Positions 1 to 64,000 of a stretch of DNA of 64,000 nucleotides are shown in pieces; within the stretch, counting starts at the first letter, position 1, and every line of letters starts with the position of its first letter. Position numbers and translations under genes: made by a program. Origin of the DNA: Phenylobacterium sp. (lineage in GTDB: Bacteria; Pseudomonadota; Alphaproteobacteria; Caulobacterales; Caulobacteraceae); the NCBI GenBank assembly GCA_017991675.1, contig JAGOQB010000003.1:227525-291524 (forward strand). The letters are read 5' to 3'. The notes beneath the pieces were generated by a model, which saw nothing but the letters and a program-made list of their open reading frames with translations, searched no databases and had not been told where the DNA came from.

Positions 1-869
1 CCCTGACCGCAGCCCCAGATGTCCTTCCAGGCCTTGGCCTTCTGGTTGCCGCCCGAACCGAAGCTCATCTTCGACGGATCCGATTCCGGCAGGTTGTCCG
101 GGTCCAGGCCCGCAGCCTCGATCGACGGGCGCAGGTAGTTGCCGTGCACGCCGGTGAACAGGTTCGAGTAGACGATGTCGTCGCCGCTGCTGGCCACGAT
201 CATGTCCTTGTAGCCCTGCTGAGCGTTGGCTTCCTTCGTCGCGATGAAGGCCGAGCCGATATAGGCGAGGTCCGCCCCCATAGCCTGGGCGCCCAGGATC
301 GCCGCGCCGTTGGCGATCGAACCCGACAGGGCGATCGGGCCGTCGAACCACTCGCGCAGCTCCTGCACCAGGGCGAAGGGCGACAAGTGGCCGGCATGGC
401 CGCCGGCGCCGGCCGCCACCGGGATCAGGCCATCGGCGCCCTTCTCCACCGCCTTGCGGGCGAAGCGGTCGTTGATCACGTCATGCAGCACGACGCCGCC
501 GTACGAGTGGATCGCCTTGTTCACGTCCTCGCGCGCGCCGAGCGAGGTGATGGTCACCGGCACCTTGTACTTCACGGCCATCTCGACGTCGTGCTCGAGC
601 CGGTCGTTGGTCTTGTGGACGATCTGGTTCATCGCGAACGGGGCGGAAGGAGTGTCCGGGTTCTTGCGGTCCCAATCGGCCAGTTCCTCGGTGATCTGGG
701 CCAGCCATTCGTCGAGCTGGCTCGCCGGGCGCGCATTGAGCGCCGGGAACGAACCGACGATCCCGGCCTTGCACTGGGCGATCACGAGTTCCGGGCCGGA
801 GATGATGAACAGCGGCGAGCCGATCACCGGAATGCGCAGGCGCTCTGCGAGAATGGGGGGCAAGGCCAT
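1..869 (-). CDS. Nitronate monooxygenase (2-nitropropane dioxygenase family), C-terminus cut by window edge
   Basis: FMN-dependent oxidase of the nitronate monooxygenase family, which oxidises alkyl nitronates; many members are annotated only as NAD(P)H-dependent flavin oxidoreductases. The minus strand reads MALPPILAERLRIPVIGSP from an ATG at 869, and about 289 residues are visible before the sequence runs out. A glycine-rich flavin phosphate-binding stretch (AAGAGGHAGHLSPF) and the ALSGSIANG loop typical of the fold are present. The AT-rich gap to mutA suggests divergent promoters. The physiological substrate cannot be told from sequence. The family call is strong; the 3' end lies outside the window. 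Confidence 0.85.
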   Translation of the reverse strand, partial: MALPPILAERLRIPVIGSPLFIISGPELVIAQCKAGIVGSFPALNARPASQLDEWLAQITEELADWDRKNPDTPSAPFAMNQIVHKTNDRLEHDVEMAVKYKVPVTITSLGAREDVNKAIHSYGGVVLHDVINDRFARKAVEKGADGLIPVAAGAGGHAGHLSPFALVQELREWFDGPIALSGSIANGAAILGAQAMGADLAYIGSAFIATKEANAQQGYKDMIVASSGDDIVYSNLFTGVHGNYLRPSIEAAGLDPDNLPESDPSKMSFGSGGNQKAKAWKDIWGCGQ

Positions 870-951
870 AGGGGCGTCCTTATGAGATGTGTCGATCTAA
901 TTTTTACAGCGTACACACAAAAAATCACCCCACGCAAGCACCCCGTCCCGC

Positions 952-987
952 CTGACCCCGCGTGAACTTGACGCGTCGCTGGGTCAG
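952..987. promoter_or_regulatory. Inverted repeat in the nitronate monooxygenase/mutA divergent region
   Basis: Arms CTGACCC (952-958) and GGGTCAG (981-987) enclose a second pair, GCGT (960-963) and ACGC (971-974). A -35-like TTGACGC (968-974) lies inside. The element ends 17 bases before the mutA start. It could be an operator or a leader hairpin; no matching regulator is identifiable here. Confidence 0.4.
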
Positions 988-1004
988 GTCGCAATGACAG
1001 GGTG

Positions 1005-2435
1005 ATGACCGATACTTCGATCGCTTCCGGCGCCTTCCCGCCCGCCACCGCCGCCGACTGGCGCGCCCTGGTGGAAAAGACCCTGAAAGATGCTCCCTTC
1101 GAGAGCCTTCAGCGCACCACGCTCGAGGGTCTGCCCATCGCTCCGCTCTACGAAGCCGGGCGCGAGGGGCCGAAGTTCGCGCCGCGGCCGCATGACGCCG
1201 AACGCCCCTGGGACCTGCGGGCCGCCGTCGCCCACCCCGACCCGGCGCGCGCCCGCGCCGACCTGCTGACCGACCTGGAGGGCGGCGCGGCGTCCGGCCT
1301 CGTCCGCATCGACCCGACCGGCGCCAGCGGCGTGGCCGTCGGCTCGGCCGCCGACCTGGCTAGGGTGCTCGACGGCGTGATGCTGGAGCTGGCGCCGGTG
1401 GCGCTGGATGCGGGTTTCCTCGGCCCGAAGGCGGCCGACTGGCTCGCCGCGGCCGCCAAGGGCTCGCCCAACGCCCTGCTCTTCTTCCACATGGATCCGC
1501 TCGGCGCCTTCGCGCAGGCCGGCGAGAGCCCCGGCCCGGTCGAGAGCCACCTGGTCTCCGCCGCCACAGTCGGCGCCCGCCTGGCCGAATCCTATCCCAA
1601 GGCCGGGCTGTTCCTGGCCTCCGGACGGGTGATCCACGAGGCCGGCGGCGGCGAGGCCGGCGAACTGGCCTTCATGCTCGCCTCGGCGCTCGCCTACGCC
1701 AAGGCGCTGGTGCGTGCCGGCCTGACCATGGATCAGGCCTTCGCCGGCATCACGCTCGGCCTGTCCGCCGACGCCGACTATTTCGCCTCGATCGCCAAGC
1801 TCCGCGCCGCCCGCGTGCTGTGGGCGCAGCTCACCAAGGCCTGCGGCGTGACCGCCCCGGCCCGGATCGAGGCCCGGTCTTCGCAGCGCATGCTGACTGC
1901 GCAGGATCCCTGGACCAACATGCTGCGCCTGACCTCGGCCGGGTTCGGCGCGGCGGTCGGCGGCGCTGACGCCGTGGTGCTGGGCGCCTTCACCGACGCG
2001 ATCGGCCTGCCCACGGCCTTCGCCCGCCGTCAGAGCCGCAACACCCAGCTGGTGCTGATGGAGGAGGCCCACCTCGGCCGGGTCGCCGACCCCGCCGCCG
2101 GCTCGGGCTACATCGAAGCCCTCACCGACGAGATGGCTCGCGCCGCCTGGGCCCAGTTCCAGGCGATGGAGGCCGAGGGCGGCGCTGTCGCGGCCCTGGC
2201 CTCGGGCCATGTCGCGGCCCAGGTCGCCGCCACTTGCGCGGCTCGCCAAGCCGCCGGCCCGCCGAAGATCGTCGGCGTCACCGCCTTCCCGCCGACCGAG
2301 GACGCGCCGGTCGAGGTCGAGCGGCCGAACCCCGTTTCGGCCGACGCCCCGTCGCCGCGTCTGCCCGGGCCCGACGGCCGCTGCCCGCCGCTCGCCCCCA
2401 TCCGTATCGCCGCGCCGCACGAGGCCGCCCGATGA
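1005..2435 (+). CDS. mutA: Methylmalonyl-CoA mutase small (beta) subunit
   Basis: Non-catalytic partner of the adenosylcobalamin-dependent mutase that interconverts methylmalonyl-CoA and succinyl-CoA in propionate and odd-chain/branched-chain catabolism. The 476-residue product has the mutase TIM-barrel signature ([18 protein letters not shown], then [25 protein letters not shown]) but ends soon after the barrel. It lacks the DxHxxG cobalamin motif seen in MutB, as expected for the small subunit. A GTG lies just before (1002), but ATG at 1005 gives the natural MTDTSIAS start. The stop overlaps the mutB start (ATGA), implying translational coupling and a heterodimer. Confidence 0.93.
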
Positions 2436-4582
2436 GCCAGTTCCCCGACTTCACCGCCCTGCCCTTCGACGCCGACCGCGCCGCTGCGCCGCTCGCCGCG
2501 GGCGCCGCCTGGGAGACGCCGGAAGGCATCGCCGTCCGCCCGTCCTACGGCCCGGCCGATATCGCCGGCCTCGCCACCGGCTATCCGGGCCTCGCGCCGT
2601 TCGTGCGCGGCCCCTACCCGACCATGTACCTCACCAATCCGTGGACCGTCCGCCAGTATGCGGGCTTCTCCACGGCCGAGGATTCCAACGCCTTCTATCG
2701 CCGCAACCTGGCCGCCGGGCAGATGGGCCTGTCGGTCGCCTTCGACCTGGCCACCCACCGCGGCTACGACAGCGATCACCCGCGGGTGAAGGGCGACGTC
2801 GGCATGGCGGGCGTCGCCATCGACTCGATCCTCGACATGCGCACGCTGTTCGACGGCATCCCGCTCGACAAGATGAGCGTCTCGATGACCATGAACGGCG
2901 CGGTGCTGCCGATCCTGGCGCTCTACATCGTGGCGGCCGAGGAACAGGGCGTGCCGCACGCCAAGCTGTCGGGCACCATCCAAAACGACATCCTCAAGGA
3001 GTTCCTGGTCCGGAACACCTACATCTATCCGCCCGCGCCCTCGATGCGGATCATTTCCGACATCTTTTCATACACTTCGCGCGAAATGCCGAAGTTCAAC
3101 TCGATCTCGATCAGCGGCTATCACATCCAGGAGGCCGGCGCGACGCTGGACCTGGAGCTGGCCTACACCCTGGCCGACGGCGTCGAGTACGTGCGCGCCG
3201 GGGTCGCCGCCGGCATGAGCGTCGACCAGTTCGCGCCGCGCCTGTCGTTCTTCTGGAACGCCGGCATGAACGCCTTCATGGAGATCGCCAAGCAGCGCGC
3301 CGGCCGGCTGCTGTGGGCCAAGCTGATGAAGGACGAGTTCGCCCCCAAGGACTCCCGCTCGCTCTCCCTGCGCGCCCACACCCAGACCAGCGGCTGGAGC
3401 CTGGCGGCGCACGACGTCTACAACAACGTGCCGCGCACCCTGGTCGAGGCGATCGCCGCCACCGGCGGCCAGACCCAGAGCCTGCACACCAACTCGCTGG
3501 ACGAAGCCCTGGCCCTGCCCACCGACTTCTCGGCCCGCATCGCCCGCAACACCCAACTGTTCCTACAGCTGGAGAGCGGCCAGACCCGCGTCGTCGATCC
3601 CTGGGGCGGCTCCTACTATGTCGAACGCCTGACCGCCGACCTCGCCGCCCGCGCCCTGGAGCACATCGCCGAGGTCGAGGCCCTGGGCGGCATGGCCAAG
3701 GCTATCGAGGACGGCCTGCCCAAGCGCCGCATCGAGGAGGCCAGCGCCCGCACCCAGGCCCGCATCGACGCCGGCCGCCAGAGCGTCGTCGGCGTCAACC
3801 GCTACAAGCCCGACGTCGCCGACGAGATCCCGGTGCTCAAGGTCGACAACACCGCCGTGCGCGAGCGTCAGCTGGAAAAGCTGCAGCGCCTGCGCGCCGA
3901 GCGCGACCCCGCCGCCGTCGAGGCCGCCCTCACCGCCCTGACCGAAGGCGCGGCCGGGAACGGCAACCTGCTCGAACTGTCGGTCAACGCCGCCCGCGCC
4001 AAGGCGACGGTAGGCGAGATCAGCCTGGCCCTGGAAAAGGTGTTCGGCCGCCATGCCGCCGAGGCCTCCGCCGTCACCGGCGTCTATCTGCGCGAATCCG
4101 GCGCCACGCCCCAGGCCGAGCGCGCCAAGGCGATGACCGAGGCGTTCCGCCAGGCCGACGGCCGCAAGCCGCGGGTGATGATCGCCAAGATGGGCCAGGA
4201 CGGCCACGACCGCGGCCAGAAGGTGATCGCCTCCGGCTTCGCCGACCTCGGCTTCGACGTCGACATCGGCAACCTGTTCCAGACCCCGGCCGAGGCCGCG
4301 GCCCAGGCCGTCGCCGAGAACGTCCACGTGGTCGGCGCCAGCTCGCTGGCCGCGGGCCACCTGACCCTGGTGCCGGAACTGAAGGACGAACTGGCCAAGC
4401 TGGGGCGTGCGGACATCCTGGTCGTCGTCGGCGGGGTGATCCCGCCCGAGGACTTCCAGGCCCTGCGCGACGCTGGCGTGGCCGCGATCTTCACCCCCGG
4501 CACGGTGGTGCCCGAGGCGGCGATCGAGGTGCTCGACCGGCTCAACGAACAGATGGGCTACGCCCAGCTCGAAAAGGCCTGA
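2432..4582 (+). CDS. mutB: Methylmalonyl-CoA mutase large (alpha) subunit
   Basis: Catalytic, B12-binding subunit, 716 residues, a normal length for MutB. The N-terminal TIM barrel carries the substrate-binding region ([19 protein letters not shown]) and the conserved [10 protein letters not shown] loop. The C-terminal cobalamin domain has the DxHxxG motif DGHDRG at residues 590-595, with His592 as the expected cobalt ligand, followed by the GASSLAAGH and [11 protein letters not shown] segments of the B12 Rossmann fold. It starts on the ATG that overlaps the mutA stop by four bases. No meaB chaperone or epimerase gene follows, so these must lie elsewhere. Confidence 0.96.
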
Positions 4583-4651
4583 ACCGCCAGCGAGGCTGGA
4601 ACGCCGGGGCCGTCCGGGGCAGACTGGCGCGCGCCCAATCAGGAGTACGCC

Positions 4652-4975
4652 ATGTTCATCGCCATGAACCGCTTCCAGGTCCTGCGCGGACAGGAGAGCG
4701 CCTTCGAAGCCGTGTGGCTGTCGCGTGAGACGCACCTGGAGCAGGTTCCCGGCTTCCTCGGCTTCAGCCTGCTGCGCGGTCCTGAGCGCGACGACCACAC
4801 GCTCTACGCCTCGCACTCGCGCTGGGCGTCCAGGGGCGCGTTCGAGGCCTGGACCAAGTCGGAGGCCTTCCGCCTCGCCCACAAGGGCGCCGGGGACAAC
4901 AAGCCGCTTTATGCCGGCCATCCGCAGTTCGAAGGCTTCGAGGTCCTGCAGAGCGTGACCCCGGCCGCGGCCTAA
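4652..4975 (+). CDS. Antibiotic biosynthesis monooxygenase (ABM)-fold protein, IsdG/HmuQ-like
   Basis: A 107-residue single-domain protein beginning MFIAMNRFQVLRGQESAFE, with the ferredoxin-like dimeric barrel pattern of the ABM superfamily: an N-terminal strand, a vPGFLGFSLLRG segment, then a WASRGAFEAWTKSEAFRLAHK helix. The Asn7 and the W.S..AF..W.....F..AH pattern resemble heme-degrading IsdG/HmuQ-type enzymes, but ABM proteins have very varied roles and I would not assign heme degradation. It lies 69 bases after mutB and may be cotranscribed. Its stop overlaps the convergent VOC gene by four bases. Confidence 0.65.
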   Translation: MFIAMNRFQVLRGQESAFEAVWLSRETHLEQVPGFLGFSLLRGPERDDHTLYASHSRWASRGAFEAWTKSEAFRLAHKGAGDNKPLYAGHPQFEGFEVLQSVTPAAA

Positions 4976-5340
4976 CCCGAGCCGATCATCACCAGATTGC
5001 CCTCGCTGTCGCGCAGCAGGGCGTAGCGCTCCTTCGGCGACCAGGGCGCGTCGATCGGCTCCTGGTCGAACACGACCTTGCGGCCGCTCAGCTCCCTGAA
5101 GGCGACGTCGACGTCGGCGACGACCAGGATCAGGCTGGGCTGCTCGCCGAGCGCCTCGTTGGCGCGCTTCTCGAACAGGATCTTGGTCGGGGAGCCCGGC
5201 ACTTCGAACTCGATCCAGCGCCAGCCGCTGCCGTAGCGCTGGTCCGCCGCCAGGGTCAGGCCCATCACGTCGCGATAGAAGACAACCGCCCGGTCCTGGT
5301 CGCTCACCGGCAATCCTGCGAACTTCACGTGCTTGAACAT
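4972..5340 (-). CDS. VOC-superfamily (glyoxalase/bleomycin-resistance type) protein
   Basis: A 122-residue protein with one vicinal-oxygen-chelate module: the opening MFKHVKFAGLPVSDQDRAVVFYRDVMGL is the usual beta-alpha start, and it closes with YALLRDSEGNLVMIG, the typical last strand. The N-terminal His4 and a Glu on a middle strand could be metal ligands, but the terminal D-x-EGN-lv-MI lacks the usual closing Glu. It may be a non-catalytic or divergent member. It overlaps the ABM stop in convergent fashion. Substrate unknown. Confidence 0.72.
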   Translation of the reverse strand: MFKHVKFAGLPVSDQDRAVVFYRDVMGLTLAADQRYGSGWRWIEFEVPGSPTKILFEKRANEALGEQPSLILVVADVDVAFRELSGRKVVFDQEPIDAPWSPKERYALLRDSEGNLVMIGSG

Positions 5341-5358
5341 CGCCGTGCCTCCGCCGCC

Positions 5359-5793
5359 CTAGATCGTCTTGGGCGCGACCTTCATCGCCTTCGCACGCCG
5401 CCCGGACTTGCCGTACCAGGTCGGCGGCAGCTCCGCCGGGCCGTGGCGCGCCTCGATGTCCTTTTGCAGCGCGCCTGCGGCCATCAGATGGCCGGGGAAC
5501 AGGGTGTCGACCGCCCAGCCGACCACCGGCGGCACCGAGGCGGCCGAGTCCAGCAGCAGATAGGCCGCCATCCGCGCCAGGGTCGGCAACGAGGCGCCGG
5601 CCACCACGCCCTGATAGAGCAGCAACCCGCCCGCCCCGAGGCTGTAGGCGGTGCCGGCCACCGGCACCCAGGCCAGGACGCCGTCCAGCCCGATCCCGAC
5701 CGGCCCCACCCCGACCAGCCGGTCGGAGAGGCGCTTGATCCGCTCGGCGGCCCGCCAGGCCCCGTGCGCGCGTTCCTTGTCGTCAGCCATCAC
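5359..5793 (-). CDS. DUF4112-family membrane protein
   Basis: A 144-residue protein with the pattern of DUF4112. A charged N-terminal helix (RIKRLSDRLVGVGPVGIGLDGVLAWVPVAG) leads into a short hydrophobic hairpin around TAYSLGAGGLLLYQGVVAGA, then LLLDSAASVPPVVGWAVDTLFPG. The GLDG...PVAG and D...VP..GW.VD.LFP motifs are characteristic. Function is unknown for the family. It sits 18 bases downstream of the VOC gene on the same strand and may be read with it. A second Met (M2) could also be the start. Confidence 0.75.
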   Translation of the reverse strand: MMADDKERAHGAWRAAERIKRLSDRLVGVGPVGIGLDGVLAWVPVAGTAYSLGAGGLLLYQGVVAGASLPTLARMAAYLLLDSAASVPPVVGWAVDTLFPGHLMAAGALQKDIEARHGPAELPPTWYGKSGRRAKAMKVAPKTI

Positions 5794-5829
5794 GTTTCCA
5801 CGTCATCGCCAGGATATAGGAACTACAGC

Positions 5830-6813
5830 CTAGCCCCAAAGCTGCGGCGTGGGCGGAAAAATCAGCGAGCCGTCGTACACCAGGCCCGGTTCGCGATCGC
5901 GGGCGAGCAGCAGCGGCCCGTCGAGGTCGGCCACCTCAGCCCCTTGGGCGATGATCATCGCCGGCGCCATGGCCAGCGAGGTCGCCACCATGCAGCCGGC
6001 CATCAGCTCCAGGCCCAGGGACCGCGCCTGCGCCACGACCGCCAGGGCCTCGGTCAGCCCGCCGGCCTTGTCGAGCTTGACATTGACCGCGCCATAGCGC
6101 CGCGCGCAGGTCGCCAGTTCGCGGCGGGTGTGCAGGCTTTCGTCGGCGCACAGCAAGACCGGGCTGGACCAGCCCTCCAGCGCCTCGTCGATGTCGGCAT
6201 GCAGCGGCTGCTCGATCATCTTGACGTCGAGCCGCGCGAATTCCGGGGCCAGCCGGACGAGGTCGTCGAAGCTCAAGCCTTCGTTGCCGTCGACGATCAG
6301 CCGGGTCTTCGGGGCGGCGGCGCGCACCGCGGCCACCCGGTCCAGGTCGTCAGGCCCGCCGATCTTCAGCTTCAAGAACGGCCGGCGCGCCATCGGCCTG
6401 GCGGCCTGCGCCATCGCTTCGGGGGTGTCGAGACTGAGGGTGTAGCAGGTCTTGACCGGGTCCAGGCGCGCCCGCCCCGCGGCCTGCCAGGCCGGGACGC
6501 CGCTCAGCTTGGCCTCCAGGTCCCAGAGCGCGCAATCCAGCGCATTGCGCGCCGCGCCCGGCGGCATGGCGTCCTGCAGCGCCTGCCGGGTCAGACCCGC
6601 TTCCAGGGCCGGGCGCAGCGCCTCGATCCGGGCCAGCTCGCCCTCGACGCTCTCGCCATATCGCCCATAGGGCACGGCCTCGCCGCGTCCGCTCGCCTCG
6701 CCCTCGCCAATCTCGGCGACGATGACATGGGCCTCGGTCTTGGCGCCCCGCGCGATCACAAAGGCGCCGGCCAGCGGCCAGCGCTCGTCGCGGACGGTCA
6801 GACGCCGGCTCAA
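5830..6813 (-). CDS. Dipeptide epimerase (L-Ala-D/L-Glu epimerase type, enolase superfamily)
   Basis: Enolase-superfamily epimerase, 327 residues, probably acting on L-Ala-D-Glu from recycled murein peptide. The active-site set is complete: KxK acid/base pair at K148/K150, metal ligands D175 (in VDGNEG), E201 (EQPL) and D224 (ADES), and the second catalytic lysine K248 (NVKLDKAGGL). That architecture is typical of dipeptide epimerases rather than mandelate racemases. The start overlaps the tipN stop by four bases (ATGA), so epimerase synthesis is coupled to tipN translation. Exact dipeptide specificity cannot be read from sequence. Confidence 0.88.
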   Translation of the reverse strand: MSRRLTVRDERWPLAGAFVIARGAKTEAHVIVAEIGEGEASGRGEAVPYGRYGESVEGELARIEALRPALEAGLTRQALQDAMPPGAARNALDCALWDLEAKLSGVPAWQAAGRARLDPVKTCYTLSLDTPEAMAQAARPMARRPFLKLKIGGPDDLDRVAAVRAAAPKTRLIVDGNEGLSFDDLVRLAPEFARLDVKMIEQPLHADIDEALEGWSSPVLLCADESLHTRRELATCARRYGAVNVKLDKAGGLTEALAVVAQARSLGLELMAGCMVATSLAMAPAMIIAQGAEVADLDGPLLLARDREPGLVYDGSLIFPPTPQLWG

Positions 6814-9353
6814 GCCAGATCGCCTGCCGCGGCGTCGAACAGCAGGTAGGTCCGGCCGGCCTCCGAGCTCAGCAGCTTCTCCACCACCAGCCCCGCGGCG
6901 TCGCGTTCGGCCGCGTCCTCCAGCAGTTCGTTGTAGCGGGCCAGGTAGGTCGTCACCTGCCGCTTCAGCGGCTCGTCGCTGAACAGCTTGCGGGTCAACC
7001 GGCGCGTGGCGGCCGGGGCCAGCTTGCGGACCACCGTCCGCGCGCCGTCCACGTCGCGCATCTGCAACGCCGCGGCCAGCTCGTGAATGCGGCTGCGCGG
7101 CAGCAGCGCGGTCGGATCGATGCCCATCGCGCCGATCTCGTCGGCGAGGATCTCTTCCAGCGGGCGGGCCGCCGCCTCGGCCTCCGCCTCGCCCTCGTCG
7201 TCATGCTCCTCGAGCGACGACAACAGGTCCTTCCAGGTCCAGCCTTCGCTGGCGGGCTCCTCGTGACGCCCGCCGGCCTGTTCGAAGACATGCGAGAACT
7301 CGGCGTCGGTCGCCGTCGGCGTCAGGCGCAGACGCGGCCGGCCGCGCTCGCCGGCCTCGTCCGCCGGCGCCAGTTCGTTCAGTTCCAGCTCGTCGGCTTC
7401 GTCGGCCGGCTCAGGCGCGGGCTCGACGACCGGGGCGGCCGCCGGTTCGGCCGGGGCCACGGCCTTGGCGGCCAGGCGCTCGCGCAGAGACACGCGCTCC
7501 GGACGCAACGGCGCGGGCGCCGGCGGCGGCGCGCCCGCCGAGGTGGCCACCGAGCCCATCAGCCGCACGGCCTCGCTCAGCATGTCGTAGTTGCGCCGCA
7601 CGCGCTCCTGGAACGCCTCGTCGATCGCCTGGGTCTCGTCGGCCGTGCGCCGCGCGTGATCCATCAGCTCGTCGATGCTCTCGGCCACGGCCATCCGGAC
7701 CTCTTCGGCGCGGTCGCGGGCGGCGGCCGGCAGCTTGGTCGCCCGCTCCTCGATCTCGCCCAGCATGCCGGTCAGCTCGTCCAGCGTGGCGCGGGCGGCC
7801 CGCGCGCCCTCGTCCAGCTTGCTGATGGTCGCCGCGCCGGCCTGCTCGACCATCTTCGCCGATTGTTCGATCAGGGCGCGAGCCTCCTCGAGCCGCGCCT
7901 CGAACACCTTGTTGGCCTGCTGGCCGGCGGTGAAGGCCGCCTCCGACAACTGGTCGACCTGGTCGCGAGCGGTCTCGGCATGGCGCGCGGCCACCTGGCG
8001 CGTGTCCTCGGCCGCCTGGGTCATGGCGGTGATCGCAGCGCGCGTCTGCTCCTCCAGGCGCGCGCGCTCGGCGGCGGCGGCCGCAGCCACGGCTTCCACA
8101 GAGTGCAGGGTCGACTGCCCGAATTCGTCGCGTTCGGCCTTGGCCGACTCCGCCAGCTCGCGGAACTGGGCGGTCGCCTCGGCCATCAGCTGGCGCAGCG
8201 CCTCGCCGCCCTTCACGGCGCGGTCGCCCATCTCGGCGGCCGACAGACGCGCCTGGCCGATGAATTCCGAGAGCTGGGCGGTGTGGGTCTCGGCCTGGGC
8301 GGCGAAGCTCTCATGGTCGGCGCGCAGCGCATGGGCGGCGGTGACCAGGCCGGCGCGCTGTTCGGTCAGCCCCTTCTCGACCGCGCCGATCTGCTCGGTC
8401 ACCCCGAGGCCGGCGGTCTCCAGTCGGGCGATATGGCGGGTCAGGTCCTCGGCAGCGGTGCGGGCGACGTCGCTGGTCTCGCCGGCCGCGGCAGCCAGGT
8501 CGGCGGCCCGGGCGGCCAGCGAGGCTTCGGCCTCGCGCAGCTGGGCCTCGGCCAGGTCGGACGCCTCGCCGACCATCTTCGCCTGGCGGGTGATCGCGTC
8601 GGCCACCGCGGCGGCCTGCGAGTCGAGGGTCTGGGCCAGGCCGCCCAGTTCGCTGCGCTCGCGGCCCAGGCTTTCGGACAGGCCCTGGGCGGTGCGCGCG
8701 GCGTTGGCGGCGGCGGCGGCGAGTTCCTCGCTCTCGCCGGCCAGCGCCTGGCGCAGCACGATGATCGTATCGCGCGCTTCCTGCGCGGCGGCGCCGGCGC
8801 GGGCGATCTCCTCGCGCATGGCGTGGACCAGGTCGACGGTCTGAGCGCCCGCGGCCATCGCCGGGGTCACCATCTCGTCGGCCAGGGTTTTGGTGCGCCG
8901 GGCTTCGGCGCCGAGCAACTGGCCTTGGCGGACCATGTAGGCCAGCGCCCAGACGAGGGCCGCCGGGCCGATGGCCAGCGCCGCGAACACGGCGACCGCG
9001 AACGGCTCGAAATCGAACGGAGCGACGGAGCGGCGATACCCCCAGGCGAAGGCGATCGGGGCGCAGGCCCACAGCACCGAAACCACCAGGGCGGCCATGT
9101 AGATCGTCCAGCCCGACGACGGCGCCACCGGCGTAGTCGGGGTCACCGGAATGCGCGGGGTCAGCCGCGAGGAATTGCTCGCGGGCGTCGACGTCTTGGC
9201 CTCGGCCGCCAGGTCGCCCGACGGCGGCGGGGCGAAGGCGAAAGCCTGATCGGCCGCCGCGGCCTCGGCCAAATCGACGCGCTCAGGCGCCGGTGCGCCT
9301 TCTCCGTCAAGCGATTGCAGGTCGACCGGTTGTTGCCGCTTCTTGATCTTCAT
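6810..9353 (-). CDS. tipN: TipN-like polarity/division-site marker: two TM helices plus long coiled coil
   Basis: An 847-residue protein with a disordered Pro/Ala-rich N-terminus (to about residue 80), two transmembrane segments (about 82-104 and 117-141) and a very long Ala/Glu/Gln-rich coiled coil to about residue 600. A Pro/acidic linker and a compact helical C-terminal domain follow. This is the architecture of Caulobacter TipN, the new-pole marker that orients polarity, flagellum placement and ParA-driven segregation; the Caulobacter protein is of similar size. I place the start at 9353 (MKIKKRQQPVDLQSL) rather than eight codons upstream. The coiled coil alone could mislead, but TM topology, size and lineage agree. 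Confidence 0.78.
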   Translation of the reverse strand: MKIKKRQQPVDLQSLDGEGAPAPERVDLAEAAAADQAFAFAPPPSGDLAAEAKTSTPASNSSRLTPRIPVTPTTPVAPSSGWTIYMAALVVSVLWACAPIAFAWGYRRSVAPFDFEPFAVAVFAALAIGPAALVWALAYMVRQGQLLGAEARRTKTLADEMVTPAMAAGAQTVDLVHAMREEIARAGAAAQEARDTIIVLRQALAGESEELAAAAANAARTAQGLSESLGRERSELGGLAQTLDSQAAAVADAITRQAKMVGEASDLAEAQLREAEASLAARAADLAAAAGETSDVARTAAEDLTRHIARLETAGLGVTEQIGAVEKGLTEQRAGLVTAAHALRADHESFAAQAETHTAQLSEFIGQARLSAAEMGDRAVKGGEALRQLMAEATAQFRELAESAKAERDEFGQSTLHSVEAVAAAAAAERARLEEQTRAAITAMTQAAEDTRQVAARHAETARDQVDQLSEAAFTAGQQANKVFEARLEEARALIEQSAKMVEQAGAATISKLDEGARAARATLDELTGMLGEIEERATKLPAAARDRAEEVRMAVAESIDELMDHARRTADETQAIDEAFQERVRRNYDMLSEAVRLMGSVATSAGAPPPAPAPLRPERVSLRERLAAKAVAPAEPAAAPVVEPAPEPADEADELELNELAPADEAGERGRPRLRLTPTATDAEFSHVFEQAGGRHEEPASEGWTWKDLLSSLEEHDDEGEAEAEAAARPLEEILADEIGAMGIDPTALLPRSRIHELAAALQMRDVDGARTVVRKLAPAATRRLTRKLFSDEPLKRQVTTYLARYNELLEDAAERDAAGLVVEKLLSSEAGRTYLLFDAAAGDLA

Positions 9354-9490
9354 GGCCCGTCGTAAGCGGCCTTCCACCCCTGCCGGCGGACGCGCAACAC
9401 ACGCACGCCCGTCATTGCACCCAGGATCGAAGGATTACCGGCGAACGCCCGCGAGGCAAAGCACTGATCGGCAGGCGCAGGCTGCGGCCC

Positions 9491-9742
9491 TTAGGTCCGC
9501 AGCAGCTTGGCGCGGGTCTCGGGACAGATTTCGCGGACCATGGTCGGTCCCTTGCCGGACTTGGCGATCACCCGCGGCGCGGGATTTACGGGCGTCTTGC
9601 GGCTGATCGTGCGCGCGACCGTACGCTCCGCCGGAACAGGCTTTTCCACCTGCTGGGCGTCCAGCGTCACGCCGAAATGCGAATAGGCCGCGGCGGATGA
9701 CGACACCACCACGGCAGCCACGATCTCGGTAAAGGTCTGCAT
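9491..9742 (-). CDS. Hypothetical small protein with N-terminal hydrophobic segment
   Basis: An 83-residue protein: a short hydrophobic N-terminus (FTEIVAAVVVSSSAAAYSHFGV) that could be a membrane anchor or uncleaved signal, then a basic, Pro-rich tail ending REICPETRAKLLRT. It stands alone between ogt and tipN on the same strand. No family recognised. Support is a good in-frame ATG, plausible codon use and synteny with no overlapping gene. Confidence 0.5.
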   Translation of the reverse strand: MQTFTEIVAAVVVSSSAAAYSHFGVTLDAQQVEKPVPAERTVARTISRKTPVNPAPRVIAKSGKGPTMVREICPETRAKLLRT

Positions 9743-9849
9743 CGGAGCTCTCCCGTCCGCCCGACACGATTCCAGCGAGCGTCGTTATACGATGGCCGCT
9801 GCGATCGGGCGATGTGTCGCAACATGAAATTTCAGTCATGAAGCGTCGA

Positions 9850-10377
9850 TCACTTGTCGACGAAAGCCGCTCCCTCGTGGCTGAGCAGCCAATGCTTGCG
9901 ATCAAGCCCGCCGCCATATCCGGTCAAGGCGCCGTCCGAGCCGATCACCCGGTGACAGGGCACGACGATCGAGACCGGGTTGGACCCGTTGGCCAGGCCG
10001 ACGGCGCGGATCGCCTTCGGCCGCCCGATCCGCTCGGCCAGCCCCTTGTAGGTCAAGGTTTCGCCGGCCGGGATGGTGCAGAGCGCGGTCCAGACCTGAC
10101 GCTGAAACTCGGTCCCGCCCGTGCGCCAGGCGATCCGGCCCAGCGCCGTCAGGTCGCCGGCGAAGTAGGCGTCCAGCTCGGCGCGCACCGCAGCCGGCGC
10201 CCCTCCGCCGACCAGATCGGTTGGCGGGTTCTGGCGACGCAGCAGCGTGGTCAGCCGCGTCTCGTGGGTCGTCCAGTCGAAGGCGCGCAGACAGCCGCCC
10301 GCGTCCGTGACCAGCAGGCCTTCGCCGAGCGGCGTCGCCATCCGGTCGAGGGTCAGGACTTCAGGCGGCCTTGGCAT
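9850..10377 (-). CDS. ogt: Methylated-DNA-[protein]-cysteine S-methyltransferase
   Basis: Suicide repair protein that transfers the O6-alkyl group of guanine to its own cysteine. The active-site motif PCHRVIG is present in VVPCHRVIGSDGALTGYGGG, preceded by the helix-turn-helix finger (GETLTYKGLAERIG) and the arginine-finger region GRPKAIRAVGLANGSNP. From ATG at 10377 the product is 175 residues (MPRPPEVLTLD). The longer frame starting at 10431 reads basic, non-conserved sequence inside the upstream gene. It overlaps the Ada-AlkA stop by 17 bases, so the two repair genes form one operon. Confidence 0.93.
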   Translation of the reverse strand: MPRPPEVLTLDRMATPLGEGLLVTDAGGCLRAFDWTTHETRLTTLLRRQNPPTDLVGGGAPAAVRAELDAYFAGDLTALGRIAWRTGGTEFQRQVWTALCTIPAGETLTYKGLAERIGRPKAIRAVGLANGSNPVSIVVPCHRVIGSDGALTGYGGGLDRKHWLLSHEGAAFVDK

Positions 10378-11857
10378 GCTTGCTCTCCGAGGGGTTCTTC
10401 GGATCGGCCGCCCAGAGGTGCGAGGCCGCATAGGCGCGCCAGGGCCGCCAGCGTTCGGCCCGGGCCAGCAGTTCGACGGCGGTCGGGCGCACGCCGCCCG
10501 GGCCTTCCAGCGCCCGCATCAGGCCGATGTCGGCGCTGGGGAAGGCGTCGGGCTCGCGCAGCGCGCGCATGGCGATGTACTGCGCCGTCCACTCCCCGAT
10601 CCCCGGCAGCGCGCGCAACGCGGCGACCGCTTCGTCGAGACTGCGGCGCATGCCGAAGAGCTCGGGATCGGCCGCGGCCGCGGCGGCCAGCCCGACCAGG
10701 GCGCGGCCGCGGGCCCTGGGCATGGCCAGGGTCTCGACATCGACTTGGACCAGGGCCGCCGGCTCAGGGAAGAAATGGGTCAGGCCCAGCGCGTTGGCGG
10801 CCTCGTCCCCCAGCCGCGCGCCATGCACGGCGGTGATCTTGCCGGCCAGCATCCGCGCCGCCTGCACGGTGATCTGCTGGCCCAGCACCGCGCGCACCGC
10901 CAGCTCGAAGCCGTCCCACGCGCCCGGCGCCCGCAGGCCCGGCCGCGCCGCCACCAGCGGCGCCAGGTCCGGGTCCTCGGACAGGTGCGCCTCGATCACC
11001 GCAGGATCGGCGGCCAAATCGAACACCCGCCGCACCCTGGCGATGACCGCGGGCCAGGCCTCGACCTTCGGAAACCGCAGCGTGACCTTCAGATAGGCGC
11101 CCTCGCCCGGCTCGATCATCACCACGCCGCGCGCCTGCCCCACGGCAAGGGTCCGGGCATAGCGGCCGTCGCGCACGACCTCGACGCCTGGGATCGCCCG
11201 CGCGGTCAGGAAGGCCAGCATCGCGTCCCAGTCATAGGGCGCGCGATAGGGCAGCCGGATGGTCGCCGCCCCGCCTTCGCCGGCCGCCACCTCCGCGCCG
11301 CCCAGCCGGCGCAGCTTGGCCGGCGGGCGGTCGAACAACTGCTGGAAGGTCTCGTTGAAGCGCCGGACGCTGCCGAAGCCGGCGGCCAGCGCCACCTCGG
11401 CCATCGGCATCCGGGTCTCGTGCAGCAACTGCTTGGCCAGCAGCACCCGCCGGGTCTGGGCGACTGCGACCGGCGAGGCGCCGACATGCTGCTGGAACAA
11501 TCGCCGCAGCTGGCGCTCGCCGACGCCCAGCCGTTCGGCCAGGCTGTCCACGTCGCCATTGTCCAGCGCGCCGGCCTCGATCAGGCCCAGCGCCCGCGAC
11601 ACCGTGTTCGAGGTGCCGCGCCACGATCCCAGGTCCGGCGAGGTCTCAGGCCGGCAGCGTAGGCAGGGCCGGAACCCCGCCTCCTGCGCGGCCGCCGCCG
11701 AGCGGTAGAACCGCATGTTCTCGCGCTTGGGCGTGCGGGCCGGACAGATCGGCCGGCAGTAGATCCCGGTGCTCGTCACGCCGCTGAAGATGCGCCCGTC
11801 GAAGCGGGCGTCTCGCATCTGGAAGGCGCGGTAGCAGGCGTCGTCATCCATATCCAT
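10361..11857 (-). CDS. Ada-AlkA fusion: methylphosphotriester sensor/AraC-type regulator with 3-methyladenine DNA glycosylase
   Basis: A 498-residue three-part protein. Residues 1-75 are the Ada zinc module with ligands C34, C38, C65 and C68; C34 would be the methyl acceptor that reads methylphosphotriesters. About 85-190 is an AraC-type HTH domain (two helix-turn-helices, SLAERLGVGERQLRRLFQQ and MAEVALAAGFGSVRRFNETF). About 200-490 is an AlkA-type glycosylase with the helix-hairpin-helix LPGIGEWTAQYIAMRAL and the catalytic Asp in ADIGLM. It therefore combines alkylation sensing, activation and N-alkylpurine excision. Direct repeats upstream may be its own operator. Confidence 0.92.
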   Translation of the reverse strand: MDMDDDACYRAFQMRDARFDGRIFSGVTSTGIYCRPICPARTPKRENMRFYRSAAAAQEAGFRPCLRCRPETSPDLGSWRGTSNTVSRALGLIEAGALDNGDVDSLAERLGVGERQLRRLFQQHVGASPVAVAQTRRVLLAKQLLHETRMPMAEVALAAGFGSVRRFNETFQQLFDRPPAKLRRLGGAEVAAGEGGAATIRLPYRAPYDWDAMLAFLTARAIPGVEVVRDGRYARTLAVGQARGVVMIEPGEGAYLKVTLRFPKVEAWPAVIARVRRVFDLAADPAVIEAHLSEDPDLAPLVAARPGLRAPGAWDGFELAVRAVLGQQITVQAARMLAGKITAVHGARLGDEAANALGLTHFFPEPAALVQVDVETLAMPRARGRALVGLAAAAAADPELFGMRRSLDEAVAALRALPGIGEWTAQYIAMRALREPDAFPSADIGLMRALEGPGGVRPTAVELLARAERWRPWRAYAASHLWAADPKNPSESKHAKAA

Positions 11858-11892
11858 GCGGCGATGATCGGCCTATGAGCGGCGCATGTCTC

Positions 11893-11936
11893 GCGGTTTT
11901 CGGACATGACCGGCCTGGCTTCGGCGGTTTTCGGAC
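11893..11936 (-). promoter_or_regulatory. Tandem direct repeat upstream of Ada-AlkA (candidate Ada operator)
   Basis: Two identical 13-base copies (GTCCGAAAACCGC read on the minus strand) occupy 11893-11905 and 11924-11936, 31 bases start to start (about three helical turns), 36-80 bases before the Ada-AlkA start. AraC-family regulators usually bind direct repeats on one DNA face, so autoregulation by the neighbouring Ada domain is a reasonable guess. Confidence 0.42.
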
Positions 11937-12108
11937 GGCTCCATTTTCCTCGGCGGCCTGTCAGTAAATCTCTATCGTCATCGGTCCTCGCGTCCCTTAA
12001 GCCGTCGCTCAGGGCCAATCCGCGCGGCGCGTCAGCAGCGACGGGCGGACTTTTTCGTTATTAGAATTCAGGGTGAGGCCCGAGGTTCACGTGCAAGGTA
12101 CAGCCCTG

Positions 12109-13038
12109 ATGCAGGCCAAGGCGCCCGCCATCGCCCCGGAAACGCTGACCCATCTTCAGCGCCTGGAGGCCGAGAGCATCCACATCATGCGCGAGGTGGC
12201 GGCCGAGGCCGAGCGCCCGGTGATGCTCTATTCGATCGGCAAGGACTCCGCCGTGATGCTGCATCTGGCGGCCAAGGCGTTCTATCCGTCCAAGCCGCCC
12301 TTCCCGCTGCTCCACGTCGACACGACCTGGAAGTTCCGGGCGATGTACGAGATGCGCGAGCGCATGGCCAAGGAGCTCGGCTTCGAGCTGCTGGTCCACA
12401 AGAACCCCGAGGCCGTCGAGCGGAACATCAACCCGTTCGACCACGGCAGCGCGCTGCACACCGACATCTGGAAGACCGAGGGCCTGAAGCAGGCGCTCGA
12501 CAAGTACGGCTTCGACGCGGCCTTTGGCGGCGCGCGCCGCGACGAAGAAAAGAGCCGCGCCAAGGAGCGCATCTTCTCGTTCCGCTCGGCCCAGCACCGT
12601 TGGGACCCCAAGAACCAGCGCCCGGAGCTCTGGCGGCTCTACAACACCCGCAAGAACCCCGGCGAGAGCATCCGTGTGTTCCCGATCTCCAACTGGACCG
12701 AGCTGGACATCTGGCAATACATCCACCTTGAGAACATCCCGATCGTGCCGCTGTACTTCTCGGAAGTGCGGCCGGTGGTCGAGCGCGACGGCACGCTGAT
12801 CATGGTCGACGACGACCGGATGCCGCTGCGCCCGGGCGAGGTTCCGATGCAGAAGTCGGTGCGGTTCCGCACCCTGGGCTGCTACCCGCTGACCGGCGCG
12901 GTCGAGTCCACCGCTGCTACGCTGCCTGAAATCATTCAGGAAATGCTGCTCACCACCACCTCGGAGCGCCAGGGCCGGATGATCGACCACGACCAGGCCG
13001 CCTCGATGGAGAAGAAGAAGCAAGAGGGCTACTTCTGA
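12109..13038 (+). CDS. cysD: Sulfate adenylyltransferase small subunit
   Basis: PP-loop ATP-sulfurylase subunit that makes adenosine 5'-phosphosulfate from ATP and sulfate with CysN. The pyrophosphatase loop is [48 protein letters not shown] and the C-terminal [12 protein letters not shown]...EGYF are all canonical. An upstream GTG (12073) is in frame, but ATG at 12109 ([16 protein letters not shown]) gives the usual family start and about 309 residues. The stop codon overlaps the cysNC start (TGATG), which couples the two chains. Confidence 0.96.
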
Positions 13039-14942
13039 TGGCCCACCAGTCCGCACTCATCGCCGAGGACATCGAGGCGTACCTGTCCGCGCACGAGCGC
13101 AAGAGCCTGCTGCGGTTCCTGACCTGCGGGTCGGTGGACGACGGCAAGTCGACGCTGATCGGCCGCCTGCTCTATGACTCGAAGATGATCTTCGAAGATC
13201 AGCTGGCCGCGCTCGAAGCAGACTCCAAGAAGGTTGGCACCCAGGGCGGCGACATCGACTTCGCCCTGCTGGTCGACGGCCTGGCCGCTGAGCGCGAGCA
13301 AGGCATCACCATTGACGTCGCCTACCGCTTCTTCTCGACCGACAAGCGCAAGTTCATCGTCGCCGACACCCCCGGCCACGAGCAGTACACCCGCAACATG
13401 GTCACCGGCGCCTCGACCGCCGATGCCGCGGTCATCCTGATCGACGCGCGCAAGGGCGTGCTGACCCAGACCCGCCGGCACTCGTACCTGGTCTCGCTGC
13501 TGGGCATCCGGCACGTGGTTCTCGCCGTCAACAAGATGGATCTGGTGGGCTGGGATCGGCAGGTTTACGACGCGATCCTGCAGGAATATGCCGATTTCGC
13601 CGCCCAGATCGGCATCAAGGACTACACCGCAATCCCCATGTCCGCCTTGAAGGGCGACAACATCACCAGCCGCAGCGAGGCCGCGCCCTGGTATGAGGGG
13701 CCGGCCCTGATGACCCTGCTGGAGACCCTGCCGGTCGAGGACGATCTGCGCGAGCAGCCGTTCCGCATGCCGGTCCAGTGGGTGAACCGTCCGAACCTGG
13801 ATTTCCGTGGCTTTTCAGGGCTGATCTCGACCGGGACGGTGCGTCCAGGCGACAAGATCAAGGCCCTGCCGTCGGGCCGCGAGAGCACTATCGACCGTAT
13901 CGTCACGTTCCGCGGCGACCTTGACGAAGCGGTGGCCGGACAGTCGGTCACCCTGACCCTGAAGGACGAGATCGACATCTCGCGCGGGGACGTCATCGCC
14001 GAGGCCGCGGCGCCGCCGCCGGTCGCCGACCAGTTCGAGGCGACCATCGTCTGGATGGACGACGAGGCGATGCTGCCGGGCCGGCCCTACTTGCTCAAGG
14101 TCGGCACCCGCGTGGTTTCGGCCCAGGTCACCGAGCCGAAGTACAAGGTCAATGTGAACACGCTGGAGCACCTGGCCGCCAAGCGGCTGGAGCTCAACGA
14201 GATCGGGGTCTGCAACCTCTCGCTCGACGCCCCGATCGCGTTCGACGCCTATGCCGAGAACCACGACCTCGGCGGCTTCATCCTGATCGACCGGATCAGC
14301 AACCGGACCGTCGGGGCCGGCATGCTGCACTTCGCCCTGCGCCGCAGCCAGAACATCCACTGGCAGGCGCTGGACGTCGACAAGGCCTCGCGCGCCGCCC
14401 TCAAGGGCCAGCGCGGCCGGGTGGTCTGGCTGACCGGCCTCTCGGGCTCGGGCAAGTCGACGATCGCCAACCTGGTCGAGAAGCGGCTGCACGCCGACGG
14501 ACGCCACACCTATCTGCTCGACGGCGACAACGTGCGCCACGGCCTGAACAAGGACCTCGGCTTCACCGACGAGGACCGGGTCGAGAACATCCGCCGGGTG
14601 GCCGAGGTCGCCAAGCTGATGGTCGACGCCGGGCTGATCGTGCTGGTCTCGTTCATCTCGCCGTTCCGCGCCGAGCGCCGGCTGGCCCGTGAGCTACAGG
14701 CCGAGGGCGATTTCGTCGAGGTGTTCGTCGACACGCCGCTGGCGGTGGCCGAGCAGCGCGACGTCAAGGGCCTCTACAAGAAGGCGCGGGCCGGCGAGCT
14801 CAAGAACTTCACCGGCATCGACAGCCCCTATGAGGCGCCCGAGAACGCCGAGATCGTCATCGACACCACCGCGATGTCGGCGACCGAGGCGGCCGAGCAG
14901 ATCGTCGCCTGGCTGGAAGGCGAGCTCGACTACTCGATCTGA
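13038..14942 (+). CDS. cysNC: Bifunctional sulfate adenylyltransferase large subunit / adenylylsulfate kinase
   Basis: A 634-residue fusion. The N-terminal CysN GTPase has the P-loop GSVDDGKST at 31-39, DTPGHEQY (G3) and NKMD (G4), driving APS synthesis by CysD. The C-terminal CysC APS kinase has its own P-loop GLSGSGKS at 467-474, followed by [10 protein letters not shown] and [13 protein letters not shown], and makes PAPS. The fusion of CysN and CysC is common in alphaproteobacteria. Together with cysD it delivers activated sulfate for assimilation or sulfation. No reductase genes (cysH, cysI) are in the window. Confidence 0.96.
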
Positions 14943-14997
14943 CGCTGGTCGCGGCTCGACCTCGCGCTATGTTGGCGGCCAGGTTGGAGTGAGCGGC

Positions 14998-16569
14998 ATG
15001 GCGGCATCGAATTCGGCGTTTGCAGAGGTGGCCCGCGCCGTCCGCGAGGCGGCGTCCCCCCCGGCGCGGCTGCTGACCGAGGCCGACCGCAGCCTCACCG
15101 TCGCCGAGATCTACGAGGGCGGCCGCCTGACCCCGGCCTATGGCTTCATGCTGTTCAGCGCCTGCGGCATCGCGGCGCTGGGCCTGCTGCAGTCGTCGGT
15201 CGCGGTGATCATCGGGGCGATGCTGATCTCGCCGCTGATGGGTCCGATCATGGCCATGGGCATGGCCCTGGCGCGGCTGGACGCGCGGGCCTTTCGTTCG
15301 GCGGCGACGACGCTGGTGGTCGGCGTGCTGCTGTCGGTGCTGGCCTCGGTGCTGATCATCTGGATGTCGCCGCTGAAGGACGCGACGCCGGAGATTCTGG
15401 CGCGCACGCGCCCGACGCTGCTGGACCTGATCGTCGCCCTGCTGTCCGGCTTCGTCGGCGCCTACCTGACCATCAACCGCAAGGGCGGCGCGATCGCCGG
15501 GGTCGCCATCGCCACCGCCCTGATGCCGCCGCTGGCGGTGGTCGGCTATGGCCTGGCGACCGGCGCCTGGCAGATCGCCGGCGGGGCGTTCCTGCTGTTC
15601 CTGACCAACGTGGTGTCGATCCTGGGCGCGGTGTACGGCGTGGCCCGCCGCTACGGATTCCGGCCGCAGGTGCGCGAGGGCGGGGCCTGGGAGACCTGGG
15701 CGCTATTGGGGGTGATCGTCGCTTTGTGCGTGCCGCTGGCCGTGTCGCTGCGCAGCATCGTCATCGAGGCCCGCGAGACCGCCCGGGTGCGCAGCATCAT
15801 CACCACCGCCTTCGAAGGCTGTTCGCCCCACATCGCCGAACTGGTCGTCGGGACCAAGCGCGGCGGGGCCAATGAGGTGCAGGCCGTGGTCGTCACCCGC
15901 CGGTATGTCCCGGACGCGCGCGGCGCGATCGCCCGCCAGCTCGTGGCCGGCGCCAATGTCGAGATCGAGCAGGTCGTCACCGAGAGCGGCGTGCCGCCCA
16001 CCGCCGGCGGCGGCGGAGCGCTGGCCAACCGCGTCACCCCGACGGTCGCGAGCACGGCGGGCCCCGAACAACGGCTGCGCGCAATGCTGGCCGGCGTCGG
16101 CCAGGTCGAGTCGCTGCGCCTGGAAGCCGGGACGCTGGAAGCCGGCGTGGTGCTCAACGGAACCCCGACCCTCGCCGACTACCAGGCCGCCGAGCAGGCC
16201 GCGCAACGCTTCCTGCCGCAGACCCCGGTGCGGCTGGTCCCGCCGCTGGCGCCGCTGCCGGCCGTTCAGTTCCCCTATGGCTCGAGCGCGCTGGACGCCG
16301 ACGGCCGCCGGACCGCCGAGTCGATCGCCTGGGCGGCCAGCCGCTGGGGCCTGAGCACGGCCAAGATCGAAGGGCTCGCCAGCCCCAGCCCGCGCGGGCG
16401 CCACGCCGCCGACCTGCGCGTGGCCGAGAAACGGGGCCAGGCGGTGGCGAGCGTGCTGCGCGAACGCGGGATCGATCAGGTGAGCGTGAGCGCCAGCGTG
16501 CCGGAAGCCGCCGAGGGCGACGCGGCGCAGTATCTGGCCGCCCGCGTCACCCTGCTGCCCACGCCCTAG
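14998..16569 (+). CDS. DUF389 (TIGR00341-type) membrane protein with C-terminal OmpA-like domain
   Basis: A 523-residue protein. The DUF389 domain (about 35-260) begins after TEADRSLTVAEIYEGGRLTPAYGF and contains the hallmark GAMLISPLMGPIMAMGMAL among roughly six membrane helices, ending near residue 265. The soluble remainder includes, at about 420-510, an OmpA/MotB-like unit (VQFPYGSSALDADGRR...RVAEKRGQAVASVLRERGI) without the usual GHTD. Function of DUF389 is unknown. The ATG at 14998 is 55 bases after cysNC; cotranscription is possible but no functional link is evident. Confidence 0.85.
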   Translation: MAASNSAFAEVARAVREAASPPARLLTEADRSLTVAEIYEGGRLTPAYGFMLFSACGIAALGLLQSSVAVIIGAMLISPLMGPIMAMGMALARLDARAFRSAATTLVVGVLLSVLASVLIIWMSPLKDATPEILARTRPTLLDLIVALLSGFVGAYLTINRKGGAIAGVAIATALMPPLAVVGYGLATGAWQIAGGAFLLFLTNVVSILGAVYGVARRYGFRPQVREGGAWETWALLGVIVALCVPLAVSLRSIVIEARETARVRSIITTAFEGCSPHIAELVVGTKRGGANEVQAVVVTRRYVPDARGAIARQLVAGANVEIEQVVTESGVPPTAGGGGALANRVTPTVASTAGPEQRLRAMLAGVGQVESLRLEAGTLEAGVVLNGTPTLADYQAAEQAAQRFLPQTPVRLVPPLAPLPAVQFPYGSSALDADGRRTAESIAWAASRWGLSTAKIEGLASPSPRGRHAADLRVAEKRGQAVASVLRERGIDQVSVSASVPEAAEGDAAQYLAARVTLLPTP

Positions 16570-16584
16570 AGCAATTTCCGATCC

Positions 16585-16629
16585 AGCATTTTCTTCGCCG
16601 AACCGGTAGCCACTTCGGCGGAAAATGCT
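16585..16629. repeat. Palindromic intergenic element, probable bidirectional terminator
   Basis: Arms AGCATTTTC (16585-16593) and GAAAATGCT (16621-16629) plus inner arms CGCCGAA (16596-16602) and TTCGGCG (16614-16620) form a long hairpin between the convergent DUF389 and gdhA genes. The GAGCATTTTC...GGAAAATGC design is a familiar dispersed intergenic palindrome in Caulobacterales and related alphaproteobacteria. Only one copy lies in this window. Confidence 0.65.
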
Positions 16630-16642
16630 CCAGATCCTCGGC

Positions 16643-17986
16643 TCAGATCACCCCCTGGGCGGCCATGGCGTCGGCGACCTTCACGAAGCCGGCGATGTTG
16701 GCGCCGTCGACATAGCTGACCGAGCCGTCGGCCCGTCGGCCGTGGCGCAGGCAGGCCGCGTGGATGCCGCGCATGATCTCCAGCAGGCGGTGGTCGACCT
16801 CCTCGCGCGGCCAGGACAGCCGCATGGCGTTCTGGCTCATCTCCAGGCCCGAGGTCGCCACGCCGCCGGCGTTGGCCGCCTTGCCGGGGCCAAACAGCAC
16901 GCCGGCGTCCTCGAAGGCCTTCACCGCCTCGATCGTCGAGGGCATGTTCGCGCCCTCGGCGACGCAAACGACGCCGTTGGCGATCAGCAGCTCGGCGTCC
17001 TCGCGGCCCAGTTCGTTCTGAGTGGCGCACGGCAGCGCCACGTCGCACGGCACGCTCCAGGGGCGGATTCCCGGCTCGAAGCGCAGCCCCAACCGGGCCG
17101 CATAGTCCGACACTCGGCCGAAGTGATGGTTCTTCACATCCATCAGCTCGGCCAGTTTCTCGGGCGTGAAGCCCTCTTCGTCGATCACCGTGCCGCTGGA
17201 GTCGGAGACGGTGACGACACGGGCCCCCATCTGCATCGCCTTCTCCACCGCGTACTGAGCGACATTGCCCGACCCGGACACGCAGACGCGCTGCCCCTCC
17301 ATCGAGCGGCCGGCGTGGTTGAGCATCTCCTCGGCGAAGTAGACGGTTCCATAGCCCGTCGCCTCCGGACGGATCAGCGAGCCGCCGAAGCTCAGGCCCT
17401 TGCCGGTGAACACGGCGTCGGCGCGATTGGAGAGCTTCTTCATCATCCCGGCCATGTAGCCGACCTCGCGGCCGCTGACGCCGATGTCGCCGGCCGGTAC
17501 GTCGGTGTCCGCGCCGATGTGCCGAAACAGCTCAGACACGAAGGCCTGGCAGAATCGCATCGTCTCGCCCGGGCTGCGGCCCTTGGGATTGAAGTTCGAT
17601 CCGCCCTTGCCGCCGCCCATGGGCAGGGTCGTCAGGGCGTTCTTGAAGGTCTGCTCGAAGGCCAGGAACTTCAGGACCGAGAGATTCACGGTCGGATGGA
17701 AGCGGATGCCGCCCTTGTAGGGGCCGATGGCCGAGCTGTGCTGGATGCGATAGCCGCGATTGACGTGGACCTCGCCCTTGTCGTCAACCCAGGGCACCCG
17801 GAAGATGATGATGCGCTCGGGTTCGACGAGCCGCTGGATGAGGCCCTGTTCCGCATAGGACGGGTTGCGTTCGATGAAGGGCCAGAGGCTGGTCATGACC
17901 TCGGTGACGGCCTGGATGAATTCGGGCTGTCCCTCGTTGTCGGCCGCGACTGTGTCGAGGCAGTCCTCCAGGCTCGTGAACTTCAT
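16643..17986 (-). CDS. gdhA: NADP-specific glutamate dehydrogenase
   Basis: Hexameric GDH that aminates 2-oxoglutarate to glutamate. At 447 residues it has the length of the NADP-linked bacterial enzyme. The catalytic-lysine motif PMGGGKGGSNF and substrate-binding YKGGIRFHPTVN are intact, and the Rossmann domain carries VCVSGSGNVAQYAVEKAMQMGA with a following SDSSG that suits NADP. It starts at MKFTSLEDCLDTV (17986). The gene is monocistronic, ending against a palindromic terminator. Confidence 0.96.
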   Translation of the reverse strand: MKFTSLEDCLDTVAADNEGQPEFIQAVTEVMTSLWPFIERNPSYAEQGLIQRLVEPERIIIFRVPWVDDKGEVHVNRGYRIQHSSAIGPYKGGIRFHPTVNLSVLKFLAFEQTFKNALTTLPMGGGKGGSNFNPKGRSPGETMRFCQAFVSELFRHIGADTDVPAGDIGVSGREVGYMAGMMKKLSNRADAVFTGKGLSFGGSLIRPEATGYGTVYFAEEMLNHAGRSMEGQRVCVSGSGNVAQYAVEKAMQMGARVVTVSDSSGTVIDEEGFTPEKLAELMDVKNHHFGRVSDYAARLGLRFEPGIRPWSVPCDVALPCATQNELGREDAELLIANGVVCVAEGANMPSTIEAVKAFEDAGVLFGPGKAANAGGVATSGLEMSQNAMRLSWPREEVDHRLLEIMRGIHAACLRHGRRADGSVSYVDGANIAGFVKVADAMAAQGVI

Positions 17987-18120
17987 CGGATCCTCGCGGC
18001 GACTTTACTGAACGGGAGGGTGGTCTAGGGCCTGGACCCCACCGACACAACCGCGCGTTTCGCTGCGCTACCCTTGATAGGACTTGGCTGAAAGACGTCT
18101 CCTAGGCGAACTGACGCGTC

Positions 18121-19767
18121 CTAGACCCGCCACTGAAACCGGGGGCCGGGCAGATGGCGTCCGTCGTCGGCGCCGACCTCACGCGCGATCAGGCCGTTGA
18201 GGCGCCGGTTCAGTTCCAGCAGCAGCTCGCGCCGCCCCTCCTCCTCCAGGGCGAGATTGGTCAGTTCGAGCGGATCTTCCCGGGTGTCGTAGAGCTCCAG
18301 GTCGTTGCGGCCGGCCAGGTGCGCCCAGTCGGTCGGCAGGTGGTGGTCGCGCGGGCTGAAGTAGCGTGCGAAGCGATAGCGCCCATCGAACAGCCCGCGA
18401 TAGAAGGTGCGCCGCTCATACTCGACGAAATAGGGCGGCTTGGTCGCCTCGACCGCACGCTTGACCGGGTCCGGCTCCCTGGCGATGCGCGCGAACTTGC
18501 GGCGGATCTCCGGATTGCCGGTGTAGAAGGCGCTGTAGGAGAGCAGGATCGCGCCGGCCTCGACGTCGCGCCGGCCCGGCGCGTCGGGAGTTTCCAGCAC
18601 GCCGGTCAGGTCGTAGCCGACCAGTTCGGGCCGCCGCGCCTGCACCTCGGCGGCGTCCAGCCCGGCGAGGCCGAGCAGGGTGGGCGCGAGATCGACCGCC
18701 GAGCCCAGCGCCGACGTGGTCACCCCGCCCGCCACGTCCGGATGGCGCACCATCATCGGCACGCCGAGGTTCTCGCTGTAGATGAACGGCCCCTTCTGGC
18801 GCTGGCCGTGGGCGCCGGCCATCTCGCCGTGATCGGCGGTGAACACCACCACCGTGCTGTCGGCCAGGCCGGCCGCCTCGAGCGCGTCGAGCACCGTGCC
18901 GAGGTGGCGGTCCACGTCGCGCAGGCAGTCGGCGTAGTAGTTCACATAGGTGAGCCACCCGGCCTCGTCGCCGTCGTCGATCACCCCGAGGAAGAGGTCG
19001 TCGTCCTCGCGGAACACCTCGTGGCACGCGATCCGGCCTGGGTCGTTCAGCCGGAAGTTCGGCGGCAGGGCGACGCGCGGACCGCGGCCATAGGGCGCCT
19101 CCGCCGGACTGGACATCATCGGCGGGTTGAAAAAGAACGGCTCGCGGGTCTCGTTCATCCGCCCGGTGGCGTCGAAGAACATGATGTCGTGCGGATTGAG
19201 GAAGTTGACCGTGAGCAGCCAGGGTTGGTCGGCGCCGCGCCCCTTGTCCATCAGCCAACGGGCGGCGTCGGCGGCGACTTCCGGATCGTGCAGATAGCCG
19301 TCGTGGCCGAGGCCGACCGCTTCCGGGCCCTGCTGATAGTCGTCGAAGCCGAAGGCCTGCAGTCCGCGCGAGAAGTCGCCGGCGGAGTCCGGCTGGATCA
19401 CCGACAGGTGCCACTTGCCCTTATAGACCGTGTGGTAGCCGGCCTCCTTGAACAGCGTGCCGAGGGTCGGCATCCCCTCGTCCAGGGCGTTGCGCCAGGG
19501 CGGCACGCCGGGATTGTCGATGATCTTGGTCTTCTGGATGTGCTGGCCGGTATAGAGCACCGATCGCGACGGGCCGCAGGGCACCGAGTTGACGGTCCAG
19601 TTCTCGAAGTGGACAGCGCGCTCCATCAGCCGCTCGTGGTTCTTCAGACCGAGCTGGCTGGGATATTTTCGCCAGGGCTGCTCCTGGTCGGTGGTGATCA
19701 GCAGGACGTTGAGGGGACGGGCCCCGCCCCCACGGCCCGACGGTCTCGACACGGCGTCCTGGGTCAT
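18121..19767 (-). CDS. Type I (formylglycine-dependent) sulfatase
   Basis: A 548-residue alkaline-phosphatase-superfamily sulfatase. The C-x-P-S-R signature is VPCGPSRSVLYTG, with C64 the residue to be oxidised to formylglycine. NVLLITTDQEQP supplies the first metal aspartates and FTADHGEMAGAHG the second set. No signal peptide is visible, so it is probably cytoplasmic. It resembles choline/aryl-sulfatase relatives, but the substrate is not determinable. It is transcribed divergently from a MarR regulator, with an operator-like palindrome just outside its start, so MarR control is likely. It is paralogous to the sulfatase at 35452-37107. Confidence 0.9.
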   Translation of the reverse strand: MTQDAVSRPSGRGGGARPLNVLLITTDQEQPWRKYPSQLGLKNHERLMERAVHFENWTVNSVPCGPSRSVLYTGQHIQKTKIIDNPGVPPWRNALDEGMPTLGTLFKEAGYHTVYKGKWHLSVIQPDSAGDFSRGLQAFGFDDYQQGPEAVGLGHDGYLHDPEVAADAARWLMDKGRGADQPWLLTVNFLNPHDIMFFDATGRMNETREPFFFNPPMMSSPAEAPYGRGPRVALPPNFRLNDPGRIACHEVFREDDDLFLGVIDDGDEAGWLTYVNYYADCLRDVDRHLGTVLDALEAAGLADSTVVVFTADHGEMAGAHGQRQKGPFIYSENLGVPMMVRHPDVAGGVTTSALGSAVDLAPTLLGLAGLDAAEVQARRPELVGYDLTGVLETPDAPGRRDVEAGAILLSYSAFYTGNPEIRRKFARIAREPDPVKRAVEATKPPYFVEYERRTFYRGLFDGRYRFARYFSPRDHHLPTDWAHLAGRNDLELYDTREDPLELTNLALEEEGRRELLLELNRRLNGLIAREVGADDGRHLPGPRFQWRV

Positions 19768-19810
19768 TTTCCACGGCCCTCCCCACTGGGCTTCAATGGG
19801 TAAGCGGGCG

Positions 19811-19830
19811 GATAATTTCCGTCAATTATC
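19811..19830. promoter_or_regulatory. Perfect inverted repeat, candidate MarR operator
   Basis: Arms GATAATT (19811-19817) and AATTATC (19824-19830) with a 6-base spacer lie between the divergent sulfatase and marR genes, 44 bases from the sulfatase start and 70 from marR. A TTGACG -35-like hexamer (minus strand, 19825-19820) is embedded in it, so a bound dimer would block sulfatase transcription. Size and symmetry fit MarR dimers. Confidence 0.6.
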
Positions 19831-19899
19831 TTATCATTCTTTTTCATCTCACCACCCGACCCTGTGGGCTTGATGCGATCGGGATGATAGGAGGCGGGC

Positions 19900-20445
19900 A
19901 TGTCCGGACGTCCGACGAGCGATCTCGAACAGGCGCTGGCCGCGCGCGGCCTGCTGATGATCAACCTGGTCTCGGCGGTCCATTGGTTCGACGAGGCGCT
20001 GCAGGCCGGCTTGGCCGCGCGGGGCTGGTCCTCGGTGACGCGCATCCAGTCGCTGGTGCTGGCCAACCTGGCGACCGGCGTCAACCGCGCGACCCGGCTG
20101 GCCCGCAACCTTGGCGTCTCGCGCCAGGCGATGAGCCAGACCCTGGCCGAAATGGAGGAGCGCGGCCTGGTGGTCGTCTCGCCCGACCCCGACGACAAGC
20201 GCGCGCGGCTGGTGAGCTTCAGCCCGCAGTCGGCCGGCATCCGCGACGACGCCATCATGATCCTGAAGGTGGTCGAGGCGACCCTGGCCAGCCGGATCGG
20301 GGCGCGGCGGCTGGACGACCTGAAGGACGCCGCCGCGGCCGACTGGGGCCCGTCGCCTGTCGAGATCGTCACCGCGGCGGCCGGCGCGCCGCTGCCGCCG
20401 CGCAAGCCGCGCGGCCGGCCGCGCAAGGCGGAGACTGGCGGCTAG
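19900..20445 (+). CDS. MarR-family transcriptional regulator with AT-hook-like tail
   Basis: A 181-residue winged-helix regulator. Residues about 50-115 carry the MarR core: NRATRLARNLGVSRQAMSQTLAEMEERGLV is the HTH and SPDPDDKRARLVSFSPQS the wing with the conserved D-x-R. The C-terminus (168-176) reads RKPRGRPRK, an AT-hook-like basic patch unusual for MarR proteins. A strong Shine-Dalgarno (AGGAGG) precedes ATG 19900. It is divergent from the sulfatase and convergent, with a four-base stop overlap, to the next membrane gene. It likely represses the sulfatase through the palindrome between them. Confidence 0.85.
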   Translation: MSGRPTSDLEQALAARGLLMINLVSAVHWFDEALQAGLAARGWSSVTRIQSLVLANLATGVNRATRLARNLGVSRQAMSQTLAEMEERGLVVVSPDPDDKRARLVSFSPQSAGIRDDAIMILKVVEATLASRIGARRLDDLKDAAAADWGPSPVEIVTAAAGAPLPPRKPRGRPRKAETGG

Positions 20446-20969
20446 AACGGCTTGACCACCGCCAGGAAGAACACCACCGGGACGAACACCACCACGATCT
20501 TGTCCGTCACGCGGAAGAACAGCCAGTGGAACGAGACCTGGCGTTCGTAGCGGGGCAGATCCTCGGCCTGGAGCGAGAGCGCCTTGCGGCCGCCAAAGTG
20601 CGAGATGTGGTAGTCGACCACCTCCATCGGGATGAACACCAGGGCCACGATCAGGAGCTTGACCGTCAGCCAGCTGAGCTGGTCGAGCGGGGCCTGGTTC
20701 AGCCAGACCATGACCAGGCCGCTGACCAGGATGGTCGGAAAGGCCACGTGCTCCAGCACCACCCCGCGGTCGAAGGCGCGGATCGCCAGGTCGCGGCGCT
20801 TGATCAGTTCAGGTTCGGACCGGTCGCCCAGCCAGGCCTTGAAGGCGGGCACGACATAGTGGGTGTAGGCGACCGCGGTGCTGAACGCCCACATGGCCAC
20901 GACCAGCAGGTGGACCCACTTGAAGATCAGGTAGTGGGGCGCGAGCGCGTCGCGGAGCGCGGTGAGCAT
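20442..20969 (-). CDS. Four-helix membrane protein of unknown function (HemJ/DUF2269-like character)
   Basis: A 175-residue protein with four predicted transmembrane helices (about 13-43, 72-93, 97-121, 150-174) and several helix-associated histidines (KWVHLL, YTHYV, LEHVAF, DYHISH, SFHWLF). The KW-x-H start of helix 1 and the small-residue packing resemble the HemJ/DUF2269 heme-binding membrane families, but I would not assign an enzymatic role. The start has a strong Shine-Dalgarno (GGGAGG) that lies inside a palindrome, and a good TTGACG promoter stands upstream. Confidence 0.6.
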   Translation of the reverse strand: MLTALRDALAPHYLIFKWVHLLVVAMWAFSTAVAYTHYVVPAFKAWLGDRSEPELIKRRDLAIRAFDRGVVLEHVAFPTILVSGLVMVWLNQAPLDQLSWLTVKLLIVALVFIPMEVVDYHISHFGGRKALSLQAEDLPRYERQVSFHWLFFRVTDKIVVVFVPVVFFLAVVKPF

Positions 20970-20976
20970 CGATGGT

Positions 20977-21008
20977 CCTCCCAGGCCTGAGATCAGGCTC
21001 TTGGGAGG
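20977..21008. promoter_or_regulatory. Palindrome spanning the transcription start and Shine-Dalgarno of the membrane-protein gene
   Basis: Outer arms CCTCCCA (20977-20983) and TGGGAGG (21002-21008) and inner arms GCCTGA (20985-20990)/TCAGGC (20993-20998) surround the leader. One outer arm is the Shine-Dalgarno itself; the other reaches the predicted -10 box. It could be an operator over the start site, or a leader hairpin if transcription begins further upstream than predicted. Confidence 0.45.
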
Positions 21009-21033
21009 TTGCAGCGCCCGCCATTTTCGTCAA
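21008..21033 (-). promoter_or_regulatory. Caulobacter-type housekeeping promoter
   Basis: On the minus strand TTGACGA (21033-21027) is followed after 11 bases by GCTGCAAC (21015-21008). This matches the Caulobacter vegetative consensus TTGaCgS, N10-14, GCtANAWC at nearly every position. It would start transcription near 21001, about 30 bases before the ATG at 20969. Confidence 0.6.
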
Positions 21034-21066
21034 GTATATTTACATTATTAAGCGAGCCGAGAGGCG

Positions 21067-21702
21067 TCAGCGCCGGCCGATATCGAGGAAATCCGCGCCG
21101 CTGAAATCCGCGGGGGCGGCGACCTCGACGATGGGGTCGTCGCGGTCGTCCCATTCGGTGCGCAGGGCTCGGCTCATCACCGCGTGCATGTCGTACATGC
21201 AGGTGATGTAGGTCAGTTCGAGGATCTCGTGGTCGCTGAGGAAGGCCTTCAGCGCGGCGAACACCGGTTCGGGCGTGCGGCCGGCCTGCAGCGACAGGCA
21301 GTCGGCATAGGCCAGGACCGCCCGCTCCTGGGCCGAGTAGCAGTCGGCCACCTGCCAGTGGGGTATGGCCGCGATCCGCTCCTCGGAAACCTTGAGGCCG
21401 CGCAAAGACTTGCAGTGCTGCGAGAACACGAACTGGCTGGCCTTGGTGAAACCGACCCGGGTCTGGGCCAGTTCACGCAGCACCGGGTCGAGCTTGCGAT
21501 CCGGACTGCGATAGAGCGCGAAGCCGCGATTGCAGTGTTCCAGCACGTCCGGGACGTTGGCGAACACCGTCCACCAGTCGCCGGGGGTGCCGGTGGTGGT
21601 GCCCGGTTCGGCCACCGGGTCGCGGTCGCCGAACAGCAGGTCGTAGCTGCGCAGGACCTTGGGGTCGGCCTCGGCGCGCGGGATCTGACGCAGGCGCGGC
21701 AT
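21067..21702 (-). CDS. Carboxymuconolactone decarboxylase-family (AhpD-like) protein
   Basis: A 211-residue all-helical protein matching the CMD/AhpD superfamily. ELAQTRVGFTKASQFVFSQHCKSLRG corresponds to the conserved helix pair, followed by ERAVLAYADCLSL and DHEILELTYITCMYDMHAV. The canonical C-x-x-C redox pair is reduced to a single Cys in SQHCKSL, so thiol-peroxidase activity is not assured. It is the last gene of an alcohol dehydrogenase-VOC-CMD operon (3-base gap to the VOC gene), a combination seen in aromatic or xenobiotic breakdown clusters. Confidence 0.75.
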   Translation of the reverse strand: MPRLRQIPRAEADPKVLRSYDLLFGDRDPVAEPGTTTGTPGDWWTVFANVPDVLEHCNRGFALYRSPDRKLDPVLRELAQTRVGFTKASQFVFSQHCKSLRGLKVSEERIAAIPHWQVADCYSAQERAVLAYADCLSLQAGRTPEPVFAALKAFLSDHEILELTYITCMYDMHAVMSRALRTEWDDRDDPIVEVAAPADFSGADFLDIGRR

Positions 21703-21705
21703 GCC

Positions 21706-22236
21706 TTAAGCCTCCGCCTGGACGGCGCGGGCCGGCGTGTGCTTGACGTCGTCCGGGCCGAAGGCGCGGGTGGTGGCGGCCAACTCCAGCATGATGCCGT
21801 TGGGATCGGTGAAATAGACCGAGCGGAAGAACACGCCCTCGTGGTTCTCGGCGCTGACGCCCATCGGGCTGTCGTCGTGATTGACCACCATGTTCGGCAG
21901 CACCTTGACCCCGGCGTCGACCAGGCGCTGGCGGTATTCGTCGAGCTTGTCCTCTGGCACGTTGAAGGCGACGTGGTTCATCGAGCCGATCGCCGATCTG
22001 GGCTCCTCGGGGAACTGCTTGACCGAGGCGATCCCGGGCGCGGCGGCCGGGGCGTCGGGCCACCAGAAGAAGGCGACGGAGTCCCCGCCCCCGCAGTCGA
22101 AGAAGAAGTGCTGGCCGCCGTCCGGCAGGGCCACGGTCTTGTAGAGCGGCATGCCGAGGACGCCGGCGTAGAAGGCGACCGTCTCCTCCATGTCCCGGCA
22201 GACCAGGGCGAGGTGATTGATGCCCGTCGTACGCAT
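21706..22236 (-). CDS. VOC-family dioxygenase/glyoxalase-like protein
   Basis: A 176-residue protein with two half-domains. MRTTGINHLALVCRDMEETVAFYAGVLGMPL opens the first; a second His-bearing strand (GSMNHVAFNVPEDK) and YFTDPNGIMLELA close the metal site. His8, His near residue 98 and the terminal Glu are the expected triad of ring-cleavage dioxygenase/glyoxalase relatives. The ATG at 22236 gives the standard family start; the open frame running on to 24582 upstream is antisense noise. Between CMD and alcohol dehydrogenase genes, it fits a catabolic operon. Confidence 0.82.
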   Translation of the reverse strand: MRTTGINHLALVCRDMEETVAFYAGVLGMPLYKTVALPDGGQHFFFDCGGGDSVAFFWWPDAPAAAPGIASVKQFPEEPRSAIGSMNHVAFNVPEDKLDEYRQRLVDAGVKVLPNMVVNHDDSPMGVSAENHEGVFFRSVYFTDPNGIMLELAATTRAFGPDDVKHTPARAVQAEA

Positions 22237-22250
22237 CGGCGCTCCTCCAT

Positions 22251-23270
22251 CTAGAACTGCAGGACGATCTTTCCGAAATGCTCCCCGCCCTGCATGGCGG
22301 CGAACGCCTTGGCGACGTCCGTCCAGGGGAAAACCTTGTCTACCACCGGCTCGATCCGGTGCAGCGCGATGGCCCGGCACATGGCCTCGAACATCTCGCG
22401 AGAGCCGACCGAAAGGCCCTGCAGCCGGGCGCTGTTGGTGATCAGCACGCCCGGATTGACCCCCTCGCCGGCCCCGGCGACCACGCCGATGATGGCGATG
22501 TGGCCGCCGATGCGGACGGCCTTGAGGCTCTGCTGGATGGTGCCGGCGCCGCCGACCTCCATGATGAAGTCGGCCCCGACCCCGCCGGTCGCCTCGCGCA
22601 CCGCGCCGGCCCAATCGGGCGTCGTGCGATAGTTGACCAGGTGGTCGGCGCCGAGCGCCTTGGCGCGGGCCAGCTTTTCGTCCGAGGATGAGGTGATCAC
22701 CGTGCGGTAGCCGGCGGCCTTGGCGAACTGCAGCCCGAAGATCGAGACCCCGCCGGTGCCCTGCAGCACCACCGTGTCGCCGGGCTCCAGCCGGGCGTCT
22801 TCGAAGAGGCCGCGCCAGGCGGTCAGCGCCGCGCACGGCAGGGTCGCGACCTGCTGGTCGGTCAGGAAGTCGGGAACCTTGGAGACGCCCTCCTGGCTGA
22901 ACACGCCCAGTTCGCGGCCGGCGCCCGGGATCGGGAAGCCGAGCGAGGAGGTGAGCTTCTCCAGGGTCGGACGCCCGGAGGTCCAGTGCTGGAAGAACAG
23001 GGTCGCGACCCGGTCGCCGACCGCGACGCGGGTGACCCCAGGGCCGACCGCCTCGACCACGCCGCAGCCGTCCGAGAACGGGGTGATGGTCCCGCCGGCC
23101 GTGGCCGATCCGCGGCTGTACATGCCGTTCACCATCAGCATGTCGCGATAGTTCAGCGAGACCGCCTTCATGCGGACCAGCACCTCGCCGTGCCCCGGCG
23201 CCGGATCGGGCGCCTCGACCAGCTTCAGGGCGTCGAAGCCCCACGGCGCGGCGACTTCCAGAGCCCGCAT
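22251..23270 (-). CDS. Zinc-type alcohol dehydrogenase / quinone reductase-like MDR protein
   Basis: A 339-residue medium-chain dehydrogenase/reductase. The catalytic-domain start (GHGEVLVRMKAVSLNYRDMLMVNG) and GDRVATLFFQHW are typical. The Rossmann motif is VLQGTGGVSIFGLQFAKAAGY, and the following SSSDEKLARAKALGADHLVNY suggests NADP(H). The structural-zinc four-Cys loop is absent and the GCGV segment lacks the classical GHE, so a zinc-free quinone oxidoreductase-type enzyme is more likely than a true alcohol dehydrogenase. It is the first gene of a three-gene operon with VOC and CMD. Confidence 0.85.
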   Translation of the reverse strand: MRALEVAAPWGFDALKLVEAPDPAPGHGEVLVRMKAVSLNYRDMLMVNGMYSRGSATAGGTITPFSDGCGVVEAVGPGVTRVAVGDRVATLFFQHWTSGRPTLEKLTSSLGFPIPGAGRELGVFSQEGVSKVPDFLTDQQVATLPCAALTAWRGLFEDARLEPGDTVVLQGTGGVSIFGLQFAKAAGYRTVITSSSDEKLARAKALGADHLVNYRTTPDWAGAVREATGGVGADFIMEVGGAGTIQQSLKAVRIGGHIAIIGVVAGAGEGVNPGVLITNSARLQGLSVGSREMFEAMCRAIALHRIEPVVDKVFPWTDVAKAFAAMQGGEHFGKIVLQF

Positions 23271-23363
23271 GCGTCACTCCCCAATCATCGTTGCAGGGAT
23301 TAGCCGCCCGTTGGCGGCGGGCCGCAAGACTGTCGTGGGGTAAGGCTCTGAACTCAGAGAATC

Positions 23364-23412
23364 GACCCTGTTCTTCATGGTCGGCTTGATTCAAGCCAAC
23401 CAGGACAGGGTC
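23364..23412. repeat. 49-base imperfect palindrome at the MFS 3' end
   Basis: Outer arms GACCCTGT (23364-23371) and ACAGGGTC (23405-23412), with a central GGCTTGA-TTCAAGCC, form a long stem that touches the MFS stop codon. It could terminate MFS transcription before the ADH operon, though no T-run follows. Its size suggests a dispersed intergenic palindrome. Confidence 0.5.
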
Positions 23413-24572
23413 TAGGGGTCGAGCCGGCGAACGCCGTAGAGGCGCAGCGCGCCGACCAGGCCGAGCGCCGACATCGCGGCCATGGCCAAGTAGCCCTTGG
23501 CGCCGGCGACGTCGAACAGCCAGCCCGAGCCGATGGTCGCCGCCCCCATCAGCAGCCCGCCCGACAGCGCCGAGTTGATGGTCTGGGCGGCCGAGGCGTT
23601 GGCCGGGGTCGAGAGTTTCTCGACCAGTTGCAGCGAGGCCAGGAAGGTCGCCGCATAGGTGAAGGTGTGCAGCGCCTGGATCGGCAGCAGCAGCCAGAGC
23701 GGCGGGGCGAAGGCCAGCGCCGTCCAGCGGACCAGGGCCGCCGCGCCGCCGATGACCAGCAGGTTGCGCGGGCCGATGCGCCGCCGCCACGGCTCCATGA
23801 ACCACATGAAGCCGACCTCGACCGCCACGGCCAGGCCCCACAGCAGGCCGGTCCAGCTCTCCGGCATGCCCTGCTGTTTCCAGGAGAGCGTCGAGAACGA
23901 GTAATAGAAGGCGTGGGCCGACTGGATCAGCCCGACCGACACCACCGCCAGCATGAAGTTGCGGTCGCGCAGCAGCTCGCCGAGACCGGCCAGGCGCTCG
24001 GAGAGGCGGCTGGCCGCCCCGCCCTCGCGCACCGGGTCGGGCGGCAGCAGGCCGCGCGCCGCGCCGGCCGCCAGCATGGCCGCCGCGGTGATCCAGACCA
24101 GCACCAGCTCGGGCGAATAGCGGGCCAGCAGCGCCCCGACCGTGACATTGGCGATGATGAAGGCCACCGAGCCGATGCCGCGCGGCCAGCCGTAGTTGAA
24201 CCCGTCGCGCCCGGCCCGCCGGAAGACAATGACGTCGGTCAGCGGGATCATGGTCGAGAGGATGGTGTTGGCCAGGAACCAGACCCCGAACCACCAGGCG
24301 AAACCGAACGGCGCGGCCAGCAGCCCGTAGGCCAGCGCCACGGCCAGCCCCATCAGGATCAGCGGCGTACGGCGCAGGGAAAAGCTGTCGGCCCACATGG
24401 CGATGGCCGGGGCGGTCACCGCCCGCGCCAGCATCGGGGCCGAGAGGATCAGGCCGATCTCGGCGCCCGAGAGGCCGCGCGCGGCGAACCAGACCGGGAT
24501 GTAGGGCGAGCTCGCCCCGGTCCCCACGAACAGGGCCGCGTAGAACAGGCCAAGGCGGATCGGCTGCGTCAT
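23412..24572 (-). CDS. Major facilitator superfamily transporter (HcaT/MFS_1-like)
   Basis: A 386-residue, 12-helix permease beginning MTQPIRLGLFYAALFVGTGASSPYIPVWF. The short loop ADSFSLRRTPLILMG is the MFS loop 2-3 region, and RNFMLAVVSVGLIQSAHAFYYSFSTLSW opens the second half. The N-terminus and PYIPVWFAARGLSGAEIGLILS resemble the phenylpropionate-permease-like group. The start is ATG 24572, 30 codons before the open-frame end is reached on the antisense side. It is divergent from exoD. Substrate unknown. Confidence 0.82.
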   Translation of the reverse strand: MTQPIRLGLFYAALFVGTGASSPYIPVWFAARGLSGAEIGLILSAPMLARAVTAPAIAMWADSFSLRRTPLILMGLAVALAYGLLAAPFGFAWWFGVWFLANTILSTMIPLTDVIVFRRAGRDGFNYGWPRGIGSVAFIIANVTVGALLARYSPELVLVWITAAAMLAAGAARGLLPPDPVREGGAASRLSERLAGLGELLRDRNFMLAVVSVGLIQSAHAFYYSFSTLSWKQQGMPESWTGLLWGLAVAVEVGFMWFMEPWRRRIGPRNLLVIGGAAALVRWTALAFAPPLWLLLPIQALHTFTYAATFLASLQLVEKLSTPANASAAQTINSALSGGLLMGAATIGSGWLFDVAGAKGYLAMAAMSALGLVGALRLYGVRRLDP

Positions 24573-24683
24573 CTGAGGCCACCGATTATGCGAGTCGGCG
24601 CCAACAATCCCGTGACTTCCGACGCCGCAAGCGCGGCTTTTCCTTCCGCTACGGCGCCGAGCCGTGCTAGCGCGAAGCTTGAA

Positions 24684-25307
24684 ATGTCCGAACACCGTAA
24701 AGCCGCGAGCGTATCCGAACTCCTCGACCTGATCGCGGAGCGTCCGGGCCGCGAGGTGTCGGTCGGCGACCTGCTCGACACCTTCGGCGACCGCGCCTTC
24801 GGCGCGCTGATGTTCGTGTTCGCCGCCCCGCTGGTGCTGCCGATGCCGCCCGGCGTCTCGGCGCTGCTGGGCGCGCCGCTGATCTTCATCACCTTCCAGT
24901 GGATGATGGGACGCAAGACCCTCTGGCTGCCCAAGGTGATGCTGTCGCGGACCATGAGCATGGCCGATTTCCGCGCCCTGACGGTGAAGCTGAAGCCGCA
25001 CCTGGGGCGGCTGGAGCGGCGGCTGCGGCCGCGGCTGACCTTCATGTACAACCCGCTGGGCGACCGGCTGGTGGGGGCGCTGTGCTTCCTGCTGTCGCTG
25101 ATCGTGTTCCTGCCGATCCCGTTCGGGAACATGCTGCCGTCGTTCGCGATCGCCGCCTTCGCCATCGGCGGCGCGGAGCGCGACGGGCTGGCCGCGCTGA
25201 TCGGATGGGTCGCCGCGATCCTGTCGGTGGTGGTGCTGATCGTGCTGTCGAAAGCGATCGTAGCGGCGATCCTGGCGTTCTTCGCCACCCTGTTCGGGAT
25301 GTTCTGA
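24684..25307 (+). CDS. exoD: ExoD-family exopolysaccharide synthesis protein
   Basis: A 207-residue membrane protein of the ExoD family. The N-terminal cytoplasmic segment VSELLDLIAERPGREVSVGDLLDTFGDRAFG is characteristic, followed by four or so hydrophobic helices with the conserved PLVLPMPPGVSALLGAPLIF and LPIPFGNMLPSFAIA elements. ExoD affects exopolysaccharide production and alkaline tolerance in rhizobia by an unknown mechanism. No polysaccharide genes adjoin it; a sugar-phosphate transferase lies 5.6 kb away. Its stop abuts that of the convergent DUF1176 gene. Confidence 0.82.
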   Translation: MSEHRKAASVSELLDLIAERPGREVSVGDLLDTFGDRAFGALMFVFAAPLVLPMPPGVSALLGAPLIFITFQWMMGRKTLWLPKVMLSRTMSMADFRALTVKLKPHLGRLERRLRPRLTFMYNPLGDRLVGALCFLLSLIVFLPIPFGNMLPSFAIAAFAIGGAERDGLAALIGWVAAILSVVVLIVLSKAIVAAILAFFATLFGMF

Positions 25308-26315
25308 TTACTTCTGGCGGGTGCGGTAGCTGACCGGCCAGTCGTCGGGCGGCACGCCGCGGCACTCGCCCATCAGGTCCTGGGCGGTGGCGACGAAGGC
25401 CTTGCCGTCCCAGACCCAGGTGTTGGTCGCCCCGCAGTCGCCCAGCCCCCTGCCCTTTTCGAAGTTGTAGAGCGTCTGGGTCGCGGCGTCGTAGCTGACG
25501 TTCATCAGCTCGGTGGTCGCCTCAACGGTGTCGGCGTAGCGGATCGGCAGAGGACGGGCCGCGCCCTTCTCGTCGACCACGAAGAAGCTGTAGATCATGT
25601 TGTAGGCCCCGCGCGTGCAGAGCGGCGCCCAGAGCGTGAGGCCAGGCGACAGCCGGCCGGCGACCGGCTCGACCTCCAGGGTGGCGATGTCGTCGTCGCA
25701 GTCCTTCATCATCGCCGCCACCGACCGCGGGAGCTTGGCGGCCAGCCCGGCCTGCGACATGGCCGGCGCGGCCTGGACCAGCGGCGGCGCAGGCGCCGGG
25801 GGAACCGCCGAAGCCGGCGAAGCGCCCTTGGCGACCAGGGCGGTGACCGTGCCTGCCCGCTTCTGCTTGTCGTCCATCCAGCGCAGGGCGGCCGAACTGC
25901 CGGCCAGGGAAATGGCGCCCAGCGACTTGCCGCCGGCCGTGACCTGCAGCGCCTTGCCGTTGGCGGCCGCGGCGATCAGCGCCTTGGCCTGGCCGGCCGT
26001 CAGCTCGGCGGACGCGCGCTCGCCGTCCTCGTCCCGCGCCGTGACGCTGGCCAGGGGGCGGCCGTCGATCGCCAGGCTCCAGGTCCCGGCCTTGCCGTCC
26101 ATGACGATCCGGGCGGCCGCTTGGTCCGCCGCCCCGGCCCCGCGCGCGACCTTCAGGTAGCCCGACATTTCGTAGGCCTCGCCGGCGAAGCCAAAGGCGG
26201 CGCACTGGCGGGTGTTGTCGCAGGTGACCCACCAATCCTTGAAGGTCTCGTTGGCCAGGGCCGGCGAGCCCAGCAGCGCCGCCGCGCCCGTCAGGGCCAA
26301 AACCTTCGCCGTCAT
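25308..26315 (-). CDS. DUF1176 secreted protein
   Basis: A 335-residue protein starting with a signal peptide (MTAKVLALTGAAALLGSPALA, cleavage after ALA). ETFKDWWVTCDNTRQCAAFGF and the C-terminal GLGDCGATNTWVWDGKAF...MGECRGVPPDDWPVSYRT define DUF1176, whose four or more cysteines probably form disulfides in the periplasm. Function unknown. I chose the ATG at 26315 because it directly begins the signal sequence; the longer frame to 26411 reads into the divergent aminotransferase promoter. Confidence 0.82.
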   Translation of the reverse strand: MTAKVLALTGAAALLGSPALANETFKDWWVTCDNTRQCAAFGFAGEAYEMSGYLKVARGAGAADQAAARIVMDGKAGTWSLAIDGRPLASVTARDEDGERASAELTAGQAKALIAAAANGKALQVTAGGKSLGAISLAGSSAALRWMDDKQKRAGTVTALVAKGASPASAVPPAPAPPLVQAAPAMSQAGLAAKLPRSVAAMMKDCDDDIATLEVEPVAGRLSPGLTLWAPLCTRGAYNMIYSFFVVDEKGAARPLPIRYADTVEATTELMNVSYDAATQTLYNFEKGRGLGDCGATNTWVWDGKAFVATAQDLMGECRGVPPDDWPVSYRTRQK

Positions 26316-26391
26316 CGCCCGCTCCCCGGTTGCCGATATGCGAGCGCAGCGTAAGGTCTCACCACGGCCTTCGTCGACGGAGAACTCCACC

Positions 26392-27663
26392 ATGACGCGC
26401 AGCCTGGACAAAGCCCTGCGGGAACGCGCCGCCGCGGTGATCCCCGGCGGGATGTACGGCCACCAGGCGGTGGGGCTGCTGCCCGACGACTATCCGCAGT
26501 TCTTCTCGAAGGCGGACGGCGCGCACATCTGGGACGCCGACGGCAAGCGCTACCTCGACCTGATGTGCGCCTATGGGCCCAACCTGTTCGGTTACGGCCA
26601 GCCCGAGATCGACGCGGCCTATGTGCGCCAGCTCGGGATCGGCGACACCCTGACCGGGCCGACCGAGTTGATGGTGCGGCTGGCCGAGGAGATGACGCTG
26701 CTGGTCAGCCACGCCGACTGGGCGATGTTCTGCAAGAACGGCACCGACGCCACGACCATGGCGCTGATGACCGCCCGCGCCCACACCCGGCGCAAGACCA
26801 TCGTGCGGGCCAAGGGCGCCTATCACGGGGCCGCCCCCTGGTGCACGCCGAGGCCCGCGGGCACGACCGACACCGACCGCGCGCACCAGATCTTCTGCGA
26901 CTACAACGACGTCGCCAGCCTGGAGGCGGCGGTGGCGCAGGCGGGCGAGGACCTGGCCGCGATCTTCGCCGCCCCGTTCAAGCACGACGCCTTCATCGAC
27001 CAGGCTGCGCCGGATGCCGCCTACGCCCGGCGCTGCCGCGAGCTGGCCGACCAGACCGGGGCGCTGCTGATCGTCGACGACGTGCGCGCGGGCCTGCGGA
27101 TGGCGCGCGACTGTTCCTGGTCGGTGGTGGGGGTGGAGCCGGACCTCTCGACCTGGGGCAAGTGCATCGCCAACGGCCATCCGATCTCGGCGCTGCTGGG
27201 CTCGGAAAAGGCGCGCAAGGCGGCGGCGGCGATCTATGTCACCGGCTCGTTCTGGTACCAGGCTGCGCCGATGGCCGCGGCGCTGGAGACCCTGCGGCTG
27301 GTGCGCACCACCGACTATCTGGAGCGGCTGACCGCCATGGGCGAGCGGCTGTCGGCGGGCCTGACCGAGCGGGCCGCGGCGGCGGGCTTCGGCCTGCGCT
27401 GCAGCGGGCCGGGGCAGATGCCGCTCTACCTGTTCGATGAGGATCCCGACCTGCGAAAGGGCTTCTTCTTCGTCTCGCAGATGCTGGAGCGCGGGATCTA
27501 CCTGCACCCCTGGCACAACATGTTCCTGTGCGCGGCGATGACAGAGGCCGACATCGACGGGGTGCTGAACGCCGCCGAGGACTCGCTGGCGGCGTTGAAG
27601 CGCGAGGCCGGCGGCCTGGCCCCCGTCGAGAAGCTGGCCTTCCTGGCCGGTGGTCAAAGATAA
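26392..27663 (+). CDS. Class III PLP-dependent aminotransferase (glutamate-1-semialdehyde aminomutase-like)
   Basis: A 423-residue fold-type I aminotransferase. Substrate/PLP motifs in order: GGMYGHQAVG, DADGKRYLDLMCAYGPNLFGY, CKNGTDATTMALMTARAHT, GAYHGAAPWC, LLIVDDVRAGLRM (PLP-ring Asp), and the Schiff-base lysine K257 in STWGKCIANGHPIS. The VDDVRAG replaces the more usual FDEVMTG, and there is no hemL context, so it is probably a catabolic amine or beta-amino acid transaminase rather than the heme enzyme. The amidase gene follows after 22 bases, suggesting amide-to-amine processing. Confidence 0.88.
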   Translation: MTRSLDKALRERAAAVIPGGMYGHQAVGLLPDDYPQFFSKADGAHIWDADGKRYLDLMCAYGPNLFGYGQPEIDAAYVRQLGIGDTLTGPTELMVRLAEEMTLLVSHADWAMFCKNGTDATTMALMTARAHTRRKTIVRAKGAYHGAAPWCTPRPAGTTDTDRAHQIFCDYNDVASLEAAVAQAGEDLAAIFAAPFKHDAFIDQAAPDAAYARRCRELADQTGALLIVDDVRAGLRMARDCSWSVVGVEPDLSTWGKCIANGHPISALLGSEKARKAAAAIYVTGSFWYQAAPMAAALETLRLVRTTDYLERLTAMGERLSAGLTERAAAAGFGLRCSGPGQMPLYLFDEDPDLRKGFFFVSQMLERGIYLHPWHNMFLCAAMTEADIDGVLNAAEDSLAALKREAGGLAPVEKLAFLAGGQR

Positions 27664-27685
27664 GAAAATTCAAAAGGGTAGGTAG

Positions 27686-29110
27686 ATGGACGATTTCTCC
27701 GAGCACGACGGCCTGTCGCTGGCCGCCCTGGTGGCCAAGGGCGAGGTGACGCCGCTGGAGCTGGTGGATGCGGCCATCGAGCGGATCGAACGGCACAACC
27801 CGGCGCTGAACGCCGTGGTCCACAAGGCCTATGACGAGGCGCGCAAGGTTGCGCAGGGCCCGCTGCCCGACGGGCCGTTCAAGGGCGTCCCGTTCCTGAT
27901 CAAGGACCTGGGCGTGCCGGTGGCCGGCTGGCCGCGGACCTATGGCAGCCGCTTCGCCGCGGGCTACGTCGACAAGGAGGATTGCGGCCTGACCTGGCGC
28001 TATCGGGAGGCCGGCGTGGTGCTGCTGGGCAAGACCAACACGCCCGAATACGGCATCACCGGGGTGACCGAGGGCGGCTATCTGGGCGCCTGCCGCAATC
28101 CCTGGAACCCCGACCATGTCTCGGGCGGGTCGTCGGGCGGCGCGGCGTCGGCGGTGGCGAGCGGAATGGTCCCGCTGGCCCACGCCAGCGACGGGCTCGG
28201 CTCGATCCGCATCCCGGCCGCCTGTTGCGGGCTGGTCGGCCTGAAGGTGACCCGCGACCGCAACCCGAACCTGCCGGACGGCGACAACTACGCCATGGGC
28301 TTTTCCGTCGACCATGTGGTGACGCGGACGGTGCGCGACAGCGCCGCCATGCTGGACGCCACCGGCCGCCCCGAGCCGGGCGCGCCGTTCCAGGCGCCGC
28401 ATAAGGAGCGGCCCTACATGGAGGAGATCGAACGCAGTCCCGGCCGCTTGCGCATCGCCTGGTCGTCGGAAACCCCGTCCGGCCGGCCGATCGACCCGCA
28501 GATCCAGGCGGCGCTGGAACGCACCGCGGCGCTGCTGAAGGGCCTGGGCCACGAGGTGGTCGAGAAGGGCCTGGGGATCGACTATCGCGCGCTCTACACC
28601 GCCCGCGGGCCGGTTTCCGGCGCCAATTTCGCGGCCAACATCGCGCGGCTGTCGGCCATGCTGGGCAGGGAGCCCCAGGAGCATGAGCTGGAGCCGCTGA
28701 CCTGGGCGGCGCTGAAGAGCGGGCGCAAGGTGACCGGCGAGCAGGCGTTCCGCGGCTGGCAAGACCTGCGCGACCTCAATCGCAAGACGCTGATGTTCTT
28801 CGAGGACTACGACGTCTATCTCTGCCCGGTGCTGGGCACGCCGGTGCCGCCGGTCGGTCTGATCGATCCGGTGGCGGTCGACCCGCAGGAGCTGAACAAG
28901 CGGCAGAGCAAGGCCTTCCCCTACACCCCGCCGTTCAACTTCTCGGGCCAGCCGTCGCTGTCGCTGCCGCTGGAGATGGACGAGGACGGCCTGCCGATCG
29001 GGATGATGTTCACCGCCCGCTTCGCCGACGAGGCGACGCTGCTGCGGCTGGCCGCGCAACTCGAAAAGGAAGCGCCCTGGAAGGCCCGCCGCCCGGCGCT
29101 CTGGGGGTAG
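27686..29110 (+). CDS. Amidase-signature-family amidohydrolase
   Basis: A 474-residue amidase with an intact Ser-cisSer-Lys triad. K73 lies in PFLIKDLG, S149 in the GGSSGGAA loop and the nucleophile S173 in [10 protein letters not shown]. The rest of the signature ([22 protein letters not shown]) is normal. It hydrolyses a carboxylic amide, but it is not a GatA, since gatB/gatC are absent and the C-terminus differs. It is closely spaced behind the aminotransferase and likely in the same operon. Confidence 0.92.
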
Positions 29111-29162
29111 CAAGCCACGCGCCTCCCGCGGTAGCTTGGGGCCAGGATTCTAGGAGTATTCC

Positions 29163-29495
29163 ATGAGCGACCGGATCGAACGGCCCTGGGCCCTGATGCG
29201 CCACCATGCGGGCTGGGCCGATGTCTTCCACATCGAGAACGAGACGGCCGACTCGATCACCGGCTTCTATCCCGACCGTGAGACGGTCGGCCCGCCGGTG
29301 AACTACAGCGTGCGTGCGGTGCTGGCCCGCTTCCCGACCATGGAAGCGGCGCGCGCGGCGCGCGAGGGCGCGGTGCTGGAATGGCGCAAGCACGACGCCG
29401 GCGTGCGCGAAGCCGAAGACAAGCTGCGTGCGGCCGAAAAGGCGCGTGAAGACGCCTGGCTGAACTGCCTGCGCGGCGCGGCCGACGGGAAGTAG
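29163..29495 (+). CDS. Hypothetical protein with charged C-terminal helix
   Basis: A 110-residue soluble protein. The N-terminal half (RIERPWALMRHHAGWADVFHIENETADSI) looks globular; the C-terminal half (TMEAARAAREGAVLEWRKHDAGVREAEDKLRAAEKARED) is a long amphipathic helix or coiled coil. It has a good Shine-Dalgarno (GGAGTATTCC before ATG) and sits 52 bases after the amidase. No family recognised. Confidence 0.62.
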   Translation: MSDRIERPWALMRHHAGWADVFHIENETADSITGFYPDRETVGPPVNYSVRAVLARFPTMEAARAAREGAVLEWRKHDAGVREAEDKLRAAEKAREDAWLNCLRGAADGK

Positions 29496-29508
29496 GGCTT
29501 GCGGGATG

Positions 29509-29619
29509 CTCCCCCTCTGGGGGAGCTGTCAGCCGTATGGCTGACTGAGGGGGTTGCTGACTCAGCAGGCCCCCTCCGTCTCGCCGCCGCGCGGCGATCC
29601 ACCTCCCCCAGAGGGGGAG
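29509..29619. repeat. REP/BIME-like composite palindromic element
   Basis: Two exactly complementary 17-base arms, each itself nearly palindromic (CTCCCCCTCTGGGGGAG at 29509-29525; its complement at 29603-29619), bracket three further hairpins: GTCAGCC-GGCTGAC, TGCTGA-TCAGCA and a CGCCGCG-CGCGGCG stem. The GGGGGAGCTGTC...GACTGAGGGGG pattern is a known dispersed intergenic family in Caulobacterales. It separates the amidase operon from the cytochrome b561 gene and may end both transcripts. Confidence 0.75.
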
Positions 29620-29629
29620 GAATTAGAGC

Positions 29630-30301
29630 CTAGAACCGCAGGCCCTTGGCGATCGCCCAGGCGACGCCGACCGCCAGCGCCACGCCGACCAGCAGCCGCC
29701 AGAGTCCTGCCGGACGCAGGGCCTCGCCCTGGAACGGGCGCTTGCCGGTGACCATGGCGCCGATCAGGTTCTGGCGCTTCCACACCCAATAGAAACCGAT
29801 GGCGGCGATGTGCAGGGCGACCAGCGCCTGCAGCACGCGGAACACGGTCTCGTGCAGCTCGGCGGCCACGCGGCTGGCCTCGAAGCTGACCAGGTGCGAC
29901 AGCGGGCCTGACTCCAGGCCGTCGAGGTCGCTGGCGAACAGGCCGAGCCCGACCTGGACCAGCATCACCGCCAGCATGGCCAGCACGCTCCAGGCGCCGA
30001 GCGGGTTGTGGCCGGCCCCGTCGCTGGGGCTGCGGTCGCCGAGCGTGCGGGTGTAGGCGAGCGTCGCAGCAGGCCCACGCAGGAAGTGCACGAATCGGGC
30101 GGTCGAGCCGCCGGCCACGCCCCACCAGAGCCGGAAGACCAGCAGGCCGACGATCGCGTAGCCGGACCAGCGGTGCAGCTGCATATTCTCGCCGGCCGAA
30201 AACCAGGAGACCAGCAGCAGCACGACCAGGGACCAGTGGACGACGCGGGTCGGGACGTCCCAGAGCGGGCGCGGCGGGCCCGCTGCAGCGTCTGACGACA
30301 T
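29630..30301 (-). CDS. Cytochrome b561-type membrane protein
   Basis: A 223-residue, four-to-five helix membrane b-type cytochrome. Candidate heme histidines occur in VPTRVVHWSLVV (helix 1), MQLHRWSGYAI (helix 2), ELHETVFRVLQALVALHIAAIGFYW (helices 3-4). The VWDVPTRVVHW-like start and the VTGKRPF segment fit the Ni/Fe-hydrogenase/b561 family (PF01292). It starts one base after the cytochrome c stop, so the pair is an operon. It probably hands electrons between the membrane quinone pool and the periplasmic cytochrome. Confidence 0.86.
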   Translation of the reverse strand: MSSDAAAGPPRPLWDVPTRVVHWSLVVLLLVSWFSAGENMQLHRWSGYAIVGLLVFRLWWGVAGGSTARFVHFLRGPAATLAYTRTLGDRSPSDGAGHNPLGAWSVLAMLAVMLVQVGLGLFASDLDGLESGPLSHLVSFEASRVAAELHETVFRVLQALVALHIAAIGFYWVWKRQNLIGAMVTGKRPFQGEALRPAGLWRLLVGVALAVGVAWAIAKGLRF

Positions 30302-30302
30302 G

Positions 30303-30767
30303 CTATTTCTCGACGCGGTAGACGTCGTGGCAGGCCTTGCAGGTTCCGCCGGTGGCGCGGAACTGCGCCTTGATCGCCTCGACATCGCCGGCCGCGGCCA
30401 CGGTCTGCAGCTTGCCGGCCTGGGTCTGGAAGTTGGCGGCGGCGGCGGCGAACTTGGCGTTGTCGGTCCAGATGTTGGGCTTGGCCTCGGTCTTGAAGCC
30501 GGCCTCCGGGCCCGAGCCCTTGGGGAACCACCTGGTGACCTGGGCGGCCTGGGCGTTCACCACCGCAGCGTTGGCGGCGATCAGCTTGGCGTCGGGCGAG
30601 CCCTTCTTGAGTTCGTCGCTGATCGCCTTGAAGGCGCCGCCGATCTTCTTGTAGCCGGCCTGGCGCGTGGCGATCGCGGTCTCGGCGGCGGTGGCGGCGA
30701 TCGCGCCGGTGGCGCCGAGCGCCAGGACGAGCGCGACGACGAGGGGTTTGGCGGGGCGGAAGGGCAT
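30303..30767 (-). CDS. Cytochrome c556 (four-helix cytochrome c' family)
   Basis: A 154-residue periplasmic protein with a signal peptide (VVALVLALGATGAIAATAAE), a four-helix-bundle body, and a single C-terminal heme site CKACH at 143-147. That placement near the end is diagnostic of the class II c556/c' family. RQAGYKKIGGAFKAISDELKKG is the family's first helix, although the usual sixth-ligand Met is not clear in it, so it may be five-coordinate. Start chosen at 30767 to give the signal sequence. Operon with the b561 protein. Confidence 0.9.
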   Translation of the reverse strand: MPFRPAKPLVVALVLALGATGAIAATAAETAIATRQAGYKKIGGAFKAISDELKKGSPDAKLIAANAAVVNAQAAQVTRWFPKGSGPEAGFKTEAKPNIWTDNAKFAAAAANFQTQAGKLQTVAAAGDVEAIKAQFRATGGTCKACHDVYRVEK

Positions 30768-30866
30768 CGTCGAAACCTCTGCTGATAGACTGGGGCCAGA
30801 GTGGGCGCCCGGCCAGCGGGCGTCAATCAACGATGACCAGCGCCGATTGCGCAGGTGTTGCAGACG

Positions 30867-31430
<564 letters not shown>

Positions 31431-31495
31431 GCGTGGCTCCCCTCGCCGTCTGCAACGGGTCAGGGATAGCCCGCTGCGGGCGCCCGCGCCAAGCG

Positions 31496-31882
31496 TCAGG
31501 CGTCAGGCGATGGTTCGTCGGCGGGACGGGGCTTGGCGCGGAGCTTGGCGGACGGCTCGGGCGGTGGTTCAGCCGCCGGCTCAAGCGTGGCCGCGGCGAC
31601 GTCGGCGACCGTCTGCAGCGCCTGATCGACCATCGCCCCGGCGATCGCCGCGGTTACGGCGACTTCGGCCGCCGGCTCGGGCGGCAGAGCGTCAGCGGCC
31701 GGCGCCAGCAGCGCCTCGAGGTGGGTGCGGTCGGTCCAGCGGGTCATCCACCAGTAGGCGAGACCGGCCGAGGCCGCGCCCGCGAACAGGAACCAGAGCG
31801 GCGAGGCCGCGCCGACGGGAATGTAGAGAGCCTTCTGGGGATCGAGGGACACAGGCCCCTCTGAGAACAGGGTGAGAGCCAT
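31496..31882 (-). CDS. Hypothetical single-TM protein with Ala/Pro/Glu-rich tail
   Basis: A 128-residue protein. One transmembrane helix (PLWFLFAGAASAGLAYWWMT, about 28-47) is followed by an Ala-rich amphipathic helix (AAEVAVTAAIAGAMVDQALQTVADVAAATLEP) and a Pro/Glu/Lys disordered tail. The helix has the flavour of a phasin segment, but there is no full phasin domain. The 31904-31929 palindrome upstream resembles PhaR operators, giving a weak link to polyhydroxyalkanoate. Start ATG 31882. Confidence 0.55.
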   Translation of the reverse strand: MALTLFSEGPVSLDPQKALYIPVGAASPLWFLFAGAASAGLAYWWMTRWTDRTHLEALLAPAADALPPEPAAEVAVTAAIAGAMVDQALQTVADVAAATLEPAAEPPPEPSAKLRAKPRPADEPSPDA

Positions 31883-31903
31883 GGGATACGCCTCCAAACA
31901 GCC

Positions 31904-31929
31904 AGGGTTTGTGCGATGCAGCAAACCCT
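31904..31929. promoter_or_regulatory. PhaR-like operator palindrome
   Basis: Perfect arms AGGGTTTG (31904-31911) and CAAACCCT (31922-31929), with TGC-GAT-GCA inside, lie 22 bases before the start of the hypothetical gene. The core TTTGCTGCA...GCACAAA resembles the TGC-rich PhaR sites known upstream of phasin genes in alphaproteobacteria. Confidence 0.45.
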
Positions 31930-31962
31930 AACCCGACTTTTCGCAGGCGCAAAATGAAGGTT

Positions 31963-32784
31963 TCAGGTCGCCCAGACCTGAGCCTTGCCCTTGTCGCCCA
32001 GCCGGCCGACGGTCCAGTCGCAGACCTCGGCCAAGGTCGCTTCGAAGCCCTCCGGCGCATTGGCCAGCACCAGGGCGCAGCCGTTCATCTTCATCGGATC
32101 GGTCAGCGGCCGCATGCGCGCCTCGGCGACCAGCAGCGGGCCGTCATAGGCGTCCTCGGCCTCACGCAGGAAGGCGTCGAAGGTCTCCAGGTCCTTGAGC
32201 GGCATCCAGACCATCACCACCGCCGCGGGGTTCCGGGCGGTCAGGGCGCCGAGGGCGGCGGCGCAGCGTTCGTAGTCGTCGCTCTTCTCGAACGGGGGAT
32301 CGATGAGCACCAGGACAGCGCCCTGTCGCGGCATGCGGGCGGCGACCTCGACATAGCCGTCGGCGCAGGCGGTCTTGGCCGCCGGCCAGCTGGCCAGGGT
32401 GTCGGAGAGCGCCGAATGCTCCTGGGGCCGCAGCTCGCAGCCGAGATAGGAGTCGCCCTTGCGTAGGGCGCCGGCGACCAGCAGCGGCGAGCCCGGATAG
32501 AGGTTGGCCTCGCTCCCACCGTTCAGCCGCAGCACCGCCTGGCGCAGCGCCTGCATGGCCGCCGGCAGGTCGGGCGCCTGCATCAGCTGAGCTACGCCGG
32601 CCCTGGCCTCGCCCGAACGCTGGGCCTCCTCGCCGGTGAGGTCGTAGAGCCCGCGGCCGGCGTGGGTGTCGAACACCGCCAGCGGACCGGGCGCGGCCTG
32701 AAGCCGGGCCAACAGGTCGAGCAAGGCGGCGTGCTTCACCAGATCGGCGAAGTTTCCGGCGTGGAAGGCATGACGGTAGTTCAA
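31963..32784 (-). CDS. rlmJ: 23S rRNA (adenine(2030)-N6)-methyltransferase
   Basis: A 273-residue enzyme that N6-methylates A2030 of 23S rRNA. The family opening MNYRHAFHAGNFADLVKHAALLDLL is unmistakable. FDTHAGRGLYDL is the SAM-binding motif I, and LIDPPFEKSDDY is the DPPF catalytic motif IV. Length is standard. Monocistronic; the near-palindrome at 32848-32863 in its upstream region is shared with the divergent LLM gene. Confidence 0.95.
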   Translation of the reverse strand: MNYRHAFHAGNFADLVKHAALLDLLARLQAAPGPLAVFDTHAGRGLYDLTGEEAQRSGEARAGVAQLMQAPDLPAAMQALRQAVLRLNGGSEANLYPGSPLLVAGALRKGDSYLGCELRPQEHSALSDTLASWPAAKTACADGYVEVAARMPRQGAVLVLIDPPFEKSDDYERCAAALGALTARNPAAVVMVWMPLKDLETFDAFLREAEDAYDGPLLVAEARMRPLTDPMKMNGCALVLANAPEGFEATLAEVCDWTVGRLGDKGKAQVWAT

Positions 32785-32847
32785 GTGGGGTCCTCCCGCC
32801 GCGGTTCGGGGAGCTTCCTGCCACGTCTGCGGAGCGCGCCAAAGCCC

Positions 32848-32863
32848 CTTCCGTATACGTAAG
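32848..32863. promoter_or_regulatory. Near-palindrome around CGTATACG in the rlmJ/LLM divergent region
   Basis: A perfect 8-base core CGTATACG is flanked by CTT and AAG with one mismatch per side, giving 16 near-symmetric bases, 64 bases before rlmJ and 101 before the LLM monooxygenase. Such cores are common TetR/GntR sites, but no regulator gene adjoins. Confidence 0.32.
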
Positions 32864-32963
32864 GCCGAGCGAACGGCGGCGCTGACGCTGACGGCACGTC
32901 AATCTGGCCATCCCGGCGAAATGGGAGTTAGCCTCCGCTCAAAACGGCCAAGGGAGGGCCATC

Positions 32964-34181
32964 ATGCTCGGAAACAAGCTCCGCTTCGGGGCCTTCATCG
33001 CGCCGTTCCATCCGCTCGACGAGAACCCGACCCTGGCCATCCAGCGCGACCTGGAGCTGGTGCAGTGGATGGACCAGCTGGGCTACGAGGAGGCCTGGAT
33101 CGGCGAGCACCACTCGGCCGCCTATGAGCTGATCGCCAGCCCGGAGGTGTTCATCGCCGCGGCCGCCGAGCGCACCAAGCACATCCGGCTGGGCACCGGG
33201 GTCTCGTCCCTGCCCTATCACCACCCGATGATGCTGGCCGACCGCATCAACCAGCTCGACCACATGACCCGCGGCCGGGTGATGTTCGGGGTCGGCCCCG
33301 GGGCGCTGGTCTCCGACGCCTTCATGATGGGCATTCCGGTGGCCAAGCAGCGCGACCGCATGGACGAGGCGCTGAACGTGCTGGTCCCGCTGCTGCGCGG
33401 CGAGGAAGTCACCCACGAGAGCGACTGGTTCAGCCTGGTCAACGCCCGCCTGCAGATGACGCCCTATTCCCGCCCCTCGGTGGAGATCGCCGTCGCCAGC
33501 CAGGTCTCGCCGACCGGGGCGCGGGCGGCGGGCAAGCACGGCGCGGGCCTACTGTCGCTGGGTGCGACCACCACCGCCGGCTTCAACTCGCTGGCCGCCA
33601 ACTGGGGCATCGCCGAGGACATCGCCAAGGAAAACGGCCAGACCATGGACCGCAACGCCTGGCGGCTGGTCGGCCAGATGCACATCGCCGAGACCAAGGA
33701 CAAGGCGATCGAGCAGGTCCGCTTCGGACTGGAGAAGTGGATCTACTACTTCAAGGAGATCGCCAACCTGCCGATGGTGCCCGACGACTTCAAGGGCGAC
33801 CCGGTCGAGGCCTATCTGGCGCTGGGCCAGGCGGTGGTGGGCACGCCCGACGACGCGATCGAGCGGCTGCAGCAGCTGGTCGACGAGAGCGGCGGCTTCG
33901 GCTGCTTCCTGCTGATGGCGCACAACTGGGCGCGCTGGGAGGACACCAAGCGCTCGTACGAGCTGATCGCGCGCTATGTCGTGCCGCACTTCCAGCAGCT
34001 GAACGTCAACCGGCAGGCCTCGATGGACTGGGTGCGCAGCAACAAGATCGAGTTCACCTCGCAGACCCGCGCGGCGGTGGGCGCCCGAATCGTCTCGCAT
34101 ATGATGGAAAAGGGCGCCGACAAGATCCGGCCTGAGATCGTGGCGATGATCCAGGGCGCCGCGCCGCCGGCCAAGGAGTAG
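32964..34181 (+). CDS. LLM-class flavin-dependent monooxygenase (luciferase-like, limonene-monooxygenase-like)
   Basis: A 405-residue bacterial-luciferase-like TIM barrel using reduced FMN. YEEAWIGEHHSAAYELIASPEVFIAAAAERT is the hallmark first part, and GTGVSSLPYHHPMMLADRINQLDHMTRGRVMFGVGPG the second. The length with an extended C-terminus resembles limonene 1,2-monooxygenase and related alkanal-type enzymes. A separate flavin reductase is not in the window. The N-acetyltransferase gene starts two bases after its stop, so both are cotranscribed. Substrate unknown. Confidence 0.87.
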   Translation: MLGNKLRFGAFIAPFHPLDENPTLAIQRDLELVQWMDQLGYEEAWIGEHHSAAYELIASPEVFIAAAAERTKHIRLGTGVSSLPYHHPMMLADRINQLDHMTRGRVMFGVGPGALVSDAFMMGIPVAKQRDRMDEALNVLVPLLRGEEVTHESDWFSLVNARLQMTPYSRPSVEIAVASQVSPTGARAAGKHGAGLLSLGATTTAGFNSLAANWGIAEDIAKENGQTMDRNAWRLVGQMHIAETKDKAIEQVRFGLEKWIYYFKEIANLPMVPDDFKGDPVEAYLALGQAVVGTPDDAIERLQQLVDESGGFGCFLLMAHNWARWEDTKRSYELIARYVVPHFQQLNVNRQASMDWVRSNKIEFTSQTRAAVGARIVSHMMEKGADKIRPEIVAMIQGAAPPAKE

Positions 34182-34182
34182 C

Positions 34183-34995
34183 ATGGACCTTCAGGCCTAT
34201 CTCGACCGGATCGGTTTCGTCGGCGTCCCGCGCGTGGACGCCGCGACGCTGAAGGCGATGCAGCGCCTGCACCTGCGCGCGATCCCCTACGAGAACTTCG
34301 ACGTTCAGCTGGGGCGGACGATGACGCTCGATCCGCAGGCGGCCTTCGACAAGATGGTCCGCCAGCGGCGCGGCGGCTGGTGCTACGAGATGAACGGCCT
34401 GCTCGGCGCGATGCTGCGCGAGGTCGGGTTTCAAGTCACCGAGATGGCCGGGGCGGTGCTGCGCGGCGAGCGGGGCGCGGCCTCGCACGCCAACCACCTG
34501 GTGCTGCGCGTCGACCTGGACCGGCCATATATCGCCGACGTCGGGTTCGGCGATGCGCTGCTGGAGGCCATGCCGCTGGAGTTCGGACCGCACCACTGCG
34601 CCGGCTTCGACTTCTCGTTCGAGGCGCTCGACGACGGCTGGCTGCGGTTCCACAACCACCCGCACGGCGGGGCGGCCTATTACGACTTCCGCAACGAGCC
34701 GGCCGACCGCGAGGAGCTGGCCGCCATGTGCCGCTGGCTGAGCACCGCGCCGGACTCGGTGTTCACCCAGACCGCCTTCGCCTTCCGCCACGAGCCGGGC
34801 GGGGTGGCGGTGCTCCGCGGCCGCACGTTCAACTTCATCCGCCCCGGCGAAAAGACGATGCAGCTCATTGATTCAGCGGATGATTTTGCAAATATCCTGC
34901 GTGTTCGCTTTGATCTGGACATTCCGCAGGCGCGCGACCTGTGGCCCTCGGTCTGCGCCCGCCACGAGGAGCTGTTCGGGGCGCTGACGCCCTAA
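34183..34995 (+). CDS. nat: Arylamine N-acetyltransferase
   Basis: A 270-residue NAT that transfers acetyl from acetyl-CoA to arylamines, hydrazines or related acceptors. The RGGWCYEMNG motif holds the nucleophile C67; H105 (SHANHLVLRV) and D119 (YIADVGFGD) complete the triad with normal spacing. IPYENFDVQLGR is the standard N-terminal signature. Coupling to the flavin monooxygenase suggests processing of an aromatic or amine compound, but bacterial NATs also act in secondary metabolism. Confidence 0.93.
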   Translation: MDLQAYLDRIGFVGVPRVDAATLKAMQRLHLRAIPYENFDVQLGRTMTLDPQAAFDKMVRQRRGGWCYEMNGLLGAMLREVGFQVTEMAGAVLRGERGAASHANHLVLRVDLDRPYIADVGFGDALLEAMPLEFGPHHCAGFDFSFEALDDGWLRFHNHPHGGAAYYDFRNEPADREELAAMCRWLSTAPDSVFTQTAFAFRHEPGGVAVLRGRTFNFIRPGEKTMQLIDSADDFANILRVRFDLDIPQARDLWPSVCARHEELFGALTP

Positions 34996-35087
34996 CGGTT
35001 CCCTACCGGGACGGTCATAAAAGCGTGCCTGGACATCCTATGGATGCGCGGTCAAATCCGCCCAAGGGGGAATCCAGGAGAGACGCC

Positions 35088-35297
35088 ATGACCGACCTTT
35101 CCCTGCCGCCCTCCGTCACCGTAAGCCCCACCATCGTCGGCGTGTCCGTGCTGACCGACGACGGGGTGACGGTCCAGGTCAGCCTGCCGCGGCCGCGCGG
35201 ACTGCACGACCTGCCGATCGAGGAGGTCGCCGACCGCGCCCGGCGGATGGCGCAGGACGCCCTGCGGGCGGCCGCCACCAGCCTCGGCCCAGCTTAG
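35088..35297 (+). CDS. Hypothetical small protein
   Basis: A 69-residue protein: a beta-rich first half (SVTVSPTIVGVSVLTDDGVTVQVSLPRPRG) then one amphipathic helix (PIEEVADRARRMAQDALRAAATSL). It has a strong Shine-Dalgarno (CAGGAGAGACGCC before ATG). No family recognised. It precedes a strong hairpin and may be the last gene of the LLM-NAT transcript or stand alone. Confidence 0.5.
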   Translation: MTDLSLPPSVTVSPTIVGVSVLTDDGVTVQVSLPRPRGLHDLPIEEVADRARRMAQDALRAAATSLGPA

Positions 35298-35325
35298 GCA
35301 ACACCTCGCCACGTGGTTTAGGCCT

Positions 35326-35353
35326 CGCGCCGCGGCGTGGTCGCCGCGGCGCG
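35326..35353. terminator. Strong GC hairpin, probable terminator
   Basis: A perfect 12-base stem (CGCGCCGCGGCG with its complement) and a 4-base TGGT loop sit 28 bases after the small gene. No T-run follows, so it may be a rho-dependent or processing site. Confidence 0.55.
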
Positions 35354-35451
35354 GCGACGCCATTGTAGTTGACTCCATCATCAAGATTCCTGACCGTGCG
35401 ATCAGAAAATGCACCGGGCGACAAACTCGGGCAGACGCGGGGGGAGCAAGC

Positions 35452-37107
35452 ATGTCCATCGTTCAAGAGACCGAAGCCGCCCGCCCCAAGCGCGCGCGGG
35501 CGCCTGGCTCGCGCTCTCCGAACATCCTGATGATCGTGACCGACCAGGAGATGAGCGCCGGCACCCTGCCCGAGGGCATGCTGGAGAAGCTGCCCGGACA
35601 TCTGGAGCTGATGAGCCTGGGGGTGAGCGTCGAGGGCTATCACGTCCACACCACGCCCTGCAGCCCGTCGCGTTCGACCATCTTCACCGGCCGGCACACC
35701 CAGGCCACGGGCGTCTATCTGAACAACGACACGCCGCCCAGTCCGCCGATGAACCCGCTGCCGACCCTCGGCCACATGCTGCGGGCGGCGGACTACTACA
35801 CGGTCTACAAGGGCAAGTGGCACCTGTCGGGGATCAACGCCGAGCGCAACTGGCCCAGCGTGCCGGGCCGGCCGACCCTGCTCTATCCGAACACCCAGAA
35901 CGCGATGGAGCCGTTCGGCTTCTCCGACTACGGCTTCAACGGCGAAGAGGTCGGCCTGACCTGGGGCGGCTATCATTCGGACCGGGTGGTGGCCGGCGAC
36001 GCCGCCCGGCTGATCATGGACTTCAAGGATCCGGGCCGCTCGCAGAACAAGCCGTGGTTCATGGTGGTCGGGCTGGTGAACCCGCACGACATCATGTTCT
36101 ACGATGCGACGGGCAAGCAGTCGCTGACGCGTCCGGCCCCCGACCTGCTCGGCCCGCTGCGCCGCGAACCGGGCGACCCGCTCTATGCTGAGGATCTCGG
36201 CTTCGACCTGCCCGAGAGCTTCTACAAGGACGACCTCGCCTCCAAGCCGGAGGCCCACGCCGCCATCGCCAGGTACAACGACTTCTTCTACGGCAAGATG
36301 CCGCTCGACGACGTGGCGTCCTGGAAGCGCTTCATCAACTACTATTACAACTGCCTGCGCGACGTGGACCGCAACCTCCAGCAGCTCATCTGGTCGCTGC
36401 GCGAGGCCGGCCAGCTGGACAACACCATCATCGTCTACACCAGCGACCACGGCGAGCGGGCCGGAGCCCACGGCCTGCGCCAGAAGGCCGGCACCATGTA
36501 CCGGGAAGAAACCAACGTCCCGATGATCATCGCCCATCCCGATGCTGCGGGCGGCCAGACCTCGACCCGGCTGATGAGCGCCATTGATCTGGCCCCGACG
36601 TTGCTGGGCTTTGCGGGCAAGGATGACGCCTGGCGCCAGGAGCGCTTCCCCGAGCTGCCGGGCGTCGACGTGTCCGGCCTGGCGGCCGATCCCGCCGCCA
36701 GGACCGAGCGCGACGAGCGCGGGCACCTCTTCAACTACGCCGTCGGCTACATGTGGGAGCGGCTGCCGCCCGGGCAGAAGCCCGCCAACGGGACCCTGCC
36801 CTATGACCTCACCAAGCGGCGCCTGCACAGGGGCGTCCATGACGGCCGCTACAAGTTCGCGCGCTACTTCGCGCCCGCCCAGCACCATCGCCCCGAGGAC
36901 TGGGACATGCTGGCCCGCTACAACGACCTGGAGCTCTATGACACCCAGGCCGACCCCGGCGAGATCGTGAACCTCGCCTCCGATCCGGCCCAGCAGGCCA
37001 ACATCCTGCGCCTGAACGGCATGGTGAACCGGCTCGTCGACCTGGAGGTCGGGGTCGATGACGGACGGGAGTATCCCGGCGACGCCGCCGCCTATCGCCT
37101 GAGCTAA
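35452..37107 (+). CDS. Type I (formylglycine-dependent) sulfatase, second copy
   Basis: A 551-residue sulfatase paralogous to the one at 18121-19767. NILMIVTDQEMS supplies the first metal aspartates; TPCSPSRSTIFTG carries C70, the formylglycine precursor in the C-x-P-S-R signature. TVYKGKWHLSGI and YTSDHGERAGAHG are the conserved metal and anion loops. There is no signal peptide. The two copies share the C-terminal VGVDDGR...PG motif yet are clearly diverged, so probably differ in substrate. No MarR partner here. Confidence 0.9.
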   Translation: MSIVQETEAARPKRARAPGSRSPNILMIVTDQEMSAGTLPEGMLEKLPGHLELMSLGVSVEGYHVHTTPCSPSRSTIFTGRHTQATGVYLNNDTPPSPPMNPLPTLGHMLRAADYYTVYKGKWHLSGINAERNWPSVPGRPTLLYPNTQNAMEPFGFSDYGFNGEEVGLTWGGYHSDRVVAGDAARLIMDFKDPGRSQNKPWFMVVGLVNPHDIMFYDATGKQSLTRPAPDLLGPLRREPGDPLYAEDLGFDLPESFYKDDLASKPEAHAAIARYNDFFYGKMPLDDVASWKRFINYYYNCLRDVDRNLQQLIWSLREAGQLDNTIIVYTSDHGERAGAHGLRQKAGTMYREETNVPMIIAHPDAAGGQTSTRLMSAIDLAPTLLGFAGKDDAWRQERFPELPGVDVSGLAADPAARTERDERGHLFNYAVGYMWERLPPGQKPANGTLPYDLTKRRLHRGVHDGRYKFARYFAPAQHHRPEDWDMLARYNDLELYDTQADPGEIVNLASDPAQQANILRLNGMVNRLVDLEVGVDDGREYPGDAAAYRLS

Positions 37108-37120
37108 GAAAGAGGCGAAG

Positions 37121-37142
37121 GCCCCGCGTGTCGGCGCGGGGC
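37121..37142. terminator. GC-rich hairpin between convergent sulfatase and aldo/keto reductase
   Basis: GCCCCGCG (37121-37128) pairs with CGCGGGGC (37135-37142) around a 6-base loop. It lies 13 bases after the sulfatase stop and before the convergent reductase stop, so it could serve both. Confidence 0.6.
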
Positions 37143-37162
37143 GCGCCTGCTCCAGCGAGACC

Positions 37163-38143
37163 CTAGTCTTCGGTGTCGACCGACGCCTGCATCGCGGGCG
37201 CATAGCGCGGGCCGGAGACGGTCTGCGGGTTCACCAGATCCTCGACCTTGGCCATCACGTCGGCGGACAACGAGACCGCGGCGGCGGCGGCGTTCTCGGC
37301 CATGTGGTCGGGATTGGTGGTGCCGGGGATCGGCACGATCGTCTCGTCCTTGGCCAGCAGCCAGGCCAGGCACAGCTGGGCCGGGGTGCAGCCGGCCTCG
37401 CGCGCCAGGGCGGCGAACCCCTCGAACATCTTGAGGTTGGCGGCGAAGGCCTCGCCCTGGAAACGGGGCATCGCCTTGCGGAAATCGCCGTCCTCAAGCG
37501 CCGCGGCGTCGGGCACCCCGCCGGCCAGGAAGCCGCGGCCGACCGGGCTGAACGCCACGAAGGTCACGCCCAGTTCGCGGCAAGCCTCGAGCACCGCGAT
37601 CTCGGGATTGCGGGTCCAAGGCGAGTACTCGGTCTGCAGGGCGGTGATCGGATGGACCGCGTGGGCGCGGCGCAGCGTCGGGGCCGAGACCTCCGACAGG
37701 CCGATGGCGCGGATCTTCCCTTCCTTCACCAAATCGGCCAGGGCGCCGACGCTGTCCTCGATCGGCACGCGCTTGTCCCAGCGGTGCAGGTAGTAGAGGT
37801 CGATGACCTCGGTCTGCAGCCGGCGCAGGCTGCCCTCGCAGGTGGCCTTCAGGACGTCCGGATGGCCGTTGAGCTCGCGCTGGTCGCCGTTGGTCAGGCC
37901 GCACTTGGAAGCCAGGACATAGTCGCCGCGCCGGTCCTTCAGCACCTCGCCGACCAGCGTCTCGTTGTGGCCGACGCCGTAGACTGCAGCGGTGTCCAGG
38001 AAGGTGTAGCCGGCGTCGAGGGCGCCCTTCAGCACCCGCTCGGCCTGCTCGCGCGGCGGGGGCGAGCCGTAGGCGTGCGAGAGGCTCATGCAGCCCAGGC
38101 CGATGGCCGAGACGTTGAAGTCGCCCAGTTTGCGCTGGTCCAT
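37163..38143 (-). CDS. Aldo/keto reductase
   Basis: A 326-residue NADPH-dependent (beta/alpha)8 reductase. The catalytic tetrad is complete: D50 and Y55 in FLDTAAVYG, K80 in LASKCG, H120 in YYLHRWD. IGLGCMSLSHAYG at the start and IPIPGTTNPDHMAENA at the NADPH site place it near the YakC/AKR13-like group. Substrate is unknown. It starts at MDQRKLGDFNVSAIG. Confidence 0.93.
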   Translation of the reverse strand: MDQRKLGDFNVSAIGLGCMSLSHAYGSPPPREQAERVLKGALDAGYTFLDTAAVYGVGHNETLVGEVLKDRRGDYVLASKCGLTNGDQRELNGHPDVLKATCEGSLRRLQTEVIDLYYLHRWDKRVPIEDSVGALADLVKEGKIRAIGLSEVSAPTLRRAHAVHPITALQTEYSPWTRNPEIAVLEACRELGVTFVAFSPVGRGFLAGGVPDAAALEDGDFRKAMPRFQGEAFAANLKMFEGFAALAREAGCTPAQLCLAWLLAKDETIVPIPGTTNPDHMAENAAAAAVSLSADVMAKVEDLVNPQTVSGPRYAPAMQASVDTED

Positions 38144-38209
38144 GCCGTTCTCCCGCTCCCTACTCGTTGGGTGGGAGAAGGCGTCAGACGCGGAGCGCGG
38201 TCAACCGCC

Positions 38210-38479
38210 TTACGGCGTGACGTTCATCTTGATCACGATGCGGCCGGGATTGGCGAGGGCGAAGGCCTCGGGGACCTCGACCTGGGCGGCCAGCTTCACC
38301 GCTTCGGCGGCCGGCGCGCCGTCGGCGTCCAGGGCCTTGCAGTCGGTGAGGTTGGCGCCGCTGACCTGGCAGTCGACCAGCACCGCCTGCTCGGCGGGCG
38401 GCGCGACCGGAGCCGCGGCGGGCGCCGGGGCGTAGGTGGTCGAGATCACGGCGGCGGCGGCGAGAGCAGACAGGAACAT
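38210..38479 (-). CDS. Hypothetical secreted protein with TonB-C-like segment
   Basis: An 89-residue protein with a signal peptide (MFLSALAAAAVISTTYAPAPA) and a Cys-pair segment VLVDCQVSGANLTDCKALDADG, whose pattern resembles the truncated TonB C-terminal-like domains common in Caulobacterales periplasmic proteins. The closing RIVIKMNVTP is a beta strand. It stands alone; no partner ExbB/ExbD. Function unknown. Confidence 0.5.
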   Translation of the reverse strand: MFLSALAAAAVISTTYAPAPAAAPVAPPAEQAVLVDCQVSGANLTDCKALDADGAPAAEAVKLAAQVEVPEAFALANPGRIVIKMNVTP

Positions 38480-38803
38480 GGGACCTCGGCGTTAACGAAG
38501 GTTACTGAATGGTGAAGCCCCGCCGATGGCAAGTGTTTCATTTCGGGGCCGTCAGGGTTGTCCACCGCAATCGGCGTGCCCGAACCGCGGCGCCCGCCCC
38601 GCCTGCCGCAATCCCGGGCGCCGGCGCCCATCGCGGTTGCATCGCACAACTGCGCTATTGCACCGCAGCAAATCCGCTTGAAACCTTGTCCGTCAAAGGG
38701 CAGGAACTAGGTCAGGCGAAACGGTCACGCGAGAATTTGAACCGTCGCCAAAGGAAACGTCGGGAGGTGGTTGGCCCCAACCCCTTTCCGGGAATTAGTG
38801 ATT
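38480..38803. other. Intergenic stretch, divergent promoters, no gene seen
   Basis: The 324 bases between two divergent small secreted-protein genes hold no supportable open frame. The first half is GC-rich with a GCGGCGCCC-GGGCGCCGG dyad. The 3' part is more AT-rich (around AATTTGAACCGTCGCC) and is the likely UrcA promoter. No tRNA or riboswitch fold noted. Confidence 0.5.
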
Positions 38804-39079
38804 ATGATCCGTACTCTTGCTCTGACCGCCGTGGCCGTGTTCGCCATCACCGCTCCCGCTCAAGCCGCTTCGATCAGCGTTCCGCTGGCCGGCAAGAGCC
38901 AAGCCCAAGTCGAAGCCGACGTGGCCAAGGCCGCCCGCAACGTCTGCTTCCGCGCCACCCGCAACGAAACCCTGGCGCTCGACGCCTATTCGCGCTGCGT
39001 GAAGGCGACCGTGAAGGTCAGCCTGGACACCTACGCCACGGCCCAGGCCCCGACCAACTCGGCCCTGGCCGCGCGCTAA
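38804..39079 (+). CDS. UrcA-family secreted protein
   Basis: A 91-residue protein: signal peptide MIRTLALTAVAVFAITAPAQAA, then a mature part with two Cys (NVCFRAT and YSRCVKAT) spaced as in the UrcA family, small periplasmic proteins common in Caulobacterales and Sphingomonadales, of unknown role. I begin it at ATG 38804, which starts the signal peptide directly; the longer frame adds a non-signal lead. It is followed by a clean hairpin terminator. Confidence 0.68.
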   Translation: MIRTLALTAVAVFAITAPAQAASISVPLAGKSQAQVEADVAKAARNVCFRATRNETLALDAYSRCVKATVKVSLDTYATAQAPTNSALAAR

Positions 39080-39104
39080 GCGCCCTCTCCCAGTTCTGTG
39101 TAGC

Positions 39105-39130
39105 AAAGGCCGGCGGAGACGCCGGCCTTT
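39105..39130. terminator. Intrinsic-type terminator, bidirectional
   Basis: AAAGGCCGGCG (39105-39115) and CGCCGGCCTTT (39120-39130) form a perfect 11-base stem with a GAGA loop. The flanking A/T runs let it work for both the UrcA gene and the convergent ybdD-cstA transcript. Confidence 0.85.
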
Positions 39131-39136
39131 CGCGTT

Positions 39137-39346
39137 TCAGCAGCAGCGAAAGCCGCCGCGGGCGCCGGCCCCGTAGCGGGCGTCCTGGCGGTCGCGGAAG
39201 AACTCGGCCCGGCTCATCGGGGCCCGATCGGGATGGGTGCGGGCCATGTGCTCGACATAGGTCTCGTAGTTCGGCACGCCCACCATCAGGCGAGCGCCGT
39301 CGCAGACGCACTGGGCGAACCGGGCGAAGGGGTTGGGCGAGGCCAT
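39137..39346 (-). CDS. ybdD: YbdD/YjiX-family protein
   Basis: A 69-residue protein of the YbdD/YjiX family (PF04328): RLMVGVPNYETYVEHMARTHPDRAPMSRAEFFRDRQDARYG is near-canonical, and the Cys-Cys C-terminus (GFRCC) is also typical. In enterobacteria the partner gene sits behind cstA/btsT, and such small proteins are thought to be needed for pyruvate-transporter activity. Here it follows cstA after five bases, confirming the pair. Confidence 0.9.
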   Translation of the reverse strand: MASPNPFARFAQCVCDGARLMVGVPNYETYVEHMARTHPDRAPMSRAEFFRDRQDARYGAGARGGFRCC

Positions 39347-39351
39347 GTCCC

Positions 39352-41409
39352 CTACTCCGCCGGAATGGCGTCGGGATTGATCTCCCGCGCCGTCCAGCCG
39401 TCGGCGCGATAGGCCTTCAGGCAGGCGCCGATCCCGAACCAGATCATGCTCAGCACCACCGCGATGAAGACCACGCAGAGCGCCGCGTCGATGCGGTCGT
39501 TCCAGACGATCTTGTTCATGTCCGCCATGCTCTTGGCCGGGGCCAGCACCTGGCCCGACGCCAGCGCGTCGCCGTACTTGCGCGCATGCGACAGGAAGCC
39601 GACGGCCGGGTCGGGCGACAACAGCTTCTGGAAGCCCGCCGTCAGGGTGCAGATGCACAGCCACACCGCCGGAATGATGGTCACGAACGCGTAGCGGTGC
39701 CGCTTCATCTTGAAGATCACCACCGTCGCCATGATCAGGGCGATCGCCGCCAGCATCTGGTTGGAGATGCCGAACAGCGGCCAGAGGGTGTTCACCCCGC
39801 CGAGCGGATCGGTGACGCCCTGGTGCAGGAAGAAGCCCCAGGCCGCGACGCAGAGGCCGGTGGCTGTCAGGTTCGCGGTCCATGACGAGGTGTCCTTGAA
39901 CTTCGGGATGAAGGTCCCGAGCAGGTCCTGCAGCATGAAGCGGCCGGCCCGGGTGCCGGCGTCGACCGCGGTGAGGATGAACAGCGCCTCGAACAGAATG
40001 GCGAAGTGGTACCAGAAGGCCATCATCGCCTTGCCGCCCAGCACATGGGAGAAGATGTGCGCCATGCCGACGGCGAGCGTCGGGGCGCCGCCGGCGCGCG
40101 AGATGATGGTGGTCTCGCCGACATCCTTGGCGGTCTGCTCGATGAGTTCGGCGCTGATCGGATGGCCCATGGCGCCGACCGCGGCCGAGGCGCTCTCGGC
40201 GGTGGTTCCCACCACCGCGGCCGGGCTGTTCATCGTGAAGTAGACGCCGGGGTCGAGGATCGAGGCGGCGATGATCGCCATGATCGCCACGAAGCTCTCC
40301 ATCAGCATTCCGCCGTAGCCGATGAAGCGGGCGTTGACCTCGTTGTCGATCAGCTTGGGCGTGGTGCCCGAGGCGATCAGGGCGTGGAAGCCGGAGACCG
40401 CGCCGCAGGCGATGGTGATGAACAGGAACGGGAACAGCGTGCCCGACCAGACCGGCCCGCCGCCGGCGGCGAATTGGGTGACGGCCGGCATCTGCAGCTC
40501 GGGCCGCATGATGACGATGCCGATGGCCAGAGCCAGGATCGCGCCGATCTTGAGGAAGGTGGACAGGTAGTCGCGCGGCGCCAGCAGCAGCCAGACCGGC
40601 AGCACCGCGGCGACCGCGCCGTAGCCGATCAGGATCCACGACAGCTGGATGCCGGTCAGGGTGAACATCCCCGCCAGCTGTGGCGAGGCGGCGACCCATT
40701 GGCCGCCGACGATGGCCAAGATCAGCATGACGAAGCCGAAGATCGACACCTCGGCGATGCGGCCGGGCCGGATGAAGCGCATGTAGACGCCCATGGCGAT
40801 GGCGATCGGCACGGTGGCGGCGACGGTGAACGTGCCCCAAGGGCTGGAGGTCAGGGCCTTGACCACGATCAGCGCCAGCACCGCCAGGATGATGACCATG
40901 ATCATGAAGGCGCCGAACAGGGCGATGACGCCGGGGATCGGCCCCAGTTCCTCGCGGATCAGCTCGCCGAGCGACTTGCCGTCGCGGCGCATGGAGATGA
41001 CCAGCACCAGGAAGTCCTGGACCGCCCCGGCCAGCACCACCCCGGTCAGGATCCACAGCACGCCGGGCAGATATCCCATCTGGGCGGCGAGCACGGGCCC
41101 GACCAGCGGTCCGGCCCCGGCGATGGCCGCGAAGTGGTGGCCGAACAGCACGTTCTTGTCGGTCGGGACGTAATCGAGGCCGTCGTTGCGAGTGACCGCC
41201 GGCGTCGCCCGCGCCGGGTCCAGGCGCATGACCCGCTGGGCGATGTAGAGGCTGTAATAGCGGTAGGCGACCAGGTAGACGCAGATCGCCGCGGTCAGGA
41301 TCCAGAGGGCGTTGACGTGTTCGCCGCGGGAGGTCGCCAGGACGCCCAGCGAGCCGGCGCCTATGGCGGCCAGCAGCGCCCAGAGCCCGTGTTTGCGCAC
41401 CATTTCCAT
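39352..41409 (-). CDS. cstA: CstA/BtsT-family pyruvate/peptide transporter
   Basis: A 685-residue, roughly 16-18 helix inner-membrane carbon-starvation protein. RVMRLDPARATPAVTRNDGLDYVPTDKNVLFGHHFAAIAGAGPLVGPVLAAQMGYLPG is the CstA family signature. E. coli CstA and BtsT are pyruvate-proton symporters; CstA was first linked to peptide uptake in starvation. The ybdD partner follows directly. Induction by carbon limitation is expected, but no CRP-like site can be asserted. Confidence 0.93.
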   Translation of the reverse strand: MEMVRKHGLWALLAAIGAGSLGVLATSRGEHVNALWILTAAICVYLVAYRYYSLYIAQRVMRLDPARATPAVTRNDGLDYVPTDKNVLFGHHFAAIAGAGPLVGPVLAAQMGYLPGVLWILTGVVLAGAVQDFLVLVISMRRDGKSLGELIREELGPIPGVIALFGAFMIMVIILAVLALIVVKALTSSPWGTFTVAATVPIAIAMGVYMRFIRPGRIAEVSIFGFVMLILAIVGGQWVAASPQLAGMFTLTGIQLSWILIGYGAVAAVLPVWLLLAPRDYLSTFLKIGAILALAIGIVIMRPELQMPAVTQFAAGGGPVWSGTLFPFLFITIACGAVSGFHALIASGTTPKLIDNEVNARFIGYGGMLMESFVAIMAIIAASILDPGVYFTMNSPAAVVGTTAESASAAVGAMGHPISAELIEQTAKDVGETTIISRAGGAPTLAVGMAHIFSHVLGGKAMMAFWYHFAILFEALFILTAVDAGTRAGRFMLQDLLGTFIPKFKDTSSWTANLTATGLCVAAWGFFLHQGVTDPLGGVNTLWPLFGISNQMLAAIALIMATVVIFKMKRHRYAFVTIIPAVWLCICTLTAGFQKLLSPDPAVGFLSHARKYGDALASGQVLAPAKSMADMNKIVWNDRIDAALCVVFIAVVLSMIWFGIGACLKAYRADGWTAREINPDAIPAE

Positions 41410-41500
41410 TCGGCCGTCTCCTCCCCTGCCGCGCCCGCACTCGGCGCCCGCCTAGCTACAACCGATTGAGCCGCCGCGTGAACCTCTCTAGGACGCGCAC

Positions 41501-41971
41501 ATGACAATGCCGCAGATCGCCGGGCCGCTGGCGGCCGCGCTGGACGTCGTCGCCGAGGGCTGCGCGGACCTCGCCGATCCCTGGTGGGTGTTCGGCAGCG
41601 CCGGCATGACGCTGGTCGGCGTCCCGGGCCTGACGCCGCCCGACGTCGACCTGATCGTCAGCGCGCGCGACACGCGTCGGCTGCTGGAGCGCTGGAACAC
41701 CGCGCCGCTCGCGGCGGCGGCCTCGCCGCTGTTCCGGTCGGCCATCTTCGCCAAGGCGCATGTCGCGGCGCTGCCCATTGAAATCATGGCCGGCTTCGAG
41801 GCGTTTTCCGACGGCGCCTGGGCGCCGGTGATCCCGGTCACGCGGCAGGCGGTCGACTGGAAGGGCCGGCGCCTGTTCACGCCGAGCGCCGCCGAACAGG
41901 CCGAGATCTGCCGCCGCTTCGGCCGGCCCAAGGATCTGGCGCGGGTCGCCCTGCTTGAGGCGCTGATTTAG
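41501..41971 (+). CDS. Minimal nucleotidyltransferase-fold protein
   Basis: A 156-residue protein with the Pol-beta-like nucleotidyltransferase pattern: a GS motif in WWVFGSAGMTLVG, followed after about 18 residues by the metal-binding D-x-D in PPDVDLIVS, and a further acidic strand in LPIEIMAGFEAF. It resembles stand-alone aminoglycoside adenylyltransferase/MNT-like proteins. No HEPN toxin partner adjoins, so a toxin-antitoxin role is unsupported. It overlaps the convergent thioesterase by four bases. Confidence 0.6.
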   Translation: MTMPQIAGPLAAALDVVAEGCADLADPWWVFGSAGMTLVGVPGLTPPDVDLIVSARDTRRLLERWNTAPLAAAASPLFRSAIFAKAHVAALPIEIMAGFEAFSDGAWAPVIPVTRQAVDWKGRRLFTPSAAEQAEICRRFGRPKDLARVALLEALI

Positions 41972-42774
41972 TCGCGCACCCGCACGATCAGCGACTGGCT
42001 GGCGGTGGCCATCAGCTCGCCGTCCTGGGCGAACAGGTACATGGCGCCATGGCCGAAGCCGCCGTGCACGCCGGTGATGCGGATGTCGCACAGCACCCAC
42101 TCGGTCGCCACGATACGGCGATAGCGGATGGTGTTGTCCAGGCTGTTGCCGCCGGCGTTGAGGCCGAGCGCATTGCCGACCGCACCCGGAATGAAGTCGG
42201 CCATGATCGCCAGCATGCCCGCGTCGATGGCCACGCCCTCGCGCGGCCGGATCCACAGCAGCAGGCGCCCGTCCTCGCCGCCGTCGCTGACCTCGGTGCC
42301 GCCGTAGCTTCCCTTGGCGACCCGCACCTCGATGCGGCTATGCAGGTCATGGCCGCCGCCGCGCCAATGATCGGCCGGCTCGCAGTCTTCCGGCGGGGCC
42401 ACCTCGGGCATGGTCAGCCATTGGCGCGAGAGGTCGCTGGGCCGCGAGCCGAGCGCGGCGTTGACGGTCAGTATCTCCTTGTCGCCGACGTGGCTGATGA
42501 CGCGGGCCTGGCTGTTGTACTTGCCCGCAGCCGGCACCCAGACGTCCAGGTCGACGATGCTGGGCGGACGCGCATAGGAGAGGTACTGCGCTGTGGCCCA
42601 GATCACCGGCCGCTCGCAGGTCCGCTCCAGGGCGGTGATCGCCGAGGCCATGCCGACGCCGCCGAACATGAAGAGATTGTCCTGCGGTCCGACGCAGACC
42701 GCCGGGGTCAGCGGCAGGTACCAGCGATGCGGATTGTGGGTGGCTTGCAGGTCGAAGAATTGGGGCGCGCTCAT
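41968..42774 (-). CDS. Acyl-CoA thioesterase-like protein (double hotdog, TesB type)
   Basis: A 268-residue protein with two hotdog-like halves. The first (WYLPLTPAVCVGPQDNLFMFGGVGMASAITALERT) has the central hotdog helix; the second contains SLDNTIRYRRIVATEWVLCDIRITGVHGGFGHGAMYLFAQDGELMATASQS, where the D-N-x-I and the closing GELMATASQS match TesB-type acyl-CoA thioesterases. It would hydrolyse acyl-CoA esters. Start MSAPQFF at 42774; MECAMSAP four codons earlier is possible. Confidence 0.82.
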   Translation of the reverse strand: MSAPQFFDLQATHNPHRWYLPLTPAVCVGPQDNLFMFGGVGMASAITALERTCERPVIWATAQYLSYARPPSIVDLDVWVPAAGKYNSQARVISHVGDKEILTVNAALGSRPSDLSRQWLTMPEVAPPEDCEPADHWRGGGHDLHSRIEVRVAKGSYGGTEVSDGGEDGRLLLWIRPREGVAIDAGMLAIMADFIPGAVGNALGLNAGGNSLDNTIRYRRIVATEWVLCDIRITGVHGGFGHGAMYLFAQDGELMATASQSLIVRVRD

Positions 42775-42821
42775 GGCGCACTCCATGAGAGCACGAGGGC
42801 GTCCGCGCAAGCCCGTTGCGA

Positions 42822-43292
42822 TCACCGCGACGCCGCAGCCGCCTCGGCTTCGTTGTGCAGGCGTCGATCGGCCTCTTTCATGAGCGCTTCGGTCGATTGG
42901 TTGGCCGCCTCGCGGGCACGGATCTCGTCGACCAGCCGCTGGTCGGCGTTCTGGCCGTGCAGCGCATAGAGGAAGGCGCCGAAGCCGCCCACCGCGGCCA
43001 CGGTCAGCACCAGGGCGGCGATGGCGGCGATGCCGGTCCAGGCCTTGGACTGCTGTCCGGGAGGGGCCGGCTTCAGATAGGCCGCGCCGATGAACACGAC
43101 GCCGGCCAGAAAGGTCGCGCAGCCGCCGGTGTGAATCATCGCCCGCTGGCCGACCAGGTCGACATTGGCCACCACGCTGGGCGCCAGGCCGATCAGGCGG
43201 TTGCCCTCGGTCAGCTGGGAGACCTCGATCGTGCCGGCGAAAACGACCTGGGCCAGGCCCAGGATGGCGAGAATCCATCCGGCGATGATCAT
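42822..43292 (-). CDS. Hypothetical membrane protein with three TM helices
   Basis: A 156-residue protein: helix 1 MIIAGWILAILGLAQVVFAGTI, helix 2 about 57-74 (CATFLAGVVFIGAAYL), helix 3 about 86-110 (WTGIAAIAALVLTVAAVGGFGAFLYAL), then a charged C-terminal helix (DEIRAREAANQSTEALMKEADRRLHNEAE). The start MIIAGW at 43292 gives a clean helix. It is divergent from the octad-repeat gene, sharing 187 bases. No family recognised. Confidence 0.6.
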   Translation of the reverse strand: MIIAGWILAILGLAQVVFAGTIEVSQLTEGNRLIGLAPSVVANVDLVGQRAMIHTGGCATFLAGVVFIGAAYLKPAPPGQQSKAWTGIAAIAALVLTVAAVGGFGAFLYALHGQNADQRLVDEIRAREAANQSTEALMKEADRRLHNEAEAAAASR

Positions 43293-43479
43293 GCAACGCT
43301 CCCACGCAAACCGTCGGCCCGCGAATCCCGCGGCCACTGAAAGTCTACGCTGTGAGCAACAGATTGCGGCGAGGAAAGGACGCCGCAGGGCGAGGGCGCC
43401 CACATTGAGCGCCGCCAGGTTGTGAGACTCAGGAGCCGCCGCCTAAGCTTGAGCGACGATTCGAACGCGCCAGGCGACG

Positions 43480-46400
43480 ATGGGCATCTCGCAGCTTTCC
43501 CCCACCCAGATCGGCGCGCTTCCCGTCTCCACCTTCGAGGCCTTGACGACCGACGAGCTCAAGAGCCTGAGCGCGAGCCAGGTCGGCGCCATTCCGGCCG
43601 CGGGGCTCTCGGCGCTGAGCGGCGAACAGGTCGCCTCGCTGTCGACGGCGCAGATCAAGGGGGTCACGGCCGCGCAGATCAAGGGGCTGGCGGCGGCCGA
43701 CATGGCGGAGTTCACCCCCGCCCAGCTGCTGGCGTTTTCCAGCGCCCAGCTTAACGCCCTGTCGAGCGCCAATTTCGCCGCCCTCTCGCAGGAGCAGGTC
43801 GAAGGCCTGTCGCGCGCGCAGGTGCAGTCCCTGTCGCCGACGATGCTGGCGGCCCTGGGCGTCGCGGACGTCAACGAGTTCAACGCCGCGCAGATCGGCG
43901 CCCTGACCAGCGGCCAACTGCGCGCACTGTCGGAGCTGCATATCGCCGGGCTGTCGACGTCGCGGCTGGACGGGCTGAGCGGCCAGCAGATGAGCGCCCT
44001 GACCGCCCGGCAGTTGGCGGCGCTGACCGCCGAGCAGTTCGCCAGCCTCGACGGCGTTCAGGCGCTGGGCATATCTCCCCTTCAGATCAAGCTGCTCTCG
44101 GCCGCCGACTTCGCCAAGGTCACCACCGAGCAGATCCATAGCTTCAGTGCGGCCCAGATCGGCGCGATCAACGCCGGCGGCCTGTCGACGCTGACCCCGG
44201 GCGAGATCGCGGGGCTGTCGGCCGCGCAGATCAAGGGCCTGACCCCGGCCCAGATCAAGGCGATGTCGGTCGAGCAGCTCACCGCCTTCACGGCCCAGCA
44301 GTTCACGGCGTTCTCGGCGCTGCAGATCGGGGCGTTTTCGCCGGCGTCGCTCGGCGCCCTGCCGCCTGAGCGGCTCGCCGGGCTGTCGAGCGCCCAGATC
44401 AGGGGGCTGACCGGACCGCAGATTTCGAGCCTGGATGCGGCGCACCTGGCGGCGCTGAGGCCAGAGCAGATCGGGGCGCTGAGCTGGACGCAGACCGGCG
44501 CGATCAGCCCCACGCAGCTCGCCGCATTCACCACGGGCCAGATCGGCGGCCTGACCGCCGCGCAGGTGAGCGGCCTGACCGGCAGCCACCTGGCGGCGCT
44601 GTCGCCGGACCTGGTCGGGGCGTTAACGCCGGCCCAGCTCTCCGGCCTGACGTCCCGCCAGATGGCGCAGCTGCCGCGCGCCACCTTCGACAGTTTCAGT
44701 TCGGCCCAGGTGCTGGCCCTCAGCCCCGCCCAGCTCGGTTCGCTCAGCGGGGGCAACATCACCTCGCTGACCCTGGACGAGGCGGCTGGCCTCAGCACCG
44801 CCCAGGTCCGCGGCCTGACCCGCGGCCAGCTGGCGGTCCTGGACGAGGCCTTCATCGGCGCCTGGAGCAGCGACCAGCGGCTGAGCCTGACCGGCGGCCA
44901 GCTCAGCGCGCTGTCGCCGGCCAAGCTGGCGCTGTTCAGCGGGGCCGAGTTCGCCGCCCTGTCCAAGCCCCAGATCCAGGGCCTCACGCCCGCCCAGGTG
45001 GGCGCGTTGCCGACCGCCGCCTTCATCGCCCTGACCGGTCCGCAGGTCCTGGCGTTCAGCCCCGGCCAACTCGCCGCGCTGAGCCTGCCGAACACCGCCT
45101 CGCTGACGTCGGCGGAGATCGCCGGCTTCACGCCCCAGCAGATCGCCGCCCTCACCCCGGCGCAGATCGGCGCCCTGGGCGAAGAACACACGGCCGCCTT
45201 CTCGCCGAGCCAGGCCCGGACGCTGTCGGCGGCCCAGATCGCGGCGCTGAGTCCCGCCAAGCTCGGCGCGATCGCCGCCGCCAGCCTGGCGGCGCTGTCG
45301 GCCTCGCAGGTCCGTTCGATCCCGGCGTCGAACCTTGCCGGGCTGGACGCCGCCGCGCTCGCCAGGTTCACAGGCCCGCAGATCGGGGCGCTGAGCACGG
45401 GCCAGCTCGGCGCGCTGTCGCAGGCGCAGGTGAGTTCACTGTCGGAGACCCAGCTCGACGGAATGACCGCCGGCCAGCTCGGCGCGCTCTCGACTGAAGG
45501 TCTGGCCGCGCTCACCGCATCGCAGCTCGCCTCGCTAAGCGCGACCCAGATCAAGGGCCTGACCACCGGCCAGCTTTCGGCCCTGGCCCCGGCCGACTTC
45601 GCCGAACTGCAGCCGGCCCACCTGCTCGCCTTCAGCGGCGCGCAGCTCGGGGCGCTCAGCGTCGAGAACTTCCTTTCCCTGCCTCCGCAGGTGCTGAGCG
45701 CGCTGAACGCCAGCCAGTTGCGCGGCCTGAGCCCAGCGCAGATCATCGCCCTGCCGCCGTCGAGCTTCGCAGCGCTCGGCCCGGTCCAGCGGCTGGCGCT
45801 CAGCCCCTCGCAGATCGGCGCCCTGAGTCTGGCCTCGACCGCCGAGCTTACCGCGGCCGAGGTCGGCGGACTGTCGGCCGCCCAGATCGGGGGCCTGCGC
45901 AACGAACAGCTGGCGACGCTCAGCGCCCACCTGCCCGCCTTTATCCCGTCCCAGATCGCCGGCCTGACCGCAGCCCAGCTGAGCAGCCTGACGCCCGCGC
46001 AGATCGCCGGGCTCTCGGCCACGCAGGTCGGCGGCCTGAGCGCCCAGCAGATCGGCGGCATGTCGGCGCCGGCCTATTCGGCCCTGACCCAGGAGCAGGT
46101 CGCCGGGCTGAAGGCCACGCAGCTCTCCGGGCTCGGCGCGACCCGCATGGGCGATCTGAGCGCCGAAGACTTCGACGAATTCAGCGCCGACCAGATCGTG
46201 TCGTTCAGCGCCGGGCAGCTGGCGGGCCTCAGCCTGCGCAACATAACCTCGCTGACGGACGACGAGCTGGCGCGGCTCAGCCGCCAGCAGGTGACCGGCC
46301 TGACGCCGGCCCAGGTCGCCGCGTTCGCCCCGGCCCAGTTCGACGTCTTCGCGCCGGGCCAGGTGCAGGCGATGACCGCCGCCCAGATCGGAGCGCTCGA

Positions 46401-47103
46401 TCCGGACCTGCTCGCAGCCATCGCGCCCGAGAGCCTGCGCAAGCTGGGGGCGCTGCAGATCGGGGGCCTGACGACCGGCCAGCTGTCGTCGCTGGCGGGC
46501 GATGACCTGCGCAAGTTTGCGGCCGCACAGATCGGCCGCTTCTCGACCGCCCAGCTCAACGCGCTCAGCCCGGCGCAGATGGCGGCGTTCGACCCCGAGC
46601 AGGTCGCCGGGCTCACGGCCGGCCAGCTCTCGGGACTTTTGCCTGCGAACCTGCGGGCCCTGACCGCCGCCCAGCTCGCCGCGCTGTCGAGCGATCAGCT
46701 GGCGGGGCTGTCGGGCGAGCAGATCAGCGTCCTGACCCTCGATCAGTTCCAGGCGCTGAGCGCGAGCCAGGTGGGGGGCCTCAGCGCCGCACAGATCGGC
46801 GGCCTGCCGCTCGCCAAGATCGCGCAGCTGACGGCGCAGGACCTGGGGGAGTTCGGCACGGCGCAGTTCCGGGCGTTGGCCCCGGCCCAGATCGCGGCGC
46901 TGTCACCGGCGCTGATCGGCGCCCTGACGCCGCAACAAGGCGCGATGTTCGAGATCAGCCAGGTCGCCGCGCTGACGGGGGCCCAGCTCGCCGAGCTGCC
47001 GACGGCGGTGATCGGGGCGATGAACCCCTGGGTCCGCGAGGCCTTCACCGCAAGCCAGATCGCGGCGTTGAGCCAAGCCCAGCGTGACGCGCTGCAGGGC
47101 TGA
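43480..47103 (+). CDS. Giant octapeptide-repeat protein, 150 tandem units, family not recognised
   Basis: A 1,207-residue protein that is almost wholly one repeat. After MGISQL, 150 consecutive octads follow the rule [S/T]-[P/A]-x-Q-[I/L/V]-x-[A/G/S]-L, ending in a two-residue tail. One unit (102, residues 815-821) has seven residues. Ser/Thr at position 1, Pro favoured at 2 and Gln/Glu at 4 look like a helix N-cap, N1-Pro and capping box, so each octad may start a short helix in an alpha-solenoid. There is no signal peptide, TM segment, RTX motif or Cys; only three Trp and one Tyr. The codons differ between copies, so the array is old. It may be an adhesin, scaffold or decoy; function unknown. 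It is convergent to the phosphonate operon. Confidence 0.85.
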   Translation: MGISQLSPTQIGALPVSTFEALTTDELKSLSASQVGAIPAAGLSALSGEQVASLSTAQIKGVTAAQIKGLAAADMAEFTPAQLLAFSSAQLNALSSANFAALSQEQVEGLSRAQVQSLSPTMLAALGVADVNEFNAAQIGALTSGQLRALSELHIAGLSTSRLDGLSGQQMSALTARQLAALTAEQFASLDGVQALGISPLQIKLLSAADFAKVTTEQIHSFSAAQIGAINAGGLSTLTPGEIAGLSAAQIKGLTPAQIKAMSVEQLTAFTAQQFTAFSALQIGAFSPASLGALPPERLAGLSSAQIRGLTGPQISSLDAAHLAALRPEQIGALSWTQTGAISPTQLAAFTTGQIGGLTAAQVSGLTGSHLAALSPDLVGALTPAQLSGLTSRQMAQLPRATFDSFSSAQVLALSPAQLGSLSGGNITSLTLDEAAGLSTAQVRGLTRGQLAVLDEAFIGAWSSDQRLSLTGGQLSALSPAKLALFSGAEFAALSKPQIQGLTPAQVGALPTAAFIALTGPQVLAFSPGQLAALSLPNTASLTSAEIAGFTPQQIAALTPAQIGALGEEHTAAFSPSQARTLSAAQIAALSPAKLGAIAAASLAALSASQVRSIPASNLAGLDAAALARFTGPQIGALSTGQLGALSQAQVSSLSETQLDGMTAGQLGALSTEGLAALTASQLASLSATQIKGLTTGQLSALAPADFAELQPAHLLAFSGAQLGALSVENFLSLPPQVLSALNASQLRGLSPAQIIALPPSSFAALGPVQRLALSPSQIGALSLASTAELTAAEVGGLSAAQIGGLRNEQLATLSAHLPAFIPSQIAGLTAAQLSSLTPAQIAGLSATQVGGLSAQQIGGMSAPAYSALTQEQVAGLKATQLSGLGATRMGDLSAEDFDEFSADQIVSFSAGQLAGLSLRNITSLTDDELARLSRQQVTGLTPAQVAAFAPAQFDVFAPGQVQAMTAAQIGALDPDLLAAIAPESLRKLGALQIGGLTTGQLSSLAGDDLRKFAAAQIGRFSTAQLNALSPAQMAAFDPEQVAGLTAGQLSGLLPANLRALTAAQLAALSSDQLAGLSGEQISVLTLDQFQALSASQVGGLSAAQIGGLPLAKIAQLTAQDLGEFGTAQFRALAPAQIAALSPALIGALTPQQGAMFEISQVAALTGAQLAELPTAVIGAMNPWVREAFTASQIAALSQAQRDALQG
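43498..47094 (+). repeat. 24-base (octad) tandem array with 7-octad superperiod
   Basis: The coding array itself: 149 units of 24 bases and one of 21. Units lacking Gln at position 4 concentrate at offsets 0, +3 and +4 of a superperiod of seven octads (168 bases). The anchor units (often with D/T at 4, and Phe at 5 or 8) are 2, 9, 16, 26, 33, 43, 50, 57, 64, 71, 78, 88, 95, 102, 112, 119, 126, 140 and 147. Four intervals are 10 octads instead of 7. Confidence 0.8.
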
Positions 47104-47108
47104 GGGCT

Positions 47109-48410
47109 CTAGGCCGGCGGCCGGCCCCGGAAGTAGCGCCAGGCGAAGACCAGGCAGGCTAGGCCGGCGACGCCGACCGCCGCAGAAGCGACCGCCAGGA
47201 ACGGCGCCCAATCCAGGTCGACGCCGCCGAGGCTCTTGGCCAGCAGCATCAGCAGCGATCCGGCATAGCCGCTCGCGTCGGCGACATAGATCAGGAAGCC
47301 GGCGGTGCCCGCCGACCCGGCATAGGCCATGAAGCGGTCGAACAGCACCCCGTTGAACGGCGTGTAGGCCAGATAGACGCCTGCCCCGAGCCCGATCATC
47401 CAGCCCATCGGCCCGATCCATCCCAGGAGGTATCCGGCGCTGACCGCGGCGCAGGCGATGAGCCCGCTTCCAACCATGACCAGATTGGCGATGAACGCCC
47501 GGCGGTTGTCGCGGAACACCGCCAGCAGGGCCAGGGCGGCCAGCACCACCGCGGCCACCGGCAGTTCGGAGAGGCTGAAGATCGCCGGATCCGCGCCATG
47601 GCCGAGGTCGGCCCAGATCTCGGCGGCGAAATTGTCCCGGAAGTCGCGCAGCGCGGTCAGCGCCACATAGATCGCGATCATGCCGACCAGACCGGGCGCA
47701 TACCGCATGAAGAGCGCGCGGCGCGCGGCGCGGTCCATCGGGCTGCGCCGCTGGCGGGCGGCCTCGTCGGCGCGGCTGGGCGGCGGCAGATAGCTGAGCC
47801 CGGCGACGCAGACGAGGAGCAGCGGCGTAAACAGCAGGCCGGTCGCGGCCGGCATCCAGAACTCGCCCACGCCATGGCCCTGCATCAGCCACATGCCGAC
47901 CGACTTCACGACCCCGGACGAGACGATGAAGCTGGCGCAGAGCATCGCGCCGATGACCTCGGAGAGGCGGCGCCCCTCAACGAAGCCGAACACCAGACCC
48001 CAGATCATGCCGAGCGGCAGGCCGTTGAGGAACAGGAAGACCAGATTGTAGGGCGCCGGCGTCAGGCCGAAGCCGACCAGCGCCAGTTCGGCGCCGGCGA
48101 TGAGGGCGACGATCGAGGCCGCCCGTCTTGAGGCCGGCAGCTCGGAGATCACCTTCACGCCGAGAAACTTGGACAGCGCGTAGCCCACGACCTGGGCGAT
48201 CACCAGCGCCACCTTGTAGTCGACCGCCAGCCCGCCGATGTCCGCGTAGTCGGCGGCCGTGAACGGCTTTCGATAGGCGTACATCGCGAAATAGGCGCCG
48301 AACGCCATCAGGCCGCCGTAGATCGCGAGCACCGCCGGGGGCGCGGCCGCCAACCAGCGGGTCAGCCGGGGCGCGCGCAGGGCCGTCATTGCGGTGGCGG
48401 ACATGGCCAA
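47109..48410 (-). CDS. MFS-fold transporter (DUF5690-like), phosphonate locus
   Basis: A 433-residue, about 12-helix permease. AIYGGLMAFGAYFAMYAYRKPFTAADY is the sugar-phosphate-antiporter-like start (compare UhpT/GlpT MYAxRKP), and LPLGMIWGLVFGFVEGRRLSEVIG and PFNGVLFDRFMAY are distinctive of what I recall as DUF5690. It starts two bases after the phnX stop, so it is the fourth gene of the TBDR-FAD oxidase-phnX operon. It would move the aminophosphonate, or a product, across the inner membrane in place of an ABC transporter. Substrate inferred from context. Confidence 0.7.
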   Translation of the reverse strand: MAMSATAMTALRAPRLTRWLAAAPPAVLAIYGGLMAFGAYFAMYAYRKPFTAADYADIGGLAVDYKVALVIAQVVGYALSKFLGVKVISELPASRRAASIVALIAGAELALVGFGLTPAPYNLVFLFLNGLPLGMIWGLVFGFVEGRRLSEVIGAMLCASFIVSSGVVKSVGMWLMQGHGVGEFWMPAATGLLFTPLLLVCVAGLSYLPPPSRADEAARQRRSPMDRAARRALFMRYAPGLVGMIAIYVALTALRDFRDNFAAEIWADLGHGADPAIFSLSELPVAAVVLAALALLAVFRDNRRAFIANLVMVGSGLIACAAVSAGYLLGWIGPMGWMIGLGAGVYLAYTPFNGVLFDRFMAYAGSAGTAGFLIYVADASGYAGSLLMLLAKSLGGVDLDWAPFLAVASAAVGVAGLACLVFAWRYFRGRPPA

Positions 48411-48412
48411 GG

Positions 48413-49249
48413 TCAGATCCGAACGCGCGGGGCGGGCGCGCCAGGCCGCTCCCCCGCGGCGATCCGCATTTCGAGCTCCGCCAGCAATGGCAGGATGTCG
48501 GCGACGGTTTCGACGACATAGTCGGCGCCAGCCTCGGCGAGCACGGCGGCCGAGCTGCTGACGGCGTCACGCCGCGCCGCGGGATCGAGCGCCTCGAACG
48601 CCGCCCGGTCGAGCCCGACGCCGTTGCCGGAGGCGGCCAGGCCGATGGTCCAGACCCCGGCCTCGCGGCCCTCAGCCATGCCCACCGCCGCGTCGTCGAC
48701 CTTGACGCAGGCCCTGGCCGGCCAGGCGCCAAGTTCGACCAACGCTTTCCAGGTCATCAGCGGCGAGGGCCGCCCCTCCGCCGTCTCGCCGGCGCAAACG
48801 ACGACCTCGGGCGCGTAGCCCTGGGCGGCGGCGAGCGGCAGGATGCCAGCCATCATCTGGCGGCTGTAGCCAGTGCCCGATCCGACGCGCACGCCCCGGG
48901 TCCGCAGCAGGGCCGCCAGTTCGGCCGCGCCCGGGATCAGGGCGGCGCAGTCGCGGGCGGCCGCCTCCATGCGCGGCCCCACGGCGTCGAACAGTCGGTC
49001 GATGTCGCCGGCCGCCGGGCGGGCGCCGCGGGCGGCGGTCCAGCGCGCGATCATCGGCTCGCGCGAGAGGATGGCGGCGATGTGGTCACGTTTGGCCATG
49101 CCCATGTCGGCCCGCGCCTCGAGGTCGGAGAGCTCGACGCCCTCGGCCGCGAAGACCTCGCCGAGCGCCTTCACCGGCGCCACGCAGCCGAAATCCACCA
49201 TGGTCCCGGCCCAGTCGAAGACGAAGGCCTTGATCGGAGAGGTCGTCAC
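48413..49249 (-). CDS. phnX: Phosphonoacetaldehyde hydrolase (phosphonatase)
   Basis: HAD-superfamily enzyme that cleaves the C-P bond of phosphonoacetaldehyde to acetaldehyde and phosphate. The nucleophile D12 lies in VFDWAGTMVDFG and the Schiff-base lysine K53 in ADMGMAKRDHI, both exactly as in characterised PhnX. RVGSGTGYSRQMM and CVKVDDAAVGMAEGREAGVWTIGL are later conserved parts. The GTG start at 49249 overlaps the upstream FAD oxidase stop (GTGA), and no ATG fits between. Length 278 is normal. No PhnW transaminase is nearby, so phosphonoacetaldehyde should come from the FAD oxidase. Confidence 0.92.
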   Translation of the reverse strand: MTTSPIKAFVFDWAGTMVDFGCVAPVKALGEVFAAEGVELSDLEARADMGMAKRDHIAAILSREPMIARWTAARGARPAAGDIDRLFDAVGPRMEAAARDCAALIPGAAELAALLRTRGVRVGSGTGYSRQMMAGILPLAAAQGYAPEVVVCAGETAEGRPSPLMTWKALVELGAWPARACVKVDDAAVGMAEGREAGVWTIGLAASGNGVGLDRAAFEALDPAARRDAVSSSAAVLAEAGADYVVETVADILPLLAELEMRIAAGERPGAPAPRVRI

Positions 49250-50364
49250 AGCACACCCATGTCTTGAAGCGTCTGCTCGGCGATGCCGAACGAGGTCGAG
49301 GCGCCGGCCCCGCAAGTGACCGCCACCAGGCGGACGGCGGGATGCGGCGCGTCGATGAAGAACAGCTGCCGGTCGGAGGACGCGTAGGTCCCGGTCCAGC
49401 GATCGACCACCGGAGGCGGCTCGCCCAGCACCCGGCGGTATTCCTCCAGGATCAGGGCGTCGACCCGCTCGGAGGCGAACGGATCGGGCGCGTCGCCATA
49501 CCGGTGGCTGTCGCCGACGACGAGGCTGCCGTCGCCGCTCTGCACGACGATCAGGTGGACGCCCTCGGCCAGGGCCTCCGGCGCCTCGGCGGCGAGCCGC
49601 TCGCGCAACGGCGCGGCCTGCGGCAGCTGCGCGTAGCCGAGGTAGCGGATCAGGCCGAGATCGGACATGACCGCCGTGGGCAGACGGAACCCCGGATCGG
49701 CCAGGCGCAGCATCTGCAGCTGGCAGCGGGTGACCTGGCGCTCGCGAATGCGGTCGGCGAAGAGGCCGTTCAGGTCGTCCCCCGGGCAGACCACGACCCG
49801 ATCGGCGCGCACCGGACCGGCGGAGGTCTGCAGGCCCCCGTCGCTCACCGCGTGGACATGCACCCCGAAACGGAACTCGACGCCGAACGCCTCGGCGAGC
49901 CAGGCCGTGAGCTTGGGGATCGCCTCGCGCGATTCCACCCGCACCTCATGCGGCGACCGCAGCGCCGCGAGCACGCCGGGCTGGAGCGGGAAGCCGGCGT
50001 CCTGCGGGGCGATCATCGCGCACCCCTGCCCCATCTCGGTGTCCAGGAACGCCGACAGCAGGTCGCGCGCCTCCTCCGAGCGGACGGCCAGGGTCATGCC
50101 TTCATGCAGGATCGGAACGCCGGCCAGGGGAGCGACCTCGCGCCAGGTGCGGCACGTCCGCTGGGCCAGGCGCCAGAACTCGCCGCGCGCCTGGCCGGTG
50201 ACGGTGATGAAGCCGAAGTTGCGGATCGAGGCGCCGATGGCCCGGGCGTGGCGCTCGACGACGCAGACTTTCAGTCCGGCCCGAGCGGCCAGATAGGCGT
50301 GGGCGAGACCGAGGATACCGCCCCCCACCACGGCTAGATCAAATCGTTCGACGGATGCGCTCAT
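49246..50364 (-). CDS. FAD-dependent amine oxidoreductase of phosphonate clusters (TIGR03364-like)
   Basis: A 372-residue DAO-type flavoprotein. The dinucleotide motif is VVGGGILGLAHAYLAARAG, then VERHARAIGASIRNFGFITVTGQ, the pattern of the family associated with phosphonate genes. It ends with LVAVTCGAGASTSFGIAE. By family and context it should oxidatively deaminate 2-aminoethylphosphonate or an N-methyl/hydroxyl relative to phosphonoacetaldehyde; to my recollection related oxidases act on N-methyl-AEP. The stop overlaps phnX by four bases. The exact substrate is the main uncertainty. Confidence 0.85.
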   Translation of the reverse strand: MSASVERFDLAVVGGGILGLAHAYLAARAGLKVCVVERHARAIGASIRNFGFITVTGQARGEFWRLAQRTCRTWREVAPLAGVPILHEGMTLAVRSEEARDLLSAFLDTEMGQGCAMIAPQDAGFPLQPGVLAALRSPHEVRVESREAIPKLTAWLAEAFGVEFRFGVHVHAVSDGGLQTSAGPVRADRVVVCPGDDLNGLFADRIRERQVTRCQLQMLRLADPGFRLPTAVMSDLGLIRYLGYAQLPQAAPLRERLAAEAPEALAEGVHLIVVQSGDGSLVVGDSHRYGDAPDPFASERVDALILEEYRRVLGEPPPVVDRWTGTYASSDRQLFFIDAPHPAVRLVAVTCGAGASTSFGIAEQTLQDMGVL

Positions 50365-50421
50365 CGGCAGGCACTCGGAATGGCGCGCGCCGTCCCCCGC
50401 GCGGGGGACGGCGCGGCTGGG

Positions 50422-52881
50422 TCAGAACTTGGCGCGCAGGGTCGCCGAGACGGTGCGCGGCGCGCCGCGCATGTAGCGCTGGGTGAACTCGTCGAGCGAT
50501 CCGCCGATGTAGTCCTCGTCGAGCAGGTTGCTGACGTTGAGCTGCAGCGACACGCCCTCCAGCGCCGGCAGTTCGTAGCTGGCCGACAGATCGACGACGG
50601 TGCGGGCCGGCAGGTAGAGGGCCGGGGTGTTCAAGGCGTCGCCGGCGGTCTTGCCCTGGTAGTTGGCGCTCAGCGAGGCGGCGAAGGGGCCGCGATGGTA
50701 ATCGACGCCGAGATTGACGATCGTCTTCGGCGCGGCCGGAACCTCGTTGCCCTTGCGAACCTGGCGGTCGGCGCCGGCGTTGGCCGTGCCGCCGACGAAG
50801 TCTGCGAGATAGGTCGAGGAATTGAGGGTCAGGGCCCCGTAGAGCCCGAGTTCCGGCGTCACGTCATAGAGGGCGCTGGCCTCCAGGCCGTAGGACTCCA
50901 CCCCGTCGCCGGCGTTGATGTACGAGCCGGACGTCCCCGCCGCATAGTTGATGCCGCCGCCCTGGCTGACGTCGACATAGTCGGCCGTGCGGAAGGTGAT
51001 CGCGTTCTTGTAGCGGACGTAGTAGGCCGTGGCCGAGGCCATCAGCGGGCCGTTGCGGTAGCGCAGGCCGACATCGACGTTCGAGGCGACCGACGAGTTG
51101 AGGTTGTCAGTGTCGGTGCCGGTCTTTTCCAGCGCCCAGTCGCCCACCGCGCCGTAGTTCTGCGAGAAGGTCCCGAACGCCTCCAGCTGGTCGCTGACGC
51201 GATAGACGGCGCCCAGCGAGAACAGCAGGTCGGAGTCGGCGTTCAGCGAGGTCTTGAGGCCGGTCGCCGGAGCGCCGTGGGCGTCCCAGGCGTCCTTCAC
51301 GCCCTCGATGTCGATGAGGAACATCTGCACGCCGCCGCTGAGCGTCAGGTCGCCGAGCGTGATCTTGTCCTGCAGGAAGAACTTCCACTGATCGGTGGTG
51401 AAGTGCTGCTGGAAGTCGATCAGCTGCGGGTTCGTGTAGTAGGTCGCCGAGCCGGTGGTGACGTCGATGATCTGGCGCCAGGCGCGGCCGAAGTCGCGGT
51501 CCAGGCGCTCGTACCAGACCCCGCCCTCGATCTGGTGAGCGCCGAGTTCGTAGTCGGCCTTGGCCGTGAAGCCGTAGCGGTCATGGCCATAGAGGCTGGT
51601 GCGGAAGGTCTGCAGCGGCACGCAGCCGGTGTTGTTCAGCCCGGCGTAGCTGGCCTTGCCGTTGGAGGCGTAGGCCGTGCCGGCCGCATAGCAGCGGGAC
51701 GACGCGACCACCGTGCCGTCGGTGTCGGTATAGGTCAGGCCCGGGATCACCGCGCGCTGGCGGCCGTTGAGCAGGACGCCGTAATAGGCCCGATAGCGGG
51801 ACGAGCCAGCCGCCGCGCCGCCGGCCTGGGTGCGCACGAAGGCCCCCGGGGCGGTCTGGTCGACGGCGATCTGCTGATAGGGCGGGACAAAGTAGCCCAT
51901 GCCGGACTGGTGGTGGAGATAGGGCGCGAACTCGAGCGACAGCGCCGCGCTCGGACGCCAGGCGAGCTTCAGATAGGTGAAGGTGTTCTCACGCTTGGCG
52001 CCCCAGCCGTGGGCCCAATACTGGTTGGGGTCGTCGCCGTCATGCACGCGGGCCGGCAGGAACGACGGGACCGAACCGTCGGGACGGTTGGTGTTGTCGA
52101 GATTGGCGCGGGTGTCCTCGATGATCGGGTCGTCGAGCGCGTCGTCATAGGACGCGAAGCCGGTGATGGTCAGGTCTTCGCCGAACTCGGCGACGAACTT
52201 GCCCTCGAAATGGGTCTCGTCGATCACGCTCTGGTCGGAGCAGCCATAGGCCCAGCGGCAGGCGGTGAGCCGGGCGGCCCCGACATAGCCGCGCACCGGC
52301 CCGACTTGGCCGAAATCGTAGACCGCCGCATAGCGCCGCAGCTCGTTGTCGCCGACCGTCAGGGCGACCTGGCCGCCGGCCTCGCGGGCCGGATCGCGGG
52401 TGTAGAAGGCCAGCGTCCCGCCCAGCGCCGAGGACGAGGCCGACGACAGGCCGGCGGTGCCCTGGTTCACCTGGATCTGGGAGACGTTTTCGCTCTGCAG
52501 GTACTTTTGGGCCGGCGCCCCGCCCAGATAGTAGGAGGCGTTGTAGGCCGGCATGTCGTCGATCGTCTGGCCGATCTTCGACGAACGCAGGTTGACGTCG
52601 AAGCCGCGGATCGAGATGCCGTACGACCAGGGGTCGGCGTTGTAGGCGTCGGCGCCGCGGATCGACACGCCGGCCACCGGCTTGATCGCGTCGATGACGT
52701 TCTGGGCCGCGGACTGGGTCTCAATCTGCTGGGCGCCGACGATGGTGTTGCCGCGCGCGACCGAGGCGCCGGTGACGATCACCTCCTCGATCATCGTCGC
52801 GGCCGCAGCGTCCGCCGCGTGGGCCTGAGTGGCGAGTGCGGCCAGCACCGTGACGGCCGCGGTGGAGAACAAGGCTCTCAT
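50422..52881 (-). CDS. TonB-dependent outer-membrane receptor, phosphonate locus
   Basis: An 819-residue receptor. Signal peptide MRALFSTAAVTVLAALATQAHA; plug domain from EEVIVTGASVARGNTI through VAGVSIRGADAYNADPWSYGISIRGFDVNLRSS to ALGGTLAFYTRDP; then a 22-strand-type barrel ending in TVSATLRAKF with the C-terminal Phe needed for BAM insertion. It heads the operon (57-base gap to the FAD oxidase), so it probably imports the aminophosphonate, or a conjugate too large for porins. Two Cys in LTACRWAYGCSDQ may be a loop disulfide. Confidence 0.9.
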   Translation of the reverse strand: MRALFSTAAVTVLAALATQAHAADAAAATMIEEVIVTGASVARGNTIVGAQQIETQSAAQNVIDAIKPVAGVSIRGADAYNADPWSYGISIRGFDVNLRSSKIGQTIDDMPAYNASYYLGGAPAQKYLQSENVSQIQVNQGTAGLSSASSSALGGTLAFYTRDPAREAGGQVALTVGDNELRRYAAVYDFGQVGPVRGYVGAARLTACRWAYGCSDQSVIDETHFEGKFVAEFGEDLTITGFASYDDALDDPIIEDTRANLDNTNRPDGSVPSFLPARVHDGDDPNQYWAHGWGAKRENTFTYLKLAWRPSAALSLEFAPYLHHQSGMGYFVPPYQQIAVDQTAPGAFVRTQAGGAAAGSSRYRAYYGVLLNGRQRAVIPGLTYTDTDGTVVASSRCYAAGTAYASNGKASYAGLNNTGCVPLQTFRTSLYGHDRYGFTAKADYELGAHQIEGGVWYERLDRDFGRAWRQIIDVTTGSATYYTNPQLIDFQQHFTTDQWKFFLQDKITLGDLTLSGGVQMFLIDIEGVKDAWDAHGAPATGLKTSLNADSDLLFSLGAVYRVSDQLEAFGTFSQNYGAVGDWALEKTGTDTDNLNSSVASNVDVGLRYRNGPLMASATAYYVRYKNAITFRTADYVDVSQGGGINYAAGTSGSYINAGDGVESYGLEASALYDVTPELGLYGALTLNSSTYLADFVGGTANAGADRQVRKGNEVPAAPKTIVNLGVDYHRGPFAASLSANYQGKTAGDALNTPALYLPARTVVDLSASYELPALEGVSLQLNVSNLLDEDYIGGSLDEFTQRYMRGAPRTVSATLRAKF

Positions 52882-52963
52882 TTCACATCCCCCGATCGGC
52901 CGATGCGGCCGGGCTGAACGAGGGGCTCAATGAGCGTTCCGCCTGACTCCCGCCAATGCATTG

Positions 52964-52995
52964 CAGCCATGGCTGATATGGCTGTGAGCCATGGC
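52964..52995. promoter_or_regulatory. AGCCAT repeat cluster between TBDR and LysR genes (candidate LysR operator)
   Basis: CAGCCAT (52964-52970) and ATGGCTG (52978-52984) form an inverted repeat, and a further AGCCATGGC copy lies at 52987-52995. The cluster sits about 83 bases upstream of the TBDR start and 96 before LysR, the usual placement of LysR-type regulatory and activation sites in a divergent region. Confidence 0.5.
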
Positions 52996-53090
52996 GCGCA
53001 TGACGGAAATGCGAAACTTTTCTGACGCTTGCCGCGGCTCAGTGACGTCGGAAATCGGATGGACTATGGTCCGGCCGCTTCGCCGGGCGG

Positions 53091-53978
53091 GTGCTGTTGC
53101 GCGTCAATATCCAACACCTCAGGACGTTTCACGCGGTCGCCATCGAGAGGAACATCTCGCAGGCGGCGCGGCGGCTGAACGTCTCGCAGTCGACGCTCTC
53201 CAAGCAGCTCAAGGCGCTCGAGGATCGCCACAAACTGGCGCTGTTCCGCAATCGCACGCCGCCGCTGCAGTTCACCCCGGCGGGCGAGGCGCTCTACGAG
53301 CGCGCCAAGGTGCTGTTCGCGGCGGTCGAGCAGATCGACGCCCTGCTCGACGAGGACATGACCGACGAGCGCCTGGTGGTCCGCCTGGGGTCAGACACCC
53401 CGCCCCTGGCCGCGCGGCTGGCCTGCGAACTGAAGCAGGCCTTTCCCAATCTGCGGGCCAGCGCGCGCATCGAGAACGCCCGCGACAGCTTCGACCTGCT
53501 GCGTTCGGGACAGGTCGACATCGCCATCGTCAACGACCCGCCGGCCCACTCCCAGTTCTACTACGCGCCGGTCTATGAGGACGTGCTGATGGCCGCCCTG
53601 CCCGACGGGCATCGGCTGGCGGGCGACGACGCATTTCCGATCGAGGCCATCGAGCAGGAGACCCTGCTGCTGCGCGAGGCGATGTCGCGGACCCGCGAGG
53701 CGACCGAACGCTACCTGCTGGGGTTCGGGCTGGCGGCGGCCGACACGGTGGAGCTGCACACGCGCGAGACCATCCGCGAGGCCATCGCGCTCGGTCTCGG
53801 GATCAGCTTCTTCTATGCCGGCGAGTGCCCGCCGGACGCGCGGCTGGCCTATCGGCCGATCCGGGCCTCCGCGCCGCCGCCCCGCATCACCGCCTATTTC
53901 GTCTGCCTGAACGAGCGGCGGACGCACCCGCTGGTGCGCCGCGCCGAACGCCTCGCGCGCGCCTGGAAAGGCGACTGA
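53091..53978 (+). CDS. LysR-family transcriptional regulator of the phosphonate locus
   Basis: A 295-residue LysR-type regulator. NIQHLRTFHAVAIERNISQAARRLNVSQSTLSKQLKALEDRHKLALFRN is the winged-HTH domain, followed by a linker helix and the two-lobe periplasmic-binding-like effector domain (DIAIVNDPPAHSQF...ALGLGISFFYAGECPPD). It begins at GTG 53091 (or TTG 53097); the start is uncertain. Divergent from the TBDR-FAD oxidase-phnX-MFS operon with repeated half-sites between, so it probably activates that operon in response to the aminophosphonate. Confidence 0.88.
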   Translation: MLLRVNIQHLRTFHAVAIERNISQAARRLNVSQSTLSKQLKALEDRHKLALFRNRTPPLQFTPAGEALYERAKVLFAAVEQIDALLDEDMTDERLVVRLGSDTPPLAARLACELKQAFPNLRASARIENARDSFDLLRSGQVDIAIVNDPPAHSQFYYAPVYEDVLMAALPDGHRLAGDDAFPIEAIEQETLLLREAMSRTREATERYLLGFGLAAADTVELHTRETIREAIALGLGISFFYAGECPPDARLAYRPIRASAPPPRITAYFVCLNERRTHPLVRRAERLARAWKGD

Positions 53979-53997
53979 GCGGTCGGCGGCGCGTCCT

Positions 53998-54579
53998 TTA
54001 CGAGGGGCGCATGTCCTCCTCGAGCTGAGCGGCCAGCAGCTTGCGGGCGCGATAGACCCTGGTCTCGACGGTCTTGGTCGACAGCCCGAGAATTTCGCCG
54101 GCCTCCTGTTGCGAATACCCCTCGAAGGCCGTCAGCAGCAGCGGCGCCTTCAGGGTGTCGGGCAGTCGGCCGATCGCCTTGTCGAGGCGGCGCGCCCGTT
54201 GGTCCAGAATGACCTGCTGGTCGGCGGGCGTGGCCGGATCCAGCGCCTCCAGGGCGCCGCTGTCCTCCAGGCTGTGAGCGCCGAAGATCAGCCGCCGCAC
54301 GGCCAGGCGCCGTCCGCGGTCGCGGGCCTTGTTGATGGCGATGGTCCGTAGCCAGGCCCCGAACGACCGCTGCGGATCGTAGCGGTCCAGCGCGCCCCAC
54401 GCGGCGATGAACGCCTCCTGCACCGCCTCATAGGCCTCGTCGGCGTCGCCGGTATAGCGTCGCAGCAGCCGATAGAGGCTCTCCTTGTGGCGGCGGACCA
54501 GGAAGTTGAACGCTTGATCGTCGCCCGCCGCGGCCAATCGCGCGAGCATGGCGTCGGGAGCCGCAACATCGAGCTTCAC
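53998..54579 (-). CDS. ECF sigma factor of a CnrH-like module
   Basis: A 193-residue ECF sigma. Region 2 is FNFLVRRHKESLYRLLRRYTGDADEAYEAVQEAFIAAWGALDRYDPQRSFGAWLRTIAINKARDRGR; region 4 is GRLPDTLKAPLLLTAFEGYSQQEAGEILGLSTKTVETRVYRARKLL. Its GTG start (54579) overlaps the sensor stop as GTGA. Size and order match CnrH of the Cupriavidus CnrYXH nickel/cobalt system (about 191 residues). The 120 additional N-terminal codons of the open frame are antisense-like and were dropped. Probable targets are the neighbouring copper genes. Confidence 0.85.
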   Translation of the reverse strand: MKLDVAAPDAMLARLAAAGDDQAFNFLVRRHKESLYRLLRRYTGDADEAYEAVQEAFIAAWGALDRYDPQRSFGAWLRTIAINKARDRGRRLAVRRLIFGAHSLEDSGALEALDPATPADQQVILDQRARRLDKAIGRLPDTLKAPLLLTAFEGYSQQEAGEILGLSTKTVETRVYRARKLLAAQLEEDMRPS

Positions 54580-55016
54580 GGGGACTGTTCGGTCAGCGAC
54601 CTGACGATCATATCGTCGAACACGGCCGCCTGCTGCGGGGTCAGCACCTCGCGCATGGCCAGCGTATGGACCATCGTCTCCTTCTGGAGCGCGCCCATGG
54701 CGGCGTGCGAGTGATCGATCGCCGCCTGGACCTGCGGCGTATAGGCGTGGTGCTGCTGGAAGGCCCGGGCGAGTTCGGCGTTGGCGGCGCGCATCTCGGC
54801 CTGCAGGACGCGGCGGCGCGTGGCATGGTCGCGCTCGATGCCTGAGATGCGGCGCTCCTGTTCGGGACTGAGCTTCAGCCGCTCGTGCACCAGATCGTGC
54901 AGCGGCTGCTGCGGCTGCATCTGGCGCAGCACGTACTGGGCCCCGCCCCACGCCCCCAGCCCCGCCCCGAAGACGGCCAGCACCAGGGTGATGATCATGC
55001 TGCGCATCAGGCTCAC
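54576..55016 (-). CDS. Periplasmic metal sensor, CnrX-like
   Basis: A 146-residue protein with an N-terminal membrane anchor (MRSMIITLVLAVFGAGLGAWGG) and a long helical hairpin rich in His/Met/Glu (PLHDLVHERLKLSPEQERRISGIERDH...QQHHAYTP...DHSHAAMGAL...HTLAMREVL), like CnrX and the wider metal-resistance/Spy-like group. CnrX binds Co/Ni through His/Glu/Met. Here the neighbouring copC, copD and copper ATPase suggest Cu, but this is inference. GTG 55016 overlaps the anti-sigma stop; ATG 55007 is an alternative start. Confidence 0.75.
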   Translation of the reverse strand: MSLMRSMIITLVLAVFGAGLGAWGGAQYVLRQMQPQQPLHDLVHERLKLSPEQERRISGIERDHATRRRVLQAEMRAANAELARAFQQHHAYTPQVQAAIDHSHAAMGALQKETMVHTLAMREVLTPQQAAVFDDMIVRSLTEQSP

Positions 55017-55303
55017 TGGCGGCCCTCCAACAGGGTGGAGGGGGCCAGGCTCGAAACGCTGAAAAAGTCCCCGAGCGGCTCGGGCCTGGGGACCGTCATC
55101 GCGATCGCCCCGCCGGCGCTCACCCCCACCACCACGGCCAGGCAGAACGAGGCCAGCTGCACCGGAGCAAGCCTTCGAGCGGTCCGCGCATCTCGTCGGC
55201 GGCGCTGAACGCCGTGGGCGATCAGGCTGTCCAGCTGATCCAAGGGTCGATCGGTCGGGGCCGCCGCCAGATGGGCGACCAGCGCGTCGAACGGATCACT
55301 CAT
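55013..55303 (-). CDS. CnrY-like single-TM anti-sigma factor
   Basis: A 96-residue protein: a cytoplasmic N-terminus (MSDPFDALVAHLAAAPTDRP...RRRRDARTARRLAP), one transmembrane helix (VQLASFCLAVVVGVSAGGAIAM) and a short periplasmic tail (FFSVSSLAPSTLLEG). In CnrYXH, CnrY of about 95 residues wraps the sigma factor and is released by CnrX on metal binding. The same gene order and sizes (Y 96, X 146, H 193) are seen here. Homologous to 56872-57240. Confidence 0.72.
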   Translation of the reverse strand: MSDPFDALVAHLAAAPTDRPLDQLDSLIAHGVQRRRRDARTARRLAPVQLASFCLAVVVGVSAGGAIAMTVPRPEPLGDFFSVSSLAPSTLLEGRQ

Positions 55304-55570
55304 GTCCAAGTCCTCCAGTTCCGTGTCACCAGGTGTACGCACGGCGCCCCGCCCGCCCCGCGCTTCAGGCGCAAGTCGTCGGTGCGCGTGGCCGGCGAAC
55401 CACGCGATCAGGGAGGAAAGTGCGAGCCGACCGGGCGATGGGGGCGCCGCGGCCGGCTCGCGGGCCCGCGCGCGGACCCTTGCTGTCGCGAGGTCGGGTC
55501 GAGGGAAACCTGACCTCATCGAATGTACGCGCCGGCCCCGGGGCGCCCCGCAAGCGGCGGGCCGCGGCGG

Positions 55571-56506
55571 CTACATCTGAGCCGACACTGGGGCGATCAT
55601 GCCCAGGACGCTGACCAACACGAGGACGCCGGCCGCCAGGAGGGTCTCGCAGAGAACGCTGCGGCGGAGCGCGGCCCTGGCCGGCGCGCTGTCGGCCCTG
55701 TCGGCCAGCACCGCGCCGAGACGGGGCGTCAGGTAGAAGCGGTTGGCCGCCGCGAGCAGCAGCATGCCGCCGAAGACGACGATCTTGACCGCCAATAGCT
55801 GGCCGTAGGTCGTGGCGAGGATCTCATCCACCGGCCGCAGGCCGACCAGGAACCAGCTGTTGACGAGGCCGGTGGCCAGCAGGGCGGCGACCACCAGGCT
55901 GCCGATCCCTGAGAAGTTCTCGAGCGCCTGATGCAGCGCGGCGAGCGCCTTGCCAGACGCGCCCTTGCGGCCGCTCCACAGCAGCACGCTCAAGGCGGCC
56001 AGCGCGCCGAGCCAGACCCCGGCGGCGAGCAGGTGGACGATGTCGCTCGTCGCGTGAACGGCCCCCGCCGCCCCCTCCTCGGCCGCGCCATGCCCGGTCC
56101 AGGCGAAGCTCGCCAGGATCAAGGCGCCGGCGCCGACGCAGACCAGCCAGAGCCGCAACCCAGGCGCCAGCCATAGGGCGAGCCCCAGCACGACGGCGGC
56201 CAGGGCCATGCGCGCGGCCGTCGCAAGGCCGAAGCTGGTGCCCGTCAGCACCATGCGCAGGGCCTCCGGATCGGTCGCCATCGCCGGGTCGCCGGCCATG
56301 ACCGCCGTCTGGCCGAGCAGCGAGCCCAGGGCGCCGATCAGCAGGGCGCCGGCGCTCCAGCCCGCGAGGCGCCGCCCCCAGGCGAACATGGGATCCCCGG
56401 ATCGCGCCGCCTCGCCGAGGGCGTAGAGAAAGAACAAGGGCGCCCCGAACAGGGCCGCCGCCGCCGCGAACTGGACGAAGCGAACGGTCGCGATCAGCAG
56501 GTCCAT
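55571..56506 (-). CDS. copD: Copper-resistance membrane protein CopD
   Basis: A 311-residue, 8-helix inner-membrane protein of the CopD/PcoD family. FAWTGHGAAEEGAAGAVHATSDIVHLLAAGVWLGALAALSVLLW holds the conserved His residues and W-x-G-a-L motif. It is thought to take up or transfer Cu with CopC. The start (56506) is three bases after the copC stop. The 267 bases between its stop and the CnrY start are GC-rich and hold no gene. Confidence 0.9.
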   Translation of the reverse strand: MDLLIATVRFVQFAAAAALFGAPLFFLYALGEAARSGDPMFAWGRRLAGWSAGALLIGALGSLLGQTAVMAGDPAMATDPEALRMVLTGTSFGLATAARMALAAVVLGLALWLAPGLRLWLVCVGAGALILASFAWTGHGAAEEGAAGAVHATSDIVHLLAAGVWLGALAALSVLLWSGRKGASGKALAALHQALENFSGIGSLVVAALLATGLVNSWFLVGLRPVDEILATTYGQLLAVKIVVFGGMLLLAAANRFYLTPRLGAVLADRADSAPARAALRRSVLCETLLAAGVLVLVSVLGMIAPVSAQM

Positions 56507-56509
56507 GGA

Positions 56510-56869
56510 TCAGCGCACCGTGAAGGTGAAGTCGCCCTGCATGCGGTGGGAATCGGCGGTGACCGCGTGCCAGGCGACCTTGTAGGCGCCTGCCGCCAGC
56601 GGCTTGGCGGGAACACCGGTCAGGCTCATGCCGTCCTTGCCGAGCTTGGTCTTGATCGCCACCTTGACGCCGGCCGCGCTGGTGAGCTCGAAGCCCGAAA
56701 AGCCTGCGACCATCTTCTCGTTGAATCGCAGGACGATCTGGCGGGGCGAGGCCACGGTCGCGTTTGCGGCCGGCTCGGCCGCCGTCAGTTTGGCGTGGGC
56801 GTGGGCCTGCCCGGCGACGGCGAGGCTGAGCGCGCCGAGGGCGGCGGCCAGCGAGACGAACTTGCGCAT
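56510..56869 (-). CDS. copC: Periplasmic copper chaperone CopC
   Basis: A 119-residue protein: signal peptide ending AGQAHA, so the mature chain begins HAKLTAAEP, the N-terminal His used for Cu(II) binding in CopC. SPRQIVLRFNEKMVAGFSGFELTSAAG and the C-terminal WHAVTADSHRMQGDFTFTVR, with its Asp-x-His pair, complete the Cu(II) site. There is no Met-rich loop, so a Cu(II)-only type. Cotranscribed with copD (3-base gap) and a CnrY-like gene (2-base gap). Confidence 0.93.
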   Translation of the reverse strand: MRKFVSLAAALGALSLAVAGQAHAHAKLTAAEPAANATVASPRQIVLRFNEKMVAGFSGFELTSAAGVKVAIKTKLGKDGMSLTGVPAKPLAAGAYKVAWHAVTADSHRMQGDFTFTVR

Positions 56870-56871
56870 TG

Positions 56872-57240
56872 CTACTTCTCCGTTGAACGGTCCCCGACCG
56901 TCGTAGGGGAGATACGCGCCAACGAAGTTTCGGCCCTCACGACGGCCTCTCTTCCGGATGCAGCAAGGGTCGAGGGCGCCAGGTGGCCGGCGACCGAGAA
57001 GGCGTCGAACTGCCGGGGAGCCGAAGCCGTCGCCACCGCCGCCGCGCCGCCGGCGGTCAACCCGATCGCCGCCGCCAGACTGATCGCGGCGACGCGCACC
57101 GGCGCCAGGGCTGCGGCCAGGCGCCGGGCGTCGCGCTGCTTCGTCACCCGGTCGAGGACCTCGACCTCCAGCCGCGCCAGGACACGATCGGGCGGCTGCG
57201 TCGCCAACTCACAAAAGAGCGCGTCCAGTTGAGGGCACAT
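56872..57240 (-). CDS. Second CnrY-like single-TM protein, orphan of the sigma module
   Basis: A 122-residue paralogue of 55013-55303. LDALFCELATQPPDRVLARLEV, basic KQRDARRLAAALAP, one TM helix (VRVAAISLAAAIGLTAGGAAAVA) and FSVAGHLAPSTLAAS align along the whole length. No sensor or sigma gene follows; instead it heads the copC-copD operon (stop two bases before copC). It may bind the same sigma factor, tune the circuit, or be a copper-resistance accessory. Start ATG 57240. Confidence 0.65.
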   Translation of the reverse strand: MCPQLDALFCELATQPPDRVLARLEVEVLDRVTKQRDARRLAAALAPVRVAAISLAAAIGLTAGGAAAVATASAPRQFDAFSVAGHLAPSTLAASGREAVVRAETSLARISPTTVGDRSTEK

Positions 57241-57421
57241 GAGACGTTCCTCCGCTCGTCTCCAAGTACGGACGGGGCGAGCTGCGCCCCTCACCCAGCC
57301 GCTTTGACGCATCCATCGCCGTGAATCAGAGTTTTTCAATCGACGCGGGTCCCGTCAGGGTCGTGCGTATTATGGGTAGGCGTAACGCGTCGCGCGGCCG
57401 CCATTCGCCCAGGAGGACGCC

Positions 57422-59614
<2,193 letters not shown>

Positions 59615-59767
59615 CTGTTCCGAGCTGCGCCGGAGGCCCTGCCTCCCTGCTTAGCGACCCAGATGAAAAGTCCGCGCCTGTCGTGAGGGGCGAGCTTTCG
59701 CTGCCGCGTACGCCCCTTAGGGGGGCCAGCAGTTCGGCCCAGCAACATAAGCTCACGGAACAGCATT

Positions 59768-62725
59768 TTGGCCGATACCGCTTACCGCAGCCGACTTCTC
59801 GGCTCGTCGATTCTCGCCGGCTTGGCGATCATCACCGCAACCAGCCTCGCCGCCGCGCCGGCAATGGCCCAGGACCAGGCGCAGGTCGACGAAGTCGTCG
59901 TCACCGGCTCACGCATCGTCCGCAAGGACTACGTCGCCAACAGCCCGATCGTCACCGTCAGCCAGGACGACATCCAGGCCACCGGCTCGGTGAACATCGA
60001 GAGCCTGGTCAATGACCTGCCGCAGTTCACGCCCGCGGGGAACGCGGCGTCGAACAGCCCGAACACCGCCGGTCAGGCCAATGTGCAGCTGCGCGGCCTG
60101 GGCGCCACCCGCACCCTGGTGCTGCTGAACGGACGCCGGGTCGTCCCGTCGAACGCCTCGTCAGTGGTCGACCTGAATCTGCTGCCGACGCCGCTGATCT
60201 CGAACATCGAGACGATCACCGGCGGAGCCTCGTCGACCTACGGCTCGGACGCGGTGGCCGGGGTCCTGAACTTCCTGGTGAACGAGAACTTCGAAGGCGT
60301 CCAACTGGACCTGCAGTACGGCCAGTCGGACCGCGGCGACGCGGCGTCCAGCGCGATCAGCCTGACGGTCGGCGGCGACATCGCCGACGGGCGGGGCAAC
60401 GCCGTCCTGTCGCTCAGCTATTCCGAACGCGACAGCGTCATGGCCTCCGCGCGGCCCTTGTCGTCGGTGGCGGGGTTTGCGGGCACCTCGCCGCTGGGCT
60501 CGACGGTGTTCGACGCCGCCAACCTGCCGACCGCCGCGGCGGTCGCCGCCGCCGTGCCGGGCGCGGCGCGGGGCAACACCTTCGGGTTCAACAACAACGG
60601 CACGCTCTTCGCCTATCAGGGCGCGCGCGACTACCTCAGCCCGGGCGGGATCTTCTACGAGGGGTTCCGGATGCCGGGCCCGCTGCAGCAGACCGACTTC
60701 GCCTACAATACGGGCCCGCAGAACTACCTGATCATCCCGCAGACGCGCTACAACATGTACGGCGCGGCCAATTACGAGATCAATTCGGCGGTCGAGGTCT
60801 ACGCCGACTTCATGTTCTCGCAGTACGAGAGCGGAAATCTGCTGGCGGCCAATCCCGCAACCGGGCCGACCACCGGCTTCCGCATCCCCTCGACCAATCC
60901 ATTCATTCCGGCCGAGCTGCGCGCGGTGCTGGACTCCCGTCCCAATCCGGCCGGGTCCTTCCGCCTGGACAAGCGTTTCAGCGGCATCGGGCCGCGCCAG
61001 CAGACCGAGAACTACAACGTCTATCAGATCACCACGGGCGTCCGCGGCGACCTGTTGGCGCTCGGCGACTGGACCTATGACGCCTACCTGTCCTACGGCC
61101 GCGTGGACAACGGCACCACCTACACGGGCTACGTGTCGCGCTCGGCGGTCCAACGGCTGCTAGACGCGGCCGACGGCGGGGCCTCGCTCTGCGCCGGCGG
61201 CTTCAATCCGTTCGGCGACAATGCGCCGAGCGCGTCGTGCGTCGACTACATCCGCCGCGTCGCCAAGAACACGACCGTCACCGATCAGCGCGTGTTTGAG
61301 GTCAATCTGCAGGGCGGGACCTTCGAGCTGCCGGCCGGCGAGGTCCGCCTGGCCCTTGGCGGCTCCTACCGCGAACAGACCTACGAGCTCACGCCCGACG
61401 CCATGATGATGGCCTCGTTCACCCTGAACGGGGTCAAGGGTCCGGAACTGGCGGGCGCCGCCGCGCAACCGCTCGCCGGCGCCGACCGGGTCTATGAAGG
61501 CTATGGCGAAGTCCTGATCCCGCTGCTGCGCGACCTGCCGTTTGTCCGCAACCTCGAAACCAACCTCGGCTACCGGGTTTCGAACTACGATTCTGTCGGC
61601 GTCGTGCAATCCTACAAGGCGGACGCGAACTGGGAGATCGTGGACGGCCTGCGGGTTCGCGGCGGCATCCAGCGCGCCGTTCGGGCCCCGTCCATCGGCG
61701 AACTGTTCGGACCGCAAAACCTGGGCTTCTCGGCGATCGGCGTGCCGGTTTCCTCGACGGGCGCCCGTCAGTTCTCCGGCGATCCGTGCGACATTCGCGG
61801 CGCCTATCGCGCGCCGGGCGCGGCCGGCGCCGCGGCGGTTCGGGCTCTGTGTCTGGCGCAGAGCGTCCCCGCCCAGGTCGTTGACAGCTTCTCGTTCTCG
61901 AACTCTCAGGTTCCGAACCTGACCGGCGGCAATCCCGACCTCCAGGAAGAAACCGCCGACGCGTTCACCGTCGGCGTTTCGTGGCAGCCGCGGTTCTCCA
62001 GCCCCTGGCTGAGCCAGTTGTCCGGTTCGATCGACTACTACGACATCGGCATCGAACAGGTTGTCGGCACGGTCACCGCCACCGAACAGCTGCGCCGCTG
62101 CTTCAATCAAGACGGCGCCTCGAACCCGACCTACGACCAGAAGAACTTCTTCTGCCAGCTGTTCAGCCGTGACCCGAACTCCGGCCAGATCATCAACGCC
62201 TTCGAGACCAACGCCAACCTGGGCATGCTCGAAACCAAGGGCGTCGACTTCCAGGTCGACTGGCGCCTGAACCTGGCGGACATCGGCGCGCCCGACTGGG
62301 GTTCGCTGGCCTTCAACGTCACCGGCTCCAAGCTGCTGGAATGGCGGCGTCAGGACCTCCCGGGCGGCGCCTTCACCGATCGCAAGGGCGCCATTTCGAA
62401 CGCCTTTGGCATGACGCTGCCGGAGTGGAAGTTCCTGTCGTCGGTGAATTGGATCTACGGCCCCGCGACCCTCGGCGTGCGGTGGCGCTACCAGGGCGAA
62501 GTCGAGAACTTCAACAACCGCGCCGAGACGATCGACGCGATCAACTATTTCGACGTGAACGCATCCTGGAGCGTCAGTGAACGGGTCTCCCTGCGCGCAG
62601 GCGTCAACAACCTGACCGACGAAGACCCGCCGGCCTACACGCCCGCGATCTCCGGCAACACCGACCCCTCCACCTACGACCTGATCGGTCGCCGCTACTA
62701 CGTCGGCCTGACCGCCAAGTTCTAG
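59768..62725 (+). CDS. TonB-dependent outer-membrane receptor, metal region
   Basis: A 985-residue receptor, starting at TTG 59768 (MADTAYRSRLLGSSILAG) with a signal peptide ending AAAPAMAQ. Plug: DEVVVTGSRIVRKDYVANSPIVTV, VQLRGLGATRTLVLLNGRRVVPSNASS, ITGGASSTYGSDAVAGVLNFLVNENFEG. The barrel ends in RRYYVGLTAKF. It belongs to the large NVNSL...GLGATRTLVLLNGRR Caulobacterales type, which is not tied to one substrate. Location after copA and before a DUF4198 gene hints at metal, but is not proof. No nearer ATG gives a signal peptide. Confidence 0.88.
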   Translation: MADTAYRSRLLGSSILAGLAIITATSLAAAPAMAQDQAQVDEVVVTGSRIVRKDYVANSPIVTVSQDDIQATGSVNIESLVNDLPQFTPAGNAASNSPNTAGQANVQLRGLGATRTLVLLNGRRVVPSNASSVVDLNLLPTPLISNIETITGGASSTYGSDAVAGVLNFLVNENFEGVQLDLQYGQSDRGDAASSAISLTVGGDIADGRGNAVLSLSYSERDSVMASARPLSSVAGFAGTSPLGSTVFDAANLPTAAAVAAAVPGAARGNTFGFNNNGTLFAYQGARDYLSPGGIFYEGFRMPGPLQQTDFAYNTGPQNYLIIPQTRYNMYGAANYEINSAVEVYADFMFSQYESGNLLAANPATGPTTGFRIPSTNPFIPAELRAVLDSRPNPAGSFRLDKRFSGIGPRQQTENYNVYQITTGVRGDLLALGDWTYDAYLSYGRVDNGTTYTGYVSRSAVQRLLDAADGGASLCAGGFNPFGDNAPSASCVDYIRRVAKNTTVTDQRVFEVNLQGGTFELPAGEVRLALGGSYREQTYELTPDAMMMASFTLNGVKGPELAGAAAQPLAGADRVYEGYGEVLIPLLRDLPFVRNLETNLGYRVSNYDSVGVVQSYKADANWEIVDGLRVRGGIQRAVRAPSIGELFGPQNLGFSAIGVPVSSTGARQFSGDPCDIRGAYRAPGAAGAAAVRALCLAQSVPAQVVDSFSFSNSQVPNLTGGNPDLQEETADAFTVGVSWQPRFSSPWLSQLSGSIDYYDIGIEQVVGTVTATEQLRRCFNQDGASNPTYDQKNFFCQLFSRDPNSGQIINAFETNANLGMLETKGVDFQVDWRLNLADIGAPDWGSLAFNVTGSKLLEWRRQDLPGGAFTDRKGAISNAFGMTLPEWKFLSSVNWIYGPATLGVRWRYQGEVENFNNRAETIDAINYFDVNASWSVSERVSLRAGVNNLTDEDPPAYTPAISGNTDPSTYDLIGRRYYVGLTAKF

Positions 62726-62756
62726 ATCGCCGCCTCATAATCTCAGGAACACCAAG

Positions 62757-63536
62757 ATGAACCGTACCCTTAAGACCTGGCTGGCCGGCGTCGGCCTCGC
62801 CGCCCTGGTCGCCTCGAGCGCCTCGGCGCACGACTTCTTCATCCTGCCCAGCGCGTTCTCGGCCGCGCCCGGCGAGGCCCTGGCGGTGGACGTCACCATC
62901 GGCAGCAAGTTCCCGCAGCCCGAAATCGTCGTCGGCCCCGAGCGCATCGCCGATCTCGCCGTCGTCGGCGGCCCGCAGGCCTCGTTCACCGCCGTCGGTC
63001 CCGGCCCGAAGTCCATGAAAACCACCCTCAAGGGCGCTGCGCCGGGTCTGGCCATCCTCTCGGCGCGCACGCCCGCGCGGGAGGTCGAGTATCCGGAAGA
63101 CCGGATCGGCGGCATCCTGGAGGAGTACCAGGTCAGCCCCGAGACCGTCCGGGCCGTCGAGGCGATGCCGCGGCCGCGCGTGCTGAAGGCGCTTTCGACC
63201 CGCTGTGCGAAGTCCTTCGTCTGCGTCGAGCGGTGCGAGGGCGGAAGCGATCCCACGCGCGCGCTCGGTCACAGCGTCGAGTTCGTGTCGGCCGATGGCT
63301 CGGCCAAGAGCTTCACCCTGCTCTCGAACGGCGCGCCGCTGGCCAACTATCCGGCGGTCGTCGTCACCGCCAAGGGCGAGCGCCGGCATCTGCACACGAC
63401 CGACAAGGGCGGGCTGGCGCTGCCTTCCGACCTCGCCGGCCCGGTCATGCTGTTCGCGGCGGTGATGCAGCCGCCGGCGGCGGCGGACGGCCGCTACACG
63501 ATGAACCTCGCCTCGCTCACGATGAACGCCCGCTAG
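62757..63536 (+). CDS. DUF4198 periplasmic protein
   Basis: A 259-residue protein. Signal peptide MNRTLKTWLAGVGLAALVASSASA, and the mature chain starts HDFFILPSAFSAAPGEAL, the hallmark of DUF4198 (related to periplasmic components of Ni/Co import). A Cys cluster RCAKSFVCVERCEGG and the terminal RYTMNLASLTM sheet follow. It lies 31 bases after the TonB receptor, so likely one operon; such pairs are common. Possible nickel/copper handling is inference from family and context. Confidence 0.85.
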   Translation: MNRTLKTWLAGVGLAALVASSASAHDFFILPSAFSAAPGEALAVDVTIGSKFPQPEIVVGPERIADLAVVGGPQASFTAVGPGPKSMKTTLKGAAPGLAILSARTPAREVEYPEDRIGGILEEYQVSPETVRAVEAMPRPRVLKALSTRCAKSFVCVERCEGGSDPTRALGHSVEFVSADGSAKSFTLLSNGAPLANYPAVVVTAKGERRHLHTTDKGGLALPSDLAGPVMLFAAVMQPPAAADGRYTMNLASLTMNAR

Positions 63537-64000
63537 CACGCGGCGCCAAGGCCGGAAGCCGGATCGCCCGATCCCGCCTCGACGAGGCTGCGATGGAGCG
63601 ATCCGGCCACTCCACACGCCGAGCGCCGCTCCCTCGGGCCTGCTCGTCCGAGCACCGCGGCTGAGACGGAGAGCTCACTCTCCACAGCCGCCTCTCCTCC
63701 AAGACACATCACGTCCATACCGCGGTCAGCGCCCACCTGGCCGTGGCGAGTCGCGGCGCGCGTCGGCGCCCGTGCACAAACACGCAGCAGCGGCCGCGCC
63801 TGGGCCATAGGCCGCCCGCGACGGGATTACGGTCGTCGTCGACGTCCAGCCACGCCCCGCGCCGAAGCCCTTCCGCGCCGGACTGGGAAGGCCGAGCACC
63901 TGGATCTGGCGCGTCGGTGTGCTGCGGTGATCCTTGCGAGCAGCGAGACGTCGGGCGGTTTGCGTTTGTGGCGTCAGGCCGAGCACCGTGACCGTCCGGA
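63537..64000. other. Non-coding 3' end of window, no supportable gene
   Basis: About 460 GC-rich bases after the DUF4198 gene. The open frames here have atypical composition and no recognisable domain on either strand. There is a strong hairpin (63657-63691) and a short GCCTCG-CGAGGC stem near 63576. A gene could begin beyond the right edge. Confidence 0.5.
63657..63691. terminator. Two-part hairpin, possible terminator
   Basis: GCGGCTG (63657-63663) pairs with CAGCCGC (63685-63691), and inside it GGAGAG (63668-63673) with CTCTCC (63678-63683). It lies 121 bases after the DUF4198 stop. No T-run follows. Confidence 0.5.

Follow-up and report, generated by a model that had tools for sequence, protein, structure and literature searches.

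The Pfam family PF20080 (ALTTAQ_rpt), modelled there over 38 residues, is a named class of repeat whose function is unclear. A solved chain of the same octad type, HeliScrew4 (PDB 9zem), carries octads such as TPEQIAAL, and its name suggests that it is perhaps a designed protein. Neither the term ALTTAQ nor the term HeliScrew returns a paper in the open-licence PubMed Central literature, and no description of such arrays is found among the matches listed in the wider literature; the family may nonetheless have been reported in other sources or with different vocabulary. Leucine-rich repeats have one beta strand per repeat of 20 to 30 residues. Ice nucleation protein, as far as the available part of its source describes it, is made of 16-residue beta-solenoid repeats. 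HMW1A/HMW1C combines a large repetitive exported protein with an adjacent dedicated cytoplasmic glycosyltransferase, which is the arrangement that we propose below for octad arrays, and serine-rich repeat adhesins, in the available text, likewise have such a transferase encoded alongside a large repetitive exported protein. The folds, transferases and export routes of both systems differ from those of octad arrays, in which the putative substrate is an alpha-screw and the member described here lacks a transferase.

Two further systems are relevant to the shape and the export of such proteins. The available part of PMC10035497 describes mesothelin as a right-handed solenoid of 24 short helices, and a solenoid of short helices is also what is predicted for our protein; as described there, however, mesothelin has ARM/HEAT units of 27 to 37 residues with irregular helices, contains disulfides, and is eukaryotic and GPI-anchored. 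SiiE, according to the partial text of its source, is a giant type I secretion (T1SS) adhesin built of Ig domains. It resembles T1SS-linked octad arrays in being a very long repetitive protein, but the appearance of octad arrays is that of a single unbroken alpha-solenoid, and no T1SS gene neighbours the gene described here.

An ALTTAQ-repeat gene under purifying selection

The array gene is a single uninterrupted frame in the 64,000-nucleotide stretch of DNA that was analysed (the window). Its product matches PF20080 with 395.2 bits against a cut-off of 26.4 (E 3.1e-121, 41 stretches), which shows that it belongs to this family and overturns the proposal of the first-pass annotation that no described family has this structure. 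HeliScrew4 matches by sequence as well (phmmer E 8.7e-16, profile E 7.9e-33), but its 120 residues have room for 15 octads rather than 149, and its units are near-alike in the stretch seen; 9zem is not among the best 50 fold-search matches, so that its likeness to the window protein is one of sequence only. What the present analysis adds to the Pfam model is the superperiod of 3.44 octads, the two faces, and the linkage to GT41 and T1SS genes.

Other assignments were rejected. CAAP1, Phage_TAC_7, SAM_3 and LRR_EndoS also exceed their Pfam cut-offs, and we take these matches to short Ala/Leu-rich helices as incidental; LRR_EndoS is weak (36.5 bits) and neither AlphaFold2 model holds a strand, which argues against a leucine-rich repeat protein. 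No NCBIfam match of the window protein comes close to a cut-off, and the mesothelin family is absent among its seven Pfam matches up to E 10. Some Cereibacter relatives carry the label ice nucleation protein, which the all-helical models rule out for the window protein, the protein that was modelled. A viral origin is rejected on three results: a pattern scan of viral_contigs, with a reach limited to close relatives, found no relative; 50,697 phage records gave one partial match; and BFVD gave four fold matches under E 0.001, with TMq of 0.22 to 0.39.

Table 1. Parts of the array gene and the basis on which each was delimited
Feature	Positions	Strand	Basis
ALTTAQ-repeat (PF20080) octad-array protein, 1,207 aa, 120.5 kDa, pI 4.7, no Cys	43480..47103	+	
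Leader MGISQL, 6 residues	43480..43497	+	Dynamic-programming parse
Octads 1-101, residues 7-814	43498..45921	+	Parse; AlphaFold2 of residues 247-406
Sole 7-residue unit SAHLPAF, residues 815-821	45922..45942	+	Parse; AlphaFold2
Octads 102-149, residues 822-1205	45943..47094	+	Parse; AlphaFold2 of residues 808-1207
Final two residues and stop	47095..47103	+	Parse

The first-pass annotation had written the length of the protein as 6 + 149x8 + 7 + 2, and a dynamic-programming parse arrives at the same leader, 149 octads, one 7-mer and two-residue tail (Table 1); both orthologs parse identically. The octads cover 1,192 of the 1,207 residues. In the 78% ortholog the 7-residue unit reads GAHLPDF; counting it as a single unit gives the best fit to the superhelical register. 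The proposed octad rule, [S/T]-[P/A]-x-Q-[I/L/V]-x-[A/G]-L, is a consensus and not a strict rule: all six named positions match in 25 of 149 octads, at least five in 68 and at least four in 105. Read in a single fixed phase, a count that is broken by the register shift at the 7-mer, at least five of the six relaxed classes are satisfied by 50 of 150 units, whereas none of 500 residue shuffles gave more than 4 such units.

The array behaves as a real plus-strand gene under purifying selection. Differences from the ortholog at locus L056 fall 206/114/380 by codon position, dN/dS is 0.21 to 0.26 across the three pairs formed by the window gene and its two orthologs, and the 1,207 codons show neither indel nor frameshift in any of the three genomes, whose proteins are 78 to 92% identical. 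On the opposite strand, ORFs as long as 659 aa overlie the array; we take them to be shadows of the 24-base period rather than genes, because the ortholog differences by codon position fit a plus-strand gene. A recent microsatellite is rejected, since 99% of the octads are unique and TRF reports nothing beyond short patches, most of them of 24 bp. Among 36 same-genus genomes, that of the window included, 10 carry arrays, and this patchy distribution is what a decaying, near-neutral expansion without function might leave behind. Such an expansion is nevertheless highly improbable, being contradicted by the dN/dS values, by the intact frame in three genomes and by the conservation of position 4 described below.

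Predicted fold, superperiod and faces

AlphaFold2 turns the 20 octads of residues 247 to 406 into 20 helices of 4 to 6 residues (pLDDT 92.7, pTM 0.82), and residues 808 to 1207 are modelled with a pLDDT of 87.5. In the predicted fold there is thus one short helix per octad, and both models back the earlier suggestion of a solenoid with about one helical turn per octad. A fold search with the AlphaFold model was also run: in the PDB library searched with Foldseek, the nearest structure among the matches listed is human mesothelin (8cxc, 8cx3), which accounts for all five matches under E 0.001 (E 2.3e-4 to 6.8e-4) with TMq of 0.39 to 0.54 but rmsd of 5.6 to 10.5.

The window array has a superperiod of 3.44 octads, which is 27.5 residues or 105 degrees per octad (z ~16). 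Each half of the array gives it separately (z 9.8 and 7.8), whereas 30 random arrays reach z 4.4 at most. The top peak lies at 3.33 to 3.50 octads in all 48 arrays from the window and the loci below L161, and in 55 of all 65 arrays, many of which are homologous and hence not independent; the top peak is elsewhere in 10 of the 65, and L168 and L172 have no peak near 3.4. The 65-array periodogram left out L150, arrays shorter than 480 aa or 55 octads, and frames from L161 to L178 with fewer than 40 motif matches. Four loci are in no array count: L068 (cut at both ends), L075 (a weak G052 match with no array), and L165 and L166 (a few octads within a larger protein). The first, broken frame of L060 is in the octad parse but outside the 49 arrays used below, and several arrays that end at contig or stretch ends are counted as is.

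The superperiod was derived without a structural model and agrees with the one-helix-per-octad solenoid, which makes it a numerical prediction of the fold obtained from sequence alone. We infer that it is the screw itself: each octad would form one short helix, the whole chain would be a single continuous alpha-screw, and 3.44 octads would make one superhelical turn, so that 150 units would give ~44 turns and, at an assumed 1 nm per layer, a rod of ~40 to 45 nm. Arrays of this kind may serve as natural templates, hundreds of units long, for the design of short-helix repeat proteins.

When octads are placed by phase, the predicted rod is two-faced in its sequence, with a near-invariant ladder of position-4 Gln on one side. 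Gln stands at position 4 in 41 of 42 octads of two adjacent phase bins compared with 12 of 43 in two bins of the other side, where Phe at position 5 and Asp/Glu/Asn at position 4 are more frequent. The opposition of Gln to Asp/Glu/Asn is partly automatic, because these residues exclude each other at that position. Between the window array and L056, position 4 is unchanged in three Gln-side bins (0 of 2,000 permutations were as uneven), and the Gln face may be a constrained surface. Phase-dependence of the overall divergence is not significant (p 0.19); among ten tests, p falls below 0.05 at positions 4, 7 and 8 only.

Nine relatives carry block duplications with primitive lags of 24, 31, 38 and 55 octads, which are 6.98, 9.02, 11.06 and 16.01 turns. 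For four random lags, the probability of such whole-turn values is ~2e-4, with the primitive lags being the analyst's choice. The superperiod would account for block additions that span complete turns.

Glycosyltransferase and secretion genes beside related arrays

Similar octad arrays, the existence of which the first-pass annotation had raised, are present in other same-genus genomes and beyond Caulobacteraceae, and many of them adjoin a glycosyltransferase gene. All 8 same-genus genomes that have arrays not of the window type carry a TPR-GT41 (OGT-type) subclade of at least 58% identity, which occurs in 0 of 28 others and is missing from the 26 array-less congeners. A GT41 gene lies within 400 bp of the array in 20 of 49 arrays, and GT41 genes are also near arrays in other orders and on a Pseudomonas plasmid. 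The Caulobacter vibrioides genome used as a control matches both PF20080 and GT41. The array-linked GT41 aligns with the solved XcOGT and has human OGT chains among its matches; through this linkage, the arrays become candidate substrates of OGT-type enzymes in bacteria. In contrast, the window gene and its two orthologs have no TPR-GT41 at any of their three loci, and three long arrays (L065, L117 and L120; 1,916 to 2,501 aa) have no GT41 within the fetched stretch. G000 (71% complete) and G022 (100% complete) have one distant GT41 gene each, at 31 to 33% to the reference.

The composition of the octads differs with this linkage. The median frequency of Thr at position 3 is 0.73 in 22 GT41-linked arrays compared with 0.51 in 27 others (Mann-Whitney p 0.0009, for arrays that are not independent), and the window protein and its two orthologs are the poorest in Ser/Thr among the 49 arrays. 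Position-3 Thr as a universal mark of glycosylation is rejected, since it occurs in 23 of the 267 octads of L163 and in 8 to 18% in GT41-accompanied arrays of Rhizobium, Cereibacter and Pseudomonas. In a typical GT41-linked member, octad Ser/Thr would be O-glycosylated in the cytoplasm, and the array would then be exported and may serve as a long surface or matrix rod.

A different account, which we consider improbable, is that the long arrays are secreted unglycosylated rods while GT41 modifies another target such as flagellin, their adjacency reflecting a surface-polysaccharide or flagellar island. The FlaF gene adjoins the array in L070, L074 and L116, flagellin genes lie within ~7 kb in L069 and L072, and a nucleotide-sugar epimerase recurs, all of which speaks for this account. 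However, a separate TPR gene of ~600 aa adjoins flaF in L070 and L116, and in size, TPR content and place it is like FlmG, the flagellin transferase of Caulobacter, as the available part of PMC7591256 describes that protein. In addition, at 18 of 21 GT41-linked loci below L146 the fetched stretch contains no gene recognisable as FlaF or flagellin, and array-less congeners lack the GT41 subclade.

T1SS genes are close to arrays in families other than Caulobacteraceae, within which none was seen beside an array. In Cereibacter sphaeroides, strain 2.4.1 carries an array on a plasmid, and in strain HJ an array clusters with GT41 and ABC-HlyD genes. Gene order, together with a Pfam scan of seven window neighbours, shows none around the window gene or its orthologs. 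A T1SS ABC query within the genus returned generic ABC proteins only (60 of 60 genomes, at most 39% identity among the matches listed), and no dedicated T1SS was found there. The window protein has no recognisable secretion signal. In keeping with the first-pass annotation, it also lacks a hydrophobic N-terminus (maximum Kyte-Doolittle value 1.03) and a TM-like stretch (maximum 19-residue mean 1.53).

These absences would suit a cytoplasmic scaffold, that is, a long protein-binding alpha-solenoid of ARM/HEAT-like kind whose faces bind clients, with no tie to glycosylation or export, as would the ARM/HEAT-like description of mesothelin, the closest solved natural fold among the matches listed, in the available text of its source. 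We nevertheless regard this role as unlikely, though worth weighing, since relatives with the same superperiod adjoin GT41 and, in other families, lie near T1SS genes, and since, apart from the syntenic upstream genes, the three orthologs have no partner gene conserved alongside them.

On balance, and with some reserve, we favor the reading that the window protein is a rigid alpha-screw rod, from a branch without glycosylation in a family that is probably glycosylated and exported. Its function is carried over from its relatives, because neither GT41 nor T1SS genes neighbour it at its own locus; lacking GT41 and having little extra Thr, this branch may use the unmodified rod as an adhesive or structural scaffold. 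A broader and more tentative proposal is that ALTTAQ arrays make up a class of bacterial alpha-screw fibres that are O-glycosylated and exported, in which TPR-GT41 would sugar octad Ser/Thr; the register, with its 105 degrees per octad and its added blocks of 24, 31, 38 or 55 octads, would be maintained such that the Gln and acidic-aromatic faces remain aligned for up to hundreds of turns; rods would pack side by side via these stripes; and the window protein would be the sugar-free version.

Pfam and NCBIfam name no secretion module in the C-terminal parts of L189 and L162, where they give only weak EF-hand-like and other sub-threshold matches. By eye, the leader of the window protein opens an N-terminal pattern like M.IS.LS.AQI..LSV.T that is present in many other arrays, and its last octads are similar to the ends of GT41-linked arrays.

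The window protein and its family

The window protein matches the Pfam ALTTAQ repeat (PF20080) with an E value of 3.1e-121, and by sequence comparison its profile matches a solved PDB chain, HeliScrew4 (9zem), with an E value of 7.9e-33. The first-pass annotation had recognized no described family here, and this claim of novelty falls because the family is named and a matching chain is solved. Its residue arithmetic stands: a position-weighted parse yields a 6-residue leader, 149 octads, one 7-residue unit (residues 815 to 821), and a 2-residue tail, exactly the sum given before. The octad rule, [S/T]-[P/A]-x-Q-[I/L/V]-x-[A/G]-L, holds as a consensus and fails as a strict rule, as all six named positions agree in 25 of the 149 octads and at least four of them in 105.

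Features at the window locus
Feature	Position	Strand	Remark
Array ORF	43480-47103	+	1,207 residues
DUF5690 gene	47109-48404	-	convergent with array gene

The tandem repeat finder TRF detects short patches only, mostly of 24 bp, and 99% of the octads are unique; therefore, the array is not a fresh expansion. Orthologs are present in a same-genus genome (G022; 92% identical to the window copy) and in a Phenylobacterium MAG (locus L056, NZ_PNLB01000025.1; 78% identical). All three copies have 1,207 codons, zero indels, and the 7-residue unit at the identical place, with dN/dS values of 0.21 to 0.26 among them. Between ortholog pairs, constraint is strongest at octad positions 4 and 8 (dN/dS of 0.05 to 0.10 in two pairs) and weakest at position 3 (0.43 to 0.64). 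The window array is a real gene under constraint, and its product belongs to a family that already has a name.

Upstream genes are syntenic at all three window-type loci, while the downstream genes differ. The array gene stop (47103) lies 5 bases from the end of the DUF5690 gene, after which come a HAD hydrolase, an FAD oxidoreductase, and a TonB receptor, a group that we take to resemble a phosphonate-use cluster; none of the genes downstream of the two orthologs grouped with these. A PF20080 search of the window genome, an assembly only 71% complete, found no second array. Each of the 12 parsed non-window arrays whose N terminus is intact has one short unit after eight or nine octads, at about residues 71 to 86, which is 6 residues long but 7 in L065; the window type is without such a unit.

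Octad arrays do occur in other Caulobacteraceae, where the earlier annotation had proposed to look for them: PF20080 is found in 49 of 249 genomes of the family. Of 60 genomes searched as relatives, 11 have it (G052 with a single weak match), as do 6 of 385 sampled across the class and 17 of 397 sampled across the phylum; all four counts include the window's own genome. In G427 and G813, the matches fall in proteins other than plain arrays; at their loci L150 and L165, respectively, a few ALTTAQ-type octads lie within larger proteins, of which that of L150 is adhesin-like by eye. The longest open array frames of the phylum-level sample reach 5,446 and 6,436 codons, and frames of ~4,900 to 6,400 codons occur at L161/L162 (G937), L167/L168 (G721), L174 (G749), and L175 (G756). 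The long array of L060 (G011, 7179-15992) is split into several overlapping frames, with matches recurring 912 bases (38 octads) apart; either assembly error or decay may have broken it. A second, shorter array type of ~610 to 810 amino acids is present at L059, L064, and L073, in three genomes that also have a glycosyltransferase-linked array, and is flanked on either side by what are presumably priA-like and TerC-like genes.

Among plasmids, 59 of 72,556 records were matched by tblastn, mostly from Rhizobium, Shinella, and Cereibacter; two weak matches came from Staphylococcus. They are deposited as hypothetical protein, heme utilization protein, and ICE nucleation protein, among other names. 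The last two are carried by ALTTAQ-type arrays of Cereibacter sphaeroides (matches H26 and H42 to H46) and look wrong, given that AlphaFold2 models of the related window protein are all-helical. Distant octad-like matches were also seen in a Spiroplasma endosymbiont plasmid (H77, CP117533.1; 24% identity, 97% coverage) and at the record start of Vibrio phage F23s1 (H21, OK483201.1).

Predicted fold, superperiod, and sidedness

The solenoid of short helices guessed earlier agrees with the AlphaFold2 predictions. The model of residues 247 to 406, built on an alignment to which the window gene and the L056 ortholog contributed 12 stretches, has 20 helices of 4 to 6 residues, one per octad (pLDDT 92.7, pTM 0.82). 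The model of residues 808 to 1207, with two sequences in the alignment, again has one helix per octad (pLDDT 87.5) and is least confident in its first 20 residues, around the 7-residue unit and the cut end. The five Foldseek PDB matches with E values under 0.001 are all chains of human mesothelin, a right-handed solenoid in which 24 short helices form nine layers (PMC10035497). Their E values are 2.3e-4 to 6.8e-4, with a TMq of 0.39 to 0.54 and an rmsd of 5.6 to 10.5.

Periodograms of octad composition were compared with shuffled octad order for each array. The window array peaks at 3.42 to 3.45 octads (z of about 16), refined to 3.436 octads, which is 27.5 residues or 104.8 degrees per octad. 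Each half yields this superperiod separately, and the z value is 15.7, 13.3, or 12.8 when the 7-residue unit is counted as one unit, none, or two. Thirty random arrays matched to the window array in column composition have z values of at most 4.4, and one has its top peak between 3.33 and 3.50 octads. The strongest peak falls in this band in every one of the 48 arrays taken from the window and the loci numbered below L161 and in 55 of 65 overall, a count of largely homologous arrays and not of independent events; a peak in the band is among the top three in 63 of 65. Of the ten exceptions, seven are frames of the f200 family, two (L161 and L162) are parts of the G937 array, and one is L164 (G954); in these, the band is surpassed by a 16-residue alternation or by some other peak. 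Such an alternation is superimposed on the octad in some long f200-family arrays, and the periodograms of L168 and L172 have no peak near 3.4 octads. Among five plasmid arrays, the ~3.4 peak is first in two, second in two, and outside the top three in that of Rhizobium CCGE532. We infer from these sequence periodicities that the superperiod is the screw of a superhelix.

Composition differs between the sides of this putative turn. In the window array, Gln occupies position 4 in 41 of the 42 octads that fall in two neighboring phase bins (sectors around the turn) and in 12 of the 43 octads of two bins across the turn; it is on that far side that Phe at position 5 and Asp/Glu/Asn at position 4 concentrate. 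Throughout three Gln-side bins, position 4 is identical between the window array and L056. Asp/Glu/Asn at position 4 lie 160 to 180 degrees from Gln at position 4 in 11 of the 14 arrays shown, an opposition that is partly automatic because both compete for one position. This exclusion does not apply to acidic residues at position 7, which lie 145 to 180 degrees from Gln at position 4 in 10 of the 14; the remaining 4 arrays hold no more than three of them apiece. Phe at position 5 is placed less regularly across the 14 arrays, and L163 departs from the pattern. Block duplications (at least 6 octads of near-identical DNA) occur in nine relatives, and 21 of 22 listed lags are within one eighth of a whole turn number; the primitive lags of 24, 31, 38, and 55 octads equal 6.98, 9.02, 11.06, and 16.01 turns. 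A one-sided rod with preserved register would fit both the sidedness and the whole-turn duplications.

Glycosyltransferase and secretion genes beside arrays

At eight loci of the genus (L058, L060, L062, L063, L067, L069, L072, and L076), a TPR-GT41 (OGT-type) glycosyltransferase gene lies directly 3' of a long or 5'-cut array (Pfam Glyco_transf_41, E value of 1.1e-83); L065, the ninth locus at which the 3' flank of a long array is visible, has no GT41. The linked enzyme aligns with XcOGT and has human OGT chains among its PDB matches. Its subclade (at least 58% identity) is present in 8 of 8 same-genus genomes holding non-window-type arrays and in 0 of 28 others, in which the best GT41 is 44% identical. 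In a table of 49 arrays, the nearest GT41 in the fetched stretch exceeds 45% identity for 22 and lies within 400 bp for 20. At L146 and L148 there are two GT41 genes, the nearest ~4 kb off at 35 to 38% identity. The other 25 arrays, several truncated where a contig or stretch ends, have none in the stretch. A GT41 lies in the stretch of 15 of the 18 arrays in the table that reach 1,900 amino acids. The link recurs outside the order at L145 (G488), in G937 at L162, and at L163, where the GT41 is 1.8 kb from the array. Of the 5 plasmids examined, the 4 scanned for a transferase (two Rhizobium, one Cereibacter, one Pseudomonas) all link a GT41 to the array; the fifth is from Shinella. At other phylum-level loci, a GT41-like gene is in the stretch of L171, L173, and L177, with none apparent in the rest.

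FlmG, the flagellin O-glycosyltransferase of Caulobacter, combines TPR and GT-B domains in 596 residues (PMC7591256). A separate TPR gene of FlmG size adjoins flaF in L070 and L116, and this likeness to FlmG, in size, TPR, and place, argues against the array-linked GT41 being a flagellin enzyme.

Type I secretion (T1SS) genes confirmed by Pfam lie near the arrays of L146, L171, and L162 (ABC and HlyD, with an outer-membrane factor at L162) and L177 (ABC). They are annotated near the plasmid arrays L186 and L189, whose ABC genes are Pfam confirmed. None was recognized beside Caulobacteraceae arrays, for which part of the neighbors was scanned with Pfam. The arrays of L162 and L189 (the latter on a Pseudomonas plasmid) end, near T1SS genes, in C-terminal modules that resemble each other (L162:5433-6182 and L189:15361-16107) and carry Asp/Asn-Gly motifs like those of calcium loops, with weak EF-hand matches.

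The window type and the acceptor question

Among the matches listed in the literature searched, we found no description of the function of the ALTTAQ family, of the superperiod of its arrays, or of their GT41 association. The window protein itself is an octad array under selection with a predicted one-helix-per-octad fold and a one-sided sequence pattern. Its long relatives would be O-glycosylated in the cytoplasm by GT41 and then exported, by the T1SS where present, to end as a surface or matrix rod; the window protein would be the same rod minus the GT41 sugar.

The window locus has neither a GT41 nor a T1SS neighbor, and G022, which is 100% complete, has one distant GT41 only. The window type is also the lowest of the 49 arrays in Ser/Thr (17%) and in Thr at position 3 (6 to 8%). 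Absence of GT41 and paucity of Thr go together in the window lineage, since unlinked arrays of other Caulobacteraceae, with contig-end-cut arrays set aside, keep 40 to 71% Thr at position 3. Thr at position 3 as a general rule for GT41 linkage is countered by L163 (9%) and by the GT41-linked Rhizobium, Cereibacter, and Pseudomonas arrays (8 to 18%). Because these linked arrays have so little Thr at position 3, their acceptor could be Ser/Thr at position 1 or 2.
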